A stretch of 64,000 nucleotides of DNA from Saccharothrix sp. NRRL B-16314 (GTDB taxonomy: Bacteria; Actinomycetota; Actinomycetes; Mycobacteriales; Pseudonocardiaceae), in NCBI RefSeq assembly GCF_000716595.1, contig NZ_JNXC01000017.1, positions 1 through 64,000 on the forward strand. Direction: 5' to 3'. The notes beneath the pieces are model-generated. The model was not told the DNA's origin. It worked only from the letters and a program-made list of their open reading frames with translations, and ran no database searches. Below are positions 1-64,000 of the stretch, in pieces (positions within the stretch are counted from its first letter, which is position 1; each line of letters starts with the position of its first letter). Position numbers and translations under genes: made by a program.

Positions 1-1
1 G

Positions 2-265
2 CGCGCCCAAGGTCGACCCATCTGTTCCCGACCGCCGAAGTGGTGCGACGCGCACCACGTCACATTCTGGGCGGACGGCGGCACCACGGATCTGGACAAC
101 CTCGTTCTCCTGTGCCGCACGCATCATTCCCTGGTGCACCACTCACGCTGGCGGATCACGATGACCGGCGGTGTTCCGGCGTTCATTCCGCCGCGTCACG
201 TCGACCCCGCCCAGAGGCCCCGGCAGAACCTGCTCCACCGGCCACCGATGCCCATCGCCGCCTGA
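2..265 (+). CDS. HNH endonuclease, C-terminal fragment
   Basis: The frame is open from the window edge to a TGA at 263-265, so only the C-terminal ~87 residues are present. It carries the classic HNH signature of the DUF222/13E12-type actinobacterial family: a CDAHH motif, WADGG, a TDLDNLVLLC stretch and a THHSLVHH end. These give the Cys and His zinc ligands and the catalytic His. Such proteins are usually 350-500 residues long, with the HNH domain at the C-terminus as here. They are common in actinobacterial genomes, often in several copies, and their biological role is mostly unknown. The gene converges with the regulator that ends at 359. Confidence 0.8.
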   Translation, partial: RAQGRPICSRPPKWCDAHHVTFWADGGTTDLDNLVLLCRTHHSLVHHSRWRITMTGGVPAFIPPRHVDPAQRPRQNLLHRPPMPIAA

Positions 266-358
266 CACGGCGACCGGACCGGGCAACCGCCACGTACACC
301 ACCACACCCGACTACCCCTTGGACTTACTCATCTTTGCGTCGGGCGGCCCGAAGTCGA

Positions 359-1144
359 TCAGGGGTTGCCCGACAACCCCTCGAACACCGCACGCGCCTC
401 ACCGCCGGGCCGGATGCCCAGGTCCGCGTCCAGCACCCGCCACAAACGGCGGTAGACGTTGATCGCGCCTACGCGGTCGCCCAGGTGGGCCAGCGCGCGC
501 ATCAGCAGCACCTGCAACGACTCGCGGGTGGGATGGGCTGATGCGTGCGGCGCCAGGAGGTCGGCTGCCTCCTCCCACGCGCCCAGCGCCACCTGCGCGG
601 TCGCCAGGTGTTCCACGGCGGCGATCCGGCGTTCCCGCCACAACGCGACGACCGCCGTGGCCGGAGCCGACGGCACCAACCCGACCAGGCCGTCCACCGG
701 CCAACGCGCCAGCGCGCCCGTCAACGACGTGACGGCGCCGAGCGGATCTCCCTGCCGCAGGGCGGCCACGCCACGGCGCAGCAACCCGCCCGCGCTCAGC
801 ACGTCCACGGCCTCGGCGGGCACGTCCAGCCGGTAGCCGTGGCCGACGTGGGCCAGCAGGCGCGACAGCCCGGCGTTCGCCGTGTCCAGGCAGCGACGCA
901 GCCGTGACGCGTACAGCTGGAGGTTCTTGAGCGCGCTGCGCGGTGGCTCACGCTCCCACAGGTAGTCCACCAGGCGTTCGGTGGATACGGCCGCCCCGGC
1001 GTCCAGCGCCAGCGCGACCAGCAGCGTCCGCGACTTCACCCCGCCGGGCACCACGTCGACCGCCCTCGGCCCGCTCACGGCGGGCCCCCCTAACAGCCGG
1101 ATGTCGACTTCCAGCCGCACGTGCGACGTCGAACGGATCGACAC
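359..1144 (-). CDS. SARP-family transcriptional regulator (OmpR-type DNA-binding plus BTAD domain)
   Basis: About 261 residues, the normal size of a small Streptomyces antibiotic regulatory protein. The N-terminal ~95 residues form a winged-helix domain (LLGGPAV near the start, then LVDYLWEREPPRSALKNLQ and YASRLRR). The rest is the bacterial transcriptional activator domain with TPR-like helices (VLLMRALAHLGDRVGAINVY and YRRLWRVLDADLGIRPG). The GTG at 1144 is preferred because GGGGAGA lies 6 bases upstream; a GTG at 1159 is also possible. It is transcribed away from the thiopeptide genes, and a heptamer direct repeat lies in the shared intergenic region. It is therefore the likely pathway-specific activator (inference from position and family). 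Confidence 0.88.
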   Translation of the reverse strand: MSIRSTSHVRLEVDIRLLGGPAVSGPRAVDVVPGGVKSRTLLVALALDAGAAVSTERLVDYLWEREPPRSALKNLQLYASRLRRCLDTANAGLSRLLAHVGHGYRLDVPAEAVDVLSAGGLLRRGVAALRQGDPLGAVTSLTGALARWPVDGLVGLVPSAPATAVVALWRERRIAAVEHLATAQVALGAWEEAADLLAPHASAHPTRESLQVLLMRALAHLGDRVGAINVYRRLWRVLDADLGIRPGGEARAVFEGLSGNP

Positions 1145-1477
1145 CCCGGATCTCCCCACGTCGAACCCGATCAGTCACCGCACACGGTAAGTCGTGGTCC
1201 GGGGTGCGCGACGCGGGGCCGAATGCCGCGAACCACCGGACGGCGCAACGCATACCGGACGTATACCGGCAGGTGGGAGCGTGCGGCTCGACGCCCGCAC
1301 CGTGGGGAGCGACCGCATGACCCCGCAGCATCCCGATTCGGAGAACCGCAACGCCGCGCGCGGTGCGGTCCGGTGGGCGGTGCGGGGCCGGGGACGATCC
1401 CGGGCGGGCTGATCAGCACCACCCGAACGCGGCGCGCCGACCGGTCCCGCCGCACCTCTCCAGAAGGGACGTGACCG
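1145..1477. other. Divergent promoter region between SARP regulator and thiopeptide precursor
   Basis: This 333-base gap holds no convincing gene. It contains a 7-bp direct repeat with 11-bp periodicity (1252-1269), the expected arrangement for SARP binding. The precursor's ribosome binding site GAAGGGA is at 1463-1469. The region must hold promoters for both directions; no unambiguous -10/-35 pair could be picked out by eye. Confidence 0.6.
1252..1269. promoter_or_regulatory. Putative SARP operator: two ATACCGG heptamers 11 bp apart
   Basis: ATACCGG occurs at 1252-1258 and again at 1263-1269, with a 4-bp spacer and start-to-start distance of exactly 11 bp. SARP activators bind direct heptamer repeats spaced by 11 or 22 bp (one helical turn or two). 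The element lies between the divergent SARP gene and the precursor gene, and could serve either or both. The precursor ATG is over 200 bp away, so a long leader would be needed if it drives that gene. Confidence 0.5.
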
Positions 1478-1639
1478 ATGGACCTGACCTTCGACGACTC
1501 GGAGCTCGACCTCGGCGACCTGGCCGTCACCGCGATGCGCGACGCCGTCGCGCTGCCGGAGACCGGCGCCTCGGCGCAGGCGTGCTCGTGCAGCAGCACC
1601 TCGTGCTGCTGCTGCCAGGTGCCGCAGCTGCCGGCGTAG
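1478..1639 (+). CDS. Thiopeptide precursor peptide (lactazole LazA-like) with a CCCC-containing core
   Basis: A 53-residue peptide. The acidic leader (residues 1-31) ends in VALPETGA and contains ELDLGDLAVTAMRDAV. It closely resembles, from memory, the lactazole leader with its LDLSELTVTSLRDTVALPENGA pattern. The predicted core starts at Ser32: SAQACSC, then SSTS, then four Cys (43-46), then QVPQLPA. Ser, Thr and Cys make up 12 of 22 core residues, the substrates for azoles and dehydroamino acids. A GAAGGGA site lies 8 bases before the ATG. It is followed by a strong stem-loop and then the modification enzymes. Ser32 and Ser42 (the latter followed by Cys43) are the likely pyridine-forming residues, which would give a 29-membered macrocycle. 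The core boundary and ring are inferences. Confidence 0.9.
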   Translation: MDLTFDDSELDLGDLAVTAMRDAVALPETGASAQACSCSSTSCCCCQVPQLPA

Positions 1640-1646
1640 TTCCGAT

Positions 1647-1674
1647 CCGGGGGCGTCCGCGCGGACGCCCCCGG
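1647..1674 (+). terminator. Perfect 28-nt palindrome between precursor and enzymes (attenuator/terminator)
   Basis: Begins CCGGGGGCGTCCGC and continues with its exact reverse complement, 8 bases after the precursor stop codon. It could form a ~12-bp GC stem with a tight loop. There is no U-tract. In RiPP operons such a hairpin after the precursor typically limits read-through and stabilises the upstream mRNA, so that much more substrate than enzyme is made. That role is inferred here from position. Confidence 0.7.
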
Positions 1675-1698
1675 GCCCACACCCACGGGGAGCACCGG

Positions 1699-4113
1699 AT
1701 GGCCAGTGACCGCACCACGACCGAACTCGCGCCGTACGCGCTGGTCCGGGTGGCCGCGCTGCCGCACCGCCGACCGGTCCCCTCGGACTTCCGGGCCGGC
1801 CTGGCGGCGGTGGTCGCCGCCGAGGCCCGGATCGCCGCGCTGGCACCGGATCTCGCCGACGCCCTGCACGACAGCGCCGGCGGCCACTCCACCTCGTTCC
1901 ACCACAAGGTCGTGCTGCCCCTGCGCCGCGACGTGCACAACGGGCGCAGCCCGCGCCTGGCGGCATTGGGCACCCTGCCGGAACGGGTGCCGCTGCTGGG
2001 GGAGTGGTTGGCGGCGCACGAAGAGCTGGCACGGGCAGCGGACGCGGCGCTGGCGGCGTGGCCGGACGACCTGGCAGCGGCTCGCCGGTGGCTCGCGGAG
2101 GTGTGCGCGACCGACGAGGTGCGCCGCGCGAGCGTGCTGACCGGCGCCGACCTGCTGCACGGCCTTGACCGCACCGCACGGGGACGGGGTGAGCCCGACC
2201 GCAAGGCGCGCAAGGCCGAGCCGACGGTGCTGCGGTACGCGTTGCGGGCGACTTCCAAGACCAGCCCCCTGTCCTGGTACACGCACGTCGGCTGGGGCGA
2301 GTGGGGCGACGGGCCGTGGCCCGCGGCGGAACCGGTGTCGCACCCGGCGGTGCACCGCCTGCTCGTGACGAGGGTGGTCGACGCCCTCGGTCTGCGGATG
2401 CCGCACCGGCTCGCACCGGGCCTGAGGGAGCGCGAGGGTCGCCTGCTGTTCCGCCGGGACGTCCCGGTCGACGGCGTCGGTCGTGCCGCAGTGGTCCGCG
2501 AGGAAGAGGTGAACGTCGCCGCGACGCGCCCCTTGCTGTTCGTGATCGAGGTCGTGCGCGGGGCAGGGCCGGACGGGCTGCCGCTGGACCGGATCGCCGC
2601 GGCTTTGGCGGCGAAGCTGACCACGCCGGACGCGGACCGCACGGCGCGTGGTTTCGTGGCGAAGACGCTCGACCTGGGGCTGTTGGTCCCGGTGTCCCCG
2701 ATCCACCCCCAGGACCCGGACGCGGTGGGCTCGCTGGCCTCCTGGCTGGCGCCCGCCGACGGCGACACCGCCCGCAGGCTGACCGCGCTCGCCACGACCA
2801 CCGCCGCGTTCGCCACCGCCGACCCGCCGACCCGCGCGGCCGTGCTCGCGGAGCTCTCCGAGGGTTGGCGCGAGCTGGGCGAGCGGGTCGGCGCGGACCT
2901 GACCGGCGTGACCCCGGTGGTCGAGGACGTGGTGCTGCCCGAGCCGGTCCCCGTGCCACCCGGCGCCGCGCCCGCGTTGACCCGCCTCACCCCGTTGCTG
3001 GTGGCGTTCGACCAGCACGTGCTGCTGCGCCGGCTGATCCGGGCCAGGTTCGTGGAGCGGTTCGGCGAGGGTGGTGTGGCGACGCCCGCCGACTGCTCCG
3101 AGGCGCTGTCGCAGGCGTGGCAGGAGTCGATGAACGTCGACGACCTGGACGACCCGGACGTCCGTGCCGTCATCGGGCTGCGCGACAAGCTGGCCGGGCA
3201 GGTCAACGACGGCGTGGTGACCGACGACGTGCTGGCGTCCGCCGCCGATCTCCTGCCCGCGTGGGCGACCCGCCGCACCGGTTCGTACGGCTTCTTTGCC
3301 CAGCCGACCCACGACGGCCGGCTCGTGGTCAACCGCGTCTACGCCGGGTTCGGCAAGTTCACCAGCCGCTTCCTCGACCTGCTGCCCGGCGCGCGCGACG
3401 CCGTGACCGACCAGGTCCGCCGCCACACCACCAACCCCGTGCAGTTCCGCCCGGTGCAGGGCTTCAACGCCAACCTGCACCCGTTGCTCGGCGCGCGGGA
3501 GGTCGGCGAGGACGCCCGGTGGGCCGACCTGGTCGCCGACGAGCTGGACGTGCGGCACGACCCGGTGACCGACGAGGTCCGGGTGACGCACCGCGGTGTG
3601 CCGCTCGACGTGCTGTACCTGGGTTTCCTGATCCCGCTGGCGCTGCCGGACCGGCAGGTCCCGCTGTACTCGGACCTCGCCTGCGGGTGGGTGGACCTCG
3701 ACCGGCTGCGCACCGCCACGACGAACAGCGGGGTGACCGCCCGTGGCCGCTTGACGTACGGGGACGTCGTGCTGGCACGCCGTTCCTGGGACTTCGCCGT
3801 GCCGCCGCCGGTGGGCGCGGAGGAGCGGGCGGCGCTCGACGTGGCACGGTTGCGCGCCCGGCACGGCCTGCCGGAGCACGTCTTCGTCGGGCCGGACCGG
3901 GGGCCGGTGTCGGCCGACGCCTACCAACGCGCGCTCACGGCGGGCAAGCCGCAGTACGCCGACCTGGGAGACCCGTTGCACCTGCGCTGCCTGCCACGCC
4001 TGCTGGCCCGGTTCCCCGACGGCGTGCGGTTGACCGAGGCGCTGCCCGTGCCGGGTGCCGGGGACGGCCGGGTGGTCGAACTGATCGCGGAAACGTACTG
4101 GAGGGCCTTGTGA
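1699..4113 (+). CDS. Lanthipeptide-type dehydratase, glutamylation subunit (LazB-like)
   Basis: 804 residues with the Lant_dehydr_N architecture of split LanB/TbtB-type dehydratases: an N-terminal YALVRVAALP segment, SKTSPLSWYTHVGWG near residue 195, and FGKFTSRFLDLL near residue 550. These enzymes transfer glutamate from Glu-tRNA to Ser/Thr of the precursor. The elimination step needs a separate partner, here the fused protein at 9503-11035. The ATG is preceded by a GGGGAGC sequence. The gene follows the precursor and its stem-loop, and its 3' end overlaps the next gene's GTG by 4 bases. Length and context match LazB. Confidence 0.9.
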   Translation: MASDRTTTELAPYALVRVAALPHRRPVPSDFRAGLAAVVAAEARIAALAPDLADALHDSAGGHSTSFHHKVVLPLRRDVHNGRSPRLAALGTLPERVPLLGEWLAAHEELARAADAALAAWPDDLAAARRWLAEVCATDEVRRASVLTGADLLHGLDRTARGRGEPDRKARKAEPTVLRYALRATSKTSPLSWYTHVGWGEWGDGPWPAAEPVSHPAVHRLLVTRVVDALGLRMPHRLAPGLREREGRLLFRRDVPVDGVGRAAVVREEEVNVAATRPLLFVIEVVRGAGPDGLPLDRIAAALAAKLTTPDADRTARGFVAKTLDLGLLVPVSPIHPQDPDAVGSLASWLAPADGDTARRLTALATTTAAFATADPPTRAAVLAELSEGWRELGERVGADLTGVTPVVEDVVLPEPVPVPPGAAPALTRLTPLLVAFDQHVLLRRLIRARFVERFGEGGVATPADCSEALSQAWQESMNVDDLDDPDVRAVIGLRDKLAGQVNDGVVTDDVLASAADLLPAWATRRTGSYGFFAQPTHDGRLVVNRVYAGFGKFTSRFLDLLPGARDAVTDQVRRHTTNPVQFRPVQGFNANLHPLLGAREVGEDARWADLVADELDVRHDPVTDEVRVTHRGVPLDVLYLGFLIPLALPDRQVPLYSDLACGWVDLDRLRTATTNSGVTARGRLTYGDVVLARRSWDFAVPPPVGAEERAALDVARLRARHGLPEHVFVGPDRGPVSADAYQRALTAGKPQYADLGDPLHLRCLPRLLARFPDGVRLTEALPVPGAGDGRVVELIAETYWRAL

Positions 4114-5183
4114 CCGACGTCGTCTGCTACTACCACGACCCGGTGAAGGCGCCGTTGCTCCGCGATGCCGTGCTGCCGGCGCTCGCGGAGGCGGAGCGAG
4201 CCGGCGCTGTCGGGCACGTGGAGCGGCACTGGTTGCACGGGCCGCACGTGCGGGTCCGGCTGGACGGACCGGCCGAAGCCGATCTCGTCGCCTCACGCCT
4301 GCGCGCACACCTGGAGCAACATCCGTCCACTGTGGACTTGGACCGTGATGTGCTGCTCGCGCAGGCGAAGCAGAACGGGATCGCGGAGCTGGTGCCGCCG
4401 CCCTACGAGCCGCTCCACCCGGACAACACCGTAGTCGTCGAGCCGACGGACCTCACGGCTCTGCGGCAGCTGCTGGCGTCGGACGCGCTGGTCGAGCTGC
4501 GCAGCCGGTGCTTGAGGCTCGGCGTGCCCGCGATCACCGACGCCGTGGCGGTGGACGGCACCAGCCAGTCACGCGTGCGGCTCGCGATGGTCGCGATGAC
4601 GGCTCACGCGAGCCGGTTCCCGGCCGGCCTGGTCAACGGCTACCACTCGTTCCTGTCGCACCTCGAAGGTTTCCTGCTGCACAGCGACCCGGACGGTGTG
4701 CTGCGCGCCCGGTTCGACGGTGTGTGGGAGCGCAACGCCGACCAGGTGGTCGAGACCGTCCGCGGTGTCACCGAGGGCACGATCGCCACGCCGTGGGTGA
4801 CCTGGACGGACGGCACCCGTGCGGTGATCGGTGAGGCGTTCGACCGCGGTGAACTGCCCACCGAGTACTCGACGCACCTGGGCGAACGCGCACTGGAAAT
4901 GGGGGAGGAGGAGGCGATCCGGCGCTGGCACCGCGACTCCACCGACCGGATCAGCGACTACCACGTCAAGTTGCGGGAGGTCGACTTCGACCACCCGGAC
5001 TACCAGCGGCCCGTCACCGTGTACCGCTTCGGCACGAACATGCTCTACCAGTTGCTGGCCGTGTGCGACGTGACGCCGGTGGAGCGCTACCTCGCCGCGA
5101 GCCTGGTCGTGCGGGCGGTGCAGCGGATCACCGGCATCGGGTGGTCCGAGCACGTAGCGCAGATGGCGAAGGTGGTCCGATGA
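4110..5183 (+). CDS. Thiopeptide pyridine synthase ([4+2] cyclase, LazC/TbtD-like)
   Basis: 357 residues of the 'thiopeptide-type bacteriocin biosynthesis domain' family. The N-terminus has CYYHDP and the family hallmark HWLHGPHVRVRLDGP; the C-terminus has GTNMLYQLLAVC and ERYLAASLVVRAVQ. Stand-alone members catalyse the formal aza-[4+2] cycloaddition between two dehydroalanines, eject the leader peptide and leave the central pyridine. The GTG start overlaps the previous stop (GTGA), with GGAGGG upstream, and its own stop overlaps the next ATG. This is a coupled operon. Confidence 0.9.
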   Translation: MTDVVCYYHDPVKAPLLRDAVLPALAEAERAGAVGHVERHWLHGPHVRVRLDGPAEADLVASRLRAHLEQHPSTVDLDRDVLLAQAKQNGIAELVPPPYEPLHPDNTVVVEPTDLTALRQLLASDALVELRSRCLRLGVPAITDAVAVDGTSQSRVRLAMVAMTAHASRFPAGLVNGYHSFLSHLEGFLLHSDPDGVLRARFDGVWERNADQVVETVRGVTEGTIATPWVTWTDGTRAVIGEAFDRGELPTEYSTHLGERALEMGEEEAIRRWHRDSTDRISDYHVKLREVDFDHPDYQRPVTVYRFGTNMLYQLLAVCDVTPVERYLAASLVVRAVQRITGIGWSEHVAQMAKVVR

Positions 5184-6751
5184 GCGCGGTGCTGCGGCTG
5201 CGGCCGATCGTGCACGCGACGCCCACGGCGACCGGGCTGCACGTGCGGGGCTGGCGTTCCAGCTTCACGCTCGACGGCGGCAAGGGGTTGTGGACGATCT
5301 GGGAGCGCCTGGCCGGTCCGTTGGCCGACGGCGTGCCACCGGAGCAGCTGGCCGTGCCGGAGAACGCGTCACCGGCCGTGGCGCGTGCGCTGGAACTGCT
5401 CATCGGCCAGCTCCACGAGCACGACATGCTGGTGGAGGTTCCCGCTGAGTGGATCAACGCCGAGTGGATCAACGCCGAGTGGGGTGGGGACGCGCCGCCT
5501 GCCGACATCGCGAGCTGGCTGGAGTCCGTTGCGCCGTCACCGCTTGAGGCGTGGCGGCGGCTCCGGGCGGCGACGGTCGCGGTCACCGGTGAGGGCGCGT
5601 TGGCCGCTCACGCGCACCGCGCCCTTGTCGCCGCAGGCCTGGACGCCACGCTCCGGCCCGGTGTCGGCCTGCTCCTGGTCTCCGGTGAGCACGCCGTCGC
5701 CGCCGGTTGCGCCGCCGATGTCGGCTTCGCGGTCGCGCCGGGTCCGGTCGCGGACGTGGTGGCCGACGCGGTGGCGGTGGCGGAACGGTTGGCAGGCGCG
5801 CCGGGGACGCCGCCGGAGGTGTTGGCGGCACTGGTCGGATCGGCTGCCGCGCACCGGCTCGTGTGCGCGGTGGCCGGGCTGCCCGATCCGTCCACCGAAG
5901 TGGTGGACATGTGGAGCGACGTGCCGCCGACCGGGCCGCCGCACCAGGCCCTCCTGGTGGCCCGGCTCGACCCGCTGCACGCCGAGTACCACCCGTGGCT
6001 GTCGGCCGTCCGGCCGCAGGAGCCGAACGGCACGGTTCCGGAGGTGCTGGGCGATCGGGAGTTGGGCCCGGTGCCGACGCCGCTGCCCGGTGACCTGCCG
6101 CAGTTGCCGGTCAAGCTGGCCGCGTCCGGTGACGCGATCGGCTTCGGCACCACCGAGCACGCCGCCCGGCTCGACGCCCTGCTCCGCGCGGCACGTGTGC
6201 TCGCGCCGGACGGCGTGGTGCTCGGCGCGGACCGGGTGCACGCCCTCGGCCTGGCCTTGCGCACGGCCGTGCGGCACCTCGACGGCACAGCGGTCGCCGA
6301 AGACGAGTGGGCCGCCGACCCGACCGCGCGGCGTTGGTGGAAGGCCGTGACGCTCCGGTTCGCCCTGCCCGCCGTGGTCGAGGTGACCAGGCTCGGGCCG
6401 CGCGTGGTGCGTGCGGTGGTGCGTGCGGACGGCGAGGAGCTGTCCTGGGCGGTCGAAGCGGAACCGGCGGACGCCGTCGCGTTCGCCGCCATGGCCGCGG
6501 CCGGTCGGGCGCAGGCGGGGGTGACCGAAGCGGTCGTGCTCTGCGGTGCCGCGCCGTTCGCCGAACCCGATGGCGCCGCGGCGCCGTGGACGAACCGGGA
6601 CTGGCACTGGCCGTACGGGCTGCGCGACGGCGAAGAGGCGTTCCAGGACGACCTGCGGGCGCTCGCGGCGGACGTCAAGCCGGTGCACCTCGGTCCGGTG
6701 CTGGAGGCCGCGGGCCTGGTCGCGTTCGCGGTCCGGGAGGACGGTCGGTGA
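5180..6751 (+). CDS. Ocin-ThiF-like partner of the YcaO cyclodehydratase (LazD-like)
   Basis: 523 residues. The N-terminal ~85 residues (LRLRPIVHATPTATGLHVRG and a following winged-helix-like stretch) fit a RiPP recognition element that binds the leader. The remainder is a degenerate E1/ThiF-like scaffold that activates the YcaO partner encoded next. It contains a 15-bp tandem duplication giving EWINAEWINAEW near residues 90-101, an apparent recent expansion in the linker. The gene is coupled on both sides by ATGA/GTGA overlaps. LazD is the best-matching family member. Leader binding is inferred from the family. Confidence 0.82.
   Translation: MSAVLRLRPIVHATPTATGLHVRGWRSSFTLDGGKGLWTIWERLAGPLADGVPPEQLAVPENASPAVARALELLIGQLHEHDMLVEVPAEWINAEWINAEWGGDAPPADIASWLESVAPSPLEAWRRLRAATVAVTGEGALAAHAHRALVAAGLDATLRPGVGLLLVSGEHAVAAGCAADVGFAVAPGPVADVVADAVAVAERLAGAPGTPPEVLAALVGSAAAHRLVCAVAGLPDPSTEVVDMWSDVPPTGPPHQALLVARLDPLHAEYHPWLSAVRPQEPNGTVPEVLGDRELGPVPTPLPGDLPQLPVKLAASGDAIGFGTTEHAARLDALLRAARVLAPDGVVLGADRVHALGLALRTAVRHLDGTAVAEDEWAADPTARRWWKAVTLRFALPAVVEVTRLGPRVVRAVVRADGEELSWAVEAEPADAVAFAAMAAAGRAQAGVTEAVVLCGAAPFAEPDGAAAPWTNRDWHWPYGLRDGEEAFQDDLRALAADVKPVHLGPVLEAAGLVAFAVREDGR
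5447..5482 (+). repeat. 15-bp tandem duplication inside the LazD-like gene
   Basis: GAGTGGATCAACGCC is repeated exactly at 5447-5461 and 5462-5476, followed by a third GAGTGG. It keeps the reading frame and adds five residues (EWINA) between the leader-binding part and the E1-like part. The lack of divergence between copies suggests a recent slippage event. Confidence 0.85.
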
Positions 6752-8415
6752 CCGTGCGCGTGGTGGAGCTGGCCGACTACGCGATCGGTGACCTGGACGG
6801 GATCGGCGCGGACGGTCCCGTGCTGCCGGTGCGGTTCGACGGCGCCCTGGTCCTGATCGGGCCGGTGTCGGACGGGGTGTGCGTGAGCTGCGCCGAGGAC
6901 GCTCGGCTGGCCACGCTCGGTTCGTCCGTGCCGCGCGGCGATCGGCGGATGCGGTTGGGCGGCTTGGCGTCCCCGGCGTTGCGGCCGTTGGTCACGGCGC
7001 TCGTCGATCGGGTGCTGGCCGATCCGGAGGCGCACCGCGACAAGGTGCTGGCGCTGCGCACCGACTTGGCGACGGTGGGGGAGCACCGGGTGCGGCCCCG
7101 GTCCGGTGGCTGCCCGACGTGCGGTCCGCTGCCCGGTGACTCGCCGGCGACGGTGGTCCGCGAGCCCGTCCCGGTGGTGCCCGGCACGCTGCGCGGACCG
7201 AACCCGCTCACCGAGGGCGACGCCCTGCACCGCGAGCTGTTCGACCTCCGGCACGGCCCGGTCGGCGGCATGCACCGCATCGGTGACCTGACCGTGGCGG
7301 CGGTGAGCGCCGAGCTGGGCGGTGGGCAGGCCGGGTTCGGCCGCACCGCCGACTACGCCGAGGCCGAACGGGTCGCGCTGTACGAAGCCGTCGAACGGCA
7401 CGCGGGCATGCGGCCCCGGCGCGTCACCACGGTCGTGGAGGCGTCGTACGCCGAGCTGGGCGATCGCGCGCTGGACCCGACGCGGCTCGGCCTGCCCGAC
7501 CACGAGTCGCCGCACGTCGTGCCGTATGACCCCGGCGTGACGACCAGGTGGGTGCACGGCTGGTCGTACACCCGCGGCCGGCCGGTCTTGGTGCCCGAGC
7601 ACGTGGCGTACTGGGGGTACGGCGAGAGGCGGTTCGTGGACGAGACGTCCAACGGGTGCGGCACCGGCAACAGCCTCACCGAAGCGGTGTTGTACGGGCT
7701 GTTCGAGGTCGCCGAACGGGACGCGTTCCTGAAGGCCTGGTACGAGCGGACGCCGTTGCGGAGCCTGCGCGTGCGCGACGACGTCACCGCGCACATCGCG
7801 GACCGGTTGGACCAGCTCGGCTACCGGTTGGAGCTCTACGACGCCACCAACGACCTGGGCGTGCCGTCGGTGCTGTCGCTCGCGCGGTCACCGCGGCAGC
7901 CTCACGCGTTCTTCGCCGCCGGCGCCGGGCTCGACCCGGACGCGGCGATGCGGTCGGCGGCGGCCGAGGTGGTGATGGACGTGGAGGCCGGCGCCAAGCG
8001 GTACCGCGTCGAGCCCGGCGACTACGACGTGGACCGGCTGCGGCGGCTGGTGGACGACCCCAGGCTGATCCGGAGCATGGAGGACCACGTGAACGTCAAC
8101 GGCCTGGCGGAGGCCGTCGAGCGGTACGACTTCCTGGTGCCCGGACCCGAGGTGGACCTGCCGGTGCCGGACGTGCCGCGGGACGACCTGGACGCGTTGC
8201 TGGAGCACTACGTGCGCAAGTGGGCCGGGTTGGGGCTGGAGGTGATCGCGGTCGACCAGAGCGATCCGGTGGTGCGCGACCGGCTGGGCCTGCACTCGGC
8301 GAAGGTGATCGTGCCCGGCACGGTGCCGATGACGTTCGGCGAGCTGAACCGGCGCACGCACGGCCTGCCGCGGCTGCGCCCCGCCGGTCCTCCGCTGCCC
8401 CACCCGTTCCCGTGA
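6748..8415 (+). CDS. YcaO-type azoline cyclodehydratase (LazE-like)
   Basis: 555 residues. The N-terminal part holds two CxxC pairs (CVSC and CPTC), likely a structural zinc site. The YcaO domain follows, with the ATP-site region QAGFGRTADYAEAERVALYE, SNGCGTGNSLTEAVLYGLFE and VAERDAFLKAWYERTP. The C-terminus is proline-rich and ends PHPFP, as in TOMM cyclodehydratases where the C-terminal proline motif takes part in catalysis. It uses ATP to cyclise Cys (and possibly Ser/Thr) of the precursor into azolines, acting with the protein encoded just upstream. The GTG start overlaps the upstream stop. Confidence 0.92.
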   Translation: MTVRVVELADYAIGDLDGIGADGPVLPVRFDGALVLIGPVSDGVCVSCAEDARLATLGSSVPRGDRRMRLGGLASPALRPLVTALVDRVLADPEAHRDKVLALRTDLATVGEHRVRPRSGGCPTCGPLPGDSPATVVREPVPVVPGTLRGPNPLTEGDALHRELFDLRHGPVGGMHRIGDLTVAAVSAELGGGQAGFGRTADYAEAERVALYEAVERHAGMRPRRVTTVVEASYAELGDRALDPTRLGLPDHESPHVVPYDPGVTTRWVHGWSYTRGRPVLVPEHVAYWGYGERRFVDETSNGCGTGNSLTEAVLYGLFEVAERDAFLKAWYERTPLRSLRVRDDVTAHIADRLDQLGYRLELYDATNDLGVPSVLSLARSPRQPHAFFAAGAGLDPDAAMRSAAAEVVMDVEAGAKRYRVEPGDYDVDRLRRLVDDPRLIRSMEDHVNVNGLAEAVERYDFLVPGPEVDLPVPDVPRDDLDALLEHYVRKWAGLGLEVIAVDQSDPVVRDRLGLHSAKVIVPGTVPMTFGELNRRTHGLPRLRPAGPPLPHPFP

Positions 8416-9506
8416 ACGCCGAGGCCTTGCTCGCCGCCTACACCCACGGGCCGGGGCGGGTGGTCGAGCCGGGGACGTCGCCGCGCACCGCCGCCGCGAC
8501 GGGGCCACGCGTGCCGCTGACGGCGTTGTCGGGACGCTTCGGAGCGGCGTTGGCGCGTCTGCTGACGGAGGTGGCGACACCGCTGCGGTGGGAGCCGTGG
8601 AACCAGTACAACGACCACCGGGCGTACCCGTCGGCACGGGCCGCGTCCACCGTTGACCTGGTGGTGGAGGGGCGGTGGCTGCTCGATCCGGTGCGGCGGG
8701 CGCTGGTCGGTGACGGGACGCCGGTGGTCGACGGGCCGGTGCGGGTCGAGCTGGTCCGCCGGCGCGACCGGCTCTCGCCCGGTTACCGCGAGTTCGGCGA
8801 CGTGCTCACGGAGTTGGAGGTGGGGCACGTCGCGGCGGCGTTGGTCGAGCACGCGGCACGGCTCGGCTTGGGAGCGCGGGTGTCGGGGCTGACCGTCACC
8901 GTGACGTTCGACGGTGTCACCGATCCGGCACCTGTTCCGCTTCGCAGTTCGGGGGTGGGTCCGCGCGGCGTCGCTGCTGATCCGCGGCCACTGCCGGCCG
9001 GCGTGCTGCACGCGGTGGTCGAGGCCATCGGTCACCCGCCGTCCGGGTCGCCCGTGCGCGACGACCTGCGGCACCGGTTGGCCGTGCGGAACGTCGAGGG
9101 CGTCGTCGACGGCTGGTACGCCGTGGACGGCGGCCTGCGGCTGGTGTCGGCGGGACCGGCGGTGGCGGCGTTGCAGCCGGTGTTCGGGCACCCGCCAGGG
9201 ACGATCCACGTCGCCTCGATGAACCTCGCGCTGGTGACGACCGGTGACCCTGCCGCCGCCGTGGCGTCGGACGGTCCGGACGGCTACCGCGCCCTGCTGC
9301 GTGCGGCCGGTGCGACCGCGCAGCACGTGTGCACGGCAGCCGCGGGCTCCGGGGCGTTCTGCCGGCCGGCGCGCAGCACCGACGACGGCCCGCTGGAGGC
9401 CATGGCCGGCGCGCCCGCGTCGCACGCGCTGCTCTACCTGCTGCTCGTCGGCCGTCCGCGCGGCACGGGCTTCACCTACGACCTCACCCCACTGGAGACG
9501 CCATGA
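8412..9506 (+). CDS. Additional SagB-like (nitroreductase-fold) protein of the thiopeptide cluster
   Basis: 364 residues with a degenerate SagB/nitroreductase pattern: YREFGDVLTELEVGHVAAAL, a MNLALVTTGD strand, and AGATAQHVCTAAAGSGAFCR followed by HALLYLLLVGRPRG at the C-terminus. The N-terminal half has NQYNDHRAYPSARAASTVDL, which resembles the substrate and FMN region of TOMM dehydrogenases. A complete dehydrogenase is fused at the end of the next gene, so this is a second, divergent copy. The minimal lactazole set has only one. It could be a second oxidase (for example for oxazolines or the long thiazole run) or a non-catalytic partner. It is coupled by overlap on both sides, so it belongs to the pathway. 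Confidence 0.7.
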   Translation: MNAEALLAAYTHGPGRVVEPGTSPRTAAATGPRVPLTALSGRFGAALARLLTEVATPLRWEPWNQYNDHRAYPSARAASTVDLVVEGRWLLDPVRRALVGDGTPVVDGPVRVELVRRRDRLSPGYREFGDVLTELEVGHVAAALVEHAARLGLGARVSGLTVTVTFDGVTDPAPVPLRSSGVGPRGVAADPRPLPAGVLHAVVEAIGHPPSGSPVRDDLRHRLAVRNVEGVVDGWYAVDGGLRLVSAGPAVAALQPVFGHPPGTIHVASMNLALVTTGDPAAAVASDGPDGYRALLRAAGATAQHVCTAAAGSGAFCRPARSTDDGPLEAMAGAPASHALLYLLLVGRPRGTGFTYDLTPLETP

Positions 9507-11035
9507 CGTGGACCAGCCTGCACGTGCGGCTGTGGTGGGCGGTCGAGGACGTGGACGCGTTCATCGCCGACGTCCTCGCGCCGGAGTTGGACGGGCACCG
9601 CGCGGCGGGACGCGTCACCGACTGGTTCTACGTGCGGTACTGGGAGGCCGGCCCGCACCTGCGCGTCCGGGCGCGCGGCGCGACCGTGGACCTCGCGGAG
9701 CGGTTGCGCTCCCTCGTCGCGGGGGCCGATCACCCGCTGACCGCGTCGTCACCCGACTGGCTGCCGCACGGTGACGTCCGGGAGACGCCGTACGTGCCGG
9801 AGGTGGAGCGGTACGGCGGGCCGGAGTCGCTGCCCGTTGCCGAGGACGTGTTCTGCCGCAGCACCGAGGTGGCGGTGGCCGTGCTGCGGTCCGCGGGGTC
9901 GAAGTTCACCGCGGGCGTGGAGTTGGTGATGGCCACGGCGGTCGCGCTGGAGCTGGATCGGGTGGAGGCGGCGTCGTGGCTGCGTTCCCTGGCGACGGGG
10001 TGGCGGCAGGCGCGCGAGCCCGTCGCACCGCCGGGGCTCGGCTCCCACGTCGCCGCGCGGACGCTGCACGAGGCACGGGCGACCCGGCTCGCCGCACGGT
10101 GGGACCGGCTCGAATCGGGCGCGACGGGTGTGGTGGCCTACTGGGCGGACCGGGTGCGGGCGGTGGACCTGCCGCGTTACGCCTGGGCGTCGCAGCTGCA
10201 CATGGTGTTCAACCGCTTGGGTCTCGGCCCCGAGGAGGAGCGCACCGCCTGCCGGCTGGTGGCGATGACGGCCGAAGCACCGGACGGGCCGACGCCGTTC
10301 CACGAGGACGGTGCGGCAGCGCCCGACCGGCGTTACCTGGCGGCCAGCAGGTTCCACTCGGGCGTGCCGGACCAGGGTCCGCTCGAGGTGGGGGTCACGC
10401 CGTCGACGCTGCCGTGGTGGCAGGACGTGCCGCTGCCGGAGGCCGCGCCCGTGCCCGGGGCGCTGGCCGACGCGTTGCAGACCCGGCACACCGCACGGGG
10501 CGCGGAGCTGTCGGGCTCGCTCCACGCCGGGCAGCTGGCGACTCTGCTGTGGACGGCGCAGGGTGCGCTTGCGGACGGGCGCCGGCCGTACCCGAGCGCC
10601 GGCGCCCGGCACAGCGCGCGGCTGCGGGTGCTGGCGTTGCGGGTGACCGGCCTGGAGCCGGGGGTGTACGAAGTGGACGAGGTGCGGCGGACGCTGGTCC
10701 ACGTCGCGTCCGCACCACCGGTGGACGACGTGCGCGCGTCCTCCATGTGGTTCGGCGAGGGGGAGGGGCGGGTGGACCCGGCCACGACGCCCGCCGTGCT
10801 GGCGCTCTACACGCGGGTTGGCGACCTGCGTGCGGCGTACGGCCTGCGGGCGCTGCGGTTGGCGTTCACGGAGGCCGGGCACCTGGCGCAGAACCTGGCG
10901 CTGGTCGCCGCGTCGTCGGGCTTGGCGCTGGGCATGATCGGGGGCTTCTACGACGACATGGCGCACGACGTGCTGTGCCTGGACGGCGTGGACGACACGC
11001 TGGTCTACCTGATGCCGCTGGCGTCCGTCCGCTGA
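9503..11035 (+). CDS. Fused glutamate-elimination domain and azoline dehydrogenase (LazF-like)
   Basis: 510 residues in two parts. Residues 1-~275 are a SpaB_C/thiopeptide-type elimination domain (SLHVRLWWAVEDVDAFIADV, WFYVRYWEAGPHLRVR, QLHMVFNRLGLGPEEE), which removes glutamate to give dehydroamino acids after the LazB-type enzyme has acted. Residues ~320-510 are an FMN-dependent SagB-type dehydrogenase (RRPYPSAGARHSARLRVLAL, GLEPGVYEVD, FTEAGHLAQNLALVAASSGL, GMIGGFYDD), which oxidises azolines to azoles. This bifunctional fusion is diagnostic of lactazole-type clusters. It is the last gene of the operon; no exporter, peptidase or ribosome-protection gene follows on this strand. Confidence 0.92.
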   Translation: MTWTSLHVRLWWAVEDVDAFIADVLAPELDGHRAAGRVTDWFYVRYWEAGPHLRVRARGATVDLAERLRSLVAGADHPLTASSPDWLPHGDVRETPYVPEVERYGGPESLPVAEDVFCRSTEVAVAVLRSAGSKFTAGVELVMATAVALELDRVEAASWLRSLATGWRQAREPVAPPGLGSHVAARTLHEARATRLAARWDRLESGATGVVAYWADRVRAVDLPRYAWASQLHMVFNRLGLGPEEERTACRLVAMTAEAPDGPTPFHEDGAAAPDRRYLAASRFHSGVPDQGPLEVGVTPSTLPWWQDVPLPEAAPVPGALADALQTRHTARGAELSGSLHAGQLATLLWTAQGALADGRRPYPSAGARHSARLRVLALRVTGLEPGVYEVDEVRRTLVHVASAPPVDDVRASSMWFGEGEGRVDPATTPAVLALYTRVGDLRAAYGLRALRLAFTEAGHLAQNLALVAASSGLALGMIGGFYDDMAHDVLCLDGVDDTLVYLMPLASVR

Positions 11036-11051
11036 CCGGGCGGAGGGGTCC

Positions 11052-11330
11052 TCAGGCGTCGCCGCGCATCGAGCGACGGATCTCCTCGAGCTTGTCGAGC
11101 CCCGCCTGCCGACGTGCCTCGAACTGGTCCTCGACCGCCTTGGCCTCCGGGGTGGCGTCCGCGAGCTCCTCGGCGCCGATGCTCGTGGCCACGCGGCTCT
11201 CGATGCGGTCGCGGACGTGCTCGAAGGTCGGCACGCCGTCCGCGCTGTAGTCACCGGCCGGCACCACGGGCTGCGCCGCCTGCTCCTCGACGATCTCGGC
11301 GTCGATCACCGGTTCCCGGTCCTCGCTCAT
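11052..11330 (-). CDS. Small acidic hypothetical protein
   Basis: 92 residues, strongly acidic N-terminus (MSEDREPVIDAEIVEEQ) and a helical, charged C-terminus (GLDKLEEIRRSMRG). There is no Cys, no membrane segment and no signal peptide. GGAG lies 7 bases before the ATG, so translation is credible. It lies 43 bases downstream of the exporter gene on the same strand and could be co-transcribed, or be an independent housekeeping gene. No family was recognised. Confidence 0.6.
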   Translation of the reverse strand: MSEDREPVIDAEIVEEQAAQPVVPAGDYSADGVPTFEHVRDRIESRVATSIGAEELADATPEAKAVEDQFEARRQAGLDKLEEIRRSMRGDA

Positions 11331-11373
11331 CGCCCAACTCCCGTTCGTCGTGCCGACAGCCGAGGCTACCCGT

Positions 11374-12600
11374 TCACACCGGTTGGGCGATCCGGTGACG
11401 GCGGTCCCGCACGTGGGCGATCACCTTCACCATGAGCGCGGACACCGCGACGCAGTAGACGCCGAGCACGACGACCTGGTGCGGGTAGCCGACGCCGCCG
11501 TCGATCAGCAGGCCGCTCACCCCGGGACCGGCGGCCGAGGCGAAGACCAGGATCGCCACGACCACCGAGCGGATGGCGCCGAGGTGGTCCACGCCGTAGA
11601 TCTCCGGCCACGTCGCACCGAACAGGCTGAGCGACACGCCGTTCGTCACGCCGTAGAGGGCCATGAACGCGAACAGGCCCCACTGGTCGTCCGTGAGTCC
11701 CAGCACCAGCAGCCCGCCGCCGAGCGGCAGCAGGAACAGCGGCACCAGGCGCAGCGCGGTCAGCCGGTCGACCAGGTGGCCGCCGATCACGTTGAACACG
11801 ACCGTCGACACCGCGTACACCGTGAACGCCGTCGCCGTGACCTGGAGCGGCCACCCGCGCAGGTCCGCAAGGTGGACCTGGTTGAAGAACACCGTGTTGC
11901 CGATCAGCGCGGGCGCGCCCATGGCCAGGCAGACGAGGTAGAAGTACGGATCGCGCAACGCCTGCCGCCTGGTCCAACTCGGCGCGGACGCGCGAGCGTC
12001 GTGAACGGTGTCCGCCGCCGGTTCGCGTTCGCGGCGGAACAGCGCGGCCACCACGAAGGCGGCGACGAGGAGCACTACGGCGCCGAGCCACCACACCTGG
12101 CGCCAGCCGACCGCCGCCGCCACGAGCACCACCAGCAGCGGGAGCAGCGCCTCACCGGCGTTCAGGCCGAGCGTCGACACCGACATCGCCCGACCGCGCT
12201 CGCCGGTGAACCAGCGGCCCACCACGGTGAACGCGATGTGGGTCATCATGCCCTGCCCGAAGAAGCGCAGCAGGGCCACGGCGGCGAACAGCACCAGCAC
12301 GTGCCCGGACGCCGCCATCGCGAACGCGCCCAGCGCGAGCATCGGCACGGCCACCAGGACGACGTGCCGCGCCGGGTACCGGTCGACCGCCGGACCGGTC
12401 CTGGCCAGCACGAGGGCGCTCACCAGCGTCGCCGCCATGTACAGGCCGCCGAACTCGCCGTGCGACAGGCCGTGCTCCGCGCGGATGTCGTTGCCGAACA
12501 GGGAGATGAAGAACGTCTGCCCGAAGCACGAGAGCAGGAAGAGCAGGAAACCCCCGGACAGCCAGCGCTTGTCGCGGCGGAGGAAGTCGACGGTGCTCAT
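11374..12600 (-). CDS. MFS transporter
   Basis: 408 residues with about 12 hydrophobic segments and the MFS loop motif between helices 2 and 3 (ARTGPAVDRYPARHVVLV). It resembles small-molecule/oxalate-formate-type or drug-efflux MFS proteins. The ATG overlaps the stop of the upstream monooxygenase gene by 4 bases, so it is the last member of the ectoine-synthase-like operon. Export of that operon's product is the simplest role (inference). It is not linked to the thiopeptide genes, which end on the other strand. Confidence 0.85.
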   Translation of the reverse strand: MSTVDFLRRDKRWLSGGFLLFLLSCFGQTFFISLFGNDIRAEHGLSHGEFGGLYMAATLVSALVLARTGPAVDRYPARHVVLVAVPMLALGAFAMAASGHVLVLFAAVALLRFFGQGMMTHIAFTVVGRWFTGERGRAMSVSTLGLNAGEALLPLLVVLVAAAVGWRQVWWLGAVVLLVAAFVVAALFRREREPAADTVHDARASAPSWTRRQALRDPYFYLVCLAMGAPALIGNTVFFNQVHLADLRGWPLQVTATAFTVYAVSTVVFNVIGGHLVDRLTALRLVPLFLLPLGGGLLVLGLTDDQWGLFAFMALYGVTNGVSLSLFGATWPEIYGVDHLGAIRSVVVAILVFASAAGPGVSGLLIDGGVGYPHQVVVLGVYCVAVSALMVKVIAHVRDRRHRIAQPV

Positions 12601-13667
12601 CGGCCGGTCTCCAGGGTCAGCGCGGCGTGCGCGCGGGCGTGCGTCACCCAGTCCACGTCGCGGTGCGCGGCCATCATCTGCAGGTCGCGCCAGTGCCGCG
12701 CGATCGGGTGGTCGTCGAAGTGGGCGGCGGTTCCGGACAGCTCGACCAGCCGGTGCACCGCCCGCACGCACAGCCGGGCGAGGTAGGCCCGGTCGCGGCC
12801 GACGGTCGCCGCTTCCACCGCCGTGAGCGGGCGGCGTTCGAGCCCGGCCGAGTGCAGGGTGTCGCAGATCGAGTCGTACAGGTGCCGCGCGCACGCCAGC
12901 TCGGCCGCGCTTTCCGCCACACCGTCCGAGGGTGTCCGGACTGCCTCGAACGCGCCTTCAGCACACCCCAGCAGCGGTCCGATGACCGTGCTGGTGGCGT
13001 ACGGCAGGAACGGCACCTGCCCCAAGTAGTCCGTGGGGGCCGTGTCCGGCGACCAGCGTGCGGAGAAGCACTCGGCGAGCACGTCCACGCGGGAGCGGGG
13101 CACGAGCACGTCGTCGACCGCGAACGTCTTGGACCCGGTCGCGGCCATGCCGGTGACGTGCCACCCGTCCTCGATCCGCACCTGCTCGACGGGCAGCGGC
13201 ACGAGCAGCCGGTCGGTCGCCGCGCAGCCGTTCACCACCACCCACGACGCGTGGTCGACGGCGGACGAGAACCGCCACCGCCCCGACACGACGACGCCGC
13301 CCGGCACCGCGGTCAGCCGCCCGCCGGACGCCGTCGCGAACAGCGGGCTCCTGGCGGTGAACATCAGGTCTGCGGCGGAGAGCCGCCCGGCGAGCGCCGC
13401 ATGACCGCCGACGACGCCCAGCACCCAGCCGGTCGACGGGCACGCCCTGGCGGCGACCCTGGCCGCCTCCGCGAGCGTCGGCCAGCCGTGCCCCGGACCT
13501 CCGCGCGCGGTCGGGGCCGCCAGCCGCAGAAGGCCGGCGTCGGCCAGTTCCGCCACGGTGGCGTCCGGCAGGGTGCGGGCGCGCTCGGCTGCCGCGGCGC
13601 GTTCCCGCCACCGCTCGGCCAACGCCTCGACCCGTGCCGGCACCTCGGGGACGACGTGCCTCGTCAC
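12597..13667 (-). CDS. Acyl-CoA dehydrogenase-fold flavin monooxygenase (group D type)
   Basis: 356 residues with acyl-CoA-dehydrogenase fold features: WRERAAAAERARTLPDATVA at the N-terminus, then ARACPSTGWVLGVVGGHAAL, GRWRFSSAVDHASWVV and GMAATGSKTFAVDDVLVP. The GxWxFSS pattern with a following His is typical of flavin-dependent hydroxylases such as HpaB/HsaA and nitrososynthase relatives rather than of true acyl-CoA dehydrogenases. Such enzymes need a flavin reductase in trans; none is encoded here. The GTG start overlaps the upstream ligase stop (GTGA). It probably hydroxylates the operon's intermediate (inference). Confidence 0.78.
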   Translation of the reverse strand: MTRHVVPEVPARVEALAERWRERAAAAERARTLPDATVAELADAGLLRLAAPTARGGPGHGWPTLAEAARVAARACPSTGWVLGVVGGHAALAGRLSAADLMFTARSPLFATASGGRLTAVPGGVVVSGRWRFSSAVDHASWVVVNGCAATDRLLVPLPVEQVRIEDGWHVTGMAATGSKTFAVDDVLVPRSRVDVLAECFSARWSPDTAPTDYLGQVPFLPYATSTVIGPLLGCAEGAFEAVRTPSDGVAESAAELACARHLYDSICDTLHSAGLERRPLTAVEAATVGRDRAYLARLCVRAVHRLVELSGTAAHFDDHPIARHWRDLQMMAAHRDVDWVTHARAHAALTLETGR

Positions 13668-16081
13668 CGCGGGCCGGGTTCTTCGAAGGCGAAGCCGTCC
13701 GGGACGTGCGGCGGCCCGGCCAGCTCCAGGAACTCCGCGAGCAGACTCGGGTCGTCCGAAGCGGCGAAGTGGGCGAAGTTCGTGGCGTTCCAGATGAGGT
13801 GCACGTGCGCGAAGCGGTCGTTGAGCGACCGGACGAGGGTGTCGTGGTCGACCTGCCCGTGCACCATCCGGGACAGCATCTCGTGCCGCTTGCGCTCGAC
13901 CTCCTCCGGCGTGAAGTACCGGGCCTTGTGCACCTCGTCCTTGACCTTCTCCCGGCGCTCGTACTCCTCCGGGTCCGGGTGGTCCAGCTTCTCCAGGAAC
14001 AGCGCCAACCCGCCCGGCTTGAGCACCTGCGCGAGGTGCGCGACCTGCGCGGCCCGGTCGGTGCCGTAGAACTGGAACGCGGCGACCTCGTGGACCACGT
14101 CGAAGCCGTCCCGGAACGGCGCGAAGTCGGCCCGCTCGGCGAGGGTCGCCGTGGTGAGGCGGAACAACGAGTCGGCGAAGAACCGCGAGCGGTCGGGGTC
14201 GGCGCGGGCGTGGAACCACGGCGCGTTGGCCTTGTTCGGCGAGCTGGTGAGCGTGGTGACCCGGCCGTCGGCGAACGCGGCGAGCGTCCGCCCGTTGGTG
14301 CCGTCGAACGCGTCCGCCTCGTAGAACGCCAGCCGGCCCCGCCGCTCGGCCAGCCGGGCCAGCGCGACACCGGTCCGCGCCAGCTCCTCCAGGACGCCGG
14401 GCACGCTGGCCAGGAAGTGGTGGAACAGCGGACCGGACCGCTCGGTCAGCGCGTCCTGGTAGGCGAGCACCCGTTCGTCGGTGATCGTGTCGCGGATCGT
14501 CGAGCGCACGGGGGTTCGCGGCACCTGGTCGCGGCCCGAGGCGATGGCGTCGAACTCGTCCGCGAGCCGCAGCATCGGGGTCGTCTCCAACGGGTCGACC
14601 GACCGGCCGACCGCGCGGCGGTCCGTCTTGCCGGATTCCGTGCGGGGGAGTTCGTCCCGGAACACCACGGCGATCGGCACCACGTGCCGGTCCAGTGCCG
14701 CGGCGCAGTGGTCGAGCAGGTCTCGTTCGGAGACCGCGGCGGCCCGCACCACGACGGCCAGCGGCGCCTCGCCGTCCCGGGCGTCCGGCACCGGCACGAC
14801 GACGGCGTCCGCGACACCGGGGTGCTCCCGCAGCCGCGCCTCGACCTCGTGCGGGTTGACCTGCAACGTCGACCGGCTGAAGACGTCGTCCGTTCGCGAC
14901 AGCCAGTGCAGGCAGCCGTCGTCGTCGCGGCGGAACAGGTCGCCGGTGAACAGCACCTCCCGCTCGCCGAACAGGTTGCGCCGCAGCACCAGGTCGGTCT
15001 CCGCCGGTCGGCGCCAGTAGCCCTGCATCAGCAGGTCGCCGGCCACGACCAGCTCACCGACCCCTTCGGACAGCTCGACCCCGTCCGCGACCAGGTAGGC
15101 CCGCACGCCGGGGATGGGGCGGCCGACCGAACCCGGCCGTTCCGCCAGTTCGTGCGGTGGCAGGCCCGCGACCCGCTTGCACTCGGTCAACCCGTACATC
15201 GAGTGGAGGGCGGCGTGCGGGAGGGTGCGGCGCAGTGCGGCGGCGCGTTCGACGGACAGCTCCTGGCCGGTGCTCGTGATGTACCGGACGGACGGCATCG
15301 GGGTGTCCGCTCGGCACAGCACACCCAGGAGGGTCGGGAACGCGTGCACGGCGGTGACACCGTGGTCGTTGATCACCGCTGCGAGGTCGGCGGGGCTGTC
15401 CGGCCAGCGGCTGCCCAGCACCACCCGGCCGCCGAGCGCCAACGGCATCATGACGTTGTAGAAGCCGAAGTCCGAGCCGATCGGGGTGTAGCTCAGCACG
15501 ACGTCGTCGGCCGTGGTGCCCAGGTAGCCGGTGACGGCCCGGTGGGCGGCGGTCATCGCGCGGTGGCCGATCACGACGCCCTTCGGGTCGGCGCTGGAAC
15601 CGGACGTGTAGAACACGGCCGCGATGTCGTCGTCCACCTCGATCCCCGCGCCCGTTCGCGGCCGGGGTGCTCGCCGGACCGTTGTCGACCCGTCGCCCAG
15701 CAGCAGCACGGCGTCCAGTTCGGTGTCGGTGAACAGGTCGTGGCGGTGCTCCCGCCGGTCGGTGACCAGGACCGACGCGTCCGAGTCGGCGATCTGGAGG
15801 ACCAGCTTGCGGCGGTCGAACGACGGGTGGGTCGTGACGACGCAGCAGCCGGCCTTGAGCACGCCGATCACCGCCGCGACCGCGTCCGCTGACGGCTCGG
15901 CGTAGATGACCACCCGGTCGCCTTGGGCGAGGCCGAGTTCGCGGAGGAAGGCGGCGTGGCCGTCGGCGGTCGCGTTCAACTCGCCGTACGTGGTGGTGAC
16001 GCCGTCGACGGTGATGGCGGGGCGTTCGGGAGCCGCTTTCGCGGTGGCCTCGAACAGCGCGTGCAGGTGCTCCGCGCCCAT
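13664..16081 (-). CDS. AMP-forming ligase fused to a methyltransferase-like domain
   Basis: 805 residues. Residues 1-~510 are an ANL adenylation enzyme with the P-loop-like motif AVFYTSGSSADPKGVVIGH, the SMYGLTE motif, the LFTGDLFRRDDDG motif and the C-terminal catalytic Lys region PRTESGKTDRRAVG. There is no carrier-protein domain. Residues ~560-805 resemble a class I SAM methyltransferase from its middle on (DVVHEVAAFQFYGTD, LKPGGLALFLEKLDHP), but the usual glycine-rich SAM motif I is replaced by FYEADAFDGTNGRTLAAF. It lies between the ectoine-synthase-like gene (TGATG overlap) and the monooxygenase gene (GTGA overlap). It presumably activates an acid and acts on it; substrate unknown. Confidence 0.82.
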   Translation of the reverse strand: MGAEHLHALFEATAKAAPERPAITVDGVTTTYGELNATADGHAAFLRELGLAQGDRVVIYAEPSADAVAAVIGVLKAGCCVVTTHPSFDRRKLVLQIADSDASVLVTDRREHRHDLFTDTELDAVLLLGDGSTTVRRAPRPRTGAGIEVDDDIAAVFYTSGSSADPKGVVIGHRAMTAAHRAVTGYLGTTADDVVLSYTPIGSDFGFYNVMMPLALGGRVVLGSRWPDSPADLAAVINDHGVTAVHAFPTLLGVLCRADTPMPSVRYITSTGQELSVERAAALRRTLPHAALHSMYGLTECKRVAGLPPHELAERPGSVGRPIPGVRAYLVADGVELSEGVGELVVAGDLLMQGYWRRPAETDLVLRRNLFGEREVLFTGDLFRRDDDGCLHWLSRTDDVFSRSTLQVNPHEVEARLREHPGVADAVVVPVPDARDGEAPLAVVVRAAAVSERDLLDHCAAALDRHVVPIAVVFRDELPRTESGKTDRRAVGRSVDPLETTPMLRLADEFDAIASGRDQVPRTPVRSTIRDTITDERVLAYQDALTERSGPLFHHFLASVPGVLEELARTGVALARLAERRGRLAFYEADAFDGTNGRTLAAFADGRVTTLTSSPNKANAPWFHARADPDRSRFFADSLFRLTTATLAERADFAPFRDGFDVVHEVAAFQFYGTDRAAQVAHLAQVLKPGGLALFLEKLDHPDPEEYERREKVKDEVHKARYFTPEEVERKRHEMLSRMVHGQVDHDTLVRSLNDRFAHVHLIWNATNFAHFAASDDPSLLAEFLELAGPPHVPDGFAFEEPGPR

Positions 16082-16467
16082 CAGTACGACGACGCTTCCA
16101 CCCGGTCCAGCACGTGCCGTTCGGTGCCCACCAGCGCCGGCGTGAAGACGCTGATGAGGGTCAGGTCGCCCGTCGGGTCGGCGCGCAGGTGGTGCCGGTC
16201 GTGGTGGTCCAGGGCGTAGAGCGTGCCGGGGCCGATCCGGTGCACGACGCCCGCCGCGTCCTCGATCTCGCCGGTGCCGGAGACGCAGTAGCAGGCTTCC
16301 AGGTGGGAGCGGTACTCCAGGAAGGACGACGTGCCCGCCCGGACCACCGTGTGGCACACGGTGAAACCCATCCCGTCGGACGCGGTCAGCAGGCGGACGC
16401 TCGTGCCGTTGCCCCAGTCCACGTCCCGCGGCGATCCGGCCAGTTCGGCCAGGGATCGGATCAACAT
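16081..16467 (-). CDS. Ectoine synthase-like cyclase (EctC family), orphan
   Basis: 128 residues, the usual EctC length. The cupin carries the whole family signature: SHLEACYCVSGTGEIED, PGTLYALDHHDRHHLRAD and a C-terminal VFTPALVGTERHVLD. The iron ligands and catalytic positions of EctC (Glu57, Tyr84/85, His92/93) are present. EctC closes N-gamma-acetyl-diaminobutyrate to ectoine, but there is no ectA, ectB or ectD nearby. The gene instead heads an operon with a ligase-methyltransferase, a flavin monooxygenase and an MFS exporter. The ATG at 16467 is chosen over 16473: GGGGG sits 7 bases upstream and the N-terminus MLIRSLAEL then aligns with EctC. A different amine substrate is likely (inference). 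Confidence 0.85.
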   Translation of the reverse strand: MLIRSLAELAGSPRDVDWGNGTSVRLLTASDGMGFTVCHTVVRAGTSSFLEYRSHLEACYCVSGTGEIEDAAGVVHRIGPGTLYALDHHDRHHLRADPTGDLTLISVFTPALVGTERHVLDRVEASSY

Positions 16468-16486
16468 TCGCATACCCCCAGTGTGC

Positions 16487-16505
16487 GAGCGCTGGTCGAG
16501 TGCTC
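16487..16505. promoter_or_regulatory. Possible operator upstream of the EctC-like operon
   Basis: Imperfect inverted repeat GAGCGCT-GGTCG-AGTGCTC, 20 bases upstream of the operon's start codon, overlapping where a promoter should be. It could bind a dimeric repressor. No regulator gene lies next to it. Confidence 0.3.
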
Positions 16506-16670
16506 AATCGAACGGATTCGTCCCGGGTGGCGGTCCTCGATGACCAGCCACCCGCCCAGTCGCCGGCGGGACCGTCGAGCGCGGTCGCGCGGCGTCGCGT
16601 GCCCGGCCGGCGGGACGATCTTACCGGTGGAGCCCTCGTCCCGGTCCGCACTCGGAGAAGTCGGTACGAG

Positions 16671-16699
16671 GCTCGCGGCGCTTGCCGAGCGCCGCGAGC
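16671..16699 (-). terminator. Terminator-like hairpin downstream of the GH43 gene
   Basis: Perfect 12-bp inverted repeat: GCTCGCGGCGCT, loop TGCCG, then AGCGCCGCGAGC. It lies 18 bases after the GH43 stop codon on the minus strand and separates it from the EctC-like operon. There is no T-tract, as is usual in actinobacteria. Confidence 0.75.
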
Positions 16700-16717
16700 G
16701 CCTCTGCGCACCTGTGC

Positions 16718-18391
16718 TCAGCGGCCGGGTGTCACCGGGATCGTGAGCTGGACCGGGACGCTGTGGTGCGGTCCGGTGTCGGCCGTGTCGCGGTAGGTGC
16801 CGTCGGCTCGCCGGCGTTGGTAGACGACGGTGAGCAGGGCCGGGCGGTGGGTGGTCGAGGTGACGGTGATCCGGTTGCCCTGGACGACGACTGCGCCCGC
16901 GTCGGCCGGGCGCAGTTCGGCGCGCAGGCGGTTCTGCGGGTTGGACAGGGTGAACTCGGCGCCCCGGGCGCTGGTCACGTGGACCGTCGTGGTCGCGGTG
17001 CCGTTCGGGCCGGTGCGCAGGACGCGGTCGTCGGCTCGGATTCGCAGTGGTCCCACGCCGGACGGCACGGGTTGGTCCTTTGTGGACGCCTCAATGGACA
17101 GGTCGTCATCGAGGTGCAGCCGCGAGGTGTACAGCGCACGTGAAGACGTGGTGGACGGGCGGCCGTGGTGGACGTAGTAGAGCTGCGTGCCGTCCGGTGA
17201 GTCGATGATGCTGCCGTGCCCGGTCGAGTACAGGCCCTGCGCCGGATCTTGGGACAGCACGGGGTTCGCGGAACTCTTGTGCCACGGCCCGAGAGGACTG
17301 GTCGCGGTCGCGTAGCCGACGCCGTAGAACTCGTTCTCGTAGTTGTTGGCCGAGTAGGTCAGGTAGTAGCGGGGGTTCCCCGTCGCGTCGACGGTCCGGA
17401 TCGTGGTCGAGCCCTCGGCCCACCGGCGGTCCTTCTTCCGACCGCCCGACTTCGCGTAGTCGTGGACGTGCGCGTTCTCCCACGCCTGCTTGTCCGAGCC
17501 GTAGTCCAGGACGGGGACGTAGCCGTCCTTGCGGACGCCGGGCGGGTCGTTCGGCGCGCGGTTGCTGTCGCGGTACGCGGGCGCGATGGTCGGCATGGTC
17601 CGGCCGGTCGGGTCGCGCCACCAGTCGCCGGTCAGCTCGACGGCGTAGATGTTGGACTCCTCGACGTACTTGCCGAGGTCGTCGTCCCACACCCAGTTCC
17701 GGTAGGCGTTGCGGGAGAAGTACAGGTAGATCCGGCCGTCGGTGTCGAAGTGGACGTTCGGGTCGATGTAGGGGATGTAGGTGCCGAGCGGCGCGGTCCG
17801 GCCCTCCTCCAGCGTGGCGGGCGGCTTCTTCTGCGCGGCGTCCATGATGAGGTTGACGTCGTGGTAGGCCGGGTCGTAGGGCGAGTAGTCCAGCGGGGCC
17901 TCGGCGATGTCGCGGAACGGCCCGACCGGCGAACCCGACACCGCGACACCGACCTTGCACGGCTCCTCGAAGTCCGCGTACCGGAAGTGCTCGGCCACAC
18001 CGCGGTTCATCCTGGCCGCGTAGAACAGGTAGTACAGGCCGGTGTCGGGGTTGTGGTAGACCTCGGGCGCCCAGAACCAGTCGTGCGCCCAGTCGCCGTC
18101 CTGCCCGGCCCGCAGCGCGCCGCCGGGCAGGTGCTCCCACGTGGCGAGGTCGGGCGAGCGGTAGATGCCGAAGTGGTGGCCGGGGTCGGCGCCCTCGGTG
18201 GAGTAGGCGTAGTAGTAGCCGCTGGGCCGGTCGAACAGGACGAACGGGTCCGCGCCGGGGGTGGCGGCGTCGTTGTGGAAGGTCGCGTCGGTCGTGACCG
18301 GGTGGGCCGGGTGGGTCGGGTCGGCCGAGACCGGTGCGGGCACGAGGCAGAAGGCCGCGATCGCGGCGACGAGCAGGGTGGTACGTCGCAT
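16718..18391 (-). CDS. Secreted glycoside hydrolase family 43
   Basis: 557 residues with a signal peptide (RRTTLLVAAIAAFCLVPAPVSA). The five-bladed propeller of GH43 begins with the catalytic-base region GADPFVLFDRPSGYYYAYST, and continues with WAPEVYHNPDTGLYYLFY and the general-acid region RRWAEGSTTI. A beta-rich C-terminal part (~450-557) may be an accessory domain. GH43 enzymes are arabinosidases, xylosidases or arabinanases; the substrate cannot be told here. The ATG at 18391 has AGGA 7 bases upstream; a GTG one codon earlier is possible. Confidence 0.88.
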   Translation of the reverse strand: MRRTTLLVAAIAAFCLVPAPVSADPTHPAHPVTTDATFHNDAATPGADPFVLFDRPSGYYYAYSTEGADPGHHFGIYRSPDLATWEHLPGGALRAGQDGDWAHDWFWAPEVYHNPDTGLYYLFYAARMNRGVAEHFRYADFEEPCKVGVAVSGSPVGPFRDIAEAPLDYSPYDPAYHDVNLIMDAAQKKPPATLEEGRTAPLGTYIPYIDPNVHFDTDGRIYLYFSRNAYRNWVWDDDLGKYVEESNIYAVELTGDWWRDPTGRTMPTIAPAYRDSNRAPNDPPGVRKDGYVPVLDYGSDKQAWENAHVHDYAKSGGRKKDRRWAEGSTTIRTVDATGNPRYYLTYSANNYENEFYGVGYATATSPLGPWHKSSANPVLSQDPAQGLYSTGHGSIIDSPDGTQLYYVHHGRPSTTSSRALYTSRLHLDDDLSIEASTKDQPVPSGVGPLRIRADDRVLRTGPNGTATTTVHVTSARGAEFTLSNPQNRLRAELRPADAGAVVVQGNRITVTSTTHRPALLTVVYQRRRADGTYRDTADTGPHHSVPVQLTIPVTPGR

Positions 18392-18513
18392 CACCCCATC
18401 CTGCCGTCGATCATGTCGACGCGGAACGGCTCGAAATTCGCTACTGAATCCGGTATCGAACGGCGTGGAGGACGCGATACGTCACGGGAGGACCAGACAG
18501 AGGGGAACACGCG

Positions 18514-20355
18514 ATGTCACGATTACGCCGCTCCGTCGGCGCGTTGATGTTGACTGTCGTCGTCTGCGCGGGGGCGTCGGCGGGACCTGCGTTCGGCGAC
18601 AACTCGACGCCCGCCGAACCCACTACGACCGAACAAACCACGACCGAACAAACCACGACCGAGCCGCCTGCGATCGAGCCGGTCGAAACACAGCCGGTCG
18701 AAACGCCGCCGACCGAGACCGCGAACCCGGTCGAGCCCACCACCGCCGAACCTCCGCTCCCGGCCGAGCCGTCCTCGATCGAACCACCCACGACCACGAC
18801 GCCGGTCGAGTCCACCGATCCGGCGGCAGCGGAACCCGTGGCGGAACCCGTTGCGGGGCAGGTGGATCTGACGATCACGGTCGCCTTCGACAAACCGGCG
18901 TACTTCGCCGACGAAGAGATCACCGTGCGGGCCAAGGTGACCAACCTGGGAACCGCGCCCGCGTCCCGGGTGTTCCTGGACTCGGTCGGCAACCTGTCGA
19001 GCGACTACTGGTCCGGGTTCGGCTACGGCGGCTCGCCGCCGATCGGACCCGGGCAGGCAGCGGAGGGCACGCTCACCTCGCGGGTCACCACCGCGGACGA
19101 CCTGCTGACCCTCGTCGTCACGGCCAGGTCCGGCGTCGAACCCGACGTGAACCCGGCCGACAACACGGTGACGGTGACCGTCCCGATCACAGTGGTCCGC
19201 GGCACCTTCACGGGGACCGTCTACGGCGACCGCGACGCCGACAACGCGATGGACGCGGGCGAGGCCCTGCCCGGTCTCGAAGTTTCCGTCACCGGAGGCC
19301 GCCCTTACGCCGGGTACACCGCGACGACCGACTCGGCCGGTCGCTTCACGTTCCGCGACCTGCCCCGCGGGAGCTACGCGGTCACGTACGGGAGCGAGGA
19401 GTGGTGGTTCCCCGGCCTGGACGTCGAGGTGGACGGCGCGGACGACCCTGACCTGTTGATCCGCGGCACCCCGTTGGCGAACCGGGTGCTCACCGCCACC
19501 GGGGCGCTCGACCAGCCGACCTACCGACTGGGCGACACGGCTCGTCTGGCGTTGACCCTGGCCAACAGCGGGTCGATGCTGCTCCCGGGGATCACGGCGT
19601 CGTGCTCGTCGTCCGGCAGAGCTCCGCTCGACCTCGGGGAGCTCGCGCCCGAAGGCCTCGGTGTCACGCTGCCCGCGAACGCGAGTCGGGATTTCGTCGT
19701 GGCGATCCCCGTCGACGACCGCATGTTCGACACCGGGAACCTCTACGCGACTTGCACTTTCGGCGCGCCGCCGCACTACAACGGGAACATCACCGTCAAG
19801 GTGCACGCGCGGGTGCCGGGAGGCCTGGCACCGAAGGTCGCGGGCGTGGTGGCGTTGGAGCGCCCGAAGCCGGGGACGGTGCCGATGGGGGCTCCGTCGC
19901 CCGGCGCGCCGGTGCCCGACCTGAAGGTCTACCTGAAGGACCAGTTCACCGGTGAGGTCCTCGTCCGCGCGACGACCAGTGCTTCGGGCGTGTTCGAGTT
20001 CTTCGACGTGCCCGCCGGCACGCACCGGTTCGGCGTGGTCGGGCCGTGGGAGATCGTCTACGGCGGCCCGGCGTTCCCGGTTCAGGCGAGCGACAACGGC
20101 TCGCCGGTGAACCACCTCGTGCTCCTCGTTCCCGGCACGGACAAGCCGGACCCCGCTCCGGCTCCTCAGCCCGGTGACCCGTCCGCGCCCGCATCGCCTG
20201 GCGCGGCACCACCGGGAGCCGGGCCGGCGCAGCAGCCCACGGCGGCGCAACTGGCCGCGACGGGCGTGAGCGCGACCTGGCCGGCTTTGATCGGGTTGCT
20301 CACGCTGCTGGCGGGCATCGGCCTGGTGACGCGGGCCGGCCGCAGGAGGGCCTGA
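18514..20355 (+). CDS. LAxTG-anchored surface protein with SdrD B-like domain
   Basis: 613 residues. It has a signal peptide ending GPAFGD, then a 90-residue Thr/Pro/Glu-rich stalk containing TTTEQ repeats. Two CARDB-like domains flank an SdrD_B/Cna-B-like domain (TGTVYGDRDADNAMDAGEAL, AGRFTFRDLPRGSYAVTYG), and a second Cna-B-like segment lies near residues 450-545 (SGVFEFFDVPAGTHRFGVVG). The C-terminus has the sorting signal LAATG, a hydrophobic helix and the basic tail RAGRRRA. LAxTG is recognised by class E sortases of high-GC actinobacteria. The ligand is unknown. A strong terminator follows. Confidence 0.85.
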   Translation: MSRLRRSVGALMLTVVVCAGASAGPAFGDNSTPAEPTTTEQTTTEQTTTEPPAIEPVETQPVETPPTETANPVEPTTAEPPLPAEPSSIEPPTTTTPVESTDPAAAEPVAEPVAGQVDLTITVAFDKPAYFADEEITVRAKVTNLGTAPASRVFLDSVGNLSSDYWSGFGYGGSPPIGPGQAAEGTLTSRVTTADDLLTLVVTARSGVEPDVNPADNTVTVTVPITVVRGTFTGTVYGDRDADNAMDAGEALPGLEVSVTGGRPYAGYTATTDSAGRFTFRDLPRGSYAVTYGSEEWWFPGLDVEVDGADDPDLLIRGTPLANRVLTATGALDQPTYRLGDTARLALTLANSGSMLLPGITASCSSSGRAPLDLGELAPEGLGVTLPANASRDFVVAIPVDDRMFDTGNLYATCTFGAPPHYNGNITVKVHARVPGGLAPKVAGVVALERPKPGTVPMGAPSPGAPVPDLKVYLKDQFTGEVLVRATTSASGVFEFFDVPAGTHRFGVVGPWEIVYGGPAFPVQASDNGSPVNHLVLLVPGTDKPDPAPAPQPGDPSAPASPGAAPPGAGPAQQPTAAQLAATGVSATWPALIGLLTLLAGIGLVTRAGRRRA

Positions 20356-20360
20356 CCGCG

Positions 20361-20401
20361 CGGGTCGAGCACCCGGCCTCGGGCACCGGGTGCTCGACCC
20401 G
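20361..20401 (+). terminator. Strong stem-loop terminator after the surface protein gene
   Basis: Perfect 16-bp inverted repeat: CGGGTCGAGCACCCGG at 20361-20376, a 9-base loop, and its reverse complement at 20386-20401. It lies 5 bases after the surface-protein stop and 18 bases before the stop of the small minus-strand gene, so it may act on both strands. Confidence 0.85.
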
Positions 20402-20418
20402 CCCCGGTCAGGAGTGGC

Positions 20419-20568
20419 TCAGCCGACCGAGCGCGCCCCTGTGCCGGTGGTCGGGCGGGGCATCGGCTGCGACCGGTCCGCGACGTCGGTCGGTCGCGCG
20501 GTCCAGTCCGCGTCGAGCTTGGTCCGGCGGGGGTTGGCGACCGGCCGTGCGAAGTCTGTCTCGTGCAT
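20419..20568 (-). CDS. Small 49-residue peptide of unknown function
   Basis: A short frame starting MHETDFARPVANPRRTKLD and ending GARSVG. A very good Shine-Dalgarno sequence (GGAGG, 5 bases before the ATG) supports translation. It is hydrophilic, with two Trp/Asp-containing segments, no Cys and no membrane segment. It lies alone between two larger genes, 106 bases after the stop of the esterase-like gene. It is too short to classify; a RiPP precursor or a small regulator are both possible. Nothing next to it looks like a RiPP-modifying enzyme. Confidence 0.55.
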   Translation of the reverse strand: MHETDFARPVANPRRTKLDADWTARPTDVADRSQPMPRPTTGTGARSVG

Positions 20569-20586
20569 CGTGCCTCCAGGTCGAAC

Positions 20587-20602
20587 TACCTACGCCGAGG
20601 TA
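20587..20602. promoter_or_regulatory. Short inverted repeat upstream of the small peptide gene
   Basis: TACCT-ACGCCG-AGGTA lies 19 bases upstream of the small gene's start codon, overlapping the expected promoter. It could be a repressor site or chance. Confidence 0.25.
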
Positions 20603-20674
20603 ATTGCCCGCGGCCGGTGCCGGCCAAACGATGAGGCACGTCACCCTCTGCCTGAGAGCGCGAGAAAGCGCAGG

Positions 20675-22705
20675 TCAGTGGTCCAGGACGGCCCTGGCCA
20701 CGTCGTCCGCCGCGGCGTGCCGGTAGGGGTTGGTCGCCGGACCGGCCGCGGTCGGGTGCACGCGGTTGGTCAGCAGGATCACGAAGGCGCGGCTCGCCGG
20801 GTCGATGACCAGCGAGGTCCCGGTGTACCCGGTGTGCCCGATCGTGTAGGGCGTGGCGAGCATGCCCATGAAGGCGGGCTTGTTCAGGTCGAGGCCCAGC
20901 CCGCGGTCGGCGCCGGGGATGGCGGCGTTCCCGTTCCGCGTCATCTCCCGCACGCTCTCCGGCCGCAGCACGCGCCGGTCGCCGTACTGCCCGCCGTTGA
21001 GCAGCATCTGGGCGAACACCGCGAGGTCGTGCGCGGTGGAGAAGACCCCGGCGTGCCCGGCGGTCCCACCGAGGTACCAGGAGGTGGAGTCGTGCACCTC
21101 GCCCCAGATCAGCCCGCGCGGACCACTCGTGAACTGGGTGGGCGCGATGCGCGGACGGAGGTGCGAAGGCGGGGTGTACATGGTGTCGCGCAACCCCAGC
21201 GGCTCGGTGATCTCGGCGGCCACGAGGTCGGGCAGCGAGCGGCCGGTGACGCGTTCCAGCACCTTGCCGATCACGATGAGGCTCAGGTCCGAGTACACGT
21301 ACCGCGTCCCCGGTTGTGCCCGGAGAGCCACCGCGTAGATCGCGGCCAGCCGCTGCTCGACCGTCGGGTACGACCCGATCGCGAGGCCGGCGGGCAGACC
21401 GGACGTGTGGAGCAGCAACTGCCTGAGGGTGACGTCCTGCTTGCTGGTCTGGCCGAACTCGGGCAGGTAGCGGGCGGCGGGGGCGTCGAGTTCGATCCGG
21501 CCGCCCTCCACCAGCCTCATGGCGACCACGGTGGTGAACAGCTTCGAGATCGACGCCGCGTCGAAGATGGTGTCCTCGCGCATCGGTATCCGCTGGTCGG
21601 ACGGCAGTTCCGCGCCGTCGGTCCCGAAGCGCAGCGCGTCACCCACCGCCGCGTGCTCGACGATCACGCCGTTGCGCGCGGCCAGCACCACACCGCCCGG
21701 GTAGGCCTGCGGGGTGGCCGTCACGCCCGCCTCGACGTCGGGCACGAGCCGTGCCACGTGCTCGGCGGCCAGCCCGGCCTGGTGCGCCGGGCCGTACCGC
21801 AGGCGGTGGTGGGGGAGCGCGGCGTCCCACGGGGACCCGTGTCGCCGTGAGACGGCCAGCTCGGCGAGCACCGGCAGGTGGTCCGACGCGTCGGTCGTGA
21901 TCACGCGCGTGTCGCGGACGCGGGCCGGGTAGCCGGCGGCGACGTAGTCGATGCGCTTGGTGGGCGCCTGTGCCGGGTAGGTCAGGCCGGGTGACGACGG
22001 GTCGGTCATCGCCCACGCGTCGACCAGTTCCGTCCACAGCGGTGCGAGTTCCGGTGCGGTCGGCACCGCGTTGAAGTCGCCGAGCAGCACCCTCGCCTTG
22101 CCGCGGTCGTCGGCCATGACGCGCAGCATGTCGGCGACCTGCGCCCGGCGCACCGCCGGATCGGCGCGGTAGTCCAGGTGCGTGTTGTAGACGTGCACGC
22201 GTTCGCCGCGCACGTCCAGCTCGACCTCGGGGAATCCCGGCGCGGGCTGGGGTGTCGGGTTCGGCACCTGCGTGGACAGCCGGGTGATCGAGTGGTTCTC
22301 CGCCGCGACGATCGGGTGCCGGCTGAGCACCGCCACGCCGTACTGCCGCCGCGGCTGTCCCGGTTCCAAGGGGTCCAGGTCGTAGATGGGTGCGAAGTAG
22401 ACGCCCATGCCGACCGCCGCCGACAGTTCCGCCGCCTGGTCCCGCCACTCGCTGCGGGCCATCCAGTGGACGTCGACTTCCTGAAGGGCGACCACGTCCG
22501 CGTCGGCCGCTTTGATGTCCGCTGCCACCCGTGCGAGGTCGAGCCTGCCGTCCACGCCGATGCCGGTGTGGATGTTGTAGGACATCACGGTCAGCGGCAC
22601 CGACGGCAGGCCCGGGGCGGTGTCCTCCTGGCCGACGGCGGGCGTGGTCGCGACCAGCAGCCCGCACAGGGTGGCGGTGAGCAGTCGACGGACGGCGTGG
22701 CGCAT
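20675..22705 (-). CDS. Secreted endonuclease/exonuclease/phosphatase-family domain fused to a beta-lactamase-fold serine hydrolase
   Basis: 676 residues with a signal peptide (RRLLTATLCGLLVATTPAVG). Residues ~37-285 are an EEP domain (LTVMSYNIHTGIGVDG, VVALQEVDVHW, VLLGDFNAVP, ASDHLPVLAEL), with the usual metal and catalytic Asp/Asn/His positions. Residues ~310-676 are a beta-lactamase/DD-peptidase fold with the SxxK motif (DAASISKLFTTV), the YxN-like YSDLSL and a C-terminal HTGYTGTSLVIDP in place of KTG. The EEP part could cleave a phosphodiester and the serine hydrolase an ester or amide. Both would act outside the cell. The two functions in one chain are unusual. It lies 4 bases downstream of the GH3 gene's region and is likely co-transcribed with it. 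Confidence 0.85.
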   Translation of the reverse strand: MRHAVRRLLTATLCGLLVATTPAVGQEDTAPGLPSVPLTVMSYNIHTGIGVDGRLDLARVAADIKAADADVVALQEVDVHWMARSEWRDQAAELSAAVGMGVYFAPIYDLDPLEPGQPRRQYGVAVLSRHPIVAAENHSITRLSTQVPNPTPQPAPGFPEVELDVRGERVHVYNTHLDYRADPAVRRAQVADMLRVMADDRGKARVLLGDFNAVPTAPELAPLWTELVDAWAMTDPSSPGLTYPAQAPTKRIDYVAAGYPARVRDTRVITTDASDHLPVLAELAVSRRHGSPWDAALPHHRLRYGPAHQAGLAAEHVARLVPDVEAGVTATPQAYPGGVVLAARNGVIVEHAAVGDALRFGTDGAELPSDQRIPMREDTIFDAASISKLFTTVVAMRLVEGGRIELDAPAARYLPEFGQTSKQDVTLRQLLLHTSGLPAGLAIGSYPTVEQRLAAIYAVALRAQPGTRYVYSDLSLIVIGKVLERVTGRSLPDLVAAEITEPLGLRDTMYTPPSHLRPRIAPTQFTSGPRGLIWGEVHDSTSWYLGGTAGHAGVFSTAHDLAVFAQMLLNGGQYGDRRVLRPESVREMTRNGNAAIPGADRGLGLDLNKPAFMGMLATPYTIGHTGYTGTSLVIDPASRAFVILLTNRVHPTAAGPATNPYRHAAADDVARAVLDH

Positions 22706-22709
22706 CGGT

Positions 22710-24482
22710 TCAGCCTTCCCAGGTCAGGCCGTGGCCGAACGGGTGCAGCGCGGTCGACGGGTCGCCCGCGACCGGGATGGTGACGGGCAGCTTCCCGGCC
22801 GGTGCGTTCTCCCCGTAGAGCACCCGCACCGCCGACTCCACCGACACGGCCGTGTACGAGTACGTCGCGAGGTAGGTCTGCGCGTCGGGGAAGTGCGCGA
22901 TGTCGTACGGGTCGCGGACCGCGATGACGACGACCGGCTTCCCGGTGGCCAGCAGCGCTTTCACGAGGTTCTGCTGGCCGACGTCGGTCCACGCCCTGTT
23001 GGTGGCGACGATCGTCAGGTCGGCGGCGCCCGCACCGGCCACCGCGCGGTCGATCGTGGCCTGGTTCGGGTTCGCGCCGGTGAGCAAGGATGTCGTTGCG
23101 GCCGAACGCTGACCGACCGCCGTCGCGAGTCGCTGCGGCACGGGATCGGCGGCGGTTCCCCAGCCGGTGGTGAAGACCGACGCCGGGCGGGTGGTCAGCG
23201 GGAGGACGCCGGCGGAGTTGCGCACGAGCGTCGTGGTCCGGTCCGTGATCTGCTGCGCGGTCCGCTTGTTGTGCTCGGTGCCGACCAGCTCGGGCAGGGC
23301 GGCCGGGTCGGCGAACTGACCGCCGAACAGCCCGCGTCCGGCCTTCATCCGCAGGATGCGGTGGACGGACTGGTCGATGCGGTCCTCGGTCAGCTCGCCG
23401 CCGCGCACCGCCGCCAGCACCGCGTTGTACGCGAGGTCGATGTTCGGCGGCATCAGCAACTGGTCGACGCCCGCCTTCAGCGCCAGCACCGGCACGCGGT
23501 CGTCGCCGTACTTCTGCCGGACGCCCGCCATCCCGAGCGAGTCGGTGACCACCACGCCGTCGTAGCCGAGCCGGTCGCGCAGGATGCCCGTCATGATCGG
23601 CCGGGAGAGCGTGGCCGGGTCGCCGGACGGGTCGAGCGCGGGCACCACGATGTGCGCGGTCATGATCGAGTCGACGCCGGCCGCGATCGCACGGCGGAAC
23701 GGCGGCGCGTCCAGCCGCTCCCACTCCTCCGGGCTGTGGCCGATCACCGGTAGCCCGGTGTGGCTGTCCACGGCGGTGTCGCCGTGCCCCGGGAAGTGCT
23801 TGGCGGTGGCCGAGACGCCACCCCGCTGGTACCCCCGCACCTGTGCTTCGACGAGCCGGGCGGTGAGCTGCGGGTCCTCGCTGAACGAACGGACACCGAT
23901 GACCGGGTTGAGCGCGTTGACGTTGACGTCGGCGACGGGCGCGAAGTTCTGGTTGACCCCCACCGCGCGCAGTTCCCGCCCGGCGATCGTGGCAGCGGTG
24001 CCCGCCGACCCGGGGCTGCGGGCGGCGCCGAGCGCCATGTTGCCGGGGAACGGCGTGGCCGGCGCGCCGATCCGCGACACCACGCCGTGCTCCTGGTCGG
24101 TGCTCACCAGCGCGGGGATCGCGGACACGCGCTGGATGCCGTTCGACAGCTCGGTGATCTGGGCCGGGTTGACCGTGTTGCCCGACCACGCGAAGTAGAT
24201 GATGCCGCCGAGGTGGTACTTCTCGATCAGCTGCTGGGCGTTGTCGACACCGTGGGAGCGCCTGTTGGCCGCTACCGACGCGGAATCGGCCGCGTCGACC
24301 GTCGCCCCGTAGGCGTAGGTGACGAACAGCTGGCCGACTTTCTCCTCCAGCGTCATGTTCCGCAGCGTCTCCGCCACGACGTCGGCGGTGTCGGCCGCCG
24401 CCGTCACCGGGGACGTCGCCGAGCAGACCAGCAGGGCCGACATGCCGACGAGCAGGTGTCGCCGGTTGAGAATTTTCCTCAT
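22710..24482 (-). CDS. Secreted glycoside hydrolase family 3, beta-N-acetylhexosaminidase type
   Basis: 590 residues. An N-terminal signal peptide (LNRRHLLVGMSALLVCSATS) precedes a GH3 TIM barrel with the NagZ-type motif KHFPGHGDTAVDSHTGLP, whose His/Asp act as general acid, and the nucleophile Asp in VVTDSLGM. The C-terminal ~200 residues form the GH3_C alpha/beta domain found in Gram-positive NagZ homologues. It probably releases N-acetylglucosamine from muropeptides or chitin fragments outside the cell. The ATG at 24482 is chosen because GGGAG is 5 bases upstream and the signal peptide then starts correctly; an in-frame ATG lies at 24515. Confidence 0.9.
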   Translation of the reverse strand: MRKILNRRHLLVGMSALLVCSATSPVTAAADTADVVAETLRNMTLEEKVGQLFVTYAYGATVDAADSASVAANRRSHGVDNAQQLIEKYHLGGIIYFAWSGNTVNPAQITELSNGIQRVSAIPALVSTDQEHGVVSRIGAPATPFPGNMALGAARSPGSAGTAATIAGRELRAVGVNQNFAPVADVNVNALNPVIGVRSFSEDPQLTARLVEAQVRGYQRGGVSATAKHFPGHGDTAVDSHTGLPVIGHSPEEWERLDAPPFRRAIAAGVDSIMTAHIVVPALDPSGDPATLSRPIMTGILRDRLGYDGVVVTDSLGMAGVRQKYGDDRVPVLALKAGVDQLLMPPNIDLAYNAVLAAVRGGELTEDRIDQSVHRILRMKAGRGLFGGQFADPAALPELVGTEHNKRTAQQITDRTTTLVRNSAGVLPLTTRPASVFTTGWGTAADPVPQRLATAVGQRSAATTSLLTGANPNQATIDRAVAGAGAADLTIVATNRAWTDVGQQNLVKALLATGKPVVVIAVRDPYDIAHFPDAQTYLATYSYTAVSVESAVRVLYGENAPAGKLPVTIPVAGDPSTALHPFGHGLTWEG

Positions 24483-24675
24483 GCGCTCTCCCACGGTGAG
24501 GAAGTGACCATCCATCGCAACCTACGCAGTCGCCGGCAAGAACGGCATCGACCGTTCGGATGTATCGAGGGGCTGCGGACGATCGGTTCGGACTGCCGTT
24601 ACAACGTTGGAAAATCCGCCGGCCGCTGCTAGGTTCGGGAACGGCCCGCTCAGCCGACGTCTGGAAGAGGTGGTC

Positions 24676-25491
24676 ATGACCGGCACGCACGACGTGGACA
24701 CCCTGGTGAGGACGCTGTACTCGGACGGCATCGTCGCCTTGCGCGGCGCGTTCACGCCCGACTGGGCCGATCGGCTCGGCGAGGACGTGGACCTGTTGTT
24801 CCGGGAGGCGCTCGCGCGTCCGGACGGCGCGATCGGCCGTGGCCCGAACCGCTACTACGTCGAGGTCCACCCCGAGCGGATCAGGGGCTTCGTGGATTTG
24901 GTGACCCACCCGTGGGTAGTCGACCTCGCGACGGCGGTGCTGGGGTCGGACTACCGGGTCGTCGAGATCGGCTTCGACGTGCCGCTGCCGGGTGCGGTCA
25001 CCCAGCCGTGGCACCGTGACTTCCCGGCGCCGAGGGAAACCGTGGAGGACCGGCGGCTCACCTCGTTGGCGTTGAACGTGACGACGGTCGACACGGTGCC
25101 CGAGATGGGGCCGTTCGAGATCGCACCCGGCACGCAGTGGGACGACGCCACCGGGTTCGACCACGGCATGTTCCCGCCCAAGTCGCTGTACCCGCGCTAC
25201 GAAGCGCTCGTCCAGCAGAAGATGCCCCAACGGGGTGACATCTCGGCGCGTTCCGCCCTGACCATCCACCGCGGCACGCCCAACCGGTCGCAGTCCGCCC
25301 GGCCCGTCGTGGTCCTCGGACTGGCGGCCGGCGGGGTCGAGAACGACCGCAACGACCTGGTCGTCAGCCGCGCCTACTACGAGCAGCTGCCCGGGGAAGT
25401 CCGCGCCCACCTCGGGTGCAGGGTCGTGGACCGCCTCGAACCGCTGGTGCAGAAGCACACCATCGAGGGTCTCGTGATGGGCGCCGACTAG
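24676..25491 (+). CDS. Phytanoyl-CoA dioxygenase (PhyH) family protein
   Basis: 271 residues of the Fe(II)/2-oxoglutarate oxygenase fold. The metal triad appears as HRD in QPWHRDFPAP and the distal His in ALTIHRGTPNRSQSARP, whose Arg would bind 2-oxoglutarate. EIAPGTQWDD lies between them, as usual in PhyH enzymes. The ATG has GGAAGAGG 5 bases upstream. It stands alone, so its substrate is unknown; many actinobacterial PhyH proteins hydroxylate natural products or small acids. Confidence 0.85.
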   Translation: MTGTHDVDTLVRTLYSDGIVALRGAFTPDWADRLGEDVDLLFREALARPDGAIGRGPNRYYVEVHPERIRGFVDLVTHPWVVDLATAVLGSDYRVVEIGFDVPLPGAVTQPWHRDFPAPRETVEDRRLTSLALNVTTVDTVPEMGPFEIAPGTQWDDATGFDHGMFPPKSLYPRYEALVQQKMPQRGDISARSALTIHRGTPNRSQSARPVVVLGLAAGGVENDRNDLVVSRAYYEQLPGEVRAHLGCRVVDRLEPLVQKHTIEGLVMGAD

Positions 25492-25506
25492 TCCGCTCAC
25501 GCGGAC
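25491..25506. terminator. Short hairpin between convergent genes
   Basis: GTCCGC, loop TCAC, GCGGAC. It starts in the stop codon of the dioxygenase gene and ends one base before the lipase stop on the other strand. It is a weak but well-placed bidirectional terminator candidate. Confidence 0.4.
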
Positions 25507-25507
25507 G

Positions 25508-27088
25508 TCAGAACCGGCCGAACAGCCAGTGACCGGGCTTGTCGGGGGTCGGGTCGAGGCAGAAGTCCCTGGCGGTCCGGACCACCTCCGTCACCCCGAC
25601 AATGCCGCGGTGGTCCGTGTCGAGGCGTTCGAACAGGGTGCGGGCGTCGTGGTCGGGCAGGCCGCAGCGGGTCATCAGGGTGCGGAACTCGTCGCGTTCC
25701 ACCACGCCCGTGCCGTCGGCGTCGACCAGTGCCAGCACGGCCGTCGCCAACGGGCGCAGCGTGTCCTCGAACGCCGTGTGCGTGGCGCGGGCCGCCCAGG
25801 CGAGGAACTCGGCCTTGGTGACGCGTCCGTCCTGGTCCGCGTCGGACTCGGCGGCCAGCGCCCGCCACAGGGCGCGGTAGGCGGAGCGGACGGCCATCGC
25901 GGCGGCGGACCGGGGCGGGTGGCCGAACGACTGGACCAGGCGCAGGGCGAAGACCTCGTAGTCGTCGCGGCGCAGGTAGCCGTCGCCGGTGGCGTCCAGC
26001 AGGTCGAAGCGCGGCGACGGGGTGACGGGCGCGGGGGAGTGGCCGGTGACCGCCGCCGCCCAGGCCGTCGCGTCGTCGCGGGCCGCGGTGAGGATCGTGC
26101 CGTGGTCGGCGTCCGGGTACGTCGTCAGCCGGACGGTGCTGCCCGCGGTGGCGATGTCGTCGGCGAAGTCGTGGATCACGGCCGGCGGCACGATCTCGTC
26201 GTTGCCGGCGGCGGCGAGGAAGACCGGGCGGTCCAGGCGGGTGATCGGGACGCGGCACTCGTCGAGCACCCGTTCCACGTGGTGGTGGCGGGTCAGGTCG
26301 GTCATGCCGGTCTCGTCGTTGGTGATCGCCTTGGTGGCGCGGAACAGCTCGACCAGCGACACGCGCTCGGCCAGGTCCACCAGGGTGGTGCCGCGCTCGG
26401 TGAGGAAGCCGTGGGTGAAGTCGGGGTACCGGGTGCGCATGCCCGCCAGCACGATCGGCACGAACGGGCAGACGGTGGCGGACGCGTCGCTGGTGCGGGT
26501 GGCGATGACGCGGACCAGGTGGACGGGCGGCGCGAGCGCGACCGTGCCCAGGAAGTCCAGTTCCGGCGCGTAGTTCGTGGCGATGAGGGCGGTGAACAGG
26601 GCGGCGTGGCCGCCTTGCGAGAAGCCCGCGACGAGCCAGCGGCGGTCGAGCGGGTGGTCGAGCCGGCGGGCGGCGCGGACGATGTCGACCACGTCGTCGG
26701 ACACGGCCTCGCCGTTGAAGTACGGGTGCGGTCCGGGCGTGGCAAGGCCTTCGTAGTCCGTCGCCGCGACGGCGTAGCCGGCCGCGAGCCACCCCGCGAT
26801 GTGGTTGCGCTCCAAGCGGAGCAGGCCGGTGCGGGAGGGTGCGGTGCGGTCGGACAGGCCCGTCGTGCCGTGGGCGTAGCTGACCACGGGCCAGCCGTCG
26901 GCGGGAGGCGTGCCGTCGGGGATGAACACCGACCCGGTGACGAGCCGCCCCCGGCCGTCGTGGCCGACGCCCTGGTAGAACACGCGGTACGCGACGTCGG
27001 CGTGGTCCGGTTTGAAGCGGGACGCGAGCGGTTGGGCGCGGATCAGCGTGCCGGGTGGTCTGGCGGGTGTCGTTCCGGTGGAGGGCAT
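25508..27088 (-). CDS. Alpha/beta-hydrolase (secretory lipase-like) fused to a four-EF-hand domain
   Basis: 526 residues. Residues ~1-350 are an alpha/beta hydrolase with the nucleophile elbow GFSQGGHAA, preceded by VVSYAHGTTGLSD and followed by FLAAAGNDEIVPP and a late DADHGTIL (acid and His). Residues ~360-520 carry four EF-hand loops: DATGDGYLRRDDYE, DADQDGRVTKAEFL, DADGTGVVERDEFR and a degenerate DTDHRGIVGVTEVV. The second half resembles calerythrin/CalD-type actinobacterial calcium proteins. There is no signal peptide. The ATG overlaps the ureD stop (TGATG), so the gene is translationally coupled to the urease operon. Calcium control of the hydrolase is an inference. Confidence 0.85.
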   Translation of the reverse strand: MPSTGTTPARPPGTLIRAQPLASRFKPDHADVAYRVFYQGVGHDGRGRLVTGSVFIPDGTPPADGWPVVSYAHGTTGLSDRTAPSRTGLLRLERNHIAGWLAAGYAVAATDYEGLATPGPHPYFNGEAVSDDVVDIVRAARRLDHPLDRRWLVAGFSQGGHAALFTALIATNYAPELDFLGTVALAPPVHLVRVIATRTSDASATVCPFVPIVLAGMRTRYPDFTHGFLTERGTTLVDLAERVSLVELFRATKAITNDETGMTDLTRHHHVERVLDECRVPITRLDRPVFLAAAGNDEIVPPAVIHDFADDIATAGSTVRLTTYPDADHGTILTAARDDATAWAAAVTGHSPAPVTPSPRFDLLDATGDGYLRRDDYEVFALRLVQSFGHPPRSAAAMAVRSAYRALWRALAAESDADQDGRVTKAEFLAWAARATHTAFEDTLRPLATAVLALVDADGTGVVERDEFRTLMTRCGLPDHDARTLFERLDTDHRGIVGVTEVVRTARDFCLDPTPDKPGHWLFGRF

Positions 27089-27918
27089 CACGCCCGGACG
27101 TTAGCGGCTACCGCCACCACCGATGGCTGAACCTCCCGCGCCCGGTCGGGCGGACGCCGCGACCGGCGGAGCGGAAGACCGGGACGGGCGGCGGTGGCGG
27201 TGTCCAGGAGGCGGTAGGCGGTGACGGTGTCGTCGGCCAGGGCGGTGGCCAGCGAACCGCCGTGGGCCAGGGGCACGAGCGACCACCACTCGCCGACCGC
27301 CGGTTCGGCCGGGTCGGGTTCGCCGACGAGCAGGTCGGTGGCGATGACGTGGTGACCGGCCAGGTGCGCGGGGGAGACGTCGAGGTCGGGGTCGCCGAGG
27401 TCGAGGTGTTGGCACAGCAGTGTGGTGCCGTCACGGCGCACGAGGGTGTCGCCGCGGAATCGTCCCGGCTGTTCGCCGCTGCGGCCGAGGACGACGACCT
27501 CGCGGAGGCGCAACCGGGCGTCGGGGGCGAGGTCGGCGCGCAACGAAGCGTGGTGGCGGGCACCGGCGGCGACGATGGTGGGTTCGGTCAGGTACTCCAG
27601 CCGCCCGCCCTCCGCGACGTCGAAGGTCACCGACGTGTGGCTGGGGCCGGGGCGTTGGCCGGGCAGCACGAGGGTCGCGCCGATCACGCGCAGGGTGAGC
27701 GCGGCGCCCGGACCCACCTCGACCGCGAGCTCCAGGACGTCGCCGCCCAGCGGTGCGGCGGCGGAGCCGACGACGTGGACCAGCGCGGTGTCCGGGTCCT
27801 CGTCGTGCCGTGCGGCGGGACAGGGCATCAGCGTCAGCGGCGACACCGATCGCAGGTCGCGCACGACGCTGCGACCGGTGCCGTCGCGTTCCACCACCAG
27901 CCGGGCGACGGCCTTCAC
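27088..27918 (-). CDS. ureD: Urease accessory protein UreD
   Basis: 276 residues of the UreD/UreH family, with [12 protein letters not shown] early and [30 protein letters not shown] and [17 protein letters not shown]. UreD is the scaffold that binds apo-urease and, with UreF and UreG, delivers nickel. The GTG start overlaps the ureG stop (GTGA). Its own stop overlaps the lipase start. The ureD-last order is normal in actinobacteria. Confidence 0.9.
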
Positions 27919-28652
27919 GCCGTGCCCGAGAGCCGGCCGACGTCGGCCTGGTCCTGGCAGAGCACGGCGCGGACCCAGGCGGCCACGTCGGGCGCGTCCG
28001 GCGTGTGCACGAGCGACTGGGTGATCACCGGCAGCTCGTGGCGGCGCATGCGGTGCGCGTCGGAGAGCATGACGTCCAGGTCGGCGCCGACGTGCTCGGC
28101 CAGGTCGGTCTTGTTGATGACGAGCAGGTCCGCGGTCGTGACGCCGGGGCCGCCCTTGCGGGGCACCTTGTCGCCGCCGGAGACGTCCACGACGAAGACC
28201 TGCCGGTCGACCAGGCCGCGGCTGAAGGTGGCGGTGAGGTTGTCGCCACCGCTCTCGATGACCACGAGGTCCAGCACCGGGAAGCGCTCTTCCAGCAGTT
28301 CGACGGCGTCGAGGTTGGCGGTGATGTCGTCGCGGATCGCGGTGTGCGGGCAGGCTCCGGTCTGCACGGCCTCGATGCGCTCCGGGTCCAGCACGCCCGC
28401 GCGGCGCAGGAAGTCGGCGTCCTCGGTGGTGTAGATGTCGTTGGTCACCACCGCGAGTTCCAGCTCGTCGCCCAGGGCTCGGCACAGCGCGGCGACCAGG
28501 GCGGTCTTGCCGCAGCCGACCGGGCCGCCGATGCCGAGGCGGAACGCGCGTCCCCGGTCGACCTGGCGCTGGTACGGGTCCGGGGCGGTGCGGGTGGGAT
28601 CGAAGTGGACCGGATGCGAGTGGCCGTGTCCGGTCGTGCGGTCAGCCGGCAA
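27915..28652 (-). CDS. ureG: Urease accessory GTPase UreG
   Basis: SIMIBI-class GTPase with a His-containing N-terminus ([12 protein letters not shown]), the P-loop [13 protein letters not shown], the invariant Cys-Pro-His nickel site ([12 protein letters not shown]), [12 protein letters not shown], and [12 protein letters not shown] for guanine recognition. It couples GTP hydrolysis to nickel insertion. The start is uncertain. A TTG at 28652 has GGAGG 9 bases upstream and begins just before the conserved His-rich tail. An ATG at 28685 would add 11 residues that merely read through the ureF end in another frame. Confidence 0.9.
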
Positions 28653-29358
28653 AGAGACGCACCTCCAAGCGGTGGGTTCGGTCATGGGTCTCGGCGAAGA
28701 GGTCGAGGGCGGGCGCGCTCGGCGCGGGCAGTTCGGCGGGTGGCCGGTCGCACGTCCCGGCCGCGGTCGCGGAGATGCGCCCGATCAGCGCGGACAGGTC
28801 GGCGACGACCGCGTTGACCCGGAACGGGTCCAGGCCCAGCAGCCGGACGCAGGCGCTCGCCGGTCCGCTGACCGACAGGTAGGCGGCGGCGAGCGCGGCG
28901 TGGCGCGGTGGCGCGCCCCCGATCCCGGCCAGCGCGCCCAGCGCGACGGGGTGGTGTGGCCGGGGTATGGCCGCCAGCAGGTCGTCCAGCACCGGTGACG
29001 GCCAGGCGAGCCGTCCGGCGCGGGCCATGCCGCGGCCCTGTGCGCGTGACGTCTCGCGTTGCGCGGGGGACGGGGTGCGGGCGTCGACTTCGACGTCCAG
29101 CTCACGCCACCAGTCCCGTTCTCGACCGGTGCGGGCGGCCGTGGCGGCGACGGCGGCGACGGCGGCGGCGAGCGCGCCGACCGTGCGGAGCCTGGCGCGC
29201 AGGAACGAGGCCAACGTCGGGACGTCGGTGACGAGACCCCGGGCGACCGCCTCTTCGAGCCCGCCGGAGTGGGCGTGCCCGCCGCCGGGGAAGCGCGAGT
29301 CCGCCAGGCACAGCACGGCGGCCGTCCCCGCGGCGCACGTCAGCTCGTCGGCGCTCAT
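28642..29358 (-). CDS. ureF: Urease accessory protein UreF
   Basis: 238 residues, all-helical UreF family: [20 protein letters not shown] near the N-terminus, [20 protein letters not shown] in the middle, and [20 protein letters not shown] toward the end. UreF acts on UreG as a fidelity factor in the UreDFG complex. The ATG overlaps the ureC stop (TGATG). Confidence 0.9.
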
Positions 29359-31094
29359 CAGAACAGGAAGTAGCGCTGCGCCATGGGCAACTCCGACACC
29401 GGATCGGGTTCGACCAGCTCGTCGTTGATGTAGACGGCGAAGTTGTCCGGCCGCACGACGACTTCGGGGAGTTCGCTGTTGAGCTTCATCCTGTCCTTGA
29501 ACACCCTTCGGGTGTTGTGCACCGCCTCCAACGGCGTGGCCGTCTTCAGGTCCGCTTGCAGGTCGACCTCCATCGCCTCTTCGGCGACGAAGTGCACGCT
29601 GCACTCGGCGGCGACCTTCGGCGCGGACCCGTACATCGGGCGCGACCACACCGGTTGCGGCGTCGGGATGGAAGCGCTCGGGTCGCCCATCTGGGCCCAG
29701 GCGATGAACCCGCCCTTGAACACCAGGTGCGGGCGCACCCCGAAGTACTTCGGCTCCCACAGCACCAGGTCGGCCAGCTTGTCGACCTCCACCGAGCCGA
29801 CCACGTGGTCGATGCCGTGCGCGATCGCGGGGTTGATCGTGTACTTGGCGACGTACCGGCGTGCCCGCATGTTGTCGTTGTCCGCGTTCGCGTCCTCGGT
29901 CGACCGGCCGCGCTTCGCCTTCATCACGTGCGCCGTCTGCCAGGTGCGCAGGGCGACCTCGCTGATCCGACCCATGGCCAGCGCGTCGGAGCTGATCATC
30001 GAGATCGCGCCCATGTCCTGCAGCACGTCCTCGGCGGCGATCGTGCTGGGCCGGATGCGGCTGCTCGCGAAGGCCAGGTCCTCCGGGATGGACCGGTTGA
30101 GGTGGTGGGCCACCATCAGCATGTCCAGGTGCTCGTCGAACGTGTTGACGGTGTGCGGCCGGGTCGGGTTGGTCGAGGAGGGCAGCACGTTGGGGTAGGA
30201 GACGACGCACAGGATGTCCGGCGCGTGCCCGCCACCGGCGCCCTCGGCGTGGTAGGCGTTGACGGAGCGCTCCCCGATGGCCTTCATCGTGGACTCCAGG
30301 AAACCGGCTTCGTTCAGGGTGTCGGTGTGGATGGCGACCTGCACGCCGCTCAGCTCCGCCACGCTCAGCGCCATGTCGAGCGCCGCGGGCGTCGCGCCCC
30401 AGTCCTCGTGGATCTTGAACCCGCCGGCACCCGCCCGCAGCTGCTCCCACAGGCCGGCGGGGTGAGCGGTGCAGCCCTTGCCCAGTTGCAGGACGTTCAC
30501 CGGTTGGCCGTCCATGGCGCGGAACATCCGGGCCAGGTTCCACGGGCCCGGTGTCACGGTGGTGGCCTTGCTGCCGTCCGCCGGACCGGTCCCGCCGCCG
30601 ATCAGGGTGGTCAGACCGCCCGCCAGGGCCGAGTCGACCAGTTGCGGGCAGACGAAGTGGACGTGGCAGTCGACGCCGCCGGCGGTGAGGATCCGGCCGT
30701 TGCCGGCGACGACCTCGGTGCCGGGACCGATGATCAACGCCGGGTCGACCCCGTCCATGGTGTCGGGGTTGCCCGCCTTGCCGATGCCGACGATCTTCCC
30801 GTCCCGGACGCCGACGTCGGCCTTGACCACGCCCCAGTGGTCGAGCACCACGGCGCCCGTGATCACCAGGTCCGGGGCGCCTTCCGCGCGCGTGGTCGAC
30901 GCCTGCCCCATCGACTCCCGGATGACCTTGCCGCCGCCGAAGACGACCTCGTCGCCCGAACCCCCGGGGCCCATCGAGCGGTCCTCGGTCGGCTCTATCA
31001 CCAGGTGCGTGTCCGCGAGCCGGATCTTGTCCCCGACCGTCGGCCCGAGCAGTTCGGCGTAGCGGCGCCGCTTGATCTCCCACCCGCCCGTCAT
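29358..31094 (-). CDS. ureC: Urease alpha subunit UreC
   Basis: 578 residues, full length. It has the nickel ligands CHVHF (HxH), the carbamylated Lys in [12 protein letters not shown], His in [10 protein letters not shown] and [13 protein letters not shown], and Asp in DALAMGR. The mobile flap reads [15 protein letters not shown]. Most ureases have CHH here, so the flap Cys (Cys319 in Klebsiella numbering) is Ala329 in this protein, while the catalytic flap His is kept. The enzyme hydrolyses urea to ammonia and carbamate in the cytosol. ATGA/TGATG overlaps couple it to ureB and ureF. Confidence 0.95.
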
Positions 31095-31465
31095 CGGCTG
31101 CCCTCGGCCGGGTCGGGTTTGGCGCTGTCCGGTGGTTCGCTCGCGTCCGGCCCGCGCTCGTCCAGTCCGCCCGCGAACTCCCACCGCAGTCCGGCGATGA
31201 CGCGCCGGCCACCGATCGGCACGAGGCGGACCTCGCGCTTCACGTTGGGCTCGAACCGCACGGCCGTGCCCGCCGGGATGTCCAGGCGTTGGCCCCAGGC
31301 CGCCGCCCGGTCGAACTCCAGCGCGGGGTTGACCGCGCCGAAGTGGAAGTGCGAACCGACCTGGACCGGCCGGTCGCCCTTGTTGACCACTTCCACGTGC
31401 GTTCGGGGCCGGTTCGGGTTGAGCGGCACCGCCGCTCGGGCCGGGATGATCTCACCTGGACGCAC
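31091..31465 (-). CDS. ureB: Urease beta subunit UreB
   Basis: 124 residues with the UreB core: [52 protein letters not shown] and [16 protein letters not shown]. The C-terminal ~20 residues are a Pro/Asp/Glu-rich extension. It is a structural subunit of the urease trimer and is encoded separately from ureA, as in most free-living bacteria. Confidence 0.93.
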
Positions 31466-31487
31466 GCGGTCCTCCGCAGCTGGGGAT

Positions 31488-31790
31488 CTAGGGGATCGGG
31501 TCGTGGACGGTGACGAGCTTGGTGCCGTCCGGGAACGTCGCCTCGACCTGCACCATGTCGACCATGTCCGGCACGCCGTCCAGCACCTGGTTCCGGCGCA
31601 GCACGTTGCGGCCCGAAGCGGCCAGCTCGGCCACGCCCCGGCCCGCTCGCGCGCCTTCCAGCAAGTACGAGGTGATCAACGCGACGGCCTCCGGCTGGTT
31701 CAGCCGCAGACCGCTCTCCAGCCGCCGTCGGGCCAGGTCGGCGGCCACGTGGACGAGCAGCTTGTCCCGCTCCTGAGGTGACAGATGCAC
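31488..31790 (-). CDS. ureA: Urease gamma subunit UreA
   Basis: 100 residues, the standard length: [39 protein letters not shown], and the C-terminal [17 protein letters not shown]. The GTG start is at 31790. It is the first gene of ureABCFGD. The 278 bases upstream would hold the operon promoter; no clear box was seen. No ureE and no nickel transporter gene are in the window. Confidence 0.93.
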
Positions 31791-32014
31791 CAGACCGACG
31801 TTGCCACGGGCGATGGGAGAACACACCAGGTGACACCCGATGGGGATTTGTTCACCCACTGGAGCCGCGGGTGGTGGCGCGAGAGTCGACCCGGCCCGTC
31901 GACCGCTCACCTGGACGCGGGGCCTCGCCCCTCCTTCTGCGCCCGTCCTCCTGCGCAAAGGCGATGCGCCCACGACAGGCCGGTCGACGGCTGCGCGCGG
32001 TCCGACCCGACATA

Positions 32015-32056
32015 CGGGTCTGCGGCGCCCACCGTTCGGTGCGCGCCGCAGACCCG
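32015..32056 (-). terminator. Long hairpin terminator downstream of the surface-domain genes
   Basis: A perfect 14-bp stem (CGGGTCTGCGGCGC and its complement), with five further pairs inside and a TT loop. It lies 12 bases after the stop of the minus-strand surface-protein gene and separates it from the urease operon. Confidence 0.85.
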
Positions 32057-32068
32057 GTCTCGTGGTGG

Positions 32069-32704
32069 TCAGGGCTGGACGGTGAAGGTGTAGCTCTTCT
32101 GGCCGGTGGTGATCGCGCCGCCGGCCGCCTTGGTGGCGGTGACCTCGAAGACGGCGGTGTAGGTGCCGGCCGCCTCGAACGCCCAGTTGGCGTGGGCGTG
32201 GCTGTTGATCGCCAGGGTGCGGCTGTCGGGCAGGCCGTTGCCGCTGTCGAACCACACGGTCGGCGTGCCGCCGAAGCCGGTGGTGTAGACGCTGAAGTCG
32301 GCGGGTCCGGTGACGGAGACGAGCTTCACCGTCATCGAGTTGTTCAGCAGCACGCCGCTGGGGACGCCCGCGGTGTCGAGGCCCGGCCACAGGATTCCGC
32401 CGACCTGGTTCTGCGGCAGGACCCAGAACGTCGACCCCGGTGCGCCGAGGAACGAGTAGGCGCTGCCGGAGGGGACGGTGGACTTGCTCGCCGGTACGGC
32501 GTCGAGCGTGACGGTCGACGGGTCGCGGTCGACCGCCGGCGACGTGGTGCCGTCGCGGAGGTCGAGCGTGAGCGCGCTGCCGGTCCAGTCGACGTCGATG
32601 ACGTCGACGTGGCCGGCGGAGAGGGTGACGGCCGCGTGGGCGGTACCCGTGGTGAGCAGGGCGAGCCCGGTGGCGAGTGCGGCGGCGGTGAGGCGGGCGA
32701 TCAT
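32069..32704 (-). CDS. Secreted single-domain choice-of-anchor M (TIGR03769-type) protein
   Basis: 211 residues: a signal peptide ([22 protein letters not shown]) followed by one copy of the actinobacterial surface-anchored repeat domain. The conserved landmarks are GHVD at the start, [35 protein letters not shown] and [14 protein letters not shown]. It has no sorting signal or membrane anchor. The ATG overlaps the stop of the upstream gene, so the pair is one operon under a Zur-box-like site. The HxHxNW motif could bind a metal (inference). Confidence 0.82.
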
Positions 32705-33348
32705 CGGTTCACCTTGAAGGAGTAGGTGGCGGGTGCGGACACGACGCGTTCACCGGTCGCGGCCAGGGTGCCGGTGGCGCGGACGGTGACGCTGTAGGTC
32801 CCGGGCGCTTCGAACGCCCAGTTGGCGTGGAGGTGGCCGCCGGGGGTCAGGTCGATCCGGTCGGGCAGGCCGTTGCCGCTGTCGACCAGCACGTTCGGCG
32901 CGCCGACCGCGTCGGTGGTGAAGATGCTGAAGTCGTCGGGGCCGCAGACGCCGACGACGCGCAGGCGGAGCGAGCCTTCGACGAACACGCCGGGCTCCAC
33001 CTCTTCCGCGGCGATGCCGGGCCACAGCAGGTCCGGGTCCTCGATCTCGGGCAGCACCCAGACCGGCGCGCCGGGTGCGCCGAGGAAGGAGTAGGCGGGG
33101 TCGGCGGGCACGGTGGTCTTCGCCGCGGACTTGGCGACCAGCAGCACCTCGGAGGGCGCGTACTCGGCTTCGGCGGCCTCGTCGTGGACGTGCAGGTCGA
33201 ACGCGCCGTTCTCGTAGGCGACGCCGAAGACGTCGACGTGCCCGGTGTCGATGGTGACGACCGGTGCGGCCGTCGCGGGTGCGGCGACGAGGCCGGACAG
33301 GCCGGTCACCGCGGTCAGGAGAAGGGCGATGCGTGCAGTCGTGCGCAA
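32701..33348 (-). CDS. Secreted choice-of-anchor M (TIGR03769-type) protein
   Basis: 215 residues. A signal peptide ([18 protein letters not shown], cleaved after APATAA) is followed by one repeat domain: [45 protein letters not shown] and [16 protein letters not shown] longer frame reaches 33429, but it would start upstream of a Zur-box-like palindrome at 33414-33428. The TTG at 33348 (GGAG 10 bases upstream) gives a proper signal peptide and is preferred. Start confidence is moderate. It is co-transcribed with the following domain protein. Confidence 0.78.
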
Positions 33349-33413
33349 GGTCGGTGCACTCCATTCGTGCGGGGCGGTGCGGTCCGGTAGGACCACGGCC
33401 GAAGTCTTGCACA

Positions 33414-33428
33414 TGATTATCGTTTTCA
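33414..33428 (-). promoter_or_regulatory. Zur-box-like palindrome upstream of the surface-protein pair
   Basis: On the minus strand it reads TGAAAACGATAATCA, close to the actinobacterial Zur consensus TGAAAATGATTTTCA (7-1-7). It lies 66 bases before the chosen start of the first surface-protein gene. It predicts repression by zinc-loaded Zur. Confidence 0.65.
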
Positions 33429-33466
33429 ACTAGCCCGAACGGACCACTTTCCGGCGCCGCGGGCGG

Positions 33467-34321
33467 TCAGCCGGCCTCCGGTGCGCGTCCCCGGTGGGAC
33501 GACAAAGCGGTGAGCAGGGCCAGATCCGTGCGTCGACCGGCCCACGCGGGGTCGGCGGGATCGAGCAGCCGTGCCCACGCGGCGGCGTCCTCGTCGGTCA
33601 GGAACGGACGTGCCCGACCGACCCGTGCCGCGAGTTCGGCCAGCACCGTGGCGCGCACGTGGTCCGGCAGGGGAGCGGGCACGTCCACGAGGGCGCTGCG
33701 ACTGGAGACGTCGACCAGTCCCGCGTCGGCCAGCAGGTCGACCCAGCCGCCGGTCTGCCTCGCCTGGCCGGTGTGCTGGTCGAACCAGTCGGTGAACCAG
33801 CGGTTGTGCGCCTCGTCCAGGCGCACCTCCAGGCCGGGGCGGCCGACTCCGGTGTCCCACGGCAGGCAGCGCGTCGGCAGGCCGCCTTCGGCCAGGCACA
33901 GCACTCCGCCGGGGCGGAGCAGGCGCGCGAGGCCGGCCACGGCCGCGGCCCAGTCCCGGGTGTGGTGCACGCACGCCGCCGACCAGACCGCGGACACCGG
34001 CTCCGGGATCGGTGGCGGGCCGTCCTCCAGGTCGTGCCGCACCAACCGGACCCGGTCGGCCACGTCGGCTTCGCGTGCCGAACGGGCCACCGCGTCGAGC
34101 ATCGCGGGGTCGTTGTCCACCGCGTAGACCCGACCGGTGTCACCCACCGCCCGTGCCAGCGCGATGGTGACCGCGCCCGCGCCGGGGCCGATGTCGGCGA
34201 CCACGTCACCGGGGCGGACGTCCAGCGGGGTGAGCAGGGTCAGGTGAGCGGCCAGGAAGACCGCCTCTGCCGCGGCGGGGTCCTGGGTGGACGGACCGGT
34301 GGCGGTCCGGGGGCTGTTCAT
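33467..34321 (-). CDS. Class I SAM-dependent methyltransferase in the Zur-controlled locus
   Basis: 284 residues with the Rossmann SAM motif VVADIGPGAGAVTIALARAV, the acidic loop VYAVDNDPAM, and LLRPGGVLCLAEGG after it. The substrate is unknown. It is divergent from the zinc-transport genes, and its promoter lies in the same 165-bp region that holds two Zur-box-like palindromes. Zinc-responsive expression is therefore expected. It could take part in making a zincophore or in modifying a zinc-related protein, but nothing else nearby supports either. Confidence 0.78.
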   Translation of the reverse strand: MNSPRTATGPSTQDPAAAEAVFLAAHLTLLTPLDVRPGDVVADIGPGAGAVTIALARAVGDTGRVYAVDNDPAMLDAVARSAREADVADRVRLVRHDLEDGPPPIPEPVSAVWSAACVHHTRDWAAAVAGLARLLRPGGVLCLAEGGLPTRCLPWDTGVGRPGLEVRLDEAHNRWFTDWFDQHTGQARQTGGWVDLLADAGLVDVSSRSALVDVPAPLPDHVRATVLAELAARVGRARPFLTDEDAAAWARLLDPADPAWAGRRTDLALLTALSSHRGRAPEAG

Positions 34322-34376
34322 GTTCGCCGTCCTGTGCCTGTTCTGCGGGGAGGTGACAAGCGGCCAGTGTGACGAA

Positions 34377-34391
34377 TGACAATCGTTGTCG
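34377..34391. promoter_or_regulatory. Zur-box-like palindrome in the divergent promoter (methyltransferase-proximal)
   Basis: TGACAATCGTTGTCG, an imperfect 7-1-7 palindrome, 56 bases from the methyltransferase start. With the neighbouring box at 34411 it makes a pair suited to controlling both directions. Confidence 0.5.
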
Positions 34392-34410
34392 ACAGGGCCG
34401 GATGGCGGAT

Positions 34411-34425
34411 TGAAAATGATTGTCG
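34411..34425. promoter_or_regulatory. Zur-box-like palindrome in front of the zinc transporter operon
   Basis: TGAAAATGATTGTCG matches the Zur consensus TGAAAATGATTTTCA at 13 of 15 positions. A TATTAG hexamer follows at 34430, so the box would cover the -35 region of the transporter promoter, as expected for a repressor site. Confidence 0.7.
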
Positions 34426-34486
34426 TTCGTATTAGGTTCGCGGTGCCCCACCGCTCGGTGACGGGTGTCTGGAGGTTCGGGAACAG

Positions 34487-36013
34487 ATGCGCCTGCGTGC
34501 GCCCTCACGGGCCGCCGCGTCCTTGTCCGCGGTCCTGCTCGCCACAACCGCGTGCACCACCGCCGGCGGCGGCGGGCAGGACGGCCTGTCCGTGGTGACG
34601 ACCACCGAGATCCTCGCCGACCTGGTGCGCAACGTCGGGGGAGACCGGGTCCGGGTGGACTCGCTCGTGCCGCCCGGCGGCGACCCGCACTCCTACGAAC
34701 CGACGCCGGCCGACGCGAAGAAGGTCGCCGCGGCGGACGTGACGTTCACCAACCACCTGCTGCTGGAGGAACAGCGGCTCATCAAGGCCATCGACGCCAA
34801 CGCGCGCGAGGGGACGCCGAACGTCTCCCTGGCCGAGGCGTCGGAGACCTACGGCGCGCACGTGATCCCGTTGGTGGAGAACGTCGGGCTGGACGTGCTG
34901 TGGCTCGGGCTGCGGGTGCGCGGCGACGGCAAGCAGCGCGGCGCCACGCGCTCGTCGGAGGTGCGGCTGACCGCGACCGCCGTGGAGGGTCCGGGGAAGG
35001 TCGTCACCTACCTGACCGAGTCGCTGGGCAAACCGGTGGTGTACTTCGACTCCGGCGATGGTCTGTCCGATGTGGACTCCACCACGCTGCCGCCCGCCGC
35101 GCACACCCACCTCAACTGGGCGTTCACCGCACAGGGTACCTACCGGCTGACCCTGCGCGCGTCGCTGCTCAACGGTGGTGGCGGCGAGGTGGCGCTAGGC
35201 GAGGGCACCTTCACCTTCGCGGTGGGCGTCGACCCGAACGGCATCGCGGGCACCGTGCTGGACGAGGGGCACACGGACCTGACGGTCGACCTCGACACCG
35301 GCGAGCTGTACACGTACAACGACCGCGCCGGCGGCACCACCCAGGAGGTCGTGCCCGCCTCGGACGCGGTCATCGAGGTGCCGAACAAGGCGATCACGAC
35401 CGTGCCCGACGACCCGCGGTTCGCGTTCCTCGGCGGCGCCGGCGCGTCGGTGCACCAGCTGCCGCAGGCGGTGTTGGGCAAGCACGTGCACGGCGAGATC
35501 GACCCGCACCTGTGGCAGGACGTGCGCAACGGCCGCGCTTACGCCGAGCTGATCCGCGACACGCTGCGCACCGCGGACCCCGACGGCGCCGCGGACTACG
35601 ACCGCAACGCCCGCGACTACCTCGCCCGGCTCGACGAGCTCGACGCGCAGGTCCGCGGGATCGTGGCCGCCGTGCCGCGGGAGCGCCGCCACCTCGTCAC
35701 CACCCACGACGGGTTCGGCTACTTCGCCAGTGCCTACGAGATGACCGTGGCCGGGTTCGTGGTGCCCAACCCAGCGCAGGAACCCAGCGTCGAAGACGTG
35801 CGCAAGCTGACCGAGACCATCCGCAACCTGGAAGTGCCCGCCGTGTTCATGGAACCCAACCTCGCCCAGCGCGGTTCGGTGCTCACCCAGGTCGCCCACG
35901 ACCAGGGCGTCCAGGTGTGCCTGCTGTACGGGGACTCCTTCGACGAACGCACCCGCAACTACGCCGACATGATGCGCCACAACGCGGAGGAGATCGCCCG
36001 GTGCCTCGCCTGA
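34487..36013 (+). CDS. Anchored-repeat ABC transporter, zinc/manganese-type substrate-binding lipoprotein with inserted surface domain
   Basis: 508 residues. The lipobox is LLATTAC. A ZnuA-like solute-binding protein starts with VVTTTEILADLVRNVGGDRV and PPGGDPHSYEPTPAD (first His ligand). It is then interrupted at ~residue 130 by a complete surface domain (LGLRVRGDGKQRG, YFDSGDGLSDV, AHTHLNWAFTAQGTYR, RFAFLGGAGASVHQLPQ). The binding protein resumes at ~325 with KHVHGEIDPHLWQDV, TTHDGFGYFASAYEM and YGDSFDERTRNYADMM, giving the remaining His and Asp ligands. This matches the TIGR03772 family. GGAGG lies 11 bases before the ATG. It is the first gene of a five-gene coupled operon. Confidence 0.9.
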   Translation: MRLRAPSRAAASLSAVLLATTACTTAGGGGQDGLSVVTTTEILADLVRNVGGDRVRVDSLVPPGGDPHSYEPTPADAKKVAAADVTFTNHLLLEEQRLIKAIDANAREGTPNVSLAEASETYGAHVIPLVENVGLDVLWLGLRVRGDGKQRGATRSSEVRLTATAVEGPGKVVTYLTESLGKPVVYFDSGDGLSDVDSTTLPPAAHTHLNWAFTAQGTYRLTLRASLLNGGGGEVALGEGTFTFAVGVDPNGIAGTVLDEGHTDLTVDLDTGELYTYNDRAGGTTQEVVPASDAVIEVPNKAITTVPDDPRFAFLGGAGASVHQLPQAVLGKHVHGEIDPHLWQDVRNGRAYAELIRDTLRTADPDGAADYDRNARDYLARLDELDAQVRGIVAAVPRERRHLVTTHDGFGYFASAYEMTVAGFVVPNPAQEPSVEDVRKLTETIRNLEVPAVFMEPNLAQRGSVLTQVAHDQGVQVCLLYGDSFDERTRNYADMMRHNAEEIARCLA

Positions 36014-36804
36014 TCCGGGCCGTGCTCGCGGCCGTCGCGGCGCTCCTGCTCGTCCAGCCGGCCGCGCACGCCGAGGCGCCGGTCGTCATCGCCGACGGCC
36101 ACGTCGACCTCGGCCCGCGCCTGGTCGACGGGCGGTGGACCCTCCAGCTCCGCGACGACACGGGGGAGGGGCCGGTGTGGCGCGAGCCCGCCGACGTGGT
36201 GCTCCAGGTGGCGGACGCGGCCAGGACCACCGTTCCCGACGACCCGGCGTACGCGTTCCTCGGCGCGCCGGGCGGTGAGGTCTGGGTGCTGCCACAGGTC
36301 CAGGACCAGCAGGTGGTGTGGCCGGGGTGGAACACCCAGGACCCCAGCATCGCGGAGGTCGTCGGCCGCGAGGTGGACTGGCGCCTGCACGGCGTCGAGG
36401 GACCGGGTCGGTTCGAGCTGTTCCTGACCGGCAACTTCGGCGCCCCGGAGACGATCTTCAGCAGCGCTCGGCCGTACCCGCAGGAGACCGGCGTCGAAGC
36501 GGGCACCCACGTGCACGGCAACTGGGTGTTCACCGCGCCCGGCGCCTACTCGCTGGACGTGGAGATGGCCACCGCCGACGGTCGCGGTGATCGCGCGGTG
36601 CTGAAGGTGCACGTCGGACCGGGTGACCCGGCGACGGCGTTCCCCACGGCCGAACCGACCGCCCCGCCGTCCGGCGCGACCGGAGCACGACCCGCCGACG
36701 GACTGCCCTGGGCGTGGATCGCGCTGGGCGGCGTGCTCGTCGCGGTGGCGGCGGCGGCACTCGTCGTCCGGTCCCGCCGCGCCGCCAGGAGGACCGATGT
36801 CTGA
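36001..36804 (+). CDS. Membrane-anchored choice-of-anchor M (TIGR03769-type) protein
   Basis: 267 residues: a signal peptide (RLIRAVLAAVAALLLVQPAA), one repeat domain (GHVDLGPRLVDGRWTLQLRD, AYAFLGAPGGEVWVLPQ, WPGWNTQ, THVHGNWVFTAPGAYS), a Pro/Thr linker, then a transmembrane helix (WAWIALGGVLVAVAAAALVV) and a basic tail. There is no LPxTG-type motif, so it is held by the membrane. The GTG start overlaps the end of the binding-protein gene by 13 bases. It may present metal to the transporter (inference). Confidence 0.83.
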   Translation: MPRLIRAVLAAVAALLLVQPAAHAEAPVVIADGHVDLGPRLVDGRWTLQLRDDTGEGPVWREPADVVLQVADAARTTVPDDPAYAFLGAPGGEVWVLPQVQDQQVVWPGWNTQDPSIAEVVGREVDWRLHGVEGPGRFELFLTGNFGAPETIFSSARPYPQETGVEAGTHVHGNWVFTAPGAYSLDVEMATADGRGDRAVLKVHVGPGDPATAFPTAEPTAPPSGATGARPADGLPWAWIALGGVLVAVAAAALVVRSRRAARRTDV

Positions 36805-37549
36805 CCCGGTGCTGGACATCGCCGGCGCCACCGTGCTCCTCGGCGGCCGGGAAGTGCTGTCCGATGTGGACTTCCGGTTGCGGCAGGGCGAGCTGGTCGG
36901 CCTGATCGGGCCCAACGGCGCGGGCAAGACGACCCTGCTGCGCACCGCGCTCGGCCTGGTCCCGGTCCACCGGGGCTCGGTCGTCGTCGGTGGCCGTGCG
37001 CCGCGCCAGGCGCAGGGCGCGTTGGGCTACGTGCCGCAGCGCCACGAGTTCGCGTGGGACTTCCCGATCACGGTCGAGGGCGCGGTCGCCACCGGCCGCA
37101 CCCACCTGACCGGACTGCTGCGCCGCCGCACGGCCCGTGACCGCGACGCCGTGACCGGGGCGCTGGACCGCGTCGGCATGGCGGACCTGAGGACCAGGCC
37201 GGTCGGCGAGCTGTCCGGCGGCCAGCGGCAACGGGTGCTGGTAGCCCGCGCGCTGGCCCTCCGGCCGCGGGTGCTGTTGCTGGACGAGCCGTTCACCGGC
37301 ATCGACGCGCCGACCCAGGAGTTGCTGAGCACGTTGCTGACCGACCTGCGCGACGAAGGGGTCGCCGTGCTGATGACCACCCACGACCTCGCCGCCGCGA
37401 CCTCGCTGTGCAGCCGGCTGTGCCTGCTCAACCGCGTGGTCGTGGCCGACGGAGAACCCGCCGCGCTGGCCGACACCGACATCTGGCTGCGCACCTTCGG
37501 CCTCGACCGGGCCGGGCAGCTGCTCAAGGCGTTGGGGGTGACGGGGTGA
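36797..37549 (+). CDS. Anchored-repeat ABC transporter, ATP-binding protein (zinc/manganese type)
   Basis: 250 residues with Walker A (GPNGAGKTTLLR), Q-loop (YVPQRHEFAWDFPIT), signature (LSGGQRQRVLVARAL), Walker B (RVLLLDEPFTGID) and the switch His (MTTHDL). This is the ZnuC/TroB-like family (TIGR03771). AGGAGG lies 4 bases before the ATG. The stop overlaps the permease GTG. Confidence 0.92.
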   Translation: MSDPVLDIAGATVLLGGREVLSDVDFRLRQGELVGLIGPNGAGKTTLLRTALGLVPVHRGSVVVGGRAPRQAQGALGYVPQRHEFAWDFPITVEGAVATGRTHLTGLLRRRTARDRDAVTGALDRVGMADLRTRPVGELSGGQRQRVLVARALALRPRVLLLDEPFTGIDAPTQELLSTLLTDLRDEGVAVLMTTHDLAAATSLCSRLCLLNRVVVADGEPAALADTDIWLRTFGLDRAGQLLKALGVTG

Positions 37550-38445
37550 GCGCGTTCCTGGAGGCGCTGATCGCGCCGTGGGAGTACGACTTCTGGCGAC
37601 GCGCGCTGCTGGTGGCGTTGATGTCGGGCGTGGTGTGCGGCGTGATCGGCAGCCACGTCGTGCTGCGCGGCATGGCTTTCATCGGTGACGCGGTCGCGCA
37701 CTCGGTCTTCCCGGGCATCGCGGTCGCCTTCGTGCTCGGTCTGGACCTGGTGCTGGGCGGCGCGGTCGCCGGTGTGGTCACCGCGCTGCTGATCGCGGTG
37801 TTCACCCAGAACCGCAGGCTCAAGGAGGACTCGGTCATCGGGATCTTCTTCGCCGCGTCGTTCGGGCTGGGCATCGTCATCCTCAGCACCGCACCGGGTT
37901 ACGGGGGTTCGCTGGAGTCGTTCCTGTTCGGCTCGATCCTGGGCATCAGCGATTCCGACGTGCTCTCGGTCGCGGTGATCGGCGCGGCGGTGCTGCTGTG
38001 CACGGGCGTGTTCAACAGCCGGTTCGTGGCCACGACCCTGGACCGCGAGCAGGCCCGCGCGGTCGGGTTGCCGGTGTTCGGGCTGGACGTGGCGCTGCAC
38101 GTGATGGTGACGCTGGCCATCGTCATCTCGTTGCAGGCGGTGGGCAACGTCCTGGTGCTCGCCCTGCTGGTCACGCCCGCCGCGGCGGCCCGCCTGCTCA
38201 CCGACCGCCTGGGCGTGATGATGCTGCTGGCCCCGCTGATCGGCGCGGGCGGCAGCGTGCTCGGGCTCTACCTGTCCTACGCGTTCGACCTGGCCGCGGG
38301 CGGCCTGATCGTGCTCACCCTCACCGCCGTGTTCCTGCTGTGCTGGTTCTTCGCGCCGCGCCACGGCCTGCTCACCCGCCCTCGCCGAACCGCACCCGCC
38401 ACCGCGGCCCCCGCCCCTGCCGCCGTCGCCGAGGAGATGTCGTGA
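37546..38445 (+). CDS. Anchored-repeat ABC transporter, permease (ZnuB/TroC type)
   Basis: 299 residues with about eight membrane helices of the ABC-3 family: SHVVLRGMAFIGDAVAHSVF, DSVIGIFFAASFGLGIVIL and NVLVLALLVTPAAAARLLTD. It matches TIGR03770-type permeases. The C-terminus has a Pro/Ala-rich tail. GTGA overlaps on both sides tie it to the ATPase and to the following surface protein. Confidence 0.92.
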   Translation: MSAFLEALIAPWEYDFWRRALLVALMSGVVCGVIGSHVVLRGMAFIGDAVAHSVFPGIAVAFVLGLDLVLGGAVAGVVTALLIAVFTQNRRLKEDSVIGIFFAASFGLGIVILSTAPGYGGSLESFLFGSILGISDSDVLSVAVIGAAVLLCTGVFNSRFVATTLDREQARAVGLPVFGLDVALHVMVTLAIVISLQAVGNVLVLALLVTPAAAARLLTDRLGVMMLLAPLIGAGGSVLGLYLSYAFDLAAGGLIVLTLTAVFLLCWFFAPRHGLLTRPRRTAPATAAPAPAAVAEEMS

Positions 38446-39758
38446 CCCACGCCCGGATCGGCGCGCTGCTCGGCGTGACCGCCGCGTTGCTGATGACGGC
38501 GCCCGCCGCCGCCGAACCCGCGACGCCCGGAGCGGTGGACGCCGTGCTGGACGTCGAGAACGGCTCGCTGGCCCTGGACGCGCCGCCCGACCCGCTCGCG
38601 GTTCCGGCCGACGGCGAGGAGGTGGAGCTGCGCTGGGACACGACTGCCATCGAGCCAGGCACCGTGTTCGGCGACGCCGTGCGGTTGCGCGCCTCCGTCG
38701 TGGACGGCCCGGTGGTGGCGGACGAGCCGGTGCTGGTCCCGGTCGGCGCCACGGGCACGGTGGCGGTCGACGCGCCGCCGCCCGGCGGTCACCTGCTGCG
38801 CGTCGAGGCCACCGCGCACACGCTCGACGGCAGCCCGTTGACCGCCACCCGCGACTACCCGGTGTCGGTCGCCGCCCCGCCCGAGCTCTCGGTCCCGCCT
38901 GCGTTCGCGGACGAGCCGAAGGCACTCCCGCCGGACCCGACCGTCGTCGCCGCGCCGTCGGAGCCGAGGGTCGAGGCCGCCGTGCAGCAGCCGCCCACGG
39001 CCACCGGTCGCGTCACGTTGGACCGCGGCCACGTCGACGCCGTCGCGCCACGCCTGCTGCCGGACGGCCTGCACGTCCAGGTCAAGGACGGCACGGTCAC
39101 CGGCACGACGACCTGGCGCGAACCCGCGGACGTCGAGTTCCGCATCACGGCCGCCGCGCGCACCGAACTACCGGCGCAACCGGCGCTGTCCTTCCTCGGC
39201 GGCGCGGGCGAGCAGGTGTTCCTGCTGCCGCAGACCCAGCGGGCCGATCTGCTGTGGACCGGCTGGAACACCGAGGAACTGCGGCCGGCGGACGTGTCCG
39301 GGCCGGTGACGTGGACGCTGACCTCGGTCGACGGGCCGGGCGCGTTCGGTCTGTTCACCACCGGCTCGTTCGGCGCACCGGAGATCATCTTCAACAGCAC
39401 CGACGGCGTGCCGGACAGCCTCTCCGTCGCGCTCGGCACGCACGCGCACGCCAACTGGGCGTTCGCCGAACCCGGCCGCTACCGCCTGACGTTCTCCGTC
39501 ACCGCGCCGGGTGCCGGTGGCCCGCTGACCGACACGGAGACCTTCACGTTCGTCGTGGGCGACGGCACCGGCAGTCCGGTCCAGCAGCCGGTCCAGCAGC
39601 CGGGTGACACCGGCCGGCAGACGGGCACGCCGAACCGCCTCGCGTCCACCGGCCCCGCCGCCCTGCCCGCCACCGCCGGTCTCGCGCTCGTCCTGGTCGT
39701 GACGGGCACCGCCGTCCTCGCGCTCACCCGCCGCCGCCCCGCCAAGGAGAACCCGTGA
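38442..39758 (+). CDS. ABC transporter-associated surface protein (TIGR03773-type) with LASTG anchor
   Basis: 438 residues: a signal peptide ending AAAE, an N-terminal Ig-like region (~30-180) particular to this family, then one repeat domain ([54 protein letters not shown]). A linker with VQQP repeats leads to the sorting signal LASTG, a hydrophobic helix and the basic tail TRRRPAKENP. It would be attached to the wall by a class E sortase, next to the transporter it is co-transcribed with. Confidence 0.85.
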   Translation: MTHARIGALLGVTAALLMTAPAAAEPATPGAVDAVLDVENGSLALDAPPDPLAVPADGEEVELRWDTTAIEPGTVFGDAVRLRASVVDGPVVADEPVLVPVGATGTVAVDAPPPGGHLLRVEATAHTLDGSPLTATRDYPVSVAAPPELSVPPAFADEPKALPPDPTVVAAPSEPRVEAAVQQPPTATGRVTLDRGHVDAVAPRLLPDGLHVQVKDGTVTGTTTWREPADVEFRITAAARTELPAQPALSFLGGAGEQVFLLPQTQRADLLWTGWNTEELRPADVSGPVTWTLTSVDGPGAFGLFTTGSFGAPEIIFNSTDGVPDSLSVALGTHAHANWAFAEPGRYRLTFSVTAPGAGGPLTDTETFTFVVGDGTGSPVQQPVQQPGDTGRQTGTPNRLASTGPAALPATAGLALVLVVTGTAVLALTRRRPAKENP

Positions 39759-41389
39759 CCACCCCGACCCGTGCACGGGCCGCGCTCGCCGCCGTCGCGG
39801 TCGCCGCGCTCGTCGCGCTGTCCCTCACCCCCGCCCTCGCCGAGGACGCCACGCCCGTCGTCGACGTGGGGCACGTCGACCTGCTCGCCCCGGTCGTCGT
39901 CGACGGCGCGCTGGACATCCGCTACAAGGACGGCAACACCTCGCCGGCGACGGTCCTCGACCCCGAGCGGGTCGTCACGCACGTCAAGCCGCAGTCGCGC
40001 ATCCAGGTGCCGGACCTGCCCGAGTACGCGTTCCTCGGTCCGGTCGGCAGCGACCTGTGGCTCATCCCCGAGGTGCAGGACCCCGACGTCGTCTGGGCCG
40101 GGTGGAACACCGAAGCCCTCACCTCCGACCAGGTGGACCCGGAGTCGTTGCGCTGGAGCCTCGACGCCGTCGGCGGCGACGTGCCGGGCAGCGCCGCGCC
40201 GGGACAGCTGACGGTGTTCGCGACCGGCCCGGTCGGCGAACCGCTGCCGCGCGTGTTCGACACCGCCCAACCGCTGCCCCAGCGGCAACAGCTGGCCTTC
40301 GGCACCCATGCCCACGCCAACTGGACGTTCTCCGCGGAGGGCGTCTACCGGCTCACCTTCACCGTCGAGGCCACCACCCCCGACGGCGCACAGCTGCGCG
40401 ACACCACGACGTACGCCATCGCGGTGGGCGCGGTCGACCCCACGACCGTCAGGCCGGGTTCGGGGGCCGAACCCACGACGACCACCACCACCACCACGAC
40501 CACCACGACAACGACGAGTGCGACCACCACGACCACTGGCACGACGACGACAACGACCACTACCGCGCCGCCCGAGACGTGCGTGGTCCTCGACAACGGC
40601 CACGTCGACCTCATCGCACCGCACCTGCTCGACGGCGCACTGCGCACCAGGGTCAAGGACGGCACGGCGGGCCCGGACAAGGCCGTGTGGCGCGATCCGG
40701 CGGACGTGGTGCTGCACCTGGTCCCGGCGGCCCGCAACACCGTGCCCGCCGACCCGGCCTACTCCTTCCTGGGCACACCGGGCTCACCGGTGTGGCTCAT
40801 CCCGCAGACCCAGATCCCCGGCATCGTGTGGGCGGGGTGGAACACGGAGTCGCTCAGCCCGGACGAGGTCGCCGGCGACGTCGCGCTCCGCTTCACAGCG
40901 GCGGACGGTCCCGGCCGGTTCGGCGTCTTCCTCACCGGCCTCGCGCCGACCGTGCTGGTCGACTCCGGTGACGGGCTGCCCGACACCATCGCGGTTCCCC
41001 TCGGCACCCACGCCCACGCCAACTGGGCGTTCGGCGGTGAGGGGACCTACCGGATCGGCATCGAGGCCACCGCGACCCTCACCGACGGTCGCACGACCAC
41101 CGACAGCGACGTGTTCACCATCGCGGTCGGCGACCTCGACCCCACCGCCGGCGGGGCCTGCGCACCCCCGACCACGACCACCGCGCCGTCCGGCACCCCG
41201 ACTACCAGCCCGATCACGACCGGTCCGGTCACGACCACCTCACCGGCGGCGTCCGCGCCCAAGCCTCGGGGCTTGGCCTCCACGGGCGTCGGTGGCGTCG
41301 GCACGGCCGTGCTGCTGGCCGTGCTGCTGACCGTCGCGGGTGGAGCGGCCCTGGTCCTCACCCGCCGCAGGCGGACCCACCGCCCCTGA
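39755..41389 (+). CDS. Wall-anchored protein with two choice-of-anchor M domains and a Thr-rich linker
   Basis: 544 residues: a signal peptide (RAALAAVAVAALVALSLTPA), repeat domain 1 (~30-225, HAHANWTFSAEGVYR), a linker of almost pure Thr (~238-268), repeat domain 2 (~275-460, [15 protein letters not shown]), a second Thr/Pro stalk, the sorting signal LASTG, a membrane helix and the tail TRRRRTHRP. The linker resembles O-mannosylated mucin-like stalks. The GTG overlaps the upstream stop. It ends the Zur-controlled operon; a hairpin follows. Extracellular metal capture is the suggested role (inference). Confidence 0.85.
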   Translation: MTTPTRARAALAAVAVAALVALSLTPALAEDATPVVDVGHVDLLAPVVVDGALDIRYKDGNTSPATVLDPERVVTHVKPQSRIQVPDLPEYAFLGPVGSDLWLIPEVQDPDVVWAGWNTEALTSDQVDPESLRWSLDAVGGDVPGSAAPGQLTVFATGPVGEPLPRVFDTAQPLPQRQQLAFGTHAHANWTFSAEGVYRLTFTVEATTPDGAQLRDTTTYAIAVGAVDPTTVRPGSGAEPTTTTTTTTTTTTTTSATTTTTGTTTTTTTTAPPETCVVLDNGHVDLIAPHLLDGALRTRVKDGTAGPDKAVWRDPADVVLHLVPAARNTVPADPAYSFLGTPGSPVWLIPQTQIPGIVWAGWNTESLSPDEVAGDVALRFTAADGPGRFGVFLTGLAPTVLVDSGDGLPDTIAVPLGTHAHANWAFGGEGTYRIGIEATATLTDGRTTTDSDVFTIAVGDLDPTAGGACAPPTTTTAPSGTPTTSPITTGPVTTTSPAASAPKPRGLASTGVGGVGTAVLLAVLLTVAGGAALVLTRRRRTHRP

Positions 41390-41398
41390 CCGCACGCC

Positions 41399-41422
41399 GT
41401 GGCCGGCTGCGTGGCCGGCCAC
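41399..41422 (+). terminator. Hairpin after the zinc-transport operon
   Basis: GTGGCCGG, loop CTGCGTGG, CCGGCCAC. It lies 10 bases after the last stop of the operon and before the acetyltransferase gene. Confidence 0.6.
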
Positions 41423-41511
41423 AAAGCGGTTGACGTGGCACCGGGTCGGCGCTGGACTTCGGCAGGACACCACGAGTCGTGGTCCAGGCATCCCAAGAGG
41501 AAGCGGCAGCG

Positions 41512-42726
41512 ATGGAGATCCGTTCCACGACCGACCAGGACCTCGACGTCTTCGTCGACACGCTTCACGCCGCGTTCGCGCGCTTCCCGGACGACCAGAC
41601 CCGCGGTGCCTGGTGGTCGGCGCTCGAAATGGACCGCGGCCTGCTCGCCGTGACGGCGGACGGTCGGCCCGTCGGCACCGCCGCCGCGTACTCGTTGGAG
41701 CTCACGCTGCCCGGTGGGAACGCCGTCCCGGTCGCCGGGGTGAGCGTCGTCGGGGTCGTGCCGACGCACCGGCGCCAGGGCGTGCTCAGCGCGATGATGC
41801 GGCACCAGCTCGCCGAGTTGCGGTCCAGAGGGGAATTCCTCTCCGTGCTGCTGGCCACCGAGGCTTTGATCTACCACCGGTTCGGCTACGGGCCTGCGAC
41901 CTACACGCAGCAGTTGACGGTGCAGCGCCACCAGGCCACCCTCGCCCTCCCCAGGGCGCGCGGAACGGCCGACGCGCCGGCGACCGGCTCGGTCGAGCTG
42001 ATGCGGCGTGCCGAGTGCGGCGACATCCTGGAAGACGTCTACGACCGGTACCGCCGCGGACAGCCCGGCGCGTTGTCCCGTCCGCACCGCTGGTGGGCCA
42101 CGGGCGCGGGGAAGCCCCCGATCGCGCCGGCACCGCGCTACGTCGCCGTGCACCGCGGCACTGACGGCGTGCCGAACGGGTACGCCAGCTACTCGCTCGT
42201 CGAACCCGGCACGTTGATCGTCGACGAGACCATCGCCACCGACGACGACGCCGCCACGGCCCTGGCCTGGTTCGTGCTCGGGCACGACCTGGTCAGCCGG
42301 GTCGTGTTCAAGCACTGCCCGCGCGACCACCCGCTGCGCTGGCAGCTGGCGGACTTCCGCGCGGCAGAGGTGGGCGACGACACGGACTGGCTCTGGGTGC
42401 GGCTGCTGGACGTGCCGCGTGCGCTGACCGCGCGCGGTTGGTCCGCGGACGGCGAGCTCGTCCTCGACGTCGACGACCCGTTCCTCGGCGAGCGCGACCG
42501 GTACCTGCTGACCGTCCGGGACGGCAAGGCCGAGTGCGTCCGGACGGACCGGGAGCCCGACCTGTCCCTGGACGCGAGCGACCTGGGATCGGTGTACCTC
42601 GGCGGCACCGCCCCGAGCACGCTCGTGCGCGCCGGGCACATCACGGCCCACCACCCGGGCGCGGCCACCCTCGCCGACGCCCTCTTCCGCGCCGAACGCA
42701 CGCCGCACTGCCTGCACTGGTTCTGA
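41512..42726 (+). CDS. Eis-like GNAT N-acetyltransferase
   Basis: 404 residues, the length of the Eis family: an N-terminal GNAT domain with the acetyl-CoA motif VVPTHRRQGVLSAMM, a Tyr-rich second GNAT-like domain (FGYGPATYTQQLTVQRH) and a C-terminal SCP2-like domain (DVDDPFLGERDRYLLTV). The protein ends in Phe, whose carboxylate serves as general base in Eis enzymes. Eis proteins acetylate aminoglycosides and other amines at several positions; the true substrate here is unknown. It is monocistronic and ends at a bidirectional hairpin. Confidence 0.88.
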   Translation: MEIRSTTDQDLDVFVDTLHAAFARFPDDQTRGAWWSALEMDRGLLAVTADGRPVGTAAAYSLELTLPGGNAVPVAGVSVVGVVPTHRRQGVLSAMMRHQLAELRSRGEFLSVLLATEALIYHRFGYGPATYTQQLTVQRHQATLALPRARGTADAPATGSVELMRRAECGDILEDVYDRYRRGQPGALSRPHRWWATGAGKPPIAPAPRYVAVHRGTDGVPNGYASYSLVEPGTLIVDETIATDDDAATALAWFVLGHDLVSRVVFKHCPRDHPLRWQLADFRAAEVGDDTDWLWVRLLDVPRALTARGWSADGELVLDVDDPFLGERDRYLLTVRDGKAECVRTDREPDLSLDASDLGSVYLGGTAPSTLVRAGHITAHHPGAATLADALFRAERTPHCLHWF

Positions 42727-42794
42727 GCACGTCCTGCGCACGCTCGCCCGGGCCGATGCGGGCCACTCCCGGATCGGCCCGGCACGGCGTGCTC
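42725..42794. terminator. Bidirectional terminator between convergent genes
   Basis: A nested structure: outer arms GAGCACG (42725-42731) and CGTGCTC (42788-42794), inner perfect 10-bp stem CCGGGCCGAT / ATCGGCCCGG (42748-42782). It fills the gap between the acetyltransferase and the dehydrogenase genes. Confidence 0.7.
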
Positions 42795-42810
42795 CACGAC
42801 GCTGTCCCGC

Positions 42811-43851
42811 TCAGAGCCGGATGAGGGCCTTGAGGGCTTCACGCCGGTCCATCGCCCGGTAGCCGTCCGGGGTGTGCTCCAGGTCGATGGTGAGGTCGAA
42901 GACCCGGCCCGGTTCGACCGTGCCGTCCAGCACGGCGGGCAGCAGCTCGTCGATGTAGGCGCGAACCGGCGCAGGACCACCCGTCAGGGTGACGTTCGGG
43001 CCGAACAGACTGGCGAACCCGACCGGTGCCTTCTCGTACTGCGGCACGCCGACCCGGCTGATCACGCCGCCGGGCCGCACCACGCCGACGGCCATCTCGT
43101 AGGCGCTCATGTGCCCGACCGCCTCCAGCACCGCGTGGGTGCCGTCGCCGCCGGTCAGCTCGCGGACGAGTTCGACGCCCTCCTCGCCGCGCTCGGCCAC
43201 GACGTCGGTGGCGCCGAACTCGCGGCCGAGATCGGTGCGGTCCGCGTGCCGTCCCATGAGGATGATCCGCTCGGCGCCCGCCTGCCGGGCCGCGAGCACC
43301 GCGAGCAGGCCGACCGCGCCATCGCCGATCACCGCCACGGTCGTGCGGGCGTTCACGCGTGCCTGTTCGGCGGCGTGGTGGCCGGTGCCGTACACGTCGG
43401 CCAGCGTCAGCAGCGACGGCAGCAGCGCCGAGTCCTCGTCGACGCCGGGCAGCTTCACCAGCGTGCCCTGCGCCTGCGGGACGCGGATCGCCTCGGCCTG
43501 GCCGCCGCCCACCTCGCCGCCGGCCCAGAACCCGCCGTTGCGGCACGAGGTGTGCAGGCCTTCGCGGCAGAACTCGCAGGTGTTGTCCGAGTAGGCGAAC
43601 GGGGCCACCACCAGGTCGCCTCGCGCCAGGGCCGACACCTCCGCGCCGAGGTCCTCGACCACGCCCAGGAACTCGTGCCCCATCGGCGTGCCCTGCCGGG
43701 AAGCGGGCATCGAGTGGTAGGGGTGCAGATCGCTGCCGCACACGCACGACCGGACGATCCGCACGATCGCGTCGGTCGGTTGCCGCAGCACCGGGTCGGG
43801 CGCGTCCTCCACGCGCACGTCACCGGCCCCGTACATGAAAGTGGCTCGCAT
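42811..43851 (-). CDS. Zinc-dependent alcohol dehydrogenase (MDR family)
   Basis: 346 residues. The catalytic zinc site is CVCGSDLHPY with GHEF. The structural zinc Cys cluster is CEFCREGLHTSC plus a flanking Cys. The NAD(P) Rossmann motif is VIGDGAVGLLAVLAA. LMGRHADRTDLGREFGATDV, the stretch after it, suggests NADP preference (Arg after the second strand; inference). It resembles threonine/formaldehyde-dehydrogenase-like MDR enzymes common in soil actinobacteria. AAGGAA precedes the ATG. Confidence 0.88.
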   Translation of the reverse strand: MRATFMYGAGDVRVEDAPDPVLRQPTDAIVRIVRSCVCGSDLHPYHSMPASRQGTPMGHEFLGVVEDLGAEVSALARGDLVVAPFAYSDNTCEFCREGLHTSCRNGGFWAGGEVGGGQAEAIRVPQAQGTLVKLPGVDEDSALLPSLLTLADVYGTGHHAAEQARVNARTTVAVIGDGAVGLLAVLAARQAGAERIILMGRHADRTDLGREFGATDVVAERGEEGVELVRELTGGDGTHAVLEAVGHMSAYEMAVGVVRPGGVISRVGVPQYEKAPVGFASLFGPNVTLTGGPAPVRAYIDELLPAVLDGTVEPGRVFDLTIDLEHTPDGYRAMDRREALKALIRL

Positions 43852-43911
43852 GAGTTCCTTTCGCCGCAGGGCGACTTCGGTGTCCGGGTCGTCCGAGGGG
43901 GCTGGGTGCGC

Positions 43912-44283
43912 TCATGCTCCTTGAGGTGGCACCGACCGCACGAGCGCCAGCTGTCCGCTCGCCGCCGTCAGCAACGTGCGCGCCTCCAGCAGTTCGCCGA
44001 ACTCGAGGTGCTCGCACGCCGCGAGGGCGCAGGCGAGGGCCTGGTGGAGCAGGGACCGGTCGCCTGTCCGCCCACCGGACGAGAGGAAGTCGCGCAGTTC
44101 GTCCCGCGCCCGCCGCGCGTACGCCTCCGCGTCCTCCGGCGAAGCGGCGTCGGTCTCGCGCAACGCCTTCTGGATCGCCTGGTCCGCCAGGTCCGCGACC
44201 TTCCGGGTCGACTGCTCTCCGTGCGCCTCGGCACCCGGCCGACTGCCGCGGTGCACCGACGTCCCGGCCAACTCCGCTTCCAT
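43912..44283 (-). CDS. Hypothetical helical protein
   Basis: 123 residues, mainly helical: KVADLADQAIQKALRETDAA, DAEAYARRARDELRDFL and ALACALAACEHLEFGELLEA. There is no signal or membrane segment. The ATG at 44283 has GGAGG 11 bases upstream; a GTG at 44292 is too close to that site. It lies 60 bases upstream of the dehydrogenase gene on the same strand and could share its transcript. No family was recognised. Confidence 0.55.
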   Translation of the reverse strand: MEAELAGTSVHRGSRPGAEAHGEQSTRKVADLADQAIQKALRETDAASPEDAEAYARRARDELRDFLSSGGRTGDRSLLHQALACALAACEHLEFGELLEARTLLTAASGQLALVRSVPPQGA

Positions 44284-44423
44284 CCCGATCACCGCCTCCG
44301 CCCTCGGCCCGCCACGCGGACCGCTTGACGTGTGCGACGGATACCCGGACGAGACCCGGTCAACCGGGCTCGGCGCCTGTTCCGCGACCGGACACGCTCA
44401 GGAGCCGAGTGAACACCAGAGCG

Positions 44424-44894
44424 TTACGCCGTCGCCGTGAGGCCGTGATCCGGGTGTCGTCCGCCTGCCACGCCGACAGCGGCGGCGAGGGCGTCGAGCG
44501 CGTGCGCCAGCCAGCTGTCCAGCAGCGGCGTGGACAGGCCCGCCGGGCCGGCCAGGTCGACCGCGACGACGCTGCGCCCCGGCGCCATGCGGAGCACCCG
44601 CAGGCTGCCGGCGTGGGTCGGGGCCTCGTCGCTGCCCCACTCCACCTTCAGGTCCTCCCAGTCGATCCGCACCTGGCGCTCGCACGGCTCGTCGAGGGCG
44701 TGTCGGGACCACAGGCGCACCAGACCGGGGCCGTACAGGTCGACCTCGACACCGGGCGGCAGCCAGCCGGACAGGTGCTCCACGTCGGTGACGACGTCGA
44801 ACACGACCTCGGCGTCGGCCGGCATCGACCTCGTCCGCGCCGTTCTACCGGCAGCGCCGGTCGTCGTGCCCTGCATGTGATCGTGTGCGGTCAC
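44424..44894 (-). CDS. SRPBCC-superfamily (polyketide cyclase-like) protein
   Basis: 156 residues of the START/SRPBCC fold: RTRSMPADAEVVFDVVTDVE at the start, LSGWLPPGVEVDLYGPGLVR in the middle, and a long C-terminal helix (LLDSWLAHALDALAAAVG). Such proteins bind small hydrophobic ligands. The GTG at 44894 has GGGAGG just upstream. It is one of a run of small minus-strand genes of unclear role. Confidence 0.7.
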   Translation of the reverse strand: MTAHDHMQGTTTGAAGRTARTRSMPADAEVVFDVVTDVEHLSGWLPPGVEVDLYGPGLVRLWSRHALDEPCERQVRIDWEDLKVEWGSDEAPTHAGSLRVLRMAPGRSVVAVDLAGPAGLSTPLLDSWLAHALDALAAAVGVAGGRHPDHGLTATA

Positions 44895-44925
44895 AGGCCT
44901 CCCTCATCGTCGGATCGGCCCACAA

Positions 44926-45213
44926 TCAGGCCTGGGGGTAGACGCCGAAGTGGACCCGGCCGGCGTGGCGCTTGCGCACGTCGAGCACCTTGTCCGCCAG
45001 CGCGTCCGCCGCATGGGCGTCCAGGAACACGCGGGTGTCGCCGTCGGCGACCACCACGTCCTCGGGCGCCGGATGCGGTTCGACCGACAGGGCGAAGCCG
45101 TGGTCGGGGGTGTCCGCCGAGAACGTGATCCGCAACCCGCCCCGGGGTCCGACGCCGGTGGCGGCGGTCAGTTCGTCGATGGCCTTGGCGGCAGAGCTGT
45201 CGATGTCCAGCAC
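44926..45213 (-). CDS. HesB/IscA-like fold protein lacking cysteines
   Basis: 95 residues with the A-type iron-sulfur carrier fold pattern: SAAKAIDELTAATGVGPRGG, LRITFSADTPDHGFALSVEP, GDTRVFLDAHAADALADKVL and a C-terminal FGVYPQA. The three Cys that bind the cluster in IscA/ErpA are all absent, so it cannot carry a cluster in the usual way. The GTG at 45213 has GGGAGG 6 bases upstream. Similar Cys-less proteins occur in streptomycetes; function unknown. Confidence 0.65.
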   Translation of the reverse strand: MLDIDSSAAKAIDELTAATGVGPRGGLRITFSADTPDHGFALSVEPHPAPEDVVVADGDTRVFLDAHAADALADKVLDVRKRHAGRVHFGVYPQA

Positions 45214-45447
45214 TGTGGACCTCCCGTCGTCCGGTTCGCGTGATCCGCCGAGGCTAGGTGCCGCTGTGCGCGACCAGGCAGAGAAGCGTTGCACCGCAAG
45301 GAGATCGTCAGGATCGGACGCGTCCGCGACGCCGCGTCGGCCGGATTGCAAGGCAAGCGTCAGGTTCACCGCCGCCGAGTGGTGTCATGATCATGGACGG
45401 CCGCGCGGCGGCCGGGAGCCGTCATCGCTCCGGGGGAGGGGTTCGCT

Positions 45448-45873
45448 GTGGTGTCCGGCGGAGTGCGGTTGCCCGAGGCACGTCGCGAGCCGGTGGAGCG
45501 GCCTGCGCCCCGGGGCGAGGTGGCGACCACGGTCGGTGTCGTCGTGAGCTTCCTGGCCGGCTTGTGGTTGATCATGGCGCCGTTCGCGTTGGACTACCGG
45601 ACCGCCGCCGACGCCCCACCCCACTGGAACTCCGTGTACGTCGGCTTCGCCGTGGCGGTGTGCTCCCTGGTGCACGCCATGGCGCCGCGGGAGACGCCGT
45701 GGCTCGGGCCGGTCCTGCTTGCGGTCGGGGGCTGGTTGGTCGTCGTGGTGTTCGCGGGGCACCACCCGGCAGGAACGCGTGCGGCGGTCAACGACGTGGT
45801 CACCGGTGCCGTGGTCGTGGCGGTGGCGTTGGGCTCGATCGTCAGGACCGCGTTCCTCGCCCGGCGCTCCTGA
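45448..45873 (+). CDS. SPW-repeat membrane protein
   Basis: 141 residues with four hydrophobic segments (TVGVVVSFLAGLWLIMAPFA, VYVGFAVAVCSLVHAMA, PVLLAVGGWLVVVVFAG, DVVTGAVVVAVALGSIV). The LWLIMAPFALDY...WNSVYVG pattern is that of the SPW family, whose unit usually reads (S)PWxLGF/WNxxxxG. GGGAGGGG lies a few bases before the GTG. The role of SPW proteins is unknown. Confidence 0.7.
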   Translation: MVSGGVRLPEARREPVERPAPRGEVATTVGVVVSFLAGLWLIMAPFALDYRTAADAPPHWNSVYVGFAVAVCSLVHAMAPRETPWLGPVLLAVGGWLVVVVFAGHHPAGTRAAVNDVVTGAVVVAVALGSIVRTAFLARRS

Positions 45874-45990
45874 GCGGGTGCCCTGATCGGTTGCCTGCGG
45901 GGCCGGTCGCGTGTCAGTGCGCCGCTGCGGGGTACTTCCGCCGATGACCGCATTTCCACAGTGGACGCGGCGGGCGGAAGCAGACGTGCC

Positions 45991-46224
45991 ATGACGAACT
46001 CCTCGGCCCGGCAACGGGCGCAGCACCCCGAGTCGACCCGGTTCGTTCGCGAGACGGCCGGCGTGACGGTCCGCGAGACGGCCCGCGGGACCGTTCGTGT
46101 GCCGGCCCGCGTGACGGTTCGTGTGCCGGTCTGCGTGACCGTTCCCGTGCCGGGGAGCCCCGGTTCACCCGTTCCCGCGGCACCACCCCATCGGGTGAGC
46201 CGGGTGGTGGGAGCGGTCCGGTGA
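45991..46224 (+). CDS. Small protein with five 8-residue tandem repeats
   Basis: 77 residues. After a polar N-terminus it consists of TRFVRETA, GVTVRETA, RGTVRVPA, RVTVRVPV and CVTVPVPG, then a Pro-rich tail. Alternating Val/Thr/Arg suggests amphipathic beta strands. GGAAG lies 9 bases before the ATG, and the stop overlaps the GTG of the glycosyltransferase (GTGA), which argues for real, coupled translation. There is no signal peptide. It could also be a non-coding repeat that merely leaves a frame open. No family was recognised. Confidence 0.45.
   Translation: MTNSSARQRAQHPESTRFVRETAGVTVRETARGTVRVPARVTVRVPVCVTVPVPGSPGSPVPAAPPHRVSRVVGAVR
46036..46155 (+). repeat. Five imperfect 24-bp tandem repeats
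   Basis: Units start at 46036, 46060, 46084, 46108 and 46132, with a shared pattern around CGTGACGGTTCGTGTGCCGG. Because 24 is a multiple of three, the frame is kept and each unit encodes eight residues. The divergence between units is mostly at the ends of the row. Confidence 0.8.
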
Positions 46225-47240
46225 AAGTCGGTCTGCTGGCGCCGCCCTGGATCCCCGTCCCACCGCCGTCCTACGGCGGTATCGAAGCGGTCATCGACTG
46301 CCTCGCCCGCGGGCTCACCAAGGCGGGGCACGACGTGGTCGTGTTCACCGTCGGCGAGAGCGAGGTCCCGGTGTCGACGCGGTTCGTCCGCGATCTCGCC
46401 GTCGGTGACCGGATCGGCGCCGACGAGGTGGGACTCAGCCACGTGGCGTGGGCGTACGAAGGCCTCGCCGACCGCGACGTCATCCACGACCACACGCTCT
46501 TCGGTCCGCTGTGGGCGGTGGCGCGCGGGCGGGACCACGTCGTCACCACCTGCCACAACCCGATCTACGGCGAGCTGCGGCGCGTCTACGGCTTCTACGG
46601 CAGCCGGCTGCCGCTGGTCGCGATCTCGCACGACCAGGCAGCGCGCGCCCCGGAGGTCCCGGTCCACTCGGTCATCCACCACGGCGTCGACCCGGAGCGG
46701 TTCCCGTCCGGGCAGGGTGAAGGTGGGTATCTGCTGTTCCTCGGTCGGATGACACCCGACAAGGGGGCGCGGGAGGCCATTCAGATCGCCCGGGCCTGCC
46801 GCCGTCCACTCAAGATCGCCGCGAAGATGCGGGCGCCCACCGAGCGCGCGTACTTCCACGAGCAGGTCGAACCGCTGCTCGGCGGCGACATCGAGTACGT
46901 CGGCGAAGCCGACCTGGACCACAAGCTGCGACTCCTCGCCGACGCGCGTGCCTTGCTGAACCCGATCCACTGGGCCGAGCCGTTCGGGCTGGTGATGATC
47001 GAGGCGCTGGCCTGCGGCACCCCCGTGCTGACCTACGCCATCGGGTCGGCGCCGGAGATCGTCGAGGACGGTGTCACCGGTTTCGTCTGCGCCGACCACG
47101 CCGAGCTCGTGGCGGCGGTCGGCCAGGTGGACGGGCTGCGCCGGCGGGACTGCCGCGCGGCCGTCTCGGAGTACTTCTCGACCGAGCGCATGGTGGCCGA
47201 CCACATCCGGCTGTACGAGCGGATGCGCTGCGCCGGGTGA
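46221..47240 (+). CDS. Family 4 glycosyltransferase
   Basis: 339 residues, GT-B fold. The N-terminal acceptor domain starts KVGLLAPPWIPVPPPSYGGI. The C-terminal donor domain has FLGRMTPDKGAREAIQIARA and the E-x7-E motif EPFGLVMIEALACGTPVLTY. It would use a nucleotide sugar with retention of configuration. The GTG start is coupled to the small repeat protein. The glycogen-debranching-like gene follows 7 bases later, so the pair probably acts on one alpha-glucan or cell-surface glucan (inference). Confidence 0.87.
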   Translation: MKVGLLAPPWIPVPPPSYGGIEAVIDCLARGLTKAGHDVVVFTVGESEVPVSTRFVRDLAVGDRIGADEVGLSHVAWAYEGLADRDVIHDHTLFGPLWAVARGRDHVVTTCHNPIYGELRRVYGFYGSRLPLVAISHDQAARAPEVPVHSVIHHGVDPERFPSGQGEGGYLLFLGRMTPDKGAREAIQIARACRRPLKIAAKMRAPTERAYFHEQVEPLLGGDIEYVGEADLDHKLRLLADARALLNPIHWAEPFGLVMIEALACGTPVLTYAIGSAPEIVEDGVTGFVCADHAELVAAVGQVDGLRRRDCRAAVSEYFSTERMVADHIRLYERMRCAG

Positions 47241-47247
47241 TGACGCG

Positions 47248-49356
47248 ATGACCAACGCATGGAGCTCCGGCGCGGCACCGCCCGTCACCGGGAACGGGAA
47301 CGGCTCCACGACCCTCGTCGAGGGCGCGACGTTCTGCCAGTCCTCGGCGGACGGCGACATCCACCCCGGTCGCCCGCAGGGGCTGTTCGTCTCGGACACC
47401 AGGGTCCTGTCCGGCTGGCGGCTGCACCTGGACGGCGCACCGGTGGAGCTGTTGAGCACCATCGACAGCGCGCCCTACGCGGCGACGTTCGTGGGGCGGG
47501 CCAGGCCGCGCGGTGGACTGGCCGACAGCACGGTCCTGGTGCTGCGCCGCCGCCGGGTCGGTGCCGGGATGCGGGAGCAGGTGGTGCTGCGCAACCTCGC
47601 GGACGAGACGGCGGTGCTGATGGTGACCGTCCTGGTGGAGGCCGATTTCGCCGACCTGTTCGAGGTCAAGGAGGGTCGCGCCCGAGGGCACGACGGCGTG
47701 GAGGCCGCGGCCGGGAGCGACGGCCTCACGTTCCTCTGCCCCGGCGCGGAGCAGTGCCAGGTGGTGACGGTGACCGCCGACGGCGAACCCGCGATCGTGC
47801 CACGGCAGCTGACGTTCCACGCGGTGGTGCCACCGCGTGACGAGTGGTCGGTGTCCCTGGTCGTGCAGGCGGCGATCGGCGGCGTGACCGGGAACGAGGA
47901 GCACGGCGCGAGGTCGCCGGAGTGCCGGCTCCACGCGTGGCGCATGGCCACCCCGCAGGTCACCACCGGCGCGTCCGGCCTGGTCACCACGCTGGCGACC
48001 AGCGCGTCCGACCTGGGCGCGTTGCAGATCCACGACCCGCGCCACTCGGAACGGCGCGTGGTCGCCGCCGGCGCGCCGTGGTTCATGGCCCTGTTCGGCC
48101 GCGACTCGCTGCTGACCAGCTGGATGGCGCTGCCGCTGGACCAGCGGCTCGCGCTGGGCACGTTGCAGACCCTGGCCGACCACCAGGGCCGGAAGGTCGA
48201 CCCGCTGACCGAGGAGCAACCGGGCCGCATCCTGCACGAGGTCCGGCTCGGCCGGGCGGCGGCCCTGGCGCTCGGCGGCGGCAGCGCGTACTACGGCACG
48301 GCCGACGCCACGCCGTTGTTCGTGGCCCTGCTGGGTGAGCTGCACCGGTGGGGCCTGCCGCCGGCCGACCTCGCGTCGCTGCTGCCGTCCGCCGACCGCG
48401 CGCTGGCGTGGATCCGCGACTTCGGGGACCGCGACGGCGACGGGTTCGTGGAGTACCAGCGCGCCACCGACCGGGGGTTGCTCAACCAGGGGTGGAAGGA
48501 CTCGTTCGACGGGGTCAACTTCGCCGACGGCCGGATGGCGGAACCGCCCATCGCGCTGGCCGAGGTCCAGGCGTACGTGTACGCCGCGTACACGGCGAGG
48601 GCGGACATCGCGGTGGCGTCCGGCGACGAGCGCACCGCCGCGGAGTACCGGCACAAGGCCGCCGAGCTCAAGGCCGCGTTCAACGACCGGTTCTGGCTGC
48701 CGGCGCGGGGTTGGTTCGCGTTGGCCCTGGACGCGGAGAAACGACCGGTCGACTCGCTGACGTCGAACATGGGGCACTGCCTGTGGTGCGGGATCGTCGA
48801 CGACGACAAGGCGGGCGCGGTCGCGGAGCACCTGCTCAGCCCCTCGATGTGGTCCGGGTTCGGCATCCGCACGCTGGCCGACACCATGGGCGCGTACAAC
48901 CCGATGAGCTACCACAACGGCTCGGTCTGGCCGCACGACACCGCGATCGCCGCGGCGGGCCTGATGCGGTACGGCTTCGTCGCGGAGGCGCAGCAGGTGG
49001 CGTTGGGCGTCCTCGACGCGGCCCGGCGGTTCGGCGGCCGACTGCCGGAGCTGTTCTGCGGCTTCGACCGCGCCGAGTTCCCGGTGCCGGTCCCGTACCC
49101 GACCTCGTGCTCGCCGCAGGCCTGGGCCGCCGCCGCGCCGATCCTGCTGACCCGCACGCTGCTGCGGTTCCAGCCGGACCTGCCGTCGGGGGAGGTGCTG
49201 GTCGCGCCGACCGTGCCGGCGTGCCTGGTGCCGCTCAAGATCGAGAACCTGCCGCTGGCGGAGTACCGGCTGTGCGTCGACGTGCGCGAGGACGGCTGGG
49301 AGGTGCGGGGCCTGCCCGAGCACCTGGTGGTCACCGCCCCTGACGCGGGCCGGTAG
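47248..49356 (+). CDS. Amylo-alpha-1,6-glucosidase (glycogen debranching type)
   Basis: 702 residues. Residues ~1-260 form the N-terminal glycogen-debranching domain (FVSDTRVLSGWRLHLDG). The rest is an (alpha/alpha)6 barrel with PWFMALFGRDSLLTSWMALP, the acidic LNQGWKDSFDGVNFADG segment, NMGHCLWCGIV and YNPMSYHNGSVWPHDTAIAA. These are the conserved sites of the bacterial GDE_C/GH15-like family around the catalytic Glu/Asp pair. It would release glucose at alpha-1,6 branches. It is co-transcribed with the GT4 gene. Confidence 0.87.
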   Translation: MTNAWSSGAAPPVTGNGNGSTTLVEGATFCQSSADGDIHPGRPQGLFVSDTRVLSGWRLHLDGAPVELLSTIDSAPYAATFVGRARPRGGLADSTVLVLRRRRVGAGMREQVVLRNLADETAVLMVTVLVEADFADLFEVKEGRARGHDGVEAAAGSDGLTFLCPGAEQCQVVTVTADGEPAIVPRQLTFHAVVPPRDEWSVSLVVQAAIGGVTGNEEHGARSPECRLHAWRMATPQVTTGASGLVTTLATSASDLGALQIHDPRHSERRVVAAGAPWFMALFGRDSLLTSWMALPLDQRLALGTLQTLADHQGRKVDPLTEEQPGRILHEVRLGRAAALALGGGSAYYGTADATPLFVALLGELHRWGLPPADLASLLPSADRALAWIRDFGDRDGDGFVEYQRATDRGLLNQGWKDSFDGVNFADGRMAEPPIALAEVQAYVYAAYTARADIAVASGDERTAAEYRHKAAELKAAFNDRFWLPARGWFALALDAEKRPVDSLTSNMGHCLWCGIVDDDKAGAVAEHLLSPSMWSGFGIRTLADTMGAYNPMSYHNGSVWPHDTAIAAAGLMRYGFVAEAQQVALGVLDAARRFGGRLPELFCGFDRAEFPVPVPYPTSCSPQAWAAAAPILLTRTLLRFQPDLPSGEVLVAPTVPACLVPLKIENLPLAEYRLCVDVREDGWEVRGLPEHLVVTAPDAGR

Positions 49357-49396
49357 GTCAGGGTGCGGGTAGGTCAGGGCGCCCGGTAGGTCGGGG
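49352..49396 (+). repeat. Three short direct repeats after the glucosidase gene
   Basis: GGTAGGTCAGGG occurs at 49352-49363 and 49368-49379, and GGTAGGTCGGGG at 49385-49396, a 16-17 bp periodicity. It starts inside the last codon of the glucosidase gene. It may be a small regulatory or slippage-derived repeat. Confidence 0.6.
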
Positions 49397-49487
49397 CAAG
49401 GATGCTGCCCCCGGTTGCCTTACCCCCGGCGCCCGGTGCCGCGTATCCAATGGAGTGTCAGCCGTCAGGAACTGCGAAGGGCACTTC

Positions 49488-51104
49488 ATGCGCGACCACG
49501 TTCGTGGCTCGACGTCCGGCTCACGCCATCGCCGCGACGCGGTCGGGCGGACCCCTGTCCCGGACCCGGACGTGTCGGGGGCGACACCGGCGACGTTGCT
49601 CGCGCTCCAGCGCTCGGCGGGCAACGCCGCGACGGTCCAGGCGCTGGAGCGCGCCCGTGAGCAGGCACGGCACGAGCACGCGGCCGGGTGCGGTCACGAG
49701 CCGTCCGGCCAGGTGCCGGCGGTGCAGCGCGCCACCGCCCACGACGTGCTCGCCACGCCCGGAAGGCCGCTCGACGCCCCGGTCCGCGAAGAGATGGAGG
49801 CACGGCTCGGCGCCGACTTCTCCGACGTCCGGGTGCACACCGGTGCCGCCGCCGAGGAGTCCGCCGCCGAGCTGCGCGCCCGCGCCTACACCACCGGCAA
49901 CCACGTGGTCATCGGTGAGGACGGCCGCGACCCGCACACGCTCGCCCACGAGCTGGGCCACGTCATCCAGCAGCGCGAGGGTCCGGTGTCCGGTGTCGAC
50001 CGGGGGGACGGCGTGAGCGTCAGCGACCCGTCGGACCGGTTCGAGAAGGAAGCGGAGGAGAACGCCAAGCGGGCGATGGCCGCCCCCGTTCCGCAGGCCG
50101 CGGCCGCGGCGCCGCCCGGTCAGGTGGAGGACGCCGGGGCTGCCGTCCAGCGCGCACCGCTCGGGTCGGCCGGGCAGCGCTCCGAGGGCGTGGCGATCCA
50201 GCGGATGGGCAACTGCTGCTCCGGCGGCAACCGCGGCGAAGCCCACAACCACGACGCCACCCAGGAGGCGGACGGACAGCAGGCCGGCACCCAGCACGAG
50301 ACGGGGCAAGGCGTCGTGGCCGCCCAGCCGACGGCCGGCGGCAGCATGGCGATGACCCAGCTGCTGGCGCCGAGCGTGGGTGACGTGCTGAGGCAGACCG
50401 GGATTCCCCTCAAGAACCTGGAGATGGAGATGTTCGACGCGGACGCGGTGATGATGGGCATCGCGTACGGTGCCGACCAAGGCCTGGCGAACACCCCCAT
50501 GCCCGGGGCGCTGCCCGCGATCAGGCGGGACTTCGCGAACATCTGCGGTATCACCGCGAACCTGCTCAAGGACATCACGTTCAGCGAGGGCGGCGCTCGG
50601 CGGACGGTCGACACCCTGGCCGAGGTCGCCGCCGAGCTCCGCCGGCCCGAGGACGCCAACCTGTCCATCCGCTGCGGCACGCACGCCTTCTTCGTGGAAC
50701 GCCGCCGGGGGAACTGCCGCATCCTCCAGAGCTACGTGGAGACGTACTCGCTGACCGATTCCCTGGAGGGCTCGGCGAGAGCCGGCACCACGAACATCGC
50801 GGCCGACGACTTCGCCCGGCGACTCCTGGCCATCGGCGAGCACCACATGGCCAACCGCCGGGCCGGGCGGCCGTTCGCGACCCACCCGGACGAGGCGGCC
50901 CTGTTCGGTGGTGCGCTGTTCAAGGACACGGACATCGGGACGGATTCGGTCCGGCTCGTGTGCGAGAGCACGACCGACATCAGGTCGGCCACCGACCAAC
51001 GGGCCGCCATCGATGCGCTGCTGGGGGCGAACGCCGAGGGCTGGCGGTCGGTCTACACGACGTCCATGAGTCCGATGGAGTGGATCGGACGGGCACGCGA
51101 CTGA
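49488..51104 (+). CDS. DUF4157 (eCIS core) protein with putative cysteine-protease effector domain
   Basis: 538 residues. Residues ~85-165 are a DUF4157 domain: MEARLGADFSDVRVHTGAAA and the metallopeptidase-like LAHELGHVIQQREG. A low-complexity Ala/Gln/Pro linker (~180-280) follows. The C-terminal part (~300-538) has a Cys-led helix (DFANICGITANLL, Cys353) and, 46 residues later, RCGTHAFFVERRRGNCRILQ (His399) before SYVETYSL. That order fits a papain-like Cys/His enzyme. DUF4157 proteins are often effectors loaded into extracellular contractile injection systems. No injection-system genes are in the window. GAAGGG lies 7 bases before the ATG. The catalytic assignment is an inference. Confidence 0.78.
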   Translation: MRDHVRGSTSGSRHRRDAVGRTPVPDPDVSGATPATLLALQRSAGNAATVQALERAREQARHEHAAGCGHEPSGQVPAVQRATAHDVLATPGRPLDAPVREEMEARLGADFSDVRVHTGAAAEESAAELRARAYTTGNHVVIGEDGRDPHTLAHELGHVIQQREGPVSGVDRGDGVSVSDPSDRFEKEAEENAKRAMAAPVPQAAAAAPPGQVEDAGAAVQRAPLGSAGQRSEGVAIQRMGNCCSGGNRGEAHNHDATQEADGQQAGTQHETGQGVVAAQPTAGGSMAMTQLLAPSVGDVLRQTGIPLKNLEMEMFDADAVMMGIAYGADQGLANTPMPGALPAIRRDFANICGITANLLKDITFSEGGARRTVDTLAEVAAELRRPEDANLSIRCGTHAFFVERRRGNCRILQSYVETYSLTDSLEGSARAGTTNIAADDFARRLLAIGEHHMANRRAGRPFATHPDEAALFGGALFKDTDIGTDSVRLVCESTTDIRSATDQRAAIDALLGANAEGWRSVYTTSMSPMEWIGRARD

Positions 51105-51116
51105 CGTGGCCGTCAG
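51101..51116. terminator. Short hairpin between convergent genes
   Basis: CTGACG, loop TGGC, CGTCAG, starting in the stop codon of the DUF4157 gene and lying 10 bases from the opposing stop at 51126. It is a small bidirectional terminator candidate. Confidence 0.45.
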
Positions 51117-51125
51117 GACGGGGGA

Positions 51126-52010
51126 CTAACCGGGCAGGAATTGGATCCGGACGGAGTCGTCGTAGGGCACCACGACCGTTCTCGCGGTGGCGGGCGTCCA
51201 CTCCTCGGGCACCAGGAAGAGGCGTCCGCCTGCCTCGATCAGCAGCCTCAGGCCTTGGCAGCGGACGCGGAAGTGCTGGTTCTCGGAGTTCGGCAGCGGG
51301 AACTGGTGCACGCCCTTCAGCCCTTCCGGTAGGTAGAGCTGCTGTTCCAGGTCCAGCACCACGCGGGGGCGGGTGTGCAGTTCGGCGGCCTGTTCGGCGG
51401 CCCTGCCCCGACCGTACGCGGCGGCGAAGTTGTTCGTGGCCCAGAACAGGCCGAGCACGACGATGGCGACCAGCGCGGTCACCAGGAGGGCGTTCGCCTT
51501 GGTGTGCGTGCCGCGGGGCCGGGTGGTGGTGTTGCGATAGGTCCAGGCCCCGTAGACCAGCAGCGGGAGTCCCAGGGCCAGCGACATCGCGGTCACGCCC
51601 GGGAATTCCTTCCGGGACACGGCGACGACGAGGATGCCCACCGCTGCTCGGGCGAACAGCGCCGCACCGAGGACCATGACGAGGATCGCGACCAGCTTCG
51701 CCGTGCGCGGTCTGGGGCGTTCCAGGAGCGACTTGACGGCGCGGTGGGCCACCAGCGCCAGCACGATCAGCACGAGGAGGCCCGCCAGCGGCGGGAAGAT
51801 GACCTCGGTGCCCAGCAGCAGGAGTTCGGTGGTCGACAGGTCCAGCGCGTTCAGGTCGACGCCGAAGTACTCGTACCGCACGAGCGTGGACACGTAGCCG
51901 AAGTAGAACAGCAGCGCGGCCACGAGGGTCGTCGGGGCGGCGATCGTGGCGAACGACTCCAGCCGGCTCATCACGGTCGCCGACGTGGACGGGGCAGCGG
52001 GGGAGGTCAT
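51126..52010 (-). CDS. Membrane protein of unknown function
   Basis: 294 residues. There are about five membrane helices in the first 200 residues (IAAPTTLVAALLFYFGYVST, FPPLAGLLVLIVLALVA, LVAILVMVLGAALFARAAVG, LALGLPLLVYGAWTY, NALLVTALVAIVVLGLFWAT). An outside or cytoplasmic C-terminal domain of ~90 residues follows (VLDLEQQLYLPEGLKG, GGRLFLVPEEWTPATARTVV). The ATG overlaps the upstream lipoprotein stop. No family was recognised. Confidence 0.7.
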   Translation of the reverse strand: MTSPAAPSTSATVMSRLESFATIAAPTTLVAALLFYFGYVSTLVRYEYFGVDLNALDLSTTELLLLGTEVIFPPLAGLLVLIVLALVAHRAVKSLLERPRPRTAKLVAILVMVLGAALFARAAVGILVVAVSRKEFPGVTAMSLALGLPLLVYGAWTYRNTTTRPRGTHTKANALLVTALVAIVVLGLFWATNNFAAAYGRGRAAEQAAELHTRPRVVLDLEQQLYLPEGLKGVHQFPLPNSENQHFRVRCQGLRLLIEAGGRLFLVPEEWTPATARTVVVPYDDSVRIQFLPG

Positions 52011-52801
52011 GAGGTGGTGCGTGTCGTGGTGCGTGTCGATGTCGTCGTCAAGGACGTCGTCGGGGTTGTGGTGGTGGTCCGGGTGGTGGTCGTCGGGCAC
52101 ACGCGTTGGTCGCCCGGACCGTCCACGGTGTCCGTCGCCCGGCAGCGGAACACCTGGGCGGTCAGGGTTTCCGTTTGCCGCCAGGTGACGACGACCGGGT
52201 TGTCCGGGGTCGGTGACGCCTGGGCGACCCGCGGGTCGTCGCACGGTTTCCCGGCGGTCGACGGGCAGCGCGCCTCGAACGTGAACGTCAGCGCCGCTCG
52301 GGCCTGATCGCCTGCCGGGCGTGACGCCCGGACGTTGACCCGGCAGCTCTCCGCCGACGATCCCTGCGTCGGCTGGAACGTGAAACCGCGGCAGTCGCCG
52401 TTGTTCGAACTGCAGTCCGTGCCGCCCGGCAGCAATTCGAAGACGGCCGGGTCGGACAGCGAGACGTCCACGGTGACGGGAACCGACGTGTCGTCGTTGA
52501 CGTAGAACGGCTTGCACCCGGTTCGCGTGCTGTCCCCTTCGTACAGCGGGAATCGGGGCCACGACGACGTGTCGCTGCGCCCGTCGAGGCGTGCGCCCGC
52601 CACGGTGATGACGCCGGACCCGTTGGTGGGCTCCGTCGGCTCCGTGGTGTCGGTCGGCTCCGTGCCCAGGGTGCCCAGCCCGGTGTCCGTCGTCGTGGTG
52701 GTGGTCGTCGCGCCGTCACCGCCGTCGGGTGACGAACCGCAGCCGGCCAGGAGCGCGAGCGCGGCCACCCCCGTGCCGAACGCACGCCATCCGCGGACCA
52801 C
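52007..52801 (-). CDS. Lipoprotein with Thr-rich ends
   Basis: 264 residues with a lipobox (ALALLAGCGSS). A short Thr-rich stalk is followed by a beta-rich domain with five Cys that could pair (TGCKPFYVNDD, TDCSSNNGDCRGFTF, SCRVNVRAS, RCPSTAGKPC). The C-terminal tail is almost all Thr/Arg/Ser. The central SDPAVFELLPGGTDC stretch recalls immunoglobulin-like domains. It is coupled to the membrane protein after it, so the two probably work together at the membrane. The GTG at 52801 has GGGAGG 9 bases upstream. Confidence 0.72.
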   Translation of the reverse strand: MVRGWRAFGTGVAALALLAGCGSSPDGGDGATTTTTTTDTGLGTLGTEPTDTTEPTEPTNGSGVITVAGARLDGRSDTSSWPRFPLYEGDSTRTGCKPFYVNDDTSVPVTVDVSLSDPAVFELLPGGTDCSSNNGDCRGFTFQPTQGSSAESCRVNVRASRPAGDQARAALTFTFEARCPSTAGKPCDDPRVAQASPTPDNPVVVTWRQTETLTAQVFRCRATDTVDGPGDQRVCPTTTTRTTTTTPTTSLTTTSTRTTTRTTS

Positions 52802-53032
52802 CGCCGATCACCTCCCGCACAGGAGCTCTCACCCAGGAATTCGGCGGTGGCCGACTTCCGTTACGGCTTTCACCCGAAAGTGGGGAGCCGAGTGGGTGCG
52901 GCGGCGGGCGGCAATCGGTCACAGGTTCCTCGATTCCGACGACACCGCGTAATCGCTGTGCTTGACTCGGAGATCAACGAGGGCCGCGGGCGAGGGCCGC
53001 AATCGTGCGGATGTGTTTGAGGGGTGGCGTTG

Positions 53033-54295
53033 GTGGGTGAACGTTTCGGCGCCTATCTCCGGCGCACCGAAGGCAGGCTGACGCTGATCGCGGCGCTCAC
53101 CGCGCTGTCGGCGATCGTGTTCGGCCTGTTCGGGATGACGGTCCTGCGGGACCGGCAGGCGCTGCTGGACGACGCGGTCGACCGGCGGGGCGCCCTCGCG
53201 TCCGCCGCGCTCGACATCTACCGGACGTTCGCCGACGCGGACGCCACCTCGCTCGACGCCGTGCTCGTGGACGAACAGCGCTCGCCGGGGCTCCAGCAGA
53301 GGTTCCGCGAGGACATCTCGGAGGCCGTCGACGCGTTGCGGGAGGCCGCGTCGCGGGACGCCGGCGGCAGTTCCGCCGACCGGGTCCGCGCGGTGACCGA
53401 CCGGGTGCCCCAGTACGTCCAACTGGTCGAGGTCGGCTGGTCCGCCAGCCGCAACAACCACCCCGTCGCCACGTCCTACCTGTCGCAGGCGTCGTTCCTG
53501 GTCCGCGGCACGATCCTGAAGGACGCCGACGAACTGCACGGCGAGCAGATCAAGGCCCTCACCGAGGCTCAGCGCAACGCCTCCGAGCACGCCTGGTTCA
53601 CCTACGCGCTGGGCGTCGTCGTGCTGGTGATCCTCTACCGGTCGCAGCGGTTCCTGTTCGCCCGCACCCGGCGCAAGGTCAACATCGGCCTGCTGGCGGC
53701 GACCGCGCTGACCTTGATCGCCCTGCTCTGGTTACCGATCGCGTTGGCCATCTCGGCGGGCAACGCGGAGGACAGCATCGTCACCCGGGAGAACGTGGTG
53801 GCACCACTGGCGAAGGCGCGCAACGTCGGCAGGTCCGCCGACGGCAACGAGGCGCGCATGCTCATCTACCCCGCGGTCGGCGACATCAAGGCTCTGGAGA
53901 CGGACCTGGCGACGATCCGCGCGCTGATCGACGAAGCCAAGGAGTACGCCGGGTCCGGACCCGACCGGCACCGGGTCGACCAGGCGGCGGAGGCGTTGAA
54001 GTCGTGGACCGAGGCCGACACCCCGCTGATCAGGAAGCAGGAGCCGCCGTTGACCTACTCGGAGACCGTAGCGCTGGTGACACCGCCGGCGGGTGACGCG
54101 AAGTCCTTTGCCGAGCAGGTGGACGAGCACCTGACGGCCGCGATCTCCGGGTACACCGAGAGGTCCGCCAAGTCCACGGACTCCGCCCGCGACGCGCTCA
54201 ACGGGCTGCACGTCGTCTTCGCCCTGCTGGCGATCGGTGCGGCGGTCGCGGCGGTGGCCGGGTTGTGGCCCCGGATCGCGGAGTACTACCGATGA
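53033..54295 (+). CDS. glnX: GlnX-like membrane sensor protein
   Basis: 420 residues with four membrane helices (LTLIAALTALSAIVFGLFGM, FTYALGVVVLVILY, GLLAATALTLIALLWLPIAL, VFALLAIGAAVAAVAGL). Helical extracytoplasmic regions lie between helices 1 and 2 and between 3 and 4. This layout and the next gene match GlnX of Mycobacterium/Corynebacterium, where GlnX and the lipoprotein GlnH sense extracellular Asp/Glu for the kinase PknG. A GTG at 53024 would place the start next to GAGGGG; the GTG at 53033 has it 8 bases upstream and is preferred. The stop overlaps the glnH ATG. Orthology is inferred from topology and gene order. Confidence 0.78.
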   Translation: MGERFGAYLRRTEGRLTLIAALTALSAIVFGLFGMTVLRDRQALLDDAVDRRGALASAALDIYRTFADADATSLDAVLVDEQRSPGLQQRFREDISEAVDALREAASRDAGGSSADRVRAVTDRVPQYVQLVEVGWSASRNNHPVATSYLSQASFLVRGTILKDADELHGEQIKALTEAQRNASEHAWFTYALGVVVLVILYRSQRFLFARTRRKVNIGLLAATALTLIALLWLPIALAISAGNAEDSIVTRENVVAPLAKARNVGRSADGNEARMLIYPAVGDIKALETDLATIRALIDEAKEYAGSGPDRHRVDQAAEALKSWTEADTPLIRKQEPPLTYSETVALVTPPAGDAKSFAEQVDEHLTAAISGYTERSAKSTDSARDALNGLHVVFALLAIGAAVAAVAGLWPRIAEYYR

Positions 54296-55383
54296 GGGCG
54301 CGCGCCGCCGTCGTGGCCCTCGCCCTGCTGGTCGCGGGGTGTTCGGCCCCGGTTCCCGCGCCGCAGGAGAAGCACATCGTGCCGCCGGCGCTGCCCGACG
54401 GCTACTCCGACCCCGGGGTGCCCGCGCCCAGGGTCGAGGAGTGCGAGACGCAGGCGGGCAAGGACCGGTACAACCCCCGCATCACCCTCAACCCGGCGGG
54501 GTTGGCGCGTGACGCGTCCGGCAGGCCCACCGGCCCGACGCTGGACCGGATCCGCCGGGACGGGCTCGTGGTGGGCGTCAGCCAGACCACGCCGCTGCTG
54601 AGCCGCCGCAACCAGGCGACCGGGCAGATGGAGGGCTACGAGATCGACATCATCAACCGGATCGCGGCGGAGTTGTTCGGCGAAGAACTCGCCGTCGACG
54701 ACCGGCGGCTGCGCCTGGTGACGATGCCGACCGGCAGCCGGCTGCTGGCCCTGGCCACCGGCAGGAACAAGGCGACGAGGGAGGCGGACCCGCGGTTGGC
54801 GGAGGTGCCGCAGACCGACATGGTCGTCGCCGACGTGACGCTCACGTGCGACCGGGTGGCCAACCACGACGTGATGTACTCCGCGCCCTACCTGACCACG
54901 AACGCGGGCATCCTCACCCGCACGGGCGCGCAGCGGCGGGACACGCTGGCGGACCTGGACGGGCAGAAGGTGTGCGCGGCATCGGGCACGACGAGCATCG
55001 CGGACCTGAAGCGGACCCGGGAGAAGGGCATCGGGATCTTGCCGGTGTCGGTGCCGGACTCCAGCGAGTGCCTGATGCTGCTGCAACGCGGTCTCGTGGA
55101 GGCGGTCTACACCGACTTCCCGATCCTGCAGGGGCTCCAGCTCCAGGACCCCGGCACCACGTTGGTCGACCTGCGCGGTGAGGGCGGCGGCGAGGCGGGG
55201 ATCGCGATGAGCAAGGACCACCAGGACCTGGTCCGGTTCGTGAACGGCGTGCTGGACGAGATGCGCGCCGACGGCACCCTGGTGGCCTCGCGCGACCGGT
55301 GGTTCGTCGACGAGGTGCGGGCGGCCCGGCTGGACGACCCGGGTCCGCAGCAGGCCTTGCCGCCCGTCTCCTACGTCGACTGA
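54292..55383 (+). CDS. glnH: GlnH-like amino-acid-binding lipoprotein
   Basis: 363 residues: lipobox ALALLVAGCSA, an N-terminal extension with two Cys, then a family 3 solute-binding protein (LDRIRRDGLVVGVSQTTPLL, GYEIDIINRIAAELFG, DVMYSAPYLTTNAGILTRTG, DLDGQKVCAASGTTSI, YTDFPILQG, AGIAMSKDHQDLVRFVN). There is no ABC permease or ATPase gene nearby, so it is a sensor, not an importer component. It lies directly after the GlnX-like gene (ATGA overlap) and near the PknG-like gene on the other strand. Confidence 0.83.
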   Translation: MRARAAVVALALLVAGCSAPVPAPQEKHIVPPALPDGYSDPGVPAPRVEECETQAGKDRYNPRITLNPAGLARDASGRPTGPTLDRIRRDGLVVGVSQTTPLLSRRNQATGQMEGYEIDIINRIAAELFGEELAVDDRRLRLVTMPTGSRLLALATGRNKATREADPRLAEVPQTDMVVADVTLTCDRVANHDVMYSAPYLTTNAGILTRTGAQRRDTLADLDGQKVCAASGTTSIADLKRTREKGIGILPVSVPDSSECLMLLQRGLVEAVYTDFPILQGLQLQDPGTTLVDLRGEGGGEAGIAMSKDHQDLVRFVNGVLDEMRADGTLVASRDRWFVDEVRAARLDDPGPQQALPPVSYVD

Positions 55384-55414
55384 CCCCGTCCCCCGGGGCC
55401 ACCGCTCCTGCGGA

Positions 55415-55786
55415 TCACGGCTCCTCGACGGTCTCCTCCTCCACGGGCAGGCCGTCGCGGCGCCACCGGAGCTTGACCTCGAACTGGCCCTGGATGCCGG
55501 TGCGGGCGATCACCGCGCCCGCCTCGGCGTCCAGCTTGAGCCCGAACTTCAGCTCGACCTCGTCGGGCGCGCGGGTCATCGACGTGAACTGGGCGAGGGC
55601 CGCCGCCGCGGCGTCCCGGACTCCGGCGACGGCCTGCTCGAACGTGTCGCGAGCCTCCTGGAGGACCCGCGTCGAGGTGCGGCCGGCGCGGGAGACGCCC
55701 GGCCGTTCGTCCACCTCGACGAGGATCGAGCCGCCTTCGGCCAGCGGGAACCGGACGAGCTCCGAGTGCGGGTGCTCCGTGCTCAC
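55415..55786 (-). CDS. Trypsin-co-occurring (Trypco1 / CU044_2847 family) protein
   Basis: 123 residues with the family pattern ELVRFPLAEGGSILVEVDE at the start and DEVELKFGLKLDAEAGAVIA...EGQFEVKLRW-like strands at the end. A helical middle section lies between them (VLQEARDTFEQAVAGVRDAA). These small beta-barrel-like proteins are typically found with trypsin-like proteases and NTPases in predicted conflict/signalling operons; here the protease is three genes upstream. The GTG is 50 bases after the VWA stop. Its molecular role is unknown. Confidence 0.78.
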   Translation of the reverse strand: MSTEHPHSELVRFPLAEGGSILVEVDERPGVSRAGRTSTRVLQEARDTFEQAVAGVRDAAAAALAQFTSMTRAPDEVELKFGLKLDAEAGAVIARTGIQGQFEVKLRWRRDGLPVEEETVEEP

Positions 55787-55835
55787 AGGGTTGTTCTCCT
55801 CAAGGTGTTCTCGGTGTTCTCGACGTCCTCGGCGG

Positions 55836-57287
55836 TCACGCGGTCAGCGCGGTGCGGCAGTCGCCGCAGAACCGCGCGGTCGAAGGCCACGTCTTCGCGC
55901 AGTTCGGGCAGGTGATGTCCGCCCCCGCGGCGGCTTTCGGCTCAGCGGAGGCGGGGCGCGCGGGCGTCGCCATGGGGCTCATGCTCGACACGACCGAACC
56001 CATCGCGGCGGACAGCAGGTCGACGGCGGCGAGCCGGTCCTTGAGCCGCACCACGCCGTCGGCGGGGTCGCCGACGACCTCGACCAGCCGCAGCAGCCGG
56101 ACCAGCACCTTGTCGTTGCCCAACGCGGTGGCGAGCGCGACCGCGCGGCCCCACTCGGACGCGGCCTTCACCAGGTCGCCCGCGTCGTGGGCGTCGCAGC
56201 CGCCCAGCACGGCTTGGCCCAGCTCGGTCTGGTCGGTGTAGTGCGCGACCTTGGGGTCCAGCACGCTGGACAGCTTCAAGTCCGCCGTCCACTGCGCCAG
56301 GACGTTCACGGGCGCGCACGCGGTCTCGAACTCCGTCGCGCCCGCACGCCGGACCTGGAGGTCGACGCGGCCGACCCGGATGTCGTGGTCCAGCTCCGCG
56401 TCCGACGAGTCGACCTTGAGCCGCAAGTGGAACTCGCGGCTCTCCGCGCCCCACGACCCGGTGGTGAACGCCGTGGTGCGCGCGTCGAGCCGGTCGCCGA
56501 CGAGCGCGGCCTCGGTGGGGAAGGTCTGCCGCAGGAAGTCCACCTCCGAGCGGTTCATGGTCTTCACCACGATCCGCGCCTCGGGCACGATCTTGTCCAT
56601 GGCGGTCCTCGTCATGGCCTCGAAGTCGGCGACGAGGTCGGACGGCTGCCGGACGGCGTCGGCCGTGCCGTGCAGCGCCGCCGCGATCCGCAGCAGCTCG
56701 CGCTTCTCCCAGTCCGCGCCGATGCCGCGGGCGTCGCAGGTGAACACCCGCGAGCACAGGTCGAGCTCGCGGTCGATCTTGCGGTCGATCTCGCTGTTCT
56801 GGCCGTCGGTGAGCATGATGACGTGCCGCACGGCCGTCGGGTGCTCGGAGAGCAGGCGGCGGGCCAGTTCCAGCCACTCGCCCATGTTCGTGCCGCCGTT
56901 GGCCCGCAGCACGCTCACCGCGTTCTTCGCCGCACGGCGGGTCTCGGGCGTCGCCGGCACCAGGGACCGCCCGGTCGGGTAGACGACCCGGGCGTAGTGC
57001 GTCCCCTCGATCACCGCGAACAGCGCGCCGTCGCGCAACGCGTCGATCGCCGCTTTCGTCGCCCGCTGGGCCGCCGCGAGCTTCGTCGGCGGGTACGCCA
57101 TCGAGCCGGAGCAGTCGACGGCGATCACCTCGGCCACCTCGGGCGCGGCGGCGGCGCCCGTCACGCCCTCGGCGGCCACGGTGAGGACGGCGTGCATCTC
57201 GTCGTCCTCGGTGGACAGGTAGCGGTTCTGGCTCACCGACAGGGTGAAACCCGGCACGTTGTCCATGTCGTCGTCCTTGTGCGTCAT
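55836..57287 (-). CDS. von Willebrand factor A domain protein with C-terminal zinc ribbon
   Basis: 483 residues. The N-terminal segment is beta-rich (SVSQNRYLSTEDDEMHAVLT). The VWA domain has a complete MIDAS (VDCSGSM, GGTNMGEW, MLTDGQNSE), so it should bind a divalent metal and a partner acidic residue. A helical region (~350-440) follows, then a zinc ribbon (CPNCAKTWPSTARFCGDC). The ATG overlaps the kinase stop (ATGA). It is probably the scaffold or effector coupled to the kinase (inference). Confidence 0.83.
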   Translation of the reverse strand: MTHKDDDMDNVPGFTLSVSQNRYLSTEDDEMHAVLTVAAEGVTGAAAAPEVAEVIAVDCSGSMAYPPTKLAAAQRATKAAIDALRDGALFAVIEGTHYARVVYPTGRSLVPATPETRRAAKNAVSVLRANGGTNMGEWLELARRLLSEHPTAVRHVIMLTDGQNSEIDRKIDRELDLCSRVFTCDARGIGADWEKRELLRIAAALHGTADAVRQPSDLVADFEAMTRTAMDKIVPEARIVVKTMNRSEVDFLRQTFPTEAALVGDRLDARTTAFTTGSWGAESREFHLRLKVDSSDAELDHDIRVGRVDLQVRRAGATEFETACAPVNVLAQWTADLKLSSVLDPKVAHYTDQTELGQAVLGGCDAHDAGDLVKAASEWGRAVALATALGNDKVLVRLLRLVEVVGDPADGVVRLKDRLAAVDLLSAAMGSVVSSMSPMATPARPASAEPKAAAGADITCPNCAKTWPSTARFCGDCRTALTA

Positions 57288-59485
57288 CGGAGGGTCACCG
57301 GCCGGTACCGGTTCGCGAGGTCGACCAGGTGGGAGCGCTCGGCCCGGGTGTCGGCCTGGCGGGCCAGCGCCCGGTAGGACCGTTCCAGGCGCAGGCGCAG
57401 CGACTCCTCGTGCCGTCGGAGCACGTCGTCGCCGGCCGTGGCGGCGGCGAGCTCGGCCTCCTGCACCACGGCCTCAAGGCGGACGCGGGACTGGCCGGTG
57501 GGCGCGCCGCCGTCGAGGTAGAGCCGGCCCAGCCGGGCGGTGGCGGCGGCGAGGTGGGTGGCGCTCGGGCGGTCGGGCTCACCGGACCGGGTGAGGACGC
57601 CGCTGAGCACGCGCACGGCGGCGATGTGCGCGGCGTCGTAGTGCCGGGACACGGGTGGCGTCTCGTCCAGCGTCGCCACCGCGCCCATGCGGTCGCACTG
57701 CGCCAGCCGGACCCGTGCCAGGCCGAACACGGCGCTGACGACGGACCGGTCCCGCCGCCACACCGCGCCGTACAGGGCCTCGGCCTGGGCGAGCTTGCCG
57801 TTGTGCTCCTCGCAGTAGGCCAGCGCCAGCTTCGGCGCGTCCTCGCCGGGCAGCTCGGCGTAGACCGCGTCGAACGCCGCCTTGGCCTGCTCGACGTCCT
57901 CACCTGCGAGCGCGATGAGCCCTTCGTGCCACCGCAGCCGCCAGTCGCCGTCGCCGCCGAGCAGGTCCCGCGCCTGGTCCAGGCTCTCGGCCGCGGTACC
58001 GAGGTCACGCGCGGCGAGCCCCGCCCGGCACCGGACGAACGCCGTCTCGGGCGTCCTCAGGCCCTCCGCCTCCAGCCGGCCGAGCAGGCGTTGCGGGTCT
58101 TCGGCGTCGGCGGCGGCCAGCACGTCGGCCGCCGGGTCGTCGGCGGTGGCACGGGGCACGGGCAGGCCGACGGCCACCACGTCCGGCGCGGGCCGGCCGT
58201 GGTCGAGCGGCAGGTCGTCCGGCGTCGCGTCGATCCACCGCCGCAACGGGGGCACGGCGCCCAGGCCGTCGTCCAGCAGCGTGGCGGTGTGCACGAACAG
58301 GGTCGACGGCTCCGGCCGCGGCTGCCCGTCACGCAGCGACGCCACCTCGCGCAGCACGCCGCGCAGCTGGTCGGCCATGTCGGCGGCGGAGGCGAACCGG
58401 CGGTCCGGGTCGCGGTCGAGGGCACGGGTGTAGGCGCGGCGGAACGATTCGAGGCCGACCTCGACGCGTTGCCGGTCGTCCGTGCCGTACTGGCCGGTGC
58501 GGTCCGCCGTCGCGAGGTACAACTGGCGCATCAGCTCGCCGACGGTGTGCAGGTCGGACTGCACGGTGAGGCCGCGCTCGGCGATCTCGGACTCGGACAC
58601 CTGGAAGGGCGGGGTGCCGACGACCTTGCCGGACCGGTCGCCGGCCCGCCGGACCGCGCCGAGGTCGATCAGCTTGATCCGGTTGCCGCGCTCGCCGTGC
58701 CTACCCGATCGGACGATCACGTTGTCGGGCTTGAGGTCGCAGTAGAGCAGACCGCGTTCGTGCAGGTAGTCGAACGCCGCCAGCACCTGGAGCCCGGCGG
58801 CGATGACGTGCTCGGTGCGCAGCGGCTCGCCCAGCGGCAGCGAACCGTGGCGCGACCGCTCGGCGACCTCGTTGAGCACCAGGCCGTCCACGTACTCCAT
58901 GACGATGTAGGTGCGCGGCGTGCCGGTGTGCGCTTCGGGGTGGCTGACGAAGTTGAAGATGCGGACGATGTTCGGGTGGTCGATGGTGGTCAGGGCCTGC
59001 CGCTCGGCGGTGGCCAGGTCCGCGTCCGCGACGTCGATCAGTCCTTTGAGGACGACCGGGTTGTCGTCCAGGTGGGTGTCCTTGGCGAGGTAGATCCAGC
59101 CGAGCCCGCCACGGGCGAAGCAGCCGACGACGAGGTACTGGTCGGCGACCAGGTCACCCGGTTCCAGGCTCGGCAGGAACGAGAACGCGGTGCCGCACGC
59201 CAGGCAGAACCCGGCGCCCTGGCCGGGCAGCGCGGTCGGGTCGGGGCAGTCGGGGTTGCCGCACCGCCGGACCCGGACCGGTACCTGCGGATCGGTGAGG
59301 ATGCGGCTGGTCGGGTCGGGGAAGTCGAAGATCGGCAGCGACAACGGGTCGTCGCTGCGCGACCGGCGGCTGCTCTGGCCGGTCGACGTGGACCCGCGCG
59401 GCACCTCGGCCGGACGCCCGCAGTCGTCGCAGTAGCCGGTGTCGTCGATGGTGCCGTTGCAGCGCAGCCTGGTGCAGGCCGTCAT
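57284..59485 (-). CDS. pknG: PknG-like Ser/Thr protein kinase
   Basis: 733 residues, close to PknG's ~750. The N-terminus carries zinc-binding Cys motifs (CNGTIDDTGYCDDC and, like the PknG rubredoxin part, CGNPDCPD...CLACG). The kinase domain (~115-380) has the Gly-loop VGCFARGGLGWIYLAKD, the Lys in VVLKGL, the catalytic loop LLYCDLKPDNVIV, DLGAVRR in place of DFG, and GTPPFQVSESE. The C-terminal ~300 residues are TPR helices (LALAYCEEHNGKLAQAEALY). PknG regulates 2-oxoglutarate metabolism through GarA/OdhI downstream of GlnX/GlnH. Here it sits in a protease-kinase-VWA-Trypco1 operon, coupled on both sides. Confidence 0.85.
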   Translation of the reverse strand: MTACTRLRCNGTIDDTGYCDDCGRPAEVPRGSTSTGQSSRRSRSDDPLSLPIFDFPDPTSRILTDPQVPVRVRRCGNPDCPDPTALPGQGAGFCLACGTAFSFLPSLEPGDLVADQYLVVGCFARGGLGWIYLAKDTHLDDNPVVLKGLIDVADADLATAERQALTTIDHPNIVRIFNFVSHPEAHTGTPRTYIVMEYVDGLVLNEVAERSRHGSLPLGEPLRTEHVIAAGLQVLAAFDYLHERGLLYCDLKPDNVIVRSGRHGERGNRIKLIDLGAVRRAGDRSGKVVGTPPFQVSESEIAERGLTVQSDLHTVGELMRQLYLATADRTGQYGTDDRQRVEVGLESFRRAYTRALDRDPDRRFASAADMADQLRGVLREVASLRDGQPRPEPSTLFVHTATLLDDGLGAVPPLRRWIDATPDDLPLDHGRPAPDVVAVGLPVPRATADDPAADVLAAADAEDPQRLLGRLEAEGLRTPETAFVRCRAGLAARDLGTAAESLDQARDLLGGDGDWRLRWHEGLIALAGEDVEQAKAAFDAVYAELPGEDAPKLALAYCEEHNGKLAQAEALYGAVWRRDRSVVSAVFGLARVRLAQCDRMGAVATLDETPPVSRHYDAAHIAAVRVLSGVLTRSGEPDRPSATHLAAATARLGRLYLDGGAPTGQSRVRLEAVVQEAELAAATAGDDVLRRHEESLRLRLERSYRALARQADTRAERSHLVDLANRYRPVTLR

Positions 59486-61005
59486 CCGTGCTCCCCTCTC
59501 GCCAACGCCTGGCGCACCGCGTCCTGGTACACCCGCACGGCCTCGCGGGCGGCGGCCACGTCGAACGGCTCGGCGGCCAGCGACGCGTGCGCCTTGCGGT
59601 AGGCCGCGGCGGTGCCGATGTGCTCCACGAGCCCGCCGTCGCCCGCTTTCGCCTGCCACGCGTCCAGCAGCCCGCGCAGGTCGGACCTGGTGCTCTCGTC
59701 CTGCCGCGCGGCCGTCCGCGCGTCTTCGGCGCGGGCGACGGCGCGGTCGAACCGGGGCAGCTGCTCGGCCACCAGCGCCCAGTCCTCGGCGGCGGCCCGG
59801 CGCAGGGCGGTGAGGCTGATGCGCAACCTGCCGGCGTTGCCGGCGGGTTCGGCCCGGAGCAGCGCGGTGACGCGTTCGGCCAACCCGTCGAGCCGGGCGG
59901 TGACCGCGTCCCGGGCCAGGGCGCGGGCGGCGGCGATGCTCGCGGAGTCGTCCTGGCGGAAGCCGAAGACGAGTCGCGCGCCGCTGGTCACCATGGGCCG
60001 GAACACCTCGTCGAGCAGGGCCTGCGGCTCGTCGGCCTGGTCGATGCCGTCCACGACGATGGTCATGGGCGGGGTGCCGGCCTGGACGCGTTCGGTGCTG
60101 GAGCCGTGGACGGCGAGCCCGGCGCGGTCCACGATGCGCCGGGACACCTCTTCGGCGGTGAGGCCTTCGACGTCCATGGCGAGGTCGGGCTCGGGGGAGC
60201 CGCCGACGCCGGACAGCGCCACCGCCTGCCGCAGGTCGGCCAGCTCGTCCCCGACGATGATCAGCACGGCCGCGCCGTCCTGCCGTCGACCGAGCCAGTC
60301 CACCACCTCGCGGACGCGTGCGGCGACGCGGGTGCCCGTGGCGGCCGACGTGAAGAGCGGGTCGATGCCGCTGTCGCCCTGCACCCACTCGGAGATGAGC
60401 GGGAGGTGCGCCTCGATGGCGGCGACGGGCAGCATCCACGAGAGCCCCGCGTCGTCGTCGGTGTACTCGCTGACCACGATGCCGATGATGTGCCCGGTGG
60501 CGTCGTCGGCGACCCCGGACCCGCTGAACCCGGCCCGGACGCGCTGCTCGCCGACCGAACGGCGGTTCATCTGGAGCCATTCGGACCCGGCCCACGCGGC
60601 GACCGTCATGCGCGCCCAGACCCCGATGTCGAGCCCCTTGCCGTTCGGGTAGCCGAGGGCGTGGACCTGCCGGTCCCAGGTGAGGGCGGTCCGGTGGAGC
60701 ACCGCACCGGCTCCGGGCGGCGGGTCGGTCGCCAGCTTGAGCACGGCCACGTCCCCGCGGTCGACCCCGTGCGCCGGCACGCAGGCGATGATGCGGGCGT
60801 TGACGGCGGGGGAGCCGCGCAAGCCGACCAGGTCGACGGTGAGGTCCTTGGCGGCAAGCGCGACATGAGCGCAGGTGAGGACGTGCCCGCGGGGTAACAG
60901 GACACCGGCGCCGAGCACTTCACCCCCGTACCGGGCACGTAGCCGGACCCGCCACCCCTCGGCCCCGTGGGCGAACGGCCCGGTGCCTCCCCTACCGGCC
61001 ATCAT
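59482..61005 (-). CDS. Trypsin-like serine protease with helical effector region
   Basis: 507 residues with no signal peptide, so it acts in the cytoplasm. Residues ~15-215 are a trypsin fold with the triad His in LTCAHVAL, Asp in GVDRGDVAVLKL and Ser in AGFSGSGVADD. Residues ~230-400 form an alpha/beta domain (AAVLIIVGDELADLRQAVAL, MTIVVDGIDQADEPQALLDE) that may be a small, P-loop-less NTPase-like or receiver-like fold. The C-terminus is helical. It is the first gene of the four-gene operon; its ATG sits almost without a leader, after GTTCGGGA. Substrates are unknown. Confidence 0.8.
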   Translation of the reverse strand: MMAGRGGTGPFAHGAEGWRVRLRARYGGEVLGAGVLLPRGHVLTCAHVALAAKDLTVDLVGLRGSPAVNARIIACVPAHGVDRGDVAVLKLATDPPPGAGAVLHRTALTWDRQVHALGYPNGKGLDIGVWARMTVAAWAGSEWLQMNRRSVGEQRVRAGFSGSGVADDATGHIIGIVVSEYTDDDAGLSWMLPVAAIEAHLPLISEWVQGDSGIDPLFTSAATGTRVAARVREVVDWLGRRQDGAAVLIIVGDELADLRQAVALSGVGGSPEPDLAMDVEGLTAEEVSRRIVDRAGLAVHGSSTERVQAGTPPMTIVVDGIDQADEPQALLDEVFRPMVTSGARLVFGFRQDDSASIAAARALARDAVTARLDGLAERVTALLRAEPAGNAGRLRISLTALRRAAAEDWALVAEQLPRFDRAVARAEDARTAARQDESTRSDLRGLLDAWQAKAGDGGLVEHIGTAAAYRKAHASLAAEPFDVAAAREAVRVYQDAVRQALARGEHG

Positions 61006-61216
61006 TCCCGAACGATAAAGCAGGGGCGGCGAAGAGGATCACCGTTCCGCACAACCCGACCCCGTTCGGCGTAAAGCGGGACACTTGCCGCCGACCGGTG
61101 CGATATCGGTGGTTTCGCCGGTCACCCACCCTGTTGGTGGCTGCGAGCCGACTTCGCGCGCCACGATTCGGGCCACGCCGCACAAATCCACCCTTTCAGC
61201 AGCGATGGAGAAGTCC

Positions 61217-62089
61217 ATGCGATTGCGCAGCGCGATTCTCGGCGTCCTGGTCGTGGTCGGTGCTTTGACCACGGCGTCGACCGGCTCGGCGTCAACCGGT
61301 TCGGCGTCAACCGGCTTGGCGTCCACCGGCGCACCACCTTCGGCCACGGGCGGATCGGGGCCGTACTCCGCCGGTTACGAGACGACCTTCCGGTTGTCGA
61401 ACCACACGATCTACCGGCCCGATACCCTGCCCGCGGGGATCAAGCTGCCGATCGTGGCGTGGGGCAACGGCGCCTGCCGCGCGGACGGGACCTGGTTCGA
61501 GAACATCCTCACGGAGTGGGCCTCGCACGGGTTCCTGGTCATCGCTAACGGCCGTCCGGGCGGGTCCGGGTCGACCGATTCGGACATGCTCGTGGACGCC
61601 ATCGACTGGGCGATCGCGGAGAACTCGCGGTTCGGCAGCAAGTACCGGGGCAGGATCGACACCACCAAGATCGCGGTGATGGGTCAGTCCTGCGGCGGCA
61701 TCGAGACCTACGAGGTGGCCGCCGACCCGCGGCTCACCACGACCGTCCTGTGGAACAGCGGCCTGCTGAACGACTCGCAGAACTATTTGTTGCAGCGCCT
61801 GCGGGTGCCGATCGCCTACTTCATCGGCGGACCGGACGACATCGCCTACCCGAACGCGATGGACGACTGGCAGCGGCTGCCGGCGGGCCTGCCCGCGTTC
61901 ATGGGCAACCTCGACGTCGGGCACTACGGCACGTTCGCCGAACCCAACGGCGGCGAGTTCGGCCGGGTCGGCGGCCACTGGCTGAAGTGGCACCTCAAGG
62001 GCGATCAGGCGAGCAGGGCGCAGTTCGTCGGCACCGACTGCGGGTTGTGCCGCACCGAGTGGGACGTGATGCGGAAGAACCTCGGCTGA
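61217..62089 (+). CDS. Secreted alpha/beta hydrolase
   Basis: 290 residues. A signal peptide (RLRSAILGVLVVVGALTTAS) is followed by a short low-complexity stretch of STGSA/STGLA repeats. The hydrolase has an oxyanion/N-terminal GNGACRADG region, the nucleophile elbow VMGQSCGGIE, a later Asp in FIGGPDDIAYPN and the His in NLDVGHYGTF. It resembles extracellular PET-hydrolase/chlorophyllase-like esterases of actinobacteria. GGAG lies 8 bases before the ATG at 61217; an ATG four codons earlier (61205) would lack such a site. The substrate is unknown. Confidence 0.82.
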   Translation: MRLRSAILGVLVVVGALTTASTGSASTGSASTGLASTGAPPSATGGSGPYSAGYETTFRLSNHTIYRPDTLPAGIKLPIVAWGNGACRADGTWFENILTEWASHGFLVIANGRPGGSGSTDSDMLVDAIDWAIAENSRFGSKYRGRIDTTKIAVMGQSCGGIETYEVAADPRLTTTVLWNSGLLNDSQNYLLQRLRVPIAYFIGGPDDIAYPNAMDDWQRLPAGLPAFMGNLDVGHYGTFAEPNGGEFGRVGGHWLKWHLKGDQASRAQFVGTDCGLCRTEWDVMRKNLG

Positions 62090-62105
62090 CCACCGGCGTG
62101 GTCAG
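62086..62105. terminator. Hairpin between convergent genes
   Basis: CTGACCAC, loop CGGC, GTGGTCAG: a perfect 8-bp stem that starts in the hydrolase stop codon and ends in the stop of the opposing ligase gene. It is a likely bidirectional terminator. Confidence 0.6.
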
Positions 62106-63556
62106 GGTTTCCACTCCCGCACCACGTGCCGGCGCAGCTTGCCCGATCCGGTGCGCGGCAAGGACTCCACGAACACCACCCGGCGTGGAACCTTGTACGC
62201 CGTGAGGTGGCGACGGGCCAAGGAGGTCAGGTCGTCCTCCAGCTCGTCGTCGCCGACCGGCGAGTCGACCCGCACCACGTAGGCGCGCAACCGGAACGTC
62301 CCGTCGTCGTCCGCCACCGCGCACACCGCCGCCTCGCGCACCAGCGGGTGACTCCCGAGGAGGTGCTCCACTTCCAGCGGGTGCACCTTGATCCCGCCGA
62401 CGTTCTCGATGTCGTCCAAGCGGCCGGTGACGCGCACGAACCGGTCCGCGTCGATCGAGGCCAGGTCGCCGGTGGAGTACCAGTCCTGCGCGCGCTCGAC
62501 CTCGCCGTCGTCATCGACGCCGAGCGTGATGGTCGGTCCGCGCACCTGCAACCGGCCCACCACGTCGGGCTCCACGGGGTCGCCCGAATCGTCCACCACG
62601 CGCACTTCGAACGGCGGCAGCGCACGCCCGACCGTGCCCACCCTGCGTGCGCCCGGGGTGTTGTGGGTGAACGCCTGGCCGACCTCGGTGGTGCCGATCC
62701 CGTTGAGCAGCCGGTCGCCCAGCACGGCCATCAGCCGCTCCTCCACCGCCGTCGACAGGACTTCGCCACCGGCGGCGGCGATGCGGAGGTCGGCCAGCCG
62801 GTCCCGATCGGGGTGGGCGACGAGCCGGCTGTAGAACGTCGGCACCGCGAACAACGCGGTGACGCCGTACTTCTCGACGATCGCCAACACGTCCTCGACC
62901 TGCGGGGGATTCGGGTTCAGCACCACGAGGCTCCCGCTCATCAGCGGGTACAGCAGGGAGTTGCCCAGGCCGTAGGCGAAGTACAGCTTGGACACCGAGT
63001 GGACGACGTCGTCCGGTCCCAGCCCCAGCGCGGGCACGGCGAACGTCCGGTGGTGGACGATCGGGTCGCCGTGCAGCTGCGGGCACAGCCTGGGCACGCC
63101 GGTGGTGCCCGAGGTGAACGTCGCGTACGCCTGGTCGTCCCCGGCGCGCGGTGCGGGCGGGATCGGTTGCGCCCCTTCGAGTTCGGTGAAGGTGGTCACG
63201 GGGGCGTCGCCGCGCAGCGACCGCCGGTCGTCCGGTCGGCACACGACCAGCGCCGGTCGGGCGGTGCCGAGGACCCGGTGCAGTTCGTCCGGGTGCAGGC
63301 GGGGGTTGATCGGCACGGCGACCGCGCCGAGGTGGACGGCGCCCAGGAACGTGAGGATGAAGTCCGGCCCGTCGTCCAGGAGGATCGCGACCCGGTCACC
63401 GGCCTGCACGCCCGCGCGGACCAGGGCGCCGGCCACGCGGGCCGCCCCGGCGTACACGTCGAGGTGGGTCAGCACGGCGCCGTCCACCTGGTAGGCCGGT
63501 CGGTCCAGCCACCCTCCGGCGGCGGCTGCGGCGCGCATCGCGTAGACCAGGTTCAT
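62102..63556 (-). CDS. Benzoate-CoA ligase-like AMP-forming enzyme
   Basis: 484 residues of the ANL superfamily, closest in pattern to benzoate/4-hydroxybenzoate-CoA ligases: NPRLHPDELHRVLGTARPAL, YATFTSGTTGVPRLCPQLHG, SVSKLYFAYGLGNSLLYPLM, GIGTTEVGQAFTHN, YSTGDLASIDADRFVRVTGR, ENVGGIKVHPLEVE and the catalytic Lys in LPRTGSGKLRRHVVREW. The Lys usual in TSGTTGxPK is Arg here. An aromatic or short acyl acid is the expected substrate (inference). Its neighbour is an oxidoreductase fragment at the window edge. Confidence 0.83.
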   Translation of the reverse strand: MNLVYAMRAAAAAGGWLDRPAYQVDGAVLTHLDVYAGAARVAGALVRAGVQAGDRVAILLDDGPDFILTFLGAVHLGAVAVPINPRLHPDELHRVLGTARPALVVCRPDDRRSLRGDAPVTTFTELEGAQPIPPAPRAGDDQAYATFTSGTTGVPRLCPQLHGDPIVHHRTFAVPALGLGPDDVVHSVSKLYFAYGLGNSLLYPLMSGSLVVLNPNPPQVEDVLAIVEKYGVTALFAVPTFYSRLVAHPDRDRLADLRIAAAGGEVLSTAVEERLMAVLGDRLLNGIGTTEVGQAFTHNTPGARRVGTVGRALPPFEVRVVDDSGDPVEPDVVGRLQVRGPTITLGVDDDGEVERAQDWYSTGDLASIDADRFVRVTGRLDDIENVGGIKVHPLEVEHLLGSHPLVREAAVCAVADDDGTFRLRAYVVRVDSPVGDDELEDDLTSLARRHLTAYKVPRRVVFVESLPRTGSGKLRRHVVREWKP

Positions 63557-63623
63557 CCCACTGCTCTCCCAGTTCCGGCCCGCCCGTGCCGCCGGGCGGG
63601 GAACGTCTCACGAACGCGGGTCG

Positions 63624-64000
63624 TCATCGGTCCGCCGCGCCGGCGAGGAGCGCCGACACCTCCGAACGCCACACCGGTACCAGGCCGAACAGCCCGCCGG
63701 CCGCGTCCAGGTCGGTCAACGGCACCGGTCCGCCGCGCAGGGCACCGACGAAGTCCGCGTACGAGCCGTGCGCCGGTGACGCCACGAGGTCCGCGGTCAG
63801 CGCGCCGTCCGTGCCCGTGACCGAGATGGTGAACCTGGGCTCGCCCCGGCTCACCTCGACCGTCCCGGTCACGCCGCCGGCCACCGCCACGGCACGTACC
63901 AGGTCGGGGGTCGCTTCCACCGTCCGCACCCCGGTCACGGGCGCGCCGAGCACCCGTTCGACTGCGTCCAAGACGTCCGGGCCGAGCCCGGTCACCAGGT
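63624..64000 (-). CDS. Gfo/Idh/MocA-like oxidoreductase, C-terminal part (cut by window edge)
   Basis: About 125 residues are visible and the frame is still open at the edge, so the start lies outside. The pattern GEPRFTISVTGTDGALTADL followed by FVGALRGGPVPLTDLDAAGG and VPVWRSEVSALLAG fits the C-terminal beta-sheet domain of Gfo/Idh/MocA NAD(P)-dependent sugar or cyclitol dehydrogenases. The nucleotide-binding domain is not in view, so the assignment is tentative. Confidence 0.55.
   Translation of the reverse strand, partial: LVTGLGPDVLDAVERVLGAPVTGVRTVEATPDLVRAVAVAGGVTGTVEVSRGEPRFTISVTGTDGALTADLVASPAHGSYADFVGALRGGPVPLTDLDAAGGLFGLVPVWRSEVSALLAGAADR

Follow-up and report, generated by a model that had tools for sequence, protein, structure and literature searches.

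A lactazole-family thiopeptide operon of Saccharothrix with a second, putative azoline dehydrogenase and a predicted run of four thiazoles

Lactazole-like clusters account for 251 of 508 thiopeptide clusters, and in 2020 this group, about half of the predicted thiopeptides, had laz as its only characterised member (PMC7210931). In the pathway reconstituted in vitro, LazDE with LazF forms the azoles, LazB with LazF forms the dehydroalanines (Dha), and LazC closes the ring (PMC7210931). Lactazole carries thiazoles at positions 5, 7, and 13 and an oxazole at position 11, with Dha12 taking part in closure of a 32-atom ring (PMC7210931). Here, a window of 64,000 nucleotides from Saccharothrix sp. 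NRRL B-16314 was analysed, in which positions 1478-11035 are a tightly coupled lactazole-family thiopeptide operon. Its seven genes and the regulator beside them are as follows.

362..1159, minus strand: SARP-type regulator (BTAD), divergent from the operon; PF03704, 98.5 bits
1478..1639, plus strand: precursor peptide of 53 aa, leader 1-31, core SAQACSCSSTSCCCCQVPQLPA; PF19409, NF033400
1699..4113, plus strand: LanB N-terminal part, LazB-like; PF04738, 78 bits; L010 equivalent 41%
4110..5183, plus strand: pyridine synthase for [4+2] cycloaddition, LazC/TbtD/PbtD-like; NF045556, PbtD and TbtD matches; L010 42%
5180..6751, plus strand: E1-like partner, LazD-like, by position; 42% to L010 over residues 6-94
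6748..8415, plus strand: YcaO cyclodehydratase, LazE-like, with an N-terminal cyclo_dehyd_2 region; PF02624, 254 bits; TIGR03604 and TIGR03882 above cut-off
8412..9506, plus strand: NitroX, putative second nitroreductase-fold dehydrogenase; PF00881
9503..11035, plus strand: LazF-type fusion of a glutamate elimination domain and a SagB-type azoline dehydrogenase; PF14028, PF00881

All seven open reading frames at 1478-11035 are intact, and each of the last five genes, from the pyridine synthase onward, overlaps the preceding gene by 4 bases. Gene order is conserved across related genomes and dN/dS for the six enzymes, measured against three relatives, is 0.14-0.36, which together place the operon far beyond chance. 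A preliminary description had proposed a thiopeptide gene set at this position, and it is borne out by the open frames, the family matches and the conserved order and dN/dS. Its count of seven genes was also right, although functions were given for only six of them; the gene passed over is that at 8412-9506, here called NitroX. It is very improbable that the cluster is silent or decaying and gives no mature product. Such a state would fit with the finding of no product for this cluster in the open-licence literature and with a relative, L071, in which only the pyridine synthase and precursor are seen within 13 kb, but it is opposed by the intact, coupled genes, by their dN/dS and by an identical precursor in a sister genome.

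The gene at 9503-11035 joins PF14028 (3-254, 121 bits) and PF00881 (328-506, 41 bits) in one protein, scores above the cut-off of TIGR03891 and below that of TIGR03605 (66.9 bits, cut-off 78.4), and aligns end to end with its counterpart in the near-lactazole locus L010, confirming the elimination-dehydrogenase fusion described earlier. The pyridine synthase scores 150.9 bits with NF045556, below the equivalog cut-off of 325, and its PDB matches are PbtD (E 7.6e-17) and TbtD (E 1.3e-7). The LanB part, for which there was no PDB match, would carry out Glu-tRNA-dependent glutamylation of Ser and Thr, judging from its family. No match to the E1-like protein was obtained in Pfam, NCBIfam or PDB, and this protein is the probable leader binder. 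Within the source genome (8.93 Mb, 273 contigs), PF14028 has two matches and PF19409 one, all at the locus.

Scanning genome contigs for the fusion protein returned nine loci, six from Saccharothrix and one each from Kibdelosporangium, Streptomyces, and Actinokineospora. The pyridine synthase was matched at E 1e-3 in 19 of the 25 genomes of the window's genus and better than 1e-150 in 15 of them, at 19 places; a close relative of the cluster is present in 15 of the 25. The loci L059-L078 (n = 20) comprise 18 of these 19 places, those outside the window, together with L077 and L078. In L059, from the sister genome, the precursor is identical and the enzymes are 90-94% identical; in the other loci identity ranges from about 91% down to about 51% where the genes were found. 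Furthermore, a precursor with 88% identity represents a group of 35 members, among whose source names is “thiazolylpeptide-type bacteriocin”. The core can thus no longer be called new, as it had been, nor unique. Core strings had no match in open-licence papers, the field of that search, and published genome-mining lists may already include the cluster. L059-L066, L069, L072, and L074, all from the window's genus, have the same genes, the SARP gene, the same predicted ring length and SCCCCQ, with small changes at core positions 2, 3, and 9 and at the tail end. Of the 20 loci L059-L078, 11 conserve the SARP gene at 362-1159, the probable pathway activator, at ≥64%. A role as dedicated exporter was considered for the MFS gene at 11377-12894 and rejected, since this gene was matched in one of these 20 loci, whose DNA ends 1-3 kb past the cluster, and in no locus among L003-L008, which were read with flanks of 10 kb. 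The unit is therefore taken as the SARP gene plus the seven genes.

The precursor, MDLTFDDSELDLGDLAVTAMRDAVALPETGASAQACSCSSTSCCCCQVPQLPA, scores 45 bits with PF19409 (cut-off 23.5) and 59.2 bits with NF033400 (cut-off 30). Its leader aligns with lactazole-type leaders, as had been claimed. Residue 2 of the core is Ala and the core contains no Asn. From the likeness to lactazole, the ring would close between Ser1 and Ser11, giving a predicted 29 atoms by the rule of 3n-4, Thr10 would become a methyloxazole and Cys12-15 would become contiguous thiazoles. Judged by the family of each enzyme, the chemistry would run as follows. The E1-like protein would bind the leader. YcaO would form azolines from Cys5, 7, and 12-15 and probably from Thr10, and two flavin dehydrogenases would oxidise them. 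LanB and the LazF-type elimination domain would produce Dha at Ser1 and Ser11, perhaps also at Ser6, 8, and 9. The pyridine synthase would then link Ser1 to Ser11, so that the leader leaves as an amide, the 29-atom ring closes and the four contiguous thiazoles are attached directly to the pyridine. With the tail at full length, 6-7 azoles and 2-5 Ser dehydrations (counted ahead of ring closure), the predicted [M+H]+ lies at about 1911.55 to 1985.61. The LazF-type domain would be enough for the isolated azoles; NitroX, as an active azoline dehydrogenase from a lineage whose longer members would act alone in other thiopeptide-like clusters, would oxidise the contiguous thiazolines into the tetrathiazole tail. 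A need of contiguous thiazolines for NitroX would explain why it is kept at the locus. Gene content, gene order, and leader all match lactazole-type clusters and support the family assignment, and the combined reading, a lactazole-family thiopeptide in which NitroX is the azoline dehydrogenase for contiguous thiazolines, is regarded on balance as probable.

The nature of NitroX bears directly on this proposal. Its score with PF00881 is marginal (24.9 bits, cut-off 23.5), and structure comparison predicts a nitroreductase fold for which the second-best match is Acg (2ymv). Acg is a flavin-sequestering protein that is not known to have reductase activity. Both observations weaken the case for catalysis, and NitroX might instead be a non-catalytic partner, an Acg-like pseudo-dimer or scaffold that assists in the processing of long Cys runs by the LazF-type dehydrogenase or by YcaO, which is considered unlikely. 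Against such a role, NitroX is present in L090, where the 15 kb read showed no protein of LazF type. Moreover, 32 of the 56 conserved columns of NitroX are common to at least four of five longer homologues, which come from clusters with elimination-only LazF-like proteins and which are, in L091-L094 and L096, the sole dehydrogenase detected. The residues shared with them include R59, N67-R70, S74, R76, R178, R318-P319, and R321, and it is from this conservation that FMN binding and azoline oxidation by NitroX are proposed. Its dN/dS of 0.16-0.19, within or below that of the other enzymes, also supports the proposed dehydrogenase, as does the fold. The idea that NitroX is a decayed copy of LazF was rejected, since it is nearer to stand-alone dehydrogenases and under purifying selection.

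The presence of NitroX was compared with Cys runs in those fetched loci for which a YcaO gene and one or more precursors were detected. These made up 49 rows, namely the window, 19 of L059-L078, L009, L010, L090, L131-L139, L140, and 16 of 18 loci from L010's genus, with Cys-run values entered by hand. L095 (weak match, no precursor found) and L071, L141, and L167 (no YcaO gene seen) were left out, and L170 (no precursor, short contig) was placed in the tree and not in the count. A run of CC or longer was found in 24 of 24 LazF-type loci with NitroX and in 1 of 25 without it (Fisher p 4e-13, for rows related by descent). The YcaO tree requires no more than two to three changes of NitroX; in two independent contrasts, CC tracks NitroX in one or two and runs opposite in none. 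The link is therefore only suggestive, as two contrasts cannot reach significance. Evidence in the same direction comes from Lentzea. The nine loci L131-L139, from one genus inferred to be Lentzea, all lack NitroX and read SSSCSSC (SGAPSSCSCGSSSCSSC or SGGASSCSCGSSSCSSC); a LazF-type protein occurs in 9 of 24 genomes of this genus, and the L132 precursor equals a database precursor of Lentzea xinjiangensis. By contrast, the precursors of Lentzea alba and Lentzea sp. NPDC051213, with a leader nearly that of L131-L139, read CSCGSSSCCCC, and they likely go with the NitroX of the same organisms. CSSC in loci without NitroX thus stands against CCCC in Lentzea that likely carry it. In L010's genus, where a LazF-type protein is present in 20 of 70 genomes, the loci read were L010 and 18 others, among them L167, too short to show the gene; NitroX was found only in L178, whose core reads ...SICSCCC. 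Among the best 120 of 442 precursors from the family search, the longest Cys run was four in 37, three in 9, and one in 74.

The few changes on the tree also count against the proposal, as do several exceptions. L179 has a CC run without NitroX, and L098, a thiomuracin-like locus with the core SCNCFCYICCSCSPSA, has CC; NitroX was not matched there, and another stand-alone dehydrogenase is present. In micrococcin, all six thiazoles are made with one dehydrogenase (PMC10634744). For these last two reasons the rule is put forward for LazF-type clusters only. The two to three changes, together with the CC cores of L179 and L098, would fit with a different redox role for NitroX, acting for instance on Dha, on the tail Gln or on the pyridine, with the link to Cys runs coming from shared ancestry only. 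This is held to be improbable, as the Cys run follows NitroX in one or both contrasts and is never reversed; a step specific to the pyridine is further opposed by the retention of NitroX in L077, L140, and L178, which have no pyridine synthase in the cluster. For the proposed thiazoline dehydrogenase, the gene-to-structure rule suggested within LazF-type clusters is that NitroX goes with contiguous thiazoles, and polythiazoles might come within reach of the in vitro lactazole system if NitroX were added to it. Neither a second dehydrogenase in a lactazole-like cluster nor a Cys-run rule is described in the available portions of PMC7210931, PMC5303826, PMC10634744, PMC3917276, PMC10676384, PMC9120177, PMC10439133, and PMC12300779.

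The tail SCCCC(Q) is the most constant part of the core among relatives. NitroX loci conserve SCCC or SCCCC, except in the ringless type described below, in one precursor of L070, which has STCCC, and in two of the three precursors of L090. In relatives, the Ser that most closely precedes the Cys run occupies position 8-13, corresponding to predicted rings of 20 to 35 atoms; it is at position 14 (38 atoms) in two precursors of L090 and at position 15 (41 atoms) in the metagenomic P0091, so that the predicted ring size ranges from 20 to 41 atoms. In several of the small predicted rings Gly precedes the second Ser, and no azole is possible there. A 2014 review lists natural rings of 26, 29, and 35 atoms (PMC3917276). 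Laz enzymes tolerate rings of 14 to 62 atoms in vitro (PMC7210931), which makes such drift in ring size plausible.

The relatives also reveal natural loci without a pyridine-forming gene. L077 and L140 have LanB, E1-like, YcaO, NitroX, and LazF-type genes, with no pyridine synthase between LanB and E1. Two pyridine synthase queries gave no match in the L077 genome, and the single match in that of L140 lies in its other cluster. The leader start is retained in their precursors and ALPETGAS is absent; these precursors end in ASCSCCSRPTQG or ASCSCCSQPTQA in L077 and in STACSCCSSRPHLEPKTK in L140; in L073 and L076, precursors of this ringless type occur alongside the ring type. L178 likewise has no pyridine synthase in cluster or genome, by a search that detected it in L010's genome. 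All three loci keep NitroX and have precursors without ALPETGAS-Ser. Loss of the pyridine synthase is the simplest reading, and its absence arose at least twice, since L077 and L140 form one starred clade of the YcaO tree from which L178 is distant. Their products would be goadsporin-like, linear peptides with azoles and Dha. Taken together, these patterns raise a broader possibility, tentative and on balance doubtful, of a lactazole-like RiPP subfamily whose three to four contiguous thiazoles are built directly on the pyridine by a second, dedicated dehydrogenase. The tail, not the ring, would be its conserved working part, ring size would be free (20 to 41 predicted atoms), and at least two lineages would have no pyridine synthase and would have changed over to precursors that have no Ser for ring formation, so that a pathway to macrocycles became one to linear peptides. 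If so, the tail would be a rod-like polythiazole, possibly metal- or nucleic-acid-binding.

Comparison with other known systems places the locus further. Dehydrazoles, another RiPP class, have a cluster with two YcaO/dehydrogenase pairs (PMC10676384); assignment of the window to them was rejected, as the LanMbC and NHLP-type leader that dehydrazoles use are absent among the families found. The locus resembles thiomuracin and GE2270 in pyridine synthase homology (TbtD, PbtD) and in a 29-atom ring, here predicted, and differs in having no ring Asn, no Cys at position 2, and an elimination domain fused to a dehydrogenase. EF-Tu binders with 29-atom rings conserve the ring Asn (PMC3917276), and an EF-Tu binder was accordingly rejected for the window, whose core has no Asn. 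With goadsporin, a linear azole and Dha peptide, the locus shares YcaO, a flavin dehydrogenase and Glu-dependent dehydration, and LazF substitutes for GodG in vitro (PMC5303826). Unlike goadsporin, it has a pyridine synthase (4110-5183) and a core with Ser1, and a macrocycle is therefore expected. Lactazole-like clusters of low similarity have been reported in Lentzea (PMC9120177). The closest likeness is to lactazole A and L010, with a DLxxLTVTxxRDTVALPENGA-like leader, the order A-B-C-D-E-F, the LazF fusion, a residue 2 predicted to stay unmodified and Ser-Ser/Thr-Ser-Cys at the cycloaddition site (PMC7210931). The earlier label of a lactazole-type cluster holds for leader, gene order, and fusion, and fails for a simple lactazole type, NitroX being missing from L010. 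No antibacterial activity is to be assumed for the product, as lactazole A itself shows none (PMC7210931). The window has six enzymes, including NitroX, against the minimal five with one dehydrogenase, a predicted ring of 29 atoms by 3n-4 against 32, Thr in place of the oxazole Ser, and CCCC in place of a single tail Cys; its enzymes are only 41-48% identical to those of L010. On the strength of its sequence, the cluster would work like the laz pathway with an addition.

A set of several precursors was carried by L070, a related locus from the genus of the window, in the following position:

L070 11003-13077 (plus-strand coordinates), minus strand: precursor array, five precursors and one degenerate precursor

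A single enzyme set is present in this locus, preceded by the array. The ring parts of the cores differ between the precursors, while the Cys tail is nearly constant, and the array is a natural combinatorial library.

Incomplete or divided clusters were also observed within the genus. In L071, a pyridine synthase is accompanied by one precursor (SQGSGSCGSSCCCV...), no further cluster gene being matched within the 13 kb covered; enzymes from other clusters of the same genome could work in trans. L075 and L141 represent two parts of the second cluster of one genome, split on one contig:

L075 part: pyridine synthase, E1-like gene, YcaO, NitroX (the second nitroreductase-fold dehydrogenase), LazF-type gene, ring-type precursor
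L141 part, close to the opposite contig end: LanB, ringless-type precursor

At the left edge of the window itself, a further feature was noted:

window 2-262: end of a protein truncated by the window edge (HHVTFWADGGTTDLDNLVLLCRTHHSLVHH), which we take to resemble an HNH endonuclease

Regarding NitroX, two loci are listed below:

L009 (Kibdelosporangium) 8565-10001: NitroX with insertion
L090 1587-2085: three precursors

The former gene consists of two parts separated by an insertion of more than 300 bases, inside which there is no stop. In L090, NitroX and a pyridine synthase accompany the precursors, and a LazF-type gene was not found within the 15 kb covered. Furthermore, in five thiopeptide-like clusters (L091-L094 and L096), a long NitroX relative is the sole dehydrogenase found; the precursors found in L091, L092, and L096 terminate in CCSSSSSSSCC or similar C-terminal ends.
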